This document shows, one piece after another, positions 1 to 20,931 of a DNA stretch of 20,931 nucleotides. A program made the translations under genes and the position numbers. Positions within the stretch are counted from its first letter, which is position 1. The number at the start of each line of letters is the position of its first letter. The notes beneath the pieces are model-generated. The model was not told the origin of the DNA, searched no databases, and was given only the letters and a program-made list of their open reading frames with translations. This DNA is from a virus, in IMG/VR virus record IMGVR_UViG_3300006805_000201, positions 1 through 20,931 of that record; one strand, written 5' to 3'.

Positions 1-2
1 AT

Positions 3-47
3 GTGATATTTCTGGGAACAAATGCGACAAGCATATTCTGGGAATAG
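3..47 (+). CDS. C-terminal end of an upstream gene (partial)
   Basis: Frame 3 is open from the window edge and stops at TAG (45-47), giving a 14-residue tail that ends in Phe-Trp-Glu. The stop lies 10 bases before the -10 box of the next gene, which is the tight packing seen elsewhere here. The fragment is too short to identify. Frame 2 is also open from the edge into the next gene, so this could be chance. Low confidence. Confidence 0.3.
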   Translation: MIFLGTNATSIFWE

Positions 48-54
48 GTTATTG

Positions 55-63
55 TGGTAAAAT
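55..63 (+). promoter_or_regulatory. Extended -10 promoter, leaderless start
   Basis: TGGTAAAAT matches an extended -10 (TGn + TAAAAT). A start site seven bases after the last hexamer base falls at 70, next to the ATG at 71, so the mRNA would have essentially no 5' leader. There is no Shine-Dalgarno sequence before this ATG. The same arrangement recurs at 2349, 3907 and 11827. Confidence 0.55.
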
Positions 64-70
64 AATGTTT

Positions 71-406
71 ATGGTAGGCATGGAAATCACATTTACTAAA
101 CAAGTTGCTGGCACACCTGATGCTATGGGCAATAAGACTATTACCACAACTGAAATTACTATTGATGATTGCCTAGTTGGTCCGCCTAGCGAGCCAACCA
201 CAGCTTATGAGCAGCAAGCAATTGCCCAAAGCAAAGACATTGTTAGGGTACACTTGCCAAAGACCAGTGATGAGGATGTTAGCCATTCAACCTTTGTGTA
301 TGACGGCAAGACATTCAAGATTGATAGTTCTGCTGTGAAGTTCATGGCAGGTAATACGCCTACTCGATGGAATAGGTACTTTAGGGCGGAAAGTTTAAAT
401 GGATAA
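71..406 (+). CDS. Head-closure / head-tail stopper-like protein
   Basis: This 111-residue protein is rich in beta-strand-type sequence and ends in an aromatic/basic stretch (Arg-Trp-Asn-Arg-Tyr-Phe-Arg). Its size, its position directly before a tail-terminator-like gene, and its composition suit the small head-closure or stopper proteins that seal the siphovirus neck. I recognise no diagnostic motif, so the assignment rests mainly on context. In-frame ATGs exist at 65, 71 and 80. I chose 71 because the -10 box at 58-63 predicts transcription starting at 70; an ATG at 65 would lie outside the transcript. The stop overlaps the start of the next gene, implying translational coupling. Confidence 0.55.
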   Translation: MVGMEITFTKQVAGTPDAMGNKTITTTEITIDDCLVGPPSEPTTAYEQQAIAQSKDIVRVHLPKTSDEDVSHSTFVYDGKTFKIDSSAVKFMAGNTPTRWNRYFRAESLNG

Positions 407-761
407 TGTAGAAACTATAGTAATCGCTTGGCTCAATAGCCTTGCTGATGCATCAACTTACCCGGCAAGTGGTGATGTGCCTGACCCACGCCCTGATAGT
501 TTCATTACGGTTGATCGCACCGGCGGTCCGCGTGAGGCTATGGTGCTGGACAAAGCTGAAATACTTATTGAGGTTTACCACAAGACTAGCCGGCTCGCCG
601 CCAGCAACAAAGCCAATGCTATTGGTGATGTGATCATTGCACTAGAGGCTTACAGCGACAACATTACTCATGCCGATATAAATAGTGTAGTCAACCTACC
701 TGATCTAGTTGGTCAGTACCAGCGCTATCAAGTTTATTGTGATGTTTGGTTTCGCAGGTAG
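399..761 (+). CDS. Tail terminator-like protein
   Basis: A 120-residue protein of the kind that caps the tail tube and joins it to the head. The pattern fits phage tail-terminator proteins: an N-terminal helix, then a Pro-rich segment with Phe-Ile-Thr-Val-Asp-Arg-Thr-Gly-Gly near residues 35-43, a central strand (Ile-Leu-Ile-Glu-Val-Tyr), an Ala-rich helix with the aliphatic run Val-Ile-Ile-Ala-Leu, and a final strand Arg-Tyr-Gln-Val-Tyr-Cys-Asp-Val-Trp. It starts inside the end of the preceding gene (8-base overlap). In many siphoviruses these genes follow the capsid gene directly; here they precede scaffold and capsid. Family call by pattern, moderate confidence. Confidence 0.6.
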   Translation: MDNVETIVIAWLNSLADASTYPASGDVPDPRPDSFITVDRTGGPREAMVLDKAEILIEVYHKTSRLAASNKANAIGDVIIALEAYSDNITHADINSVVNLPDLVGQYQRYQVYCDVWFRR

Positions 762-805
762 TATAAAATAGTTGTTCAAAAATGTTGTTGCAATAAAAGC
801 GTTTA

Positions 806-814
806 TGCTATAGT
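806..814 (+). promoter_or_regulatory. Extended -10 promoter for the scaffold-capsid unit
   Basis: TGCTATAGT fits an extended -10; the predicted start is near 821. The 41-base leader holds a short hairpin, CGGT (834-837) with ACCG (843-846), just before the AAAGGA ribosome-binding site at 848-853. TTGTTG at 785-790 could be a weak -35 with 18-base spacing. Confidence 0.55.
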
Positions 815-861
815 AAACATAAGTCAGAAAAAACGGTAACTCACCGGAAAGGAACGAGGGA

Positions 862-1335
862 ATGGCTGATCAGTATTTTAAAAAAGATGGCGATAGTTAT
901 GTGGAGGTTAAAGACCCACTGCATACGCAAGCCGATATGGACAAAGTTATTGAGGGTCGCTTAGAGCGTCAACGCAAGCAGTTCGCTGATTACGATGATC
1001 TCAAAGAAAAAGCCAGTAAGGTTGACACCATATCCAAAGATTGGGAAAGCAAAGTTGCTGAAAAAGACACCGCTATTGGTGAACTTACCGGCAAACTTAA
1101 AGCGGCAGAGCTTGGCACTGAAAAGGTCAAGATCATCCATGAGTTTGGTCTTAAAGATGAATTGCATGAGTTTGTAACAGGCGAAACTGCTGACGAAATG
1201 CGCGAGCGAGCTGAAAAGCTGGCTAAGGGCGTAGGCAGCGGCAAAGTGGTCATTAAGAAAAATGGCAAGCCCGGTGAGGAAACCACCACAGACAGCAAGA
1301 GCATCGCTAAAAATCTGTTCGGTTCAAAAGAATAA
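862..1335 (+). CDS. Capsid scaffolding protein
   Basis: A 157-residue, highly charged, helix-rich protein directly upstream of the major capsid gene, the classic place for a phage scaffold. Residues about 25-90 form a Lys/Glu-rich coiled-coil-like region that includes a Tyr-Asp-Asp-Leu-Lys motif near 44-48, typical of GP20/DUF4355-type scaffolds. The basic C-terminal region may contact the capsid shell, as in other scaffolds (inference). It has a clear AAAGGA ribosome-binding site and its own promoter. Its role would be to template assembly of the capsid protein into a procapsid. A separate maturation protease is not seen in the window. Confidence 0.75.
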   Translation: MADQYFKKDGDSYVEVKDPLHTQADMDKVIEGRLERQRKQFADYDDLKEKASKVDTISKDWESKVAEKDTAIGELTGKLKAAELGTEKVKIIHEFGLKDELHEFVTGETADEMRERAEKLAKGVGSGKVVIKKNGKPGEETTTDSKSIAKNLFGSKE

Positions 1336-1341
1336 TCTGAC

Positions 1342-1356
1342 GATTTAATTTAAATC
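1342..1356 (+). other. Perfect palindrome between scaffold and capsid genes
   Basis: GATTTAA, one T, then TTAAATC form a perfect 7-base inverted repeat in the 43-base gap, just upstream of the capsid ribosome-binding site AAAGGAG. It is all but free of GC and has no loop, so it is a weak RNA hairpin. It could be a DNA-binding site or an RNA-processing site; no function is shown. Confidence 0.35.
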
Positions 1357-1378
1357 TCTGTGAAAGGAGAAAATCGTT

Positions 1379-2293
1379 ATGGGCAATCCCCTCCGAACTA
1401 GCGCTCTTAACCTAGCCAATCACACTGGCGAAAGTTGGAGTAAGAACATCCGTGGTGGTGTTCTGTCAGCACTCGCACCACAAGCACCTGATATTAAAGT
1501 TGGTAGCACTGATCACTTTACGTTTACTGGTACGCCAAAAGCGGAACTGGTTGGCGAAAGTGCAAGCAAGTCATCTAGCGATGGCACGCCTAGCAAAGCT
1601 ACCGTTAAGACCTACAAGGTTCAGCTTACCTACCGCTTTAGCAATGAAGTGCAGTGGGAAGATGAGGACTACCAGACTGGTATCATTGATGGCTTGGTTG
1701 CCAACATTGCTACTGCTCTTAGTCGCGCATTGGACTTGGTTGCAATCCATGGTATCAACCCTAAGACTGGTGAGATCGCTACTAGCGTTTCAAACTACTT
1801 TGATAAGGCTGGCAACGGCGTATCGCGTGTAGTTTCGACTGGTAATGTTCAAACTGACTTGGAAACAGCCGCTGGCTACCTCCAACAGTATGGCTACATT
1901 GCTACTGGTATCGCATTAGACCCACTGTTTGCCGGTCAACTTGCTCGCAAGAAAGACAGCAACCAGCGCCCGCTTTACCCAGAGCTTGGTTTAGGTTTTG
2001 GTTTCGAGAGTTTCCAAGGTCTGCAAGCTGCATCTAGCGACACCGTTAGTGGTCGTCAAGAGCTAGAGGCATCTGAGGTTAGCATTCAGGCTATCATGGG
2101 TGATTACCGCGCATTCAAATGGGGTGTTGCACGCGAAGTGCCACTAGAACTCATTGAATACGGTGATCCAGATGGTTTGGGCGACCTAAAGCGCACCAAC
2201 GAACTTGCCATTCGTGCTGAAAGCGTATTCGGTTTTGCAATCTTTGATGGTCAAGCATTTGCCATCATCAGCAAAAACGGCGCAAGCTCTTAA
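1379..2293 (+). CDS. Major capsid protein, HK97 fold
   Basis: A 304-residue protein of the usual length for a short-form HK97-fold capsid protein. An N-terminal arm is followed by an extended loop-like region (about residues 45-80, Gly/Ser/Thr rich), a spine-helix region with the motif Asn-Glu-Val-Gln-Trp-Glu-Asp-Glu-Asp near 110-118, and a long alternating alpha/beta C-terminal half. The end (Ser-Val-Phe-Gly-Phe-Ala-Ile-Phe, then Phe-Ala-Ile-Ile) is the terminal strand typical of these proteins. The ribosome-binding site AAAGGAG is strong, as suits a highly made protein, and an intrinsic terminator follows directly. It sits after the scaffold in the same unit. Confidence 0.85.
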   Translation: MGNPLRTSALNLANHTGESWSKNIRGGVLSALAPQAPDIKVGSTDHFTFTGTPKAELVGESASKSSSDGTPSKATVKTYKVQLTYRFSNEVQWEDEDYQTGIIDGLVANIATALSRALDLVAIHGINPKTGEIATSVSNYFDKAGNGVSRVVSTGNVQTDLETAAGYLQQYGYIATGIALDPLFAGQLARKKDSNQRPLYPELGLGFGFESFQGLQAASSDTVSGRQELEASEVSIQAIMGDYRAFKWGVAREVPLELIEYGDPDGLGDLKRTNELAIRAESVFGFAIFDGQAFAIISKNGASS

Positions 2294-2313
2294 TCAGGGC
2301 TAGGCTAGAAAAC

Positions 2314-2340
2314 AAGACCGCTATTGCAGCGGTCTTTTTT
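2314..2340 (+). terminator. Intrinsic terminator after capsid gene
   Basis: Stem AAGACCGC (2314-2321) pairs perfectly with GCGGTCTT (2329-2336) around a 7-base loop, and the 3' arm runs into a T tract. It ends the scaffold-capsid unit; a new leaderless promoter follows within 10 bases. Confidence 0.9.
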
Positions 2341-2348
2341 CTTTGGCG

Positions 2349-2357
2349 TGGTAAAAT
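2349..2357 (+). promoter_or_regulatory. Extended -10 promoter, leaderless start
   Basis: TGGTAAAAT ends at 2357; seven bases on is 2364, exactly the A of the ATG. The gene has no Shine-Dalgarno site. The promoter lies directly behind a terminator, so the downstream gene probably depends on it. Confidence 0.65.
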
Positions 2358-2363
2358 ATACAC

Positions 2364-2636
2364 ATGACTAAAGCCAAATTGCTACCATTCATAAATAAGT
2401 TCAACGGTGATGTTAAAGTTGTGAGCCGCAAAGAGGGCAAAACGCTTAACGAGGATTGGGCTAGAGCAAAGGTAGTGAAAAACGACAAAGGCGAGGATGT
2501 TTTTAGGTTTGAGTTATCCAGCCCGGTCAAAGGTCCTGATGGTAAAACGCATATGGCTACTGCTATAGTAGACTTACAAGAAATTGAGCAGCCTATAGAA
2601 TTGGAGGCGTTAGATGGCGAGCGAAACCCAGAATAA
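2364..2636 (+). CDS. Unknown 90-residue protein, leaderless
   Basis: I do not recognise this protein. It is highly charged (many Lys, Asp, Glu), has no membrane segment and no cysteine, and looks like a small alpha/beta domain (strand-like Val-Lys-Val-Val, Val-Phe-Arg-Phe-Glu-Leu, Ala-Ile-Val-Asp-Leu). It opens a three-gene unit with the next unknown gene and the MuF-type minor capsid gene, and overlaps the next gene by 23 bases, so it is probably translated with them. The start is set by the leaderless -10 box. Its position between capsid and minor capsid genes suggests a head-related role, but this is only context. Confidence 0.6.
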   Translation: MTKAKLLPFINKFNGDVKVVSRKEGKTLNEDWARAKVVKNDKGEDVFRFELSSPVKGPDGKTHMATAIVDLQEIEQPIELEALDGERNPE

Positions 2637-3204
2637 ATACATAGCTGATCTGGCTGTTAAAAAAACAAAAGAGTTTAAAGAGGTCAAAGAGCTTTTGATT
2701 GCTAGTGGTATTGTTAGTGATAATGCGGAAACTGTCAAAAATGCTGAAACCATTGCCGCTATAAACAACGCCCTGACCGATCTGCAAGCCTCACAGTTCA
2801 TTGATCTGCTGATTAAGACTAAAGAGCCAGTGCGTGATACGTCATACTCTCAAAAGCGCATTAAAAAGGTTACTGAAATACTGGATGACATTAAAAAAGA
2901 GGTTGCCGCGTGGGATTTCCCAGACGCAAATACACCGCTTGATTATGGCAAGGCGGCAAACGCACTATATCCAAAGGTGGCAGCAGCTGTTAAGTTGCTC
3001 AATAACCCAGAGATTGACCCAAACACCCGGCAACTCAATCAAGAGATATTGTTTAGAGAGGTGGCAACTGCTATTTATGAAAAGACCTATGAAATGAACG
3101 CCTTTGATATGGAAATTGAACACACTACTGGCAGCGGCATTGATGAGCGCTATTATGGCATGGCTAAAGTGGCAAGTAATAGCGTTTCGACAGGAGCAGT
3201 GTAA
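2614..3204 (+). CDS. Unknown helical protein upstream of the minor capsid gene
   Basis: A 196-residue protein that I do not recognise. It is mainly helical, with Lys/Glu/Ala/Leu-rich stretches at about 1-100, then a segment with Pro, Asp and Tyr. It has no membrane span, signal peptide or cysteine. Its start has a GGAGG ribosome-binding site about 8 bases upstream, inside the preceding gene, and its stop overlaps the next ATG (TAATG), so the three genes are translationally coupled. It could be an accessory head protein, or the N-terminal helical part of a minor capsid protein encoded separately from the MuF domain that follows. Both are inferences from position. Confidence 0.6.
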   Translation: MASETQNKYIADLAVKKTKEFKEVKELLIASGIVSDNAETVKNAETIAAINNALTDLQASQFIDLLIKTKEPVRDTSYSQKRIKKVTEILDDIKKEVAAWDFPDANTPLDYGKAANALYPKVAAAVKLLNNPEIDPNTRQLNQEILFREVATAIYEKTYEMNAFDMEIEHTTGSGIDERYYGMAKVASNSVSTGAV

Positions 3205-3884
3205 TGGAGGAGTATATACGCAATTTCCTTTTGAGCAGTGCAGCCAAAGCGCAAGGCGATGCTACTAAGAATGCCCGGCAGTCCGGCAAAAAGCCAACCG
3301 TTACGCGCACTGAAAGCAGTGATGCCTGCAAATGGTGTCAATCAAAAACTGGCACATTCACTGACCCTAGTAGCGAGATATTTCACCGGCATGGTGGTTG
3401 TGAGGGTAAGATTACTACCAGCGGCTATAGGTCGCGCAATGGCTTACTCAGTAACTACAAATCTGGCAGCTTTACATCACGCACAGCGGAAACGACTGGC
3501 GCAGTTGATAGCAAAGGCAGGCAGATTGTATACCGCGGCACAGGCAATAATACAAGTGGCTTAGGCAACATGTTTGGCAATGCGCTCTATGTTGCGAGTG
3601 ATCAGTCAACCGCAGCCCAATTTGGTAATGTCGCACAATTAAGTATGCCCATCAAAGCCAGTGATATTTTGCTAATCGCTACTGACAACGCATTAGACAA
3701 GTTGCAATTAGATGCTCAGAAATGGGCAGTACGCACTGGCGCTAGTTTAGACCCTAGCGAATATTTACCTGCCTATGTTTTGCATCTTGGCTATAAAGCA
3801 GTTGAGGTAAAAGCGACTGTTGACCCATTGGCTGGCATCGCCATAGTTGACCCCAAAATTGTGAAAAAAATGCTTGCACAGTAA
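3204..3884 (+). CDS. MuF-type minor capsid protein with ART-like C-terminus
   Basis: A 226-residue two-part protein. Residues about 38-70 carry Cys42-x2-Cys45, then Phe60-His-Arg-His-Gly-Gly-Cys66, the Cys/His signature of MuF-like minor head proteins that sit near the portal and are packaged with DNA. Residues about 105-226 resemble ADP-ribosyltransferase-fold domains: Tyr110-Arg111-Gly112, then Gly-Asn-Ala-Leu-Tyr-Val-Ala-Ser (125-132), then Ala-Ala-Gln-Phe (137-140). This is the Arg / Tyr-x-x-Ser / aromatic pattern of the fold. The catalytic Glu motif is unclear (Glu201 is a candidate), so activity is uncertain. If active, it could be injected and modify host proteins, as phage T4 Alt does (family knowledge). 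Its ATG overlaps the previous stop. Confidence 0.65.
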   Translation: MEEYIRNFLLSSAAKAQGDATKNARQSGKKPTVTRTESSDACKWCQSKTGTFTDPSSEIFHRHGGCEGKITTSGYRSRNGLLSNYKSGSFTSRTAETTGAVDSKGRQIVYRGTGNNTSGLGNMFGNALYVASDQSTAAQFGNVAQLSMPIKASDILLIATDNALDKLQLDAQKWAVRTGASLDPSEYLPAYVLHLGYKAVEVKATVDPLAGIAIVDPKIVKKMLAQ

Positions 3885-3906
3885 GCGTTTCTAGTATCAG
3901 CTTTTA

Positions 3907-3915
3907 TGATATAAT
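3907..3915 (+). promoter_or_regulatory. Extended -10 promoter, leaderless start
   Basis: TGATATAAT is a near-perfect extended -10. It ends at 3915; seven bases on is 3922, the A of the ATG. No Shine-Dalgarno site precedes the gene. It starts the adsorption cassette. Confidence 0.7.
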
Positions 3916-3921
3916 TCAAGC

Positions 3922-4269
3922 ATGAGCAATAATATTGAGCTAGTGCGCGGTGATGATGAGGCTATAGAGCTAGAGTTTGTTGACGCTACTACCAATAACC
4001 CTGTTGATCTTACTGATTGCGCTGTGATGTTTACGGTCCGCGCAGACAAAGCCGATGCCAATGATGATAATGCACTGATCAAAAAAGACGTATACACCCA
4101 CACTGACCCTACTAATGGCAAAACCACAATCAACCTTTTGCATACTGATACCGATGTTACGCCGGGCAACTATTCTTATGATGTCCAATATGTTGATACT
4201 GAAAACAAAGTAAAAACTCTTGTAATAGGTGAATGTACTGTTGTCCAAGACGTAACTAAAAGGACTTAA
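3922..4269 (+). CDS. BppU N-terminal-like tail/baseplate protein, leaderless
   Basis: A 115-residue protein resembling the N-terminal domain of phage upper baseplate proteins (BppU_N type), a small beta-sandwich that anchors fibres to the tail tip. Features that fit: an opening Arg-Gly-Asp-Asp, then Pro-Val-Asp-Leu-Thr-Asp (about 28-33), a strand Val-Met-Phe-Thr-Val-Arg, a central Thr-Asp-Pro-Thr-Asn-Gly-Lys-Thr turn, Pro-Gly-Asn-Tyr-Ser-Tyr-Asp-Val-Gln-Tyr (about 81-90), and a closing Glu-Cys-Thr-Val-Val-Gln-Asp-Val-Thr. Here it is a stand-alone protein, with a collagen-like fibre gene 3 bases downstream, so the two probably form one fibre assembly. Start fixed by the leaderless promoter. 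Confidence 0.6.
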   Translation: MSNNIELVRGDDEAIELEFVDATTNNPVDLTDCAVMFTVRADKADANDDNALIKKDVYTHTDPTNGKTTINLLHTDTDVTPGNYSYDVQYVDTENKVKTLVIGECTVVQDVTKRT

Positions 4270-4272
4270 CCC

Positions 4273-4914
4273 ATGCAAAGTATCATTGCTACCGTAAGAG
4301 TAAAGCAACCGATCAAAACCACTTTGCATAAAAATGTTATTCAAGTTTCAGTGGGCAAAACTGGCAGCGCAGGGCGTGAGATTGAACTACAATCTGACGG
4401 TGAAACTGTGCAATGGCGCTATGCAGGTGAGCCAGTATGGTATGACCTAGTTGATATTTCAGAGTTGCAAGGTGAAACAGGCGCGACTGGTCCGCAGGGC
4501 GCTCAGGGTATTCAGGGTATTAAAGGTGATACTGGAAATACCGGCGCAACCGGGGCGCAAGGTCCGCAAGGCATCAAAGGCGATAAAGGCGACACTGGTA
4601 ACACAGGCGCTACAGGCGCGACTGGCGCACAAGGTCCAGCTGGTGTAAACGGTACAAATGGCACAAATGGGCGTGAGGTTGAATTACAGAAATCAGCCAC
4701 GCACATTCAGTGGCGTTATGTTGGTGATGTTTCTTGGACTAACCTAGTTGCATTAGTGGACATCAAAGGCGACACCGGCGCTACAGGCGCGACTGGCGCA
4801 ACCGGGGCGCAAGGCATTCAGGGTATCCAAGGCGCTACAGGCGCGGCTGGTGCTGACGGCGCAGATGGTGTTGTTGATTATGCTAGAGTAATTGCCTTAG
4901 CTACGGTATTATAA
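4273..4914 (+). CDS. Collagen-like tail fibre protein
   Basis: A 213-residue protein with two Gly-x-y blocks, about residues 67-133 and 166-199, that should form a collagen triple helix and hence a trimeric rod. Before each block is a copy of a short module (about 34-66 and 133-165) with Gly-Arg-Glu-(Ile/Val)-Glu-Leu-Gln, then Gln-Trp-Arg-Tyr and a later Trp/Leu-Val segment ending in Asp-Ile. This module occurs together with collagen repeats in many phage fibres. The internal duplication suggests growth by module copying. Ribosome-binding site AAAAGGA at 4257-4263. It likely belongs to the receptor-contacting part of the virion together with the genes on either side. Confidence 0.8.
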   Translation: MQSIIATVRVKQPIKTTLHKNVIQVSVGKTGSAGREIELQSDGETVQWRYAGEPVWYDLVDISELQGETGATGPQGAQGIQGIKGDTGNTGATGAQGPQGIKGDKGDTGNTGATGATGAQGPAGVNGTNGTNGREVELQKSATHIQWRYVGDVSWTNLVALVDIKGDTGATGATGATGAQGIQGIQGATGAAGADGADGVVDYARVIALATVL

Positions 4915-4925
4915 GGATAAGTATT

Positions 4926-5465
4926 ATGAAAAGAATGATCACAAATTATGCATTTGATAAGACAGCCAAAACGGTTACTCTCTTAGACTACACTGCCATT
5001 GATCTTGAAAGCCTGCTATTGATCACCAATGTTACTGACGGCGCAATCATTTATAATTTCGCTGACCCTGCCAGTGGCGCAACCGTTACTGATAATGTGA
5101 TCACTCTTGAATATGACACCACTGCCATGGATGACAATGATAAGCTGCAAATCTATTTTGATGACCCAGAGTATCAGCCAACATCATACACCCAGCAAAC
5201 AGACATTAAAGATTTGACTGAGGCGTTATTAGATACGGCAGAGCAGCTTGCTTTTCTAACGAATGTGCGCGGTATTTCATCTGATTTGCGCGTTACCTTG
5301 CTAGGTGGCGCACTCTCAACCCTGTCAACTGTTACCACCGTAACCACTGTTTCAAATATCGCCAACATCACTAGCATTGGTGGTCTATCAACAGTACCTA
5401 TGTTGCAAAACATTCAAAACCAGACAGCTGTGCAATCAAATACTAATAATGTAGTACAATCATAA
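4926..5465 (+). CDS. Putative tail fibre / virion accessory protein
   Basis: A 179-residue protein. Residues about 1-90 form a beta-rich domain with the pattern Ile-Thr-Asn-Tyr-x-Phe-Asp-Lys, Leu-Leu-Leu-Ile-Thr-Asn-Val-Thr-Asp, Ile-Ile-Tyr-Asn-Phe-Ala-Asp-Pro and Asp-Lys-Leu-Gln-Ile-Tyr-Phe-Asp-Asp, which I associate with phage structural proteins. The C-terminal third is low-complexity (Ser/Thr/Val/Asn, with Thr-Val-Thr-Thr-Val-Thr-Thr-Val), resembling fibre shafts. The AAGGA ribosome-binding site overlaps the preceding stop. It is cotranscribed with the collagen-like gene and the 477-residue protein. The exact role is unknown. Confidence 0.6.
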   Translation: MKRMITNYAFDKTAKTVTLLDYTAIDLESLLLITNVTDGAIIYNFADPASGATVTDNVITLEYDTTAMDDNDKLQIYFDDPEYQPTSYTQQTDIKDLTEALLDTAEQLAFLTNVRGISSDLRVTLLGGALSTLSTVTTVTTVSNIANITSIGGLSTVPMLQNIQNQTAVQSNTNNVVQS

Positions 5466-5477
5466 GGAGTACAAATT

Positions 5478-6911
5478 ATGGCGATAACCAACAAAAACCT
5501 ACCACTGTTACACCGCAAAGAGTTTCAGATGATGACCCCAGCCCCATCAGCTACTGTTGCTGGTGCATTTGTTGTTGCGCCAGATAGCGGTAATTTCAAT
5601 AATGCCCTTTATGTCCTTAGTGCCACAGTTCACTACCTTTATAACCACGATGAAGATGCATTTATGCAAATCCCATCAGGTGCTTTGGCTGGTACATTCG
5701 GTGCTGGCGCATGTGGAGTTTATCACCCATGGTCAGTCAACTACACGGCAAACGGTGGCTCAACCACTAGCGTTACAGTCGCGGCAGGCACACACAACAT
5801 CACAGGGCGTGCTGTTGGTCAAACAATCGAGTTTATAAGCGCTGGCACAGCCTCTGGCTTTAGAACAACCATCACAAGCATCTTAAACAATGCTGGCGCT
5901 GGCACAATCACACTGAACCTAGCAAATGCAGCCCCTACTGCTATCCTCAACACCCACACCTTTAGGCTTACTACTGGTCGTTTCTTTATTATGAACGCCG
6001 GCACAACTGCCGCCGGTATTTTCAAGGTATTTGACGTTGCTACTATGGCATGGCAAGCCAACTTGGGTACAACAAACTTGCCAGCATCATGGGGTACTGA
6101 TGGCAAGCTAGTAGTTGCCTACAACTTTGGTGAGCAATATGCCACTGGTACAGCAACCGCTGGCGCTGCAAGCACACTTACCAACAGTGCAAAGACTTGG
6201 ACAACCAACCAATGGACTAACTATCAAGTTAGAATTACTGCCGGCACTGGTATTGGTCAGATCAGGACTATTGCATCAAACACAGGCACAGTGCTTACTA
6301 CTAGCGCCGCTTGGACAACCAACCCAGATGCAACATCACAATATGTGATCGAGGCAAACGAGGATTGGCTATATCTGCTTGGAAACAACGCCGTTACCAT
6401 GTACCGCTATAGCATTAGCGCAAACACATGGACTGTCTTAGCCCCTACAGTTGCGCGTGGTGGCGCACCAATCGCTGGTATGACCGCTAGCGCCATTGGT
6501 GTTACTGGTGATGCTCTATGGGCATCTGAGAGCGCAATACTTAATGGACGCTACATTTACTCATTCCGTGGTGGTGTCGCAACCCTAGATCGCTTTGATA
6601 TAGCTGGTGGTACGTCAGGTGCTGGTGCTTGGGCGGCTGTAACCTATGTAGGTACTGAAACCTTTAGCACAGGCTCTAGCGCATTCCCAATGGGCGAGTT
6701 CTTGTATATCCGCAAAGATGCTACAAACCGTTTCTTTAAATACTCAGTTGTAGATAACGCCATGCGACCATTCAGCACTAATATGTACACTGACGGCGCG
6801 GCATTGCTTGGGCATAAGATTTGGGTTAAAAACCTTGCTGGCAGCGACATCAAATATCTGTACTCGCTGATGAACACCGGCACAGCCTTACACCGCATAA
6901 TGATTTTCTAA
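5478..6911 (+). CDS. Putative receptor-binding / beta-propeller-like virion protein
   Basis: A 477-residue Gly/Ala/Thr-rich, beta-rich protein. A propeller-like pattern is suggested by repeated strands such as Ala-Leu-Tyr-Val-Leu, Asp-Trp-Leu-Tyr-Leu-Leu-Gly-Asn, Met-Tyr-Arg-Tyr-Ser, Arg-Tyr-Ile-Tyr-Ser-Phe-Arg-Gly and Leu-Asp-Arg-Phe-Asp, each followed by Trp-x-x-Val/Leu, as in Kelch repeats. Two similar insert modules lie at about 85-165 and 225-290, each with a Gly-Gln or Gly-x-Gly-Gln segment and a Thr-Ile/Ala-Ser stretch, suggesting an internal duplication. Ribosome-binding site AAGGAG. As the largest gene of the adsorption cassette it is a good candidate for host recognition, but no receptor family can be named. 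Confidence 0.6.
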   Translation: MAITNKNLPLLHRKEFQMMTPAPSATVAGAFVVAPDSGNFNNALYVLSATVHYLYNHDEDAFMQIPSGALAGTFGAGACGVYHPWSVNYTANGGSTTSVTVAAGTHNITGRAVGQTIEFISAGTASGFRTTITSILNNAGAGTITLNLANAAPTAILNTHTFRLTTGRFFIMNAGTTAAGIFKVFDVATMAWQANLGTTNLPASWGTDGKLVVAYNFGEQYATGTATAGAASTLTNSAKTWTTNQWTNYQVRITAGTGIGQIRTIASNTGTVLTTSAAWTTNPDATSQYVIEANEDWLYLLGNNAVTMYRYSISANTWTVLAPTVARGGAPIAGMTASAIGVTGDALWASESAILNGRYIYSFRGGVATLDRFDIAGGTSGAGAWAAVTYVGTETFSTGSSAFPMGEFLYIRKDATNRFFKYSVVDNAMRPFSTNMYTDGAALLGHKIWVKNLAGSDIKYLYSLMNTGTALHRIMIF

Positions 6912-7339
6912 TGCCTGTGGTTACTCTCGCGCTAGAGGGTAATGTACCCAGCAAGAAAAACCAGCGCATAAATACCAAAGACGGCTTATCATTTGCCAGC
7001 AAAGCATTCACTGACTGGCAAGATACCGCTTTAATCGCGGTCCGCCACCAAACTCGCCACCGTTTTCTAGTACCAGTGCAAATTGAGGTGATTATATATT
7101 TTGCGACATTAGGAAAAGCTGACGTAGACAATAGACTAACCAGCATTTTGGATATGTTGACAGAGGCATTAGTGCTTAAAGATGATAAATGGGAAAACGT
7201 ACCGCTTATGAAAGTTGAGGCGGCATATCGCCCCAAAGCGCCCGGCGCATTCATACGCATAGAGGAATTGCCAGCTGATTTTTTTGGTGCTGAATATGAG
7301 GCAGCGGCAGCCAAACGCGACAAGCGGAAACGGAAGTAA
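6911..7339 (+). CDS. rusA-like: RusA-family Holliday-junction resolvase
   Basis: A 142-residue endonuclease that cuts four-way DNA junctions, of RusA length. Key family features: N-terminal Pro-Ser-Lys-Lys-Asn-Gln-Arg (13-19), the acidic motif Asp71-Val-Asp73-Asn-Arg-Leu followed by Leu-Asp-Met-Leu, and Asp91-Asp92-Lys-Trp. These match the metal-binding Asp residues of RusA. The C-terminus is strongly basic. Its ATG overlaps the previous stop (TAATG), so it is coupled to the fibre gene. In phages such enzymes clear branched DNA before or during packaging (family knowledge). The place is unusual: between fibre genes and the portal rather than among replication genes. Confidence 0.85.
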   Translation: MPVVTLALEGNVPSKKNQRINTKDGLSFASKAFTDWQDTALIAVRHQTRHRFLVPVQIEVIIYFATLGKADVDNRLTSILDMLTEALVLKDDKWENVPLMKVEAAYRPKAPGAFIRIEELPADFFGAEYEAAAAKRDKRKRK

Positions 7340-7343
7340 AGCA

Positions 7344-7418
7344 CTTATGTTACAATTACAATATCTGGTATAATAATAACCAATAACAACTACGCTGACG
7401 GTTGCGGTAAAACTGGCT
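7344..7418 (+). repeat. Duplicated promoter/leader element, copy 1 (portal)
   Basis: Two blocks match copy 2 at 12134-12188. Block A (7344-7365) runs from CTTATGTTACAAT to CAATATC. Block B (7392-7418) is identical over 27 bases: it begins ACGCTGACGG and ends TAAAACTGGCT. In this copy the -10 of block A is TACAAT rather than TATAAT, and the 26-base stretch between the blocks (5 bases in copy 2) carries a fresh extended -10. Confidence 0.75.
7366..7374 (+). promoter_or_regulatory. Extended -10 promoter for the portal unit
   Basis: TGGTATAAT is an extended -10; the predicted start is 7381, giving a 51-base leader that contains the 27-base shared box and the AAAAGGA ribosome-binding site. A second, weaker extended -10, TGTTACAAT, lies at 7348-7356. 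Confidence 0.65.
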
Positions 7419-7431
7419 TAAAAGGACAGAG

Positions 7432-8778
7432 ATGAACCCACAGCCAGCAGAAAACCCAATGGAAACCAAAGCACTCGCCTTAGCCCAAACGCTACTGGCT
7501 AAACTCGCTATGTGTGAGCCAAAGGTGCAGGACAAATACGACTACTACAACGCGGATAATGACATCCGTGATTTTGGCATCTCAACACCTATCCGCATGC
7601 GAAACATTACACCCGGCATTGGCTGGGCAAGTCGCGCAATTAACACCCTCTCTGATCGCGTTGTATTCGATGGCTTTGCCAAAGATACATTTGGCTTGAA
7701 TGCTTACCTAGAGGCTATTAACGGCTACCGCATATTTTCTGACGTAAAGCATGACGCATTTATTGGCGGTTGCTCATTTGTGGCTATTGGCGATGATGAG
7801 GATACTGATAGAAAAGTCCTAGTGCCATTCACTGCTGGTGAGGCTACCGGCGTGGTTGATCAAACGACTGGACTGCTCAAATACGGCTTGGGCGTTATGC
7901 GCTGGGCAGAGCCACAGCCTAAAAAGCGTGGTATTCGCTTTGCGCCTGCTGACTACATTGTATTCACACCTGTATTTACCGCCACATTTATAAACCGCGA
8001 GCTAGTTGAAATCACACCTAACCCAACAGGGCGCACATTATTGCACCCAATCACCCACCGCGCAAGCTCTAACCGCCCTCTAGGTAAGTCGCGCCTTAGC
8101 AATACGGTCCGCCGCATCATCCAAGAGGTTGGACGGCTCAAACGCCGTGAGGAAATTGCTGAGGAGTTTTATGCATTGCCACAGCGCTACATTACCGGCT
8201 TGGCTGAGGGTGCTAAAAAAGATAGCACGCTCGATAGTGCCATTGGTAAAGTCTGGGCAATTACTAAGGATGAGGATGGCGATGCACCTACTGTTGGTCA
8301 GCTCGCTCAGATGTCCATTGATCAGTTTGAAACATCCAAAAAGGATAAGGCGCGTGATTTCTGTGCTGAAACTGCCCTTACACTACGCAACCTAGGATAC
8401 GAAACCAGCAACCCATCAAGCTCAGAAAGCCTAGTAGCAATGTCAGATGACCTGTTATTGGAGGCAAGCAACGCCCAAGAGGAAATGGGCAGGCAGATCA
8501 AAGAAATCTGTATTACATTGCGCCTTGCACTTGATGACAATAGCAACATCCCTGACGCTTTGCGCGAGGTTGTACCAGCATGGAAACCGATATTTCAGGT
8601 TGATGTGGGCGCAACTGGTGATGCTATGTTCAAACTCAGTCAGGTATTCCCAGAGCTTATTGGCACAGTTGCCGGCTACCGCATGATGGGTATTGGTATC
8701 CGTGAGGCTGAGGAATTAGCCAAGAGGCGAGCCGCCAGCACATCTGGCTCAGTATTTAATGCCGGAGGAGGTCAGTAA
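7432..8778 (+). CDS. Portal protein, SPP1 gp6-like
   Basis: A 448-residue protein of normal portal length. It would form the dodecameric ring at the capsid vertex through which DNA is packaged. The N-terminal part has a Tyr/Asp/Asn-rich stretch (about 37-48), a Pro-Gly-Ile-Gly-Trp-Ala motif (about 61-66) and Ser-Asp-Arg-Val-Val-Phe-Asp-Gly. Then follow a His-Asp-Ala-Phe-Ile-Gly-Gly-Cys-Ser-Phe core and, in the C-terminal half, Pro-Gln-Arg-Tyr-Ile and long helices. This is the layout of SPP1 gp6/actinophage-type portals. Ribosome-binding site AAAAGGA. It is coupled to the connector gene that follows. Unusually, the portal lies about 5 kb downstream of the capsid gene, after the fibre cassette. 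Confidence 0.8.
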   Translation: MNPQPAENPMETKALALAQTLLAKLAMCEPKVQDKYDYYNADNDIRDFGISTPIRMRNITPGIGWASRAINTLSDRVVFDGFAKDTFGLNAYLEAINGYRIFSDVKHDAFIGGCSFVAIGDDEDTDRKVLVPFTAGEATGVVDQTTGLLKYGLGVMRWAEPQPKKRGIRFAPADYIVFTPVFTATFINRELVEITPNPTGRTLLHPITHRASSNRPLGKSRLSNTVRRIIQEVGRLKRREEIAEEFYALPQRYITGLAEGAKKDSTLDSAIGKVWAITKDEDGDAPTVGQLAQMSIDQFETSKKDKARDFCAETALTLRNLGYETSNPSSSESLVAMSDDLLLEASNAQEEMGRQIKEICITLRLALDDNSNIPDALREVVPAWKPIFQVDVGATGDAMFKLSQVFPELIGTVAGYRMMGIGIREAEELAKRRAASTSGSVFNAGGGQ

Positions 8779-9221
8779 TGGCAGGCGTAACCACACCAGT
8801 AACCAAACCTGATGCATATGCTAATGCATCTGATCTAACCGCCTACTGGAAAGCACCCACTGACGCTAACCGCGCCAACTACATGCTCAAAATGTCCAGC
8901 AACCGCTTGCGCCAGATTGCCACAGATGTTGGTGTTGATCTTGATGCCAAAGTAAATGCTGATATTGTCTATTTCTTAAACGTGCAGTCAGTCGTTATGG
9001 AGGCTACCAAGCGAGCGTTGCAAGCGCCTACTGATCAACAGCCTACTGAAAGCTATGGGCAAACAGCCGGTCCATACAGTGAGAACTTTAAATACAGCAA
9101 CCCTGCTGGTGATTTATTCTTTAAAAAGGCAGAGCTGGGGCTACTTAACCTATATGGTCAGCAATCCATGTACGGTATTAGCACCTCTCAGACAGATATT
9201 TATAGTGGGTATAGCAGTTAG
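8778..9221 (+). CDS. Head-tail connector (Gp19/Gp15/Gp42-like)
   Basis: A 147-residue protein whose ATG overlaps the portal stop. The N-terminal half is helical (Leu-x3-Trp, then Arg-Leu-Arg-Gln-Ile), followed by a helix with Asn-Val-Gln-Ser-Val-Val-Met-Glu-Ala. A beta-hairpin-like segment Ser-Tyr-Gly-Gln-Thr-Ala-Gly-Pro-Tyr-Ser-Glu and the sequence Ser-Asn-Pro-Ala-Gly-Asp-Leu-Phe-Phe-Lys-Lys-Ala-Glu follow. This last pattern is characteristic of the Gp19/Gp15/Gp42 adaptor family that docks under the portal. The stopper and tail-terminator partners usually found directly after it are instead at 71-761. Confidence 0.75.
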   Translation: MAGVTTPVTKPDAYANASDLTAYWKAPTDANRANYMLKMSSNRLRQIATDVGVDLDAKVNADIVYFLNVQSVVMEATKRALQAPTDQQPTESYGQTAGPYSENFKYSNPAGDLFFKKAELGLLNLYGQQSMYGISTSQTDIYSGYSS

Positions 9222-9229
9222 GCGTTGCA

Positions 9230-9541
9230 ATGGTGGAATACTTTGCCGCAACAGCGCCAGCAAATGACCCTGTAAGTTTTTACTTTACTCAGGGCGTGCT
9301 AGGCGTTACCGTTATAGTATTAGCGTTAGTCATCCGCTTTTTATTCAGCTACTACACTAAAAAGGTTGATGAAAAAGATGCTGAGATCAAAGCACTGAAC
9401 ATTGCAATGCTGACCAATGAGCGCACACACACGGTTGATTACCGTGAGATGGCTAAGAATGATCAAACAGTGTTGTTAGGAAATGCACAGGCACAGGAGC
9501 TATTAGCGAGTAAAATAGAGGCTGTAAAAGGTAGGCGATAA
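9230..9541 (+). CDS. Small single-pass membrane protein with coiled coil
   Basis: A 103-residue protein. The N-terminal 20 residues are polar, residues about 21-42 form one hydrophobic span (Val-Leu-Gly-Val-Thr-Val-Ile-Val-Leu-Ala-Leu-Val), and the rest is a charged, probably coiled-coil helix with a basic end. The topology (N-out, C-in, by the positive-inside rule) resembles small holin-like or accessory membrane proteins of phages, but no family is certain. It has no strong ribosome-binding site and lies 8 bases after the connector stop. A dedicated holin is probably the gene at 19457, so this may act elsewhere, for example at the membrane during infection. Confidence 0.6.
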   Translation: MVEYFAATAPANDPVSFYFTQGVLGVTVIVLALVIRFLFSYYTKKVDEKDAEIKALNIAMLTNERTHTVDYREMAKNDQTVLLGNAQAQELLASKIEAVKGRR

Positions 9542-9543
9542 CT

Positions 9544-9774
9544 ATGAGCTGGTTTAAGCGAAAAGATAGAGAGATACCCATTGTGGTGCAGCCACCTGTT
9601 GTGAACCGCGTAGAGATCGAGTTACACAAGGGCGCGAGCGAGCAAGCCGCCAAAAAAGCGGATGCTGTTAATCAACACGTTAAGGATTTATTGGTTGAAA
9701 ATGGCTTTACGCTTAAAATAGCTATAGCGGCTGGCGCACAAATACGACATTCAAAGCAAGGTGGAAAAAAGTAA
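9544..9774 (+). CDS. Unknown 76-residue basic protein
   Basis: I do not recognise this protein. It starts Met-Ser-Trp-Phe-Lys-Arg-Lys, a basic/aromatic N-terminus of a type seen in membrane-peripheral peptides. It has a short strand (Val-Glu-Ile-Glu-Leu), a helix rich in Ala/Lys, a hydrophobic stretch Leu-Lys-Ile-Ala-Ile-Ala-Ala-Gly-Ala, and a Lys-rich end. No cysteine is present. It lies 2 bases after the stop of the upstream membrane protein and ends just before the start of the next one, so the three are probably one functional group. Confidence 0.5.
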   Translation: MSWFKRKDREIPIVVQPPVVNRVEIELHKGASEQAAKKADAVNQHVKDLLVENGFTLKIAIAAGAQIRHSKQGGKK

Positions 9775-9775
9775 C

Positions 9776-10171
9776 ATGGATATTCAAATATTAGCATCAC
9801 TACTACTAATAGGTAGGCTCATATCAGAGGGCTTTATTATTGCCGTACTCAGGAAACAGTGGCGTATACGCAAAACCGCCATACATCCGCGCCTAAGAGC
9901 ATTACGGCGCGTTTTAACGCTATTAGCTGTGCTGGTGTTCATTGGTAACATTTACCCATTGCTTTTGGATGCATACACCCTTTATGATAGCGCGGTCCGC
10001 ACCTCTCAAACGGTCAACCTAGTGGGCGTGTTCTATTCGCTTGATAATAACCTTACATTTATGCTTGCCTCAATCCTGATATGGACGCTATACAAGCTCT
10101 CAGACGTAGTTATTGAAGTGGCTGAATTGATCACTGGCAAACCAATAAACGATTTGCCCAAGCGAAAATAG
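9776..10171 (+). CDS. Small three-span membrane protein
   Basis: A 131-residue membrane protein with likely spans at residues 4-24, 46-66 and 92-116, a strongly basic loop between the first two (Arg-Lys-Gln-Trp-Arg-Ile-Arg-Lys) and a basic tail. I chose ATG 9776, preceded by AAGGTGG at about 9758-9764; a GTG at 9761 would add five residues but overlaps the upstream gene. No family is recognised. A membrane protein in the neck/tail gene block is unusual for a virion gene. It could be a superinfection-exclusion or envelope-interaction factor, or a lysis accessory; the sequence does not decide. Confidence 0.55.
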   Translation: MDIQILASLLLIGRLISEGFIIAVLRKQWRIRKTAIHPRLRALRRVLTLLAVLVFIGNIYPLLLDAYTLYDSAVRTSQTVNLVGVFYSLDNNLTFMLASILIWTLYKLSDVVIEVAELITGKPINDLPKRK

Positions 10172-10180
10172 TGCTATAAT
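10172..10180 (+). promoter_or_regulatory. Extended -10 promoter for the tail-tube gene
   Basis: TGCTATAAT overlaps the stop of the preceding gene. The predicted start is 10187, leaving a 60-base leader, the longest simple leader here. The terminator at 10829 closes this one-gene unit, which suits an abundant structural protein made separately. Confidence 0.7.
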
Positions 10181-10246
10181 CAAAACATAAGCAGAGCTAA
10201 CCCTAGTGGCGTGTTGTGCTAACAATCCTCAACAGGAAATACTATC

Positions 10247-10810
10247 ATGGTAAATGACGCAACAAAAGTATCATTTGGTAAACCTAAAGCCACTGGCGCT
10301 GTTTTTGTAGCACCTTATGGCACAGCCTTACCTACCACAGCTTGGGCAACTTTGAATGCTGCATTCAAAAACCTTGGCTATGTTAGCGAGGACGGTTTAG
10401 TAAATGGCGTTGAAACCGATGTAGAGGACGTAAACGCTTGGGGCGGTGATCTGGTTCTATCAGGTCAAACCACTTTCAAGGAAATGTTTACCGTCAATCT
10501 GCTCGAAACCAACGCGGATGCTTTGAAAACGTATTATGGCACTGATAATGTTGTGGTTGAAGGCAACGGTTCAATTACCGTTACTCAATCAAGCGATGTA
10601 CTGCCAAACGTTAGTGTAGTATTTGAGATGGTTATGACTGGTGGACGTATCCGCCGTATAGTCGTGCCAAACGCTCAGATCACTGACCGCAGCGGTGAGA
10701 TCACCTATGTTGATGGCGAGGCTGTAACATACCCAGCGGTATTTGTAGCTTACCCAGACGCAAACGGCGACACTCACAAAGAGTACATTGCAACAGCAGC
10801 ATCAAGCTAG
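10247..10810 (+). CDS. Major tail tube protein
   Basis: A 187-residue protein of typical size for the siphovirus tail tube. Features that fit are Gly-Ala-Val-Phe-Val-Ala-Pro-Tyr-Gly-Thr-Ala-Leu-Pro (about 17-29), Leu-Gly-Tyr-Val-Ser-Glu-Asp-Gly-Leu (about 43-51), Ala-Trp-Gly-Gly-Asp (about 64-68) and a C-terminal half of strands (Ile-Arg-Arg-Ile-Val-Val-Pro). This pattern is common in tail tube proteins of phages of Gram-positive bacteria. It would stack in rings around the tape measure. It has its own promoter and terminator, and the tail-assembly chaperone gene follows, the usual order. Confidence 0.8.
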   Translation: MVNDATKVSFGKPKATGAVFVAPYGTALPTTAWATLNAAFKNLGYVSEDGLVNGVETDVEDVNAWGGDLVLSGQTTFKEMFTVNLLETNADALKTYYGTDNVVVEGNGSITVTQSSDVLPNVSVVFEMVMTGGRIRRIVVPNAQITDRSGEITYVDGEAVTYPAVFVAYPDANGDTHKEYIATAASS

Positions 10811-10828
10811 TAGCAATACGGCAGAATG

Positions 10829-10855
10829 CGCCCGGTCCTAGTGCCGGGCGTTTTT
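10829..10855 (+). terminator. Intrinsic terminator after the tail-tube gene
   Basis: CGCCCGG (10829-10835) pairs with CCGGGCG (10844-10850) across an 8-base loop, followed by TTTTT (10851-10855). The stem is GC-rich and perfect. Confidence 0.9.
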
Positions 10856-10860
10856 GTTTA

Positions 10861-10869
10861 TGTTATAAT
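10861..10869 (+). promoter_or_regulatory. Extended -10 promoter for the chaperone gene
   Basis: TGTTATAAT; predicted start 10876. The leader of about 29 bases includes the ribosome-binding site TTGGAG before the ATG at 10905. Confidence 0.65.
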
Positions 10870-10904
10870 TCTAAGTACGATAAATTAAGGATTGGAGTAA
10901 TCTT

Positions 10905-11228
10905 ATGGCTGAAAAAAGCACTGTAAAAGAAATTGAATTAGACGGTTATACATTCACAGTTGATACTGACCTGCTGGATGACGTTGACGCATTTGAGCTT
11001 ATTGATCGCATCGAAAACAAAGGGCAAGTTGTTGCCGTTGTGCCGTTGCTGACATTCCTGATTGGCTCAAAAGGCTATGATGATATGAAAGCTCACTTTG
11101 CTGACACTGACCGCAAAGACTACATTGCCAAGCACCCAGAGGCTACTGACTACAAGGGCAAGTTTCGTGTTAGCAAACTGTCTGAGGTGTACCAAAAAAT
11201 CATTGAGAACTTTGACCCAAAAGGCTAA
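10905..11228 (+). CDS. Tail-assembly chaperone, short (G-like) form
   Basis: A 107-residue acidic protein directly after the tail tube gene. Such proteins bind the tape measure during tail assembly but are absent from the finished virion. Strand-like Tyr-Thr-Phe-Thr-Val-Asp-Thr-Asp-Leu-Leu, a helical middle (Phe-Glu-Leu-Ile-Asp-Arg) and Leu-Leu-Thr-Phe-Leu-Ile-Gly fit the known type. The last sense codons CCA AAA GGC before TAA hold the slippery heptamer CCCAAAA, and a second reading frame (-1) stays open for 136 codons beyond it. This is the gene layout of lambda G/GT and its many relatives. Confidence 0.85.
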   Translation: MAEKSTVKEIELDGYTFTVDTDLLDDVDAFELIDRIENKGQVVAVVPLLTFLIGSKGYDDMKAHFADTDRKDYIAKHPEATDYKGKFRVSKLSEVYQKIIENFDPKG

Positions 11229-11269
11229 CTCTAATACGGATACGCTGGCAGTATCCCGATGAATTAGAG
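11216..11269 (+). other. Programmed -1 ribosomal frameshift element
   Basis: The slippery heptamer CCCAAAA (11216-11222) is in the correct frame (C CCA AAA). After a 6-base spacer that includes the zero-frame TAA, a nested hairpin follows. The outer stem is CTCTAAT (11229-11235) with ATTAGAG (11263-11269). The inner stem is GGATAC (11238-11243) with GTATCC (11251-11256) around a 7-base loop. Heptamer, spacing and downstream structure are all canonical. Confidence 0.85.
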
Positions 11270-11632
11270 GCAGATTTTCAGCAGTATTATGGCTTAGACA
11301 TCGCGGCGCTTAAACCAGCTAGGGCAGCGCGGTTGCTGTTTCAGTTGCCGCGATCATGCCGCGTATCCTGTGCCTTTGAACCAGCAAACCAATGGGGCTG
11401 GGATGAGGTATTTGCTAACAAGACAAACCACCTATTAGAACTGCTACTGTGGCAAGCCGGCACACCAACCAAAAAGGGTGAGCGAGCAAGGCACAAAGCC
11501 AACAAACCTAAGCCGTTTATGCCTGACTTTATGCGCCATTCAGAAAAGGGTACTGGCATGAATGAGAGTGTTGAGGCAATGACCGTTGATGATGTTAAGA
11601 GCTGGCTTGCTGTACCGCGTTCTGGCTCATAA
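11216..11632 (+). CDS. Tail-assembly chaperone, frameshift extension (T-like part)
   Basis: This frame has no plausible start of its own near its beginning. It is entered by a -1 slip at CCCAAAA, giving a predicted 242-residue fusion: 106 residues from the upstream frame and 136 from here. The extension begins Arg-Leu-Thr-Leu-Ile-Arg-Ile-Arg-Trp-Gln-Tyr-Pro-Asp-Glu-Leu, contains Tyr-Tyr-Gly-Leu-Asp and Leu-Lys-Pro-Ala-Arg-Ala-Ala-Arg-Leu-Leu (helical, typical of the second part of actinophage-type chaperones) and ends in a Lys-rich linker and a short helix. A TTG at 11333 could only start a truncated version. The fusion would be a minor product bridging tube subunits and tape measure, as gpGT does in lambda. 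Confidence 0.8.
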   Translation, partial: PKRLTLIRIRWQYPDELEADFQQYYGLDIAALKPARAARLLFQLPRSCRVSCAFEPANQWGWDEVFANKTNHLLELLLWQAGTPTKKGERARHKANKPKPFMPDFMRHSEKGTGMNESVEAMTVDDVKSWLAVPRSGS

Positions 11633-11838
11633 AAGCACTCCCCTACCACTCCCCCGACCCTAAATTAGTACAAAAAGCGAACATTGCAATTAACAGGGGT
11701 GGCGACCACTCCCCTGCCCTACCGAAACACAATTTTGACAGGCTCGCAAGGTGTTGGCGGTTTTTTCAGGCGACACCCTAGGCAGAGCAGGGGAGTGTGC
11801 TTATGTTAATCACTATACGCATGAGCTATACTAAGCAT
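11633..11838 (+). ncRNA. Structured non-coding gap with CACTCCCC repeats
   Basis: This 206-base gap is the longest apparently non-coding stretch of the tail region. It holds CACTCCCC(T/C) at 11636-11644, 11647-11655 and 11707-11715, and a reverse copy GGGGAGTG at 11790-11797. CACTCCCCTGC (11707-11717) is an 11-base perfect inverted repeat of GCAGGGGAGTG (11787-11797). The same segment can instead pair locally with CAGGGGTGG (11694-11702), so two exclusive folds are possible. An inner stem, GGTGTTG (11750-11756) with CGACACC (11771-11777), encloses a loop with a T6 run. It could be a regulatory leader, a phage small RNA or a cluster of protein-binding sites. Function unknown. Confidence 0.5.
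11827..11832 (+). promoter_or_regulatory. -10 box giving a leaderless start
   Basis: TATACT ends at 11832; seven bases on is 11839, exactly the A of the ATG. It lacks the TG extension present in most other promoters here. No ribosome-binding site precedes the ATG. Confidence 0.5.
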
Positions 11839-12126
11839 ATGAGCAAAGATGTATCGTTTTCATTAGACCCAGCAGGTGGTCAGGACATACTTGTAAATCT
11901 TGCCGCGGCAACCATAAAAGAGCGTGGGCAAGCCATTGCAGCGCGAGCGCAGAGCATGGCATCTAGCATGTCCAGCGACCCACCTGACATCACCATCACA
12001 TCAGCACCCGGCACTATTAAGCGTGGTGTTCGCGCCATTGCTACTATTCGCGCAACTGGTAAAAACGCGCATCAAAATTACATTGGGCATCAGGTATTAG
12101 CGAAAGCCAAAGACGCTGGGCGATAA
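11839..12126 (+). CDS. gp10-like neck / tail-completion protein, leaderless
   Basis: A 95-residue, Ala-rich protein. It opens with a helix-like region containing Ala-Ala-Ala-Thr-Ile-Lys-Glu-Arg-Gly-Gln-Ala-Ile-Ala-Ala-Arg-Ala (about 24-39), then a Pro-rich turn and two strands (Ile-Thr-Ile-Thr, Arg-Ala-Ile-Ala-Thr-Ile-Arg-Ala), and ends with a basic helix. This is the general plan of HK97 gp10-like neck proteins of phages of Gram-positive bacteria. In-frame starts also exist at 11797 (GTG), 11803 and 11821; I chose 11839 because the -10 box predicts transcription starting there. It would normally lie beside the stopper and terminator genes; here it sits alone before the tape measure. Confidence 0.5.
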   Translation: MSKDVSFSLDPAGGQDILVNLAAATIKERGQAIAARAQSMASSMSSDPPDITITSAPGTIKRGVRAIATIRATGKNAHQNYIGHQVLAKAKDAGR

Positions 12127-12133
12127 GTAACAG

Positions 12134-12188
12134 CTTATGTTATAATTTACAATATCAAACCACGCTGACGGTTGCGGTAAAACTGGCT
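12134..12188 (+). repeat. Duplicated promoter/leader element, copy 2 (tape measure)
   Basis: Block A (12134-12156) runs from CTTATGTTATAAT to CAATATC, and block B (12162-12188) is 27 bases identical to 7392-7418. Only 5 bases separate the blocks here. The position relative to a structural gene start is the same as in copy 1. Confidence 0.75.
12138..12146 (+). promoter_or_regulatory. Extended -10 promoter for the tape-measure unit
   Basis: TGTTATAAT; predicted start 12153. The leader of 65 bases contains the shared 27-base box. The AAAAGG-like ribosome-binding site (about 12192-12197) is about 20 bases from the ATG, unusually far. Confidence 0.65.
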
Positions 12189-12217
12189 AATAAAAGGCAA
12201 AGAAACGCAACCAAACC

Positions 12218-14131
12218 ATGGCAGACATCGGAACAGCATACGTCAGAGTAGCACCCAACATGACCGGCATACAGGGCAAAATTGCCGCTGGTTTTAAAGG
12301 TGCAGCTGGTCCAGCCACCGCCGCACTAGGCGATGAGGTTGAAAAAAATAGTGGTCCATTCCAAAACGCCCTAGGTAAGCTGGGCGGTTTTGCTAAAGCT
12401 GGTGGTATCGCTATTGCCGCTGGCATGGCAGCTGGCGCAGCTGGCGTTGCCGCATTAGCCACAAAGATGGTTTCAGCAGGCGCAGAACTAGAGCAACAGC
12501 TTGGAGGTTCTGAGGCAGTGTTTGGCGACTTTGCCAAAAACATTCAAGCCACTGCTGATGATGCCTATACCAATATGGGCTTATCACAAAATGAGTTCTT
12601 GCAGGGCGCTAACAAAATGGGTTCGCTATTCCAAGGAGCTGGCTTTGATGTTCAAAGCTCAATGAAAATGTCGCAGGACAGCATGCAACGTGCATCAGAC
12701 GTTGCCAGCATCATGGGCATTAGCACAACTGACGCACTAGAGGCTGTAACTGGCATGGCTAAGGGCAACTTTACCATGATGGACAACCTAGGTGTGGCAA
12801 TGAATGATACCGCCATTGGTGCATACGCCATGAGCAAGGGCATCAACAAAAGCACATCTGAAATGTCCATACAGGAAAAGGTTGGACTGGCACAGCAGAT
12901 GTTCATGGAAAAGACCGCCAAATATGCTGGTAACTATGCCAAAGAAAACGATACCTTAGCTGGCTCGATCAACACCACCAAAAAAGCCTTTGAAGATTTT
13001 ATGGCAACCGGCAACGTAACTGGCTTTGTAAACAGCCTAGTAAACACCATCAAGATTGCAGTACCTAAGATTGTTGAGGCATTACCAAAGCTGGTTGATG
13101 GCATAGGCGCTATCCTAAAGGCAGTTGTGCCAGCATTGGCAGCCGCATTGCCTACACTCATCCCTGCCCTTATTAGCGCCGTACAGGGCTTGATTAACGC
13201 GCTGATCACTGCCCTACCTACAATCATCCAAAGCCTGCTGACGGCACTGCCTATGTTTATCAGTGCGTTTATACAGCTATTCTTGGCACTGGTCCAAGCA
13301 TTGCCTCAGATCATTCAGATTATCGCAGCCGCTATACCGCAGGTCATTACAGCGCTTGTGGACGGCTTAACCAACCCAGAGGCACTTACAGCCATGATCA
13401 TGGGCGCAATACAGCTATTCCTAGCCATCATCACTGCCCTACCGCAGATTATTGTAGCTTTGGTCAATGCACTGCCGGTAATCATCCAAAACATCGTTAA
13501 AACGCTCACAAGCTCGCAGTTCATCAATATGATGATCAATGCAAGCATTCAGCTATTCATGGCGCTAGTAAAGGCTATACCGCAAATCTTGGGCAGCCTA
13601 GGCAGTGCAGTGTGGAAAATCTTTAACGTCATTGCTGATGTACTCAGTCCGGGCAACCTAGCGCGTATTGGTGGCGACATGATCAAAGGCTTGTGGAATG
13701 GTATTAGCAACCTCGCAGGCTGGGTAATGGATAAGATCAAAGGCTTTGGCAAGCAAATCATGGATGGTATTAAAGGGTTCTTTGGTATTCACTCGCCATC
13801 AACCGTATTTGCTGATATTGGTATGAACCTAAACAAAGGTTTGGCTAAAGGTCTTGATGACAGTGCCGGGCTAGTTACCAAATCTATGAATAACATGACC
13901 AATGATGCTTTGAGCGCTGTTGTTAATCCAATGGTTAGCTCAGAGGTTGCATTTGGTGGCGCTAGTGGCGCAGTAGCTGGCTCAGGTGGTGGAAACACTA
14001 CCAGCCAGAGCGTGGCAATCCAAACGGTTGTGCTTGGTGATGCTAGTGCCGTTAAAGAGTTCTTTAAACAGCTTGGGCAGGATACAATAAACGTGGGTAT
14101 GGGTATGACACCTGTGCAGGGAGCGCAATAA
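12218..14131 (+). CDS. Tail tape measure protein
   Basis: A 637-residue protein, the second longest in the window after the tail-tip gene, placed after the tail-assembly chaperone as expected. N-terminal residues 1-80 contain a Gly/Ala-rich hydrophobic segment. Residues about 85-270 are helical. Residues about 275-480 are a hydrophobic, Pro-punctuated repeat region (Ala-Leu-Pro-x-Ile-Ile and variants), typical of tape measures of Gram-positive phages and thought to be membrane-active on ejection. The C-terminus has Phe-Gly-Ile-His-Ser-Pro-Ser-Thr-Val-Phe (about 521-530), a hallmark of the family. By the usual rule of about 0.15 nm per residue the tail would be roughly 95 nm (inference). No closer ribosome-binding site or in-frame start is visible. 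Confidence 0.9.
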   Translation: MADIGTAYVRVAPNMTGIQGKIAAGFKGAAGPATAALGDEVEKNSGPFQNALGKLGGFAKAGGIAIAAGMAAGAAGVAALATKMVSAGAELEQQLGGSEAVFGDFAKNIQATADDAYTNMGLSQNEFLQGANKMGSLFQGAGFDVQSSMKMSQDSMQRASDVASIMGISTTDALEAVTGMAKGNFTMMDNLGVAMNDTAIGAYAMSKGINKSTSEMSIQEKVGLAQQMFMEKTAKYAGNYAKENDTLAGSINTTKKAFEDFMATGNVTGFVNSLVNTIKIAVPKIVEALPKLVDGIGAILKAVVPALAAALPTLIPALISAVQGLINALITALPTIIQSLLTALPMFISAFIQLFLALVQALPQIIQIIAAAIPQVITALVDGLTNPEALTAMIMGAIQLFLAIITALPQIIVALVNALPVIIQNIVKTLTSSQFINMMINASIQLFMALVKAIPQILGSLGSAVWKIFNVIADVLSPGNLARIGGDMIKGLWNGISNLAGWVMDKIKGFGKQIMDGIKGFFGIHSPSTVFADIGMNLNKGLAKGLDDSAGLVTKSMNNMTNDALSAVVNPMVSSEVAFGGASGAVAGSGGGNTTSQSVAIQTVVLGDASAVKEFFKQLGQDTINVGMGMTPVQGAQ

Positions 14132-14133
14132 AA

Positions 14134-14925
14134 ATGAACGGCGTATTATCATATAACACTAACAGCTTACAGACATTCAACCGATCAACTAGGGTGGGTA
14201 TTAACACCAATGTCATCAAGCACACTGACATACCAGCCAGCGTAGGTGAATTGTACGTTGTCGCAAACGCCAATGATAGCGATGTGCCAAACGCTGAGGA
14301 TGTTAGCCGCTTAATCCAGCTGGGCGGTACAATCCATGGCTCAACCCAAGCTGACTTAGATGACCGCATTGATGCATTCAAAACCATTTTCAATAAGCGC
14401 TACAAAAACTTAGATATTACCTATGGCTCTAGCACTCGCCGGTATGTTGCTATGAAAGTAAACGCATTGGGAATTGATAGGCAAGATAAAGCGCTGTTTG
14501 CAAAGTTCAGTGTAGAGCTTATTTGCAAGCCATATGGCACTGACACCACTGCAACTAACATACTCAGTGAAACAGCTTATACAACAGCCACAAAGACCAT
14601 CACACCTACATTGCTGGGTTCAGCACCATACCAGCTACCAATCTTTACGTTTACGCTCACCACGATCACTGGCGCAGGTGATTACATCCAAATTACAAAC
14701 AACCTCACTGGTCAGGAAATGCTTATCTATGGCTTAGGCTTGGCAAACGGTGATGTTGTGGTTGTGGACTGTGTTGAAAAAGAGGTTAAGGTAAACGGCA
14801 CATTAGTTGATTTCAATGGCTCATTCCTAGAGCTGGAAACAGGACCGGCTGACATTACAATAACTGACGGCTTTACCACTCGCTCAATAAACATGAATGG
14901 CGAATACAATAAGCGGTGGTCATAG
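14134..14925 (+). CDS. Distal tail protein (Dit-like)
   Basis: A 263-residue protein two bases after the tape-measure stop, the usual position of the distal tail protein that forms the ring at the tail tip. The N-terminal half has an Asn-Arg-Ser-Thr-Arg start region, Leu-Ile-Gln-Leu-Gly-Gly-Thr-Ile-His-Gly-Ser (about 66-76), and a helix with Leu-Asp-Asp-Arg-Ile-Asp-Ala-Phe. The C-terminal half is a beta-sandwich-like domain (Gln-Leu-Pro-Ile-Phe-Thr-Phe-Thr-Leu) ending in Gly-Glu-Tyr-Asn-Lys-Arg-Trp. This fits the Sipho_tail/Dit family. A GGGAG sequence at about 14119 in the previous gene may serve as the ribosome-binding site. Confidence 0.75.
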   Translation: MNGVLSYNTNSLQTFNRSTRVGINTNVIKHTDIPASVGELYVVANANDSDVPNAEDVSRLIQLGGTIHGSTQADLDDRIDAFKTIFNKRYKNLDITYGSSTRRYVAMKVNALGIDRQDKALFAKFSVELICKPYGTDTTATNILSETAYTTATKTITPTLLGSAPYQLPIFTFTLTTITGAGDYIQITNNLTGQEMLIYGLGLANGDVVVVDCVEKEVKVNGTLVDFNGSFLELETGPADITITDGFTTRSINMNGEYNKRWS

Positions 14926-14928
14926 GCT

Positions 14929-17112
14929 ATGGAGCAAAGTTTTCAATCAACCAAGCTACCTACCGTTGGTGCATCATCCGCAATAGGCGGCGCATCTGCA
15001 TGGAGTAACCCAAGCCGTATAACTGCTGATGATGCCAGTTCTGCAAGCTGGGGCGCATTTGCAGGCGGTCAACACTCGCTTATTACAGGCTCAACATTTG
15101 CATTTCAGAAACTGCCAGATAGCGCTGTTATTGATGGCATATTAGTATACGTTGACGGTAGCCAGACAGGTTGCTATGGCGATGTAACATTAAATGCCTC
15201 TGGCTCAACCGGCAAGGCTATTGGTGCATTTGGTAGCTTTGGCGGTCCAACTGACCTATGGGGCAAAACATCAATAACACCAGCTGAGATTGCAGCGCTA
15301 TCAGTAAGCGTTGAGGCTAATGACGTATCAGGTGGCGATGGCATTGCATCTATAGACTGTATTAAGGTAACGGTGTTTTGGCACATAGAGGTAACAGCGC
15401 CAGCGGCAGACGTACCAACGCGAGTTGTACACAAAGTTTATTCAACTGGCGGTAAATACCTAGGCGAATTACCAAACGCCTCACCACTTGCCTTTTCACA
15501 GGACATTGGTAGCGCAGGCAGCACTATGCAGCTTACCTGTGGCGTGTCTATTGACCCTGTTATCACAAGCGATTACATCACTGATGAGAGTGGCAACCCA
15601 TTGCTGACTGAGAGCAGCTTACCGCTAATTGCAACCTCTAGCCAAGAGTTTGTTGCAAGCGGTGAAAGTGATGATGATGTCATATTCAAGAACGGCAACC
15701 GTGTCAAATCAATCCTATACAATAGCTGGTATCCAAACGGCAAACTGATGTTCAGTGGGCAAATAAACAAAGTAGGCTTTAAATCTGGTGGCGGTCAGGC
15801 AAGAGTTTCATTGTTGCTTTACAGCGATGGTATTGACTTGGATAACTTTATTGCTCGCGGCTACCCATTCGCTTATACGCTCGATCAGTCATTTACCAGC
15901 TGGGATAACGTACTAGCATCTCAGGTGTACGGTCCAAAGGGCGGTGGCTGGAATATTTACGGACAGTCATTTAGAACTGGCGTGGGCGTTACCAATGTAG
16001 GCGCTATTGATCTGCTATTACGCGGCACAGCCAATGTTACGGTATCTCTGTATGATGGCATAAACGGCAATTTCTTAGGTAGTAGTACACAAAGCGTTGT
16101 TGGTGCTGATCAGCCTAACGCTATACAATTTGCATTTCCGCAACTTATTCCAGTATCAGCCAGCACTGATTATTTCTTTGTGGTATGGGTTGATGAGGGG
16201 CAAACGATTGAGGTTTATTGGAATGCGCCCGGCGGTTATGCCAATGGTCAAACCTATAATTCAAATTATGGTGGTGGCTCAGGCGGTGGCTCATTTACAC
16301 CTGTGGGCGGTGATTTCTGGTTTAAGACTTACTCAGGCGTGCCAACCACCACAACCACATACACCACGCAAGACCCAATTACCGGCATGGCTCGCGGTAT
16401 CCTGCTTGATTACAATGCTCGCGGTGGCGTGATCAAAGAGCGCGACTTTACCGCAGCCGGCTATACGCTAACAAACAAGTTCAATTCAGCCACCATATTT
16501 GGCGCTATCAAAAAGTGTATTGAGCTTGCGCCAAGCGGTTACTATTCCTATGTTGATCTGGGTACTGCCGAAATTGATATAATGCCCACCTCAGTAGTGC
16601 CTGACTTTTATATCATCCTAGGCAAAGACATCAATGATATTGAGGTGGTTATGAGTATTGAGAATGTCAAAAACCAATACTTACTATCAGGTGGCGACAC
16701 AGGCAGTGGCACTAACCTATTCAAACAGTATCAAGATGCAAACAGCGCAGGACGTTACGGCACTCGCCTTGCCCAGCAATCAGATAACCGTATTACCCTA
16801 ACTGCCACCGCTGATGCAATGGGTAATAGCTTTATTGATGAAAATGCTGTTGAAACCCAAGAAACACCAGTAACCATATTGAATAAAAACTTTGACATCA
16901 CATTGCTGACACCGGGTAAAACTATTGGCTTTAGGAATGGTGGCGCACTGATTGATAATTTGGTATTGCGTATTGCTCGCCGCGACTTTACACCAGAAAA
17001 AGCCAACCTGATGCTAGGACGCTTGCCACTCCAGACCACCGCAGAAGTTGAGAAAATCCGCCGCGATTTAATATTGCAGCAGACTATTGATAACCCAAAT
17101 GCACCAAGCTAG
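14929..17112 (+). CDS. Tail tip (Tal-like) protein with inserted beta-sandwich domains
   Basis: A 727-residue protein after the Dit gene, the position of the tail-associated (Tal) central tip protein. Residues about 1-155 form an N-terminal beta-sandwich-like domain (Gly-Ile-Leu-Val-Tyr-Val-Asp-Gly-Ser). Residues about 160-300 look like Tal core. About 320-475 is a second sandwich with Val-Ser-Leu-Tyr-Asp-Gly, Asp-Tyr-Phe-Phe-Val-Val-Trp-Val and a Gly-rich loop, resembling carbohydrate-binding domains. About 480-727 returns to core-like sequence with Asn-Pro-Asn/Lys-rich helical end. No hydrolase motif is seen. It presumably joins the tail to receptor-binding parts. The domain borders are estimates. 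Confidence 0.65.
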   Translation: MEQSFQSTKLPTVGASSAIGGASAWSNPSRITADDASSASWGAFAGGQHSLITGSTFAFQKLPDSAVIDGILVYVDGSQTGCYGDVTLNASGSTGKAIGAFGSFGGPTDLWGKTSITPAEIAALSVSVEANDVSGGDGIASIDCIKVTVFWHIEVTAPAADVPTRVVHKVYSTGGKYLGELPNASPLAFSQDIGSAGSTMQLTCGVSIDPVITSDYITDESGNPLLTESSLPLIATSSQEFVASGESDDDVIFKNGNRVKSILYNSWYPNGKLMFSGQINKVGFKSGGGQARVSLLLYSDGIDLDNFIARGYPFAYTLDQSFTSWDNVLASQVYGPKGGGWNIYGQSFRTGVGVTNVGAIDLLLRGTANVTVSLYDGINGNFLGSSTQSVVGADQPNAIQFAFPQLIPVSASTDYFFVVWVDEGQTIEVYWNAPGGYANGQTYNSNYGGGSGGGSFTPVGGDFWFKTYSGVPTTTTTYTTQDPITGMARGILLDYNARGGVIKERDFTAAGYTLTNKFNSATIFGAIKKCIELAPSGYYSYVDLGTAEIDIMPTSVVPDFYIILGKDINDIEVVMSIENVKNQYLLSGGDTGSGTNLFKQYQDANSAGRYGTRLAQQSDNRITLTATADAMGNSFIDENAVETQETPVTILNKNFDITLLTPGKTIGFRNGGALIDNLVLRIARRDFTPEKANLMLGRLPLQTTAEVEKIRRDLILQQTIDNPNAPS

Positions 17113-17121
17113 TGATATAAT
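17113..17121 (+). promoter_or_regulatory. Extended -10 promoter for the short-fibre gene
   Basis: TGATATAAT starts inside the preceding stop region. Predicted start 17128, leaving a 14-base leader that still contains AAGGAA as ribosome-binding site before the ATG at 17142. Confidence 0.65.
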
Positions 17122-17141
17122 AACCATAAGGAAAAACAATC

Positions 17142-17648
17142 ATGCCAAAGATTAACGCACTACCAGCAATGTCAGCCCTAGCCGCAGCAGATGTGGTTGC
17201 TGCTGATGATGTAAGCACAACCAACAAAGATACTAAAAAAGTAACCATGGCTCAGATAGCCGGCTTTATTTATCCAGTAGGTTCTTACTACACAAACGAA
17301 ACTGATAGCACCAACCCCGGCACTTTGTTTGGCATTGGTACATGGACTGCTGTTGCTAACCGCATGGTAATAGGTAAAGGCTCAGGTTCATTTGCCACAG
17401 CAGGTGCAACTGGCGGTGCTGAAACTCACACCCTGACAACCTCAGAAATGCCAAGCCACAGCCACAGTTTGGGTGGCGGTCAGAACCAGTGGGTGCGCGG
17501 TGGTACTGGCGATGGCGCAGCTAACATTGCTCAGACTGGCGCAGCATTCCGTGTTACATCTGGCAACTCAGATACTGCTGGTAGCGGTGGCGCTCACAAC
17601 AACATGCCACCATACATTGTTGCTTACATTTGGAAACGAACGGCTTAA
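17142..17648 (+). CDS. Short tail fibre / collar-like protein
   Basis: A 168-residue protein. After an N-terminal Ala/Asp-rich segment with Lys-Lys-Val-Thr-Met-Ala-Gln-Ile (about 34-41), the main domain has Pro-Val-Gly-Ser-Tyr-Tyr (about 46-51), Trp-Thr-Ala-Val-Ala-Asn-Arg-Met-Val-Ile-Gly and Met-Pro-Ser-His-Ser-His-Ser (about 104-110). It ends with His-Asn-Asn-Met-Pro-Pro-Tyr-Ile-Val-Ala-Tyr-Ile-Trp-Lys. The His-x-His pair and final Met-Pro-Pro-Tyr are typical of short tail fibre/collar and gp10-C-like domains that bind metal in trimeric tips. It is a candidate receptor-binding protein at the end of the tail cluster. Confidence 0.8.
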   Translation: MPKINALPAMSALAAADVVAADDVSTTNKDTKKVTMAQIAGFIYPVGSYYTNETDSTNPGTLFGIGTWTAVANRMVIGKGSGSFATAGATGGAETHTLTTSEMPSHSHSLGGGQNQWVRGGTGDGAANIAQTGAAFRVTSGNSDTAGSGGAHNNMPPYIVAYIWKRTA

Positions 17649-17660
17649 AGGAGCTATATT

Positions 17661-17867
17661 ATGTCGCAAGAATATACAAGCGCTGACGAACAAATCATCA
17701 TCAAAGTTGAACTGGCAAAAAAAGACACCACTATTGAAACAGTTGATGGTGAGGCTTTAGTTACCAAAGGCAATTACATCGCTACTTATGTTTCTGAGTA
17801 CCGCAATGGTAAACAGTTTGGCATCACTGAGGTTGATCTAAAAGCTCACTACACACCAATAAAGTAG
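17661..17867 (+). CDS. Unknown 68-residue protein
   Basis: Not recognised. Strong AAAGGAG ribosome-binding site, so it is likely real. The sequence is a small beta-rich domain: Ile-Ile-Ile-Lys-Val-Glu-Leu, then Thr-Lys-Gly-Asn-Tyr-Ile-Ala-Thr-Tyr-Val-Ser-Glu-Tyr-Arg-Asn-Gly-Lys-Gln-Phe-Gly and Val-Asp-Leu-Lys-Ala-His-Tyr. It is placed between the short fibre and the HNH gene. It might be a fibre accessory or an unrelated small regulator. Confidence 0.55.
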   Translation: MSQEYTSADEQIIIKVELAKKDTTIETVDGEALVTKGNYIATYVSEYRNGKQFGITEVDLKAHYTPIK

Positions 17868-17873
17868 GCTCTT

Positions 17874-18188
17874 ATGGATGCAGCAATGCCAACAGTCCAA
17901 AAGCTAGAACCGCAGGAATGGCGCAAAGCTCGCAAGCGTGCCATTGCAACGCTTGATCATATTTGTGCGCTATGCGGTAAATACATTGATGTTGAGTTGC
18001 CTGCATTCGACCCATTAGCTGTTGAGGTTGACCACATCACGCCTCGCAGTCGTGGAGGCTCGCTATACGACCTAGATAACCTGCAACTCTCTCACAGCAA
18101 GTGTAACCGTAAAAAGGGCGCTAAAATGGCTGAGGATTACAATGGCGAGCCATACACCAACCCTGTACCATTATCAAACTCATGGTAG
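17874..18188 (+). CDS. HNH endonuclease
   Basis: A 104-residue HNH nuclease. The zinc-finger half has Cys31-x2-Cys34 and Cys77 with a nearby His74. The core has Val-Asp53-His54-Ile-Thr-Pro-Arg-Ser-Arg-Gly-Gly, Asp-Leu-Asp-Asn69-Leu-Gln-Leu and Asn78-Arg-Lys-Lys-Gly, matching the His-Asn-His fold. Many phages carry such an enzyme, often near the terminase, where it helps packaging; others are free-standing homing-type nucleases. It lies between tail and lysis genes and far from any visible large terminase gene, so its role is open. The start at 17874 follows the previous stop by 6 bases. Confidence 0.85.
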   Translation: MDAAMPTVQKLEPQEWRKARKRAIATLDHICALCGKYIDVELPAFDPLAVEVDHITPRSRGGSLYDLDNLQLSHSKCNRKKGAKMAEDYNGEPYTNPVPLSNSW

Positions 18189-18191
18189 CTG

Positions 18192-18200
18192 TGCTATCAT
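18192..18200 (+). promoter_or_regulatory. Extended -10 promoter of the lysis unit
   Basis: TGCTATCAT (extended -10) lies just after the HNH stop. Predicted start 18207, then the ribosome-binding site TTGGAGGG before the ATG at 18228. It would drive the 28-residue gene and the endolysin. Confidence 0.6.
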
Positions 18201-18227
18201 AAGCATAGTAAGAATTGGAGGGAAACT

Positions 18228-18314
18228 ATGGGATTACTAGACATTTTCAAACCAAAAGACAAACCGCGCCCGGCGGTTGGTCCTGATGAGGATGATCATG
18301 GCAGCAGCGCCTAA
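18228..18314 (+). CDS. 28-residue small protein before the endolysin
   Basis: A very short gene with a strong ribosome-binding site (GGAGGG), its own promoter and a TAA stop. The predicted peptide begins Met-Gly-Leu-Leu-Asp-Ile-Phe-Lys-Pro-Lys (amphipathic, basic), then has Pro-Arg-Pro-Ala-Val and an acidic His/Ser end. It overlaps the start of the endolysin gene by 17 bases, so ribosomes leaving it could couple to endolysin translation. It may be a translational leader peptide or a small functional protein; it has no membrane span of its own. Too short for family assignment. Confidence 0.6.
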   Translation: MGLLDIFKPKDKPRPAVGPDEDDHGSSA

Positions 18315-19356
18315 CGCAGATGCATATGCCGCCGCTAGGGTAGGTATCTTTTTCCCTGCACACAACAGCACACCAGCTGACGGCAATCTAACAGGGCAGT
18401 GCGTAACACTGCTTAAATGGGTGTTTGCTGAGATGATGCCACAGCTTATACCAAATCCGTTTTCAGCGCGTGGTGATGCTCGCTATGTAGGTCAGAGGCT
18501 AGTAGCGCAAGGGCTGGCTGTTGAAGTACCGTATAACGAACGCCGCGCCGGTGATGTGATTTGCTTTGAGTATGGGCAATATGGTCATATCGCATGGCTA
18601 TTAGAGAATGACAGGTTATTTGAGCAGAATGCCAATGTAGGTAATCCAGCAAGGCGCTTGATCACTGACGGCAAAGATAGCTGGTATGTGTATGCATCGC
18701 GCATAGGCTCACTCAATGAAAGCTGGCGTAGTGGGTCAAACCCACATGTTTATAGAATAATAGGCTACAATAATGGGGGTACTAATATGGCAACTACAAT
18801 ACCAAACGCAGACAACTACTATAACCGTTACCGCAAGGCAATGCAGTATATTCGTGGGCGTGATATGAGCCGTGATGAGTTTAACAAAAACTTTGTTGGC
18901 AATACTGATTTACAAATGCTAGAGGCGATGCTAGATAGCCCAGAGGCTGATGCACAAGTTGATTATGCTAATTGGGGCAGGGCAGCTAAAGGCGGTCATT
19001 GGGATGAAGTGATCAAGGCGCTAGAGAATGAACGCGACACTATCAACTATCCTAAGATCAATGCCACCACAGCAGCCCTAGGCTTGCCAGTAGGCGCTAA
19101 TGTTGACCAAATAGCCGCTGCACTCAAAGCGCTCAAAGAGCAGGCTGACAATGCCGGCAATGAGGATGCACTAAAAATGATCATCAAAGACAAAGATGAT
19201 CAGATCAGCCAGCTTACTGGTAATTTCACTAACCTAGCCAAAGAGAATGACAGCCTGAAAGCACAGCTGGCGCAGGCATCTGGCGATACTGAGTTATTGA
19301 ATGGCTTTGGCAAATGGCTAACTGCACTCATCGCAAGGCTGGGCTTAAAGAAATGA
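18298..19356 (+). CDS. CHAP-type endolysin
   Basis: A 352-residue enzyme that should cleave peptidoglycan at lysis. The CHAP-like domain (about 1-155) has the nucleophile in Gly-Gln-Cys35-Val and the His in Gly-His97-Ile-Ala-Trp, with Gly-Asp-Val-Ile-Cys-Phe and Phe-Glu-Gln-Asn (108-111). A linker with Gly-Gly-Thr-Asn leads to a second region: a helical domain (about 170-245), a coiled coil (about 296-330) and an amphipathic C-terminal helix. I chose ATG 18298 because GAGG lies six bases upstream; TTG 18277 and ATGs 18286/18292 are alternatives. A good ribosome-binding-like GGGGGT precedes an internal ATG at 18787, at the domain boundary. This is the only gene in the window ending in TGA. Confidence 0.8.
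   Translation: MAAAPNADAYAAARVGIFFPAHNSTPADGNLTGQCVTLLKWVFAEMMPQLIPNPFSARGDARYVGQRLVAQGLAVEVPYNERRAGDVICFEYGQYGHIAWLLENDRLFEQNANVGNPARRLITDGKDSWYVYASRIGSLNESWRSGSNPHVYRIIGYNNGGTNMATTIPNADNYYNRYRKAMQYIRGRDMSRDEFNKNFVGNTDLQMLEAMLDSPEADAQVDYANWGRAAKGGHWDEVIKALENERDTINYPKINATTAALGLPVGANVDQIAAALKALKEQADNAGNEDALKMIIKDKDDQISQLTGNFTNLAKENDSLKAQLAQASGDTELLNGFGKWLTALIARLGLKK
18731..18745 (+). other. Hairpin inside the endolysin gene upstream of the internal start
   Basis: GTGGGT (18731-18736) and ACCCAC (18740-18745) pair perfectly around CAA. It lies about 30 bases before GGGGGT and the internal ATG at 18787, and could influence internal initiation. Confidence 0.4.
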
Positions 19357-19383
19357 TCAGGCGGTTTGTCATAAAAGTGTTTA

Positions 19384-19403
19384 TGGTAAACTATATGTAT
19401 AAT
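19384..19403 (+). promoter_or_regulatory. Promoter region of the holin gene
   Basis: Two -10 candidates: TGGTAAACT at 19384-19392 (extended type) and TATAAT at 19398-19403. From the second, transcription would begin at 19410, the first base of a hairpin leader. Confidence 0.55.
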
Positions 19404-19409
19404 CGTTAT

Positions 19410-19437
19410 GTGCATACAGGCGAAATGCCTAGCGCAC
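19410..19437 (+). promoter_or_regulatory. 5' hairpin in the holin leader
   Basis: Nested stems: GTGC (19410-19413) with GCAC (19434-19437), and AGGC (19418-19421) with GCCT (19427-19430) around GAAAT. The AAAGGAA ribosome-binding site (19441-19447) follows directly. A 5'-terminal stem of this kind often protects mRNA from decay (inference). Confidence 0.5.
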
Positions 19438-19456
19438 TCGAAAGGAAACTGTATCT

Positions 19457-19732
19457 ATGAACAATTTAGCACTCAAAGAAACTTTAAAAACCATCGCTAG
19501 AGGTGTTTGGTTTGGTCTGCTTGGTGTAGTCGTATTGGTCCTGACTGTCATAGCAAGCAGCCCCGAAGTGGCACAGGCAACTGTTGTACTGCCTATTTTC
19601 AACATCACGCTATCAGTTGGCGCATTGATTGTTGCCGGCGTAGCTGGATTGGCTAAGGTCATTGATCGCTATATTCACAAGTCTAACGACACCCCAAGCA
19701 AGGGCATAGCCCCAGCATTCTTGCAGAAATAA
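19457..19732 (+). CDS. Holin-like membrane protein
   Basis: A 91-residue protein with two likely membrane spans, residues about 16-34 and 43-66, a short loop containing Pro, and a basic, flexible C-terminus (Ile-Asp-Arg-Tyr-Ile-His-Lys-Ser-Asn). This size and topology fit small two-span (class II) phage holins of the r1t type, which open the membrane so the endolysin can reach the wall. It follows the endolysin gene, has its own promoter and leader, and is closed by a strong terminator. Separate promoters for endolysin and holin allow separate timing of lysis (inference). Confidence 0.75.
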   Translation: MNNLALKETLKTIARGVWFGLLGVVVLVLTVIASSPEVAQATVVLPIFNITLSVGALIVAGVAGLAKVIDRYIHKSNDTPSKGIAPAFLQK

Positions 19733-19740
19733 TTGCAACC

Positions 19741-19773
19741 AAAAAGAGCGCCCTCGCAATGGCGCTCTTTTTT
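19741..19773. terminator. Bidirectional intrinsic terminator
   Basis: AAAAAGAGCGCC (19741-19752) pairs with GGCGCTCTTTTT (19761-19772) around an 8-base loop. Read rightward it ends in T6; read leftward it also ends in a T run. It lies between the convergent holin (+) and HNH (-) genes and can stop both. Confidence 0.9.
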
Positions 19774-19819
19774 ATTGGTCAGTGTTTATTTTGTTTACTG
19801 AATGCTTGTATTGTACAGG

Positions 19820-20194
19820 CTATGGTTTCACTTGGTCAAGCGACTTGCTACCTTTTTCGTTATTGCAATAGATACAGGCAGGCTTTAGATTTTCCGCGGC
19901 AAAGCGCAGTGATGGGGCGCGTGAACGGCTAACAACGTGATCGAGCGTGATAGTCTTTTCATTGAGGCGCACAGGACACCACGGATGTATTTGCAGGTAG
20001 CATATCCAGCCACCGGGCGGCATTGGGTTATTCCTAAGCCATGTTTCGCGTGTTACAGTCCATTGTTTGGCATACTTACCATTTTGTTTTAGCCCGTTGC
20101 TTTTCCAGTTTTTCTTAGGGTTTTTGCTGCACATGTAAGGGAAATGCCCCATGCCCCCACAATGCTTGCAGGGCTTTTTTGGGAAACGGTCCAT
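19820..20194 (-). CDS. HNH endonuclease with N-terminal zinc knuckle
   Basis: A 124-residue protein, the only gene on the minus strand. The N-terminus has Cys9-x2-Cys12-x4-His17-x4-Cys22, the exact spacing of a CCHC zinc knuckle, a single-strand nucleic-acid-binding module. A basic/Trp linker follows, then an HNH-type core: Cys65 and Cys73, Leu-Asp85-His86-Val-Val-Ser-Arg, Glu-Asn102-Leu-Lys-Pro-Ala-Cys107-x2-Cys110-Asn-Asn-Glu-Lys-Gly. The ribosome-binding site GGAGGTGA is a near-ideal match with a 6-base spacer, the strongest in the window. Opposite orientation and terminator isolation suggest separate control or a later insertion. Confidence 0.8.
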   Translation of the reverse strand: MDRFPKKPCKHCGGMGHFPYMCSKNPKKNWKSNGLKQNGKYAKQWTVTRETWLRNNPMPPGGWICYLQIHPWCPVRLNEKTITLDHVVSRSRAPSLRFAAENLKPACIYCNNEKGSKSLDQVKP

Positions 20195-20223
20195 GCGTTG
20201 TCACCTCCAATCTGAATACTTTT

Positions 20224-20229
20224 ATTGTA
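20224..20229 (-). promoter_or_regulatory. -10 box for the minus-strand HNH gene
   Basis: Read on the minus strand the box is TACAAT, preceded directly by TG. Predicted start near 20217, leading to the GGAGGTGA ribosome-binding site (20201-20208). It lies about 14 bases from the divergent + strand -10 at 20243-20251, so the two may interfere. Confidence 0.45.
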
Positions 20230-20238
20230 CAGTATTTG

Positions 20239-20292
20239 CTTATGTTATAATTACACCACAATATCAACCAAACATCGCAGACGTGGACTACA
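20239..20292 (+). repeat. Diverged relative of the duplicated leader (ParB-like unit)
   Basis: The promoter CTTATGTTATAATTAC and the following CAATATCAA match the start of copy 2 (12134-12158). Further on, CGCAGACG resembles CGCTGACGG of the 27-base box; the rest has diverged. Similarity to copies 1 and 2 is visible but not as clean. Confidence 0.45.
20243..20251 (+). promoter_or_regulatory. Extended -10 promoter for the ParB-like gene
   Basis: TGTTATAAT, a near-perfect extended -10; predicted start 20258, leader of about 58 bases ending in AAAAAAAGGAGC before the ATG at 20316. Confidence 0.65.
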
Positions 20293-20315
20293 CGGAAAAA
20301 AAGGAGCAGGCGACT

Positions 20316-20807
20316 ATGGGCAAGCAAGAGGTAGAGGTGAAAATCTATGTGGAAAAGCTGAGTAAGCTAGTCCATAACGATAAAAACCCTCGATACATCA
20401 AATCTAAAAAACACCAAGAGCTGGTTAAGTCGCTCAAAGATTTCCCAGAGATGAAAGACATCAGGGAAATTGTCATTGATGAAAACATGATCATCTTGGC
20501 TGGTGATAAGCGCACATACGCATTAGAGGAGCTAGGCTATTCTGATGTGAGGGTCAAGCAGGTCATTGGTCTGACTGATGCTAAAAAGCGCGAGTTTATC
20601 ATTAAAGACAATAATCATAGTGGTGATTGGGATACAGACATTCTAGCCAATGAATGGGATATGGATGAGCTGACCGATTGGGGCGCAGACTTTAAGTTTG
20701 GTGGCGGTGCTGAAAAAGAAAAAGACGATCAGGGCGATTACAAAACGCATGAGGTAACATGTCCTGAATGTGGGCATCACTTTGAGTTGTCGCAAGCCAA
20801 AGAGTAA
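20316..20807 (+). CDS. ParB/sulfiredoxin-like domain protein with zinc ribbon
   Basis: A 163-residue protein. Residues about 8-130 fit the phage ParB-N-like fold: Asn-Pro-Arg-Tyr (24-27), Leu-Val-Lys-Ser-Leu-Lys-Asp-Phe-Pro, Ile-Leu-Ala-Gly-Asp-Lys-Arg-Thr-Tyr-Ala-Leu (60-70, the nucleotide-binding/nuclease-type motif), and Asp-Asn-Asn-His-Ser-Gly-Asp-Trp-Asp (98-106), often seen in phage ParB-like proteins near DNA-modification or terminase genes. The C-terminus adds a Cys-Pro-Glu-Cys-Gly-His-His zinc-ribbon half (149-155). I chose ATG 20316 because of the AAAGGAGC ribosome-binding site; an upstream extension reaching 20151 would run through the divergent promoter region. Confidence 0.7.
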   Translation: MGKQEVEVKIYVEKLSKLVHNDKNPRYIKSKKHQELVKSLKDFPEMKDIREIVIDENMIILAGDKRTYALEELGYSDVRVKQVIGLTDAKKREFIIKDNNHSGDWDTDILANEWDMDELTDWGADFKFGGGAEKEKDDQGDYKTHEVTCPECGHHFELSQAKE

Positions 20808-20816
20808 TAACTTACT

Positions 20817-20931
20817 ATGGCTAGAGCGCAGCGTAAGGCAACTGAGCCTACACCTGTCGCAGAGGTAATTAAGGCTAAGAAACTACCGGCTAAAAAAGCG
20901 GTGGTTAAAAAGCCTGCCGCAAAACCAGCAC
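20817..20931 (+). CDS. Start of a Lys/Ala/Pro-rich gene (partial)
   Basis: The window ends 38 codons into this gene. It begins Met-Ala-Arg-Ala-Gln-Arg-Lys and is rich in Lys, Ala, Pro and Val (Lys-Lys-Ala-Val-Val-Lys-Lys-Pro-Ala-Ala-Lys), like basic tails of DNA-binding proteins or some small terminase subunits. It follows the ParB-like gene by 9 bases. The identity cannot be decided from this fragment. Confidence 0.45.
   Translation, partial: MARAQRKATEPTPVAEVIKAKKLPAKKAVVKKPAAKPA

Follow-up and report, generated by a model that had tools for sequence, protein, structure and literature searches.

Why should two unrelated genes of one phage, those for the portal and the tape-measure proteins, be preceded by the same 27 bases? 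The window analysed here is the whole IMG/VR record IMGVR_UViG_3300006805_000201, a fragment of 20,931 bases, and the promoters, leaders and genes of the four operons located below are all on the + strand. Positions 7392–7418 and 12162–12188 agree letter for letter, as a sequence-only reading had noticed, and the record holds no exact copy beyond these two. The upstream block, CTTATGTTA(C/T)AAT to CAATATC, is common to both as well. That reading saw no clear self-pairing in the box, but we find that the box fits a compact H-type pseudoknot with compensatory changes in both stems.

The portal leader reads A.CGC.UGA.CGGUU.GCG.GUAA.AACUG.G at 7392–7416, ahead of the portal gene at 7432–8778 (phrog_104 by PHROGs). 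The tape-measure leader at 12162–12186, with the same 25 letters, precedes the tape-measure gene at 12218–14131 (phrog_58 by PHROGs). A further bona fide copy, overlooked at first, is located at 833–859 upstream of the head scaffolding protein gene (862–1335, phrog_233), reads A.CGGU.AA.CUC.ACCG.GAAAGGAAC.GAG.G and has covarying relatives. The diverged relative noticed at 20239–20292 is real, sharing the promoter and the leader architecture with a weak stem 2. Its leader, A.CGUG.GA.CU.A.CACG.GAAAAAA.AG.G at 20281–20304, stands before a ParB-like gene (20319–20807, phrog_620 by PHROGs), which in the related contig G310 is followed by the small and large terminase genes in the same operon. The early suggestion that one leader marks head, tail and ParB-like units finds support, and it widens to the scaffold/capsid, portal, tape-measure and ParB-like operons.

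Between the scaffold and portal genes, the predicted protein of 3204–3884 has a C-terminal half that reads like a mono-ADP-ribosyltransferase domain (YRGTG...), and a Pfam search of this protein gave no match. A collagen-like protein with Gly-X-Y repeats is encoded at 4273–4914. No tRNA or tmRNA was found in the 20,931-base record. In two relatives, a 109-base tRNA match to a 71-position model (L126:14018-14126 and L137:9587-9695, both on the − strand) sits immediately upstream of the tape-measure leader, on the other strand, and an intron or a long arm is possible.

Is the box more than a local duplicate? Portal and tape-measure protein searches of viral contigs gave 40 and 80 loci, respectively, and a version of the box stands at the same two sites, before the portal and tape-measure genes, in ~40 related IMG/VR contigs. 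Every intact portal leader has it in the same place, as do the leaders of close tape-measure relatives, with an extended −10 promoter (TGnTATAAT) ahead of each. Chance is excluded because the box recurs at the same genes in ~40 contigs, and the conservation beyond a recent duplication, on which the sequence-only reading had staked its case, is there. A regex scan of these portal and tape loci found the box essentially only at those leaders, plus a few chance-like matches. The boxes fall into two length classes. The first, found chiefly at portal genes, combines CGG/CCG with a junction of one nucleotide, and the second, chiefly at tape-measure genes, has UU and CGGUU/AACUG.

A coding role of the box is out, as 1-nt indels break the frame and a start codon is absent. 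When covariation was weighed against sequence conservation, base pairing and a few end nucleotides were the main conserved features. The consensus fold is A-CGN-(NNA)-CNN(NN)-N'CG-G(NNAAN)-(N'N')N'N'G-G, in the order of A, stem 1 strand 1, loop 1, stem 2 strand 1, an optional junction, stem 1 strand 2, loop 3, stem 2 strand 2 and G. The two stems have 3–5 bp each and are flanked together by the 5′-A and the 3′-G. Loop 1 has 1–3 nt and ends in A, and loop 3 is A-rich and begins with G. The loop lengths vary by 1–2 nt without loss of pairing.

Each variable stem position takes 3–5 standard pair types across the 42 elements. They are C-G, G-C, A-U, U-A and U-G at position 3 and U-A, G-C, U-G and A-U at position 4 of stem 1, and G-C, U-A, A-U and G-U at position 2 and C-G, G-C and U-A at position 3 of stem 2, although these counts come partly by construction in that the descriptor demands pairing. 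Of 24 distinct portal-class leaders, 22 form a fourth pair in stem 1 (A-U, U-A, G-C or U-G), a result that no shuffle out of 100,000 equalled. In tape leaders, the strand facing AACUG switches from CGGUU to CAGUU. The scaffold-leader relatives have CGGU/ACCG, CGAG/CUCG, CGGG/CCCG, CAGG/CCUG or CGCU/AGCG in stem 1 and CUC/GAG or CGC/GCG in stem 2. The ParB-like leaders pair in 100% of the stem 1 cells (0/500 shuffles), and their stem 2 has 2 bp, only CU/AG in the record; it is also 2 bp long in some scaffold leaders (L042 and L146).

In Saccharibacteria assemblies, distant relatives retain the fold while its letters change, for example CGU/ACG and CGGUA/UACUG (L123), CGA/UCG and CAG/CUG (L122), and CGU/ACG and CGC/GCG (L126). 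Two stems in pseudoknotted order, each with compensatory changes, are found. From the loop lengths, both stems would be able to form simultaneously, and two alternating hairpins instead of one pseudoknot are possible.

The fold is also specific to its sites. With the descriptor, which was drawn up post hoc after data inspection, 19/19 portal, 22/22 tape and 23/28 scaffold gene-anchored leaders matched, as against a shuffled rate of ≤0.001 and 0/38 major-tail leaders. These gene-anchored sets are a fairer test than the pair counts. Relaxed, combined with a −10 and run over both strands of seven related contigs (217 kb), the descriptor gave 26 matches, all at scaffold, portal, tape-measure or ParB-like genes. 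The reversed sequence gave none, nor did unrelated tape-measure loci (646 kb) or the phages Aster, r1t and TMW 1.1381 P1. The last three are distant portal relatives, so shared ancestry of the portal lineage does not by itself explain the conservation.

A looser viral scan reached CATGT/ACATG (L149) and CATGC/GCATG (L175), each before a scaffold gene, although the pattern left stem 2 unspecified and such single matches are weaker evidence. Several of its other matches (e.g. L140 and L155) look like chance. The scaffold protein of L149 and L175 is absent from 244 genomes of one searched bacterial class, and known phages gave it weak partial matches only.

The leaders stand at a steady distance from their promoters. 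From the −10 to the pseudoknot it is 17.2 nt (sd 0.7) in the portal and 15.0 nt (sd 0.8) in the tape class, and all of these leaders lie 14–19 nt behind TG-extended −10 hexamers. The tape-measure and ParB-like operons of the record have TGTTATAAT at 12138–12146 and 20243–20251, the ParB-like hexamer being of the same type. The scaffold/capsid operon has TGCTATAGT at 806–814, and its relatives keep TATG-n-TATA(A/G/T)T ~17–22 nt before the pseudoknot. The portal copy does contain the extra stretch that had been pointed out, with TGGTATAAT at 7366–7374, and this is taken as the working portal −10 because its distance to the pseudoknot is constantly 16–19 nt. It is not a newly arisen one, as had been proposed, since the double −10, with the upstream −10-like element TATGTTACAAT (7346–7356) conserved, is the usual portal layout in relatives.

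The same promoter type occurs without the pseudoknot at the major tail unit and at the gene at 10905, so the pseudoknot is not just one of the promoter's components. A second, different conserved leader occupies 10172–10219, ahead of the major tail gene at 10247. Its hairpin, GCAGAGC...GUUGUGC, has an internal G-G mismatch and a variable, seemingly covarying tip, and is present in 28 of 38 major-tail leaders, likewise behind TGnTATAAT.

On the downstream side, the fold meets the ribosome-binding site. The Shine-Dalgarno AAAGGA is inside loop 3 in the scaffold leader, that of the ParB-like leader overlaps stem 2 strand 2, and those of the portal and tape leaders are within ~10 nt downstream of the fold. 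In the tape-measure leader of the record (12187–12217), the sole AAGG is at least ~16 nt away from the ATG. A CAACCA-like stretch ahead of this ATG is conserved.

By these sequence comparisons, the box is the DNA of a 5′-leader RNA that fits a pseudoknot, and we consider it probable that this RNA gates the scaffold/capsid, portal, tape and ParB-like operons together, most likely at translation initiation. The pseudoknot would form just after the transcript start, hinder 30S binding once formed and be recognised as a fold by a common factor, which may be a phage protein, a host protein or the ribosome itself. Translation initiation is favoured because, in every class, the fold encloses the Shine-Dalgarno, borders on it or comes within ~10 nt of it, and a common factor because one fold is spelled differently from leader to leader. 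A fold-recognised RNA would be a better fit than a DNA box or a small RNA target, since base pairing and a few end nucleotides are what is mainly conserved.

The distance from the pseudoknot to the start codon is more variable than that to the −10, so a role in transcription or mRNA stability would also suit. The remote AAGG of the tape-measure leader and the 2-bp stem 2 of the ParB-like and some scaffold leaders likewise count against the preferred reading. The pseudoknot might shield the late mRNAs from 5′-end dependent decay with no regulator involved, which we judge unlikely, though it has the most in its favour among the alternatives. The portal and tape pseudoknots are ~8–15 nt from the predicted transcript start, at the nearly fixed −10 distance, and the fold alone is conserved. 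A pure stabiliser, however, would avoid the Shine-Dalgarno, which the scaffold and ParB-like copies overlap, and the two pseudoknot-free promoters of the same type also speak against it.

An effect on RNA polymerase has a lower probability still. No intrinsic terminator was found between the pseudoknot and the gene in the leaders read, as a transcription attenuator would have. The put RNA of phage HK022 is made of two stem-loops in the early leader. An antiterminator of this kind, acting from the nascent RNA on the polymerase, would suit the promoter-proximal position of the pseudoknot and the intrinsic-terminator-like sites between the units (2314–2336 and 10828–10851). Right after the latter site, however, a new promoter begins at 10861, so no read-through is needed there, and one small pseudoknot on late operons contrasts with two stem-loops on early ones. 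The strong terminator-like hairpin directly followed by the extended −10 promoter of the 10905 gene (10828–10870) is a layout that recurs in relatives. HK022 put is likewise a promoter-proximal, cis-acting phage RNA (PMC9378689), but it suppresses termination on early transcripts, whereas the leaders here overlap the ribosome-binding site.

An operator or activator site that works at the DNA level, located downstream of the promoter, is very improbable. The strong sequence similarity inside the portal and the tape classes would agree with it, but the stem letters change as compensated pairs, the pairing survives the changes in loop length and the leaders of one phage differ in letters. A recent, functionless duplication or gene conversion, suggested by the 27-base identity in the record, is refuted by the relatives, in which the two copies are both present and in most cases spelled differently, at 60–80% protein identity.

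The gating 5′-leader RNA that we prefer resembles a few known systems without matching one. A known RNA family is out, as no Rfam 15 family reaches the gathering score, and a permissive Rfam search of 7300–7500 gave only a chance microRNA match. The preQ1-I riboswitch is alike in being a very small leader pseudoknot of the H type whose third loop is A-rich, but here there is no Rfam match, the core letters are unconserved between leaders and the genes are those of the virion. The E. coli rpsO (S15) operator is likewise a pseudoknot at the ribosome-binding site (PMC3014915), while here several operons and no ribosomal protein gene are concerned.

The nearest is the translational operator of gene 32 in T4, T2 and RB69, which likewise is a small H-type pseudoknot placed in the 5′ leader of a phage mRNA, close to the ribosome-binding site (PMC3014915, PMC535899). 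According to a 2010 review, it is perhaps the sole viral case of a pseudoknot in translation autoregulation (PMC3014915). The present leaders differ in serving four operons of one phage (scaffold, portal, tape measure and ParB-like), with no single-stranded DNA-binding gene, and in having shorter stems closer to the Shine-Dalgarno. They also lack the UUAA(A) repeats of the A+U-rich tract before the gene 32 start and show only AAAGGA-type tracts. Because the gene and the downstream tract differ, the phage leader is not a member of the T4-type operator. No earlier report of such a leader was found in paper searches.

The closest portal relatives outside viral collections (56–58%) are in Saccharibacteria or unnamed assemblies. 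The phage family probably infects Saccharibacteria, and the same host for the record itself is inferred only. A distant member (L180–L182) carries three pseudoknot leaders on a 61-kb Saccharibacteria contig, G001:C2. It is probably an integrated prophage because a serine hydroxymethyltransferase gene and a large serine recombinase gene are near one end of the contig. Among 294 class-mates of this Saccharibacteria genome, a looser −10 plus box pattern matched 6 genomes, in which only two or three sites look genuine and phage-borne. A host-wide leader is out, as only phage-like contigs or chance-like matches were seen, and this essential absence points to a phage-borne element.

Pseudoknot operators are rare in DNA phages. 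One fold placed on several operons per genome in dozens of phages provides a natural set for studying fold-only recognition, and its simple signature can be used to spot such phages in metagenomes. For the Saccharibacteria-linked phages, on whose gene control we found almost nothing in the literature searched, it is a concrete regulatory element. More tentatively, and short of an even chance in our estimate, the leaders may define a late regulon by RNA shape, in which one fold, spelled in different letters on four operons of a genome and across divergent phages, would be read through its shape by a single factor governing when, or in what dose, the virions of Saccharibacteria viruses are assembled.
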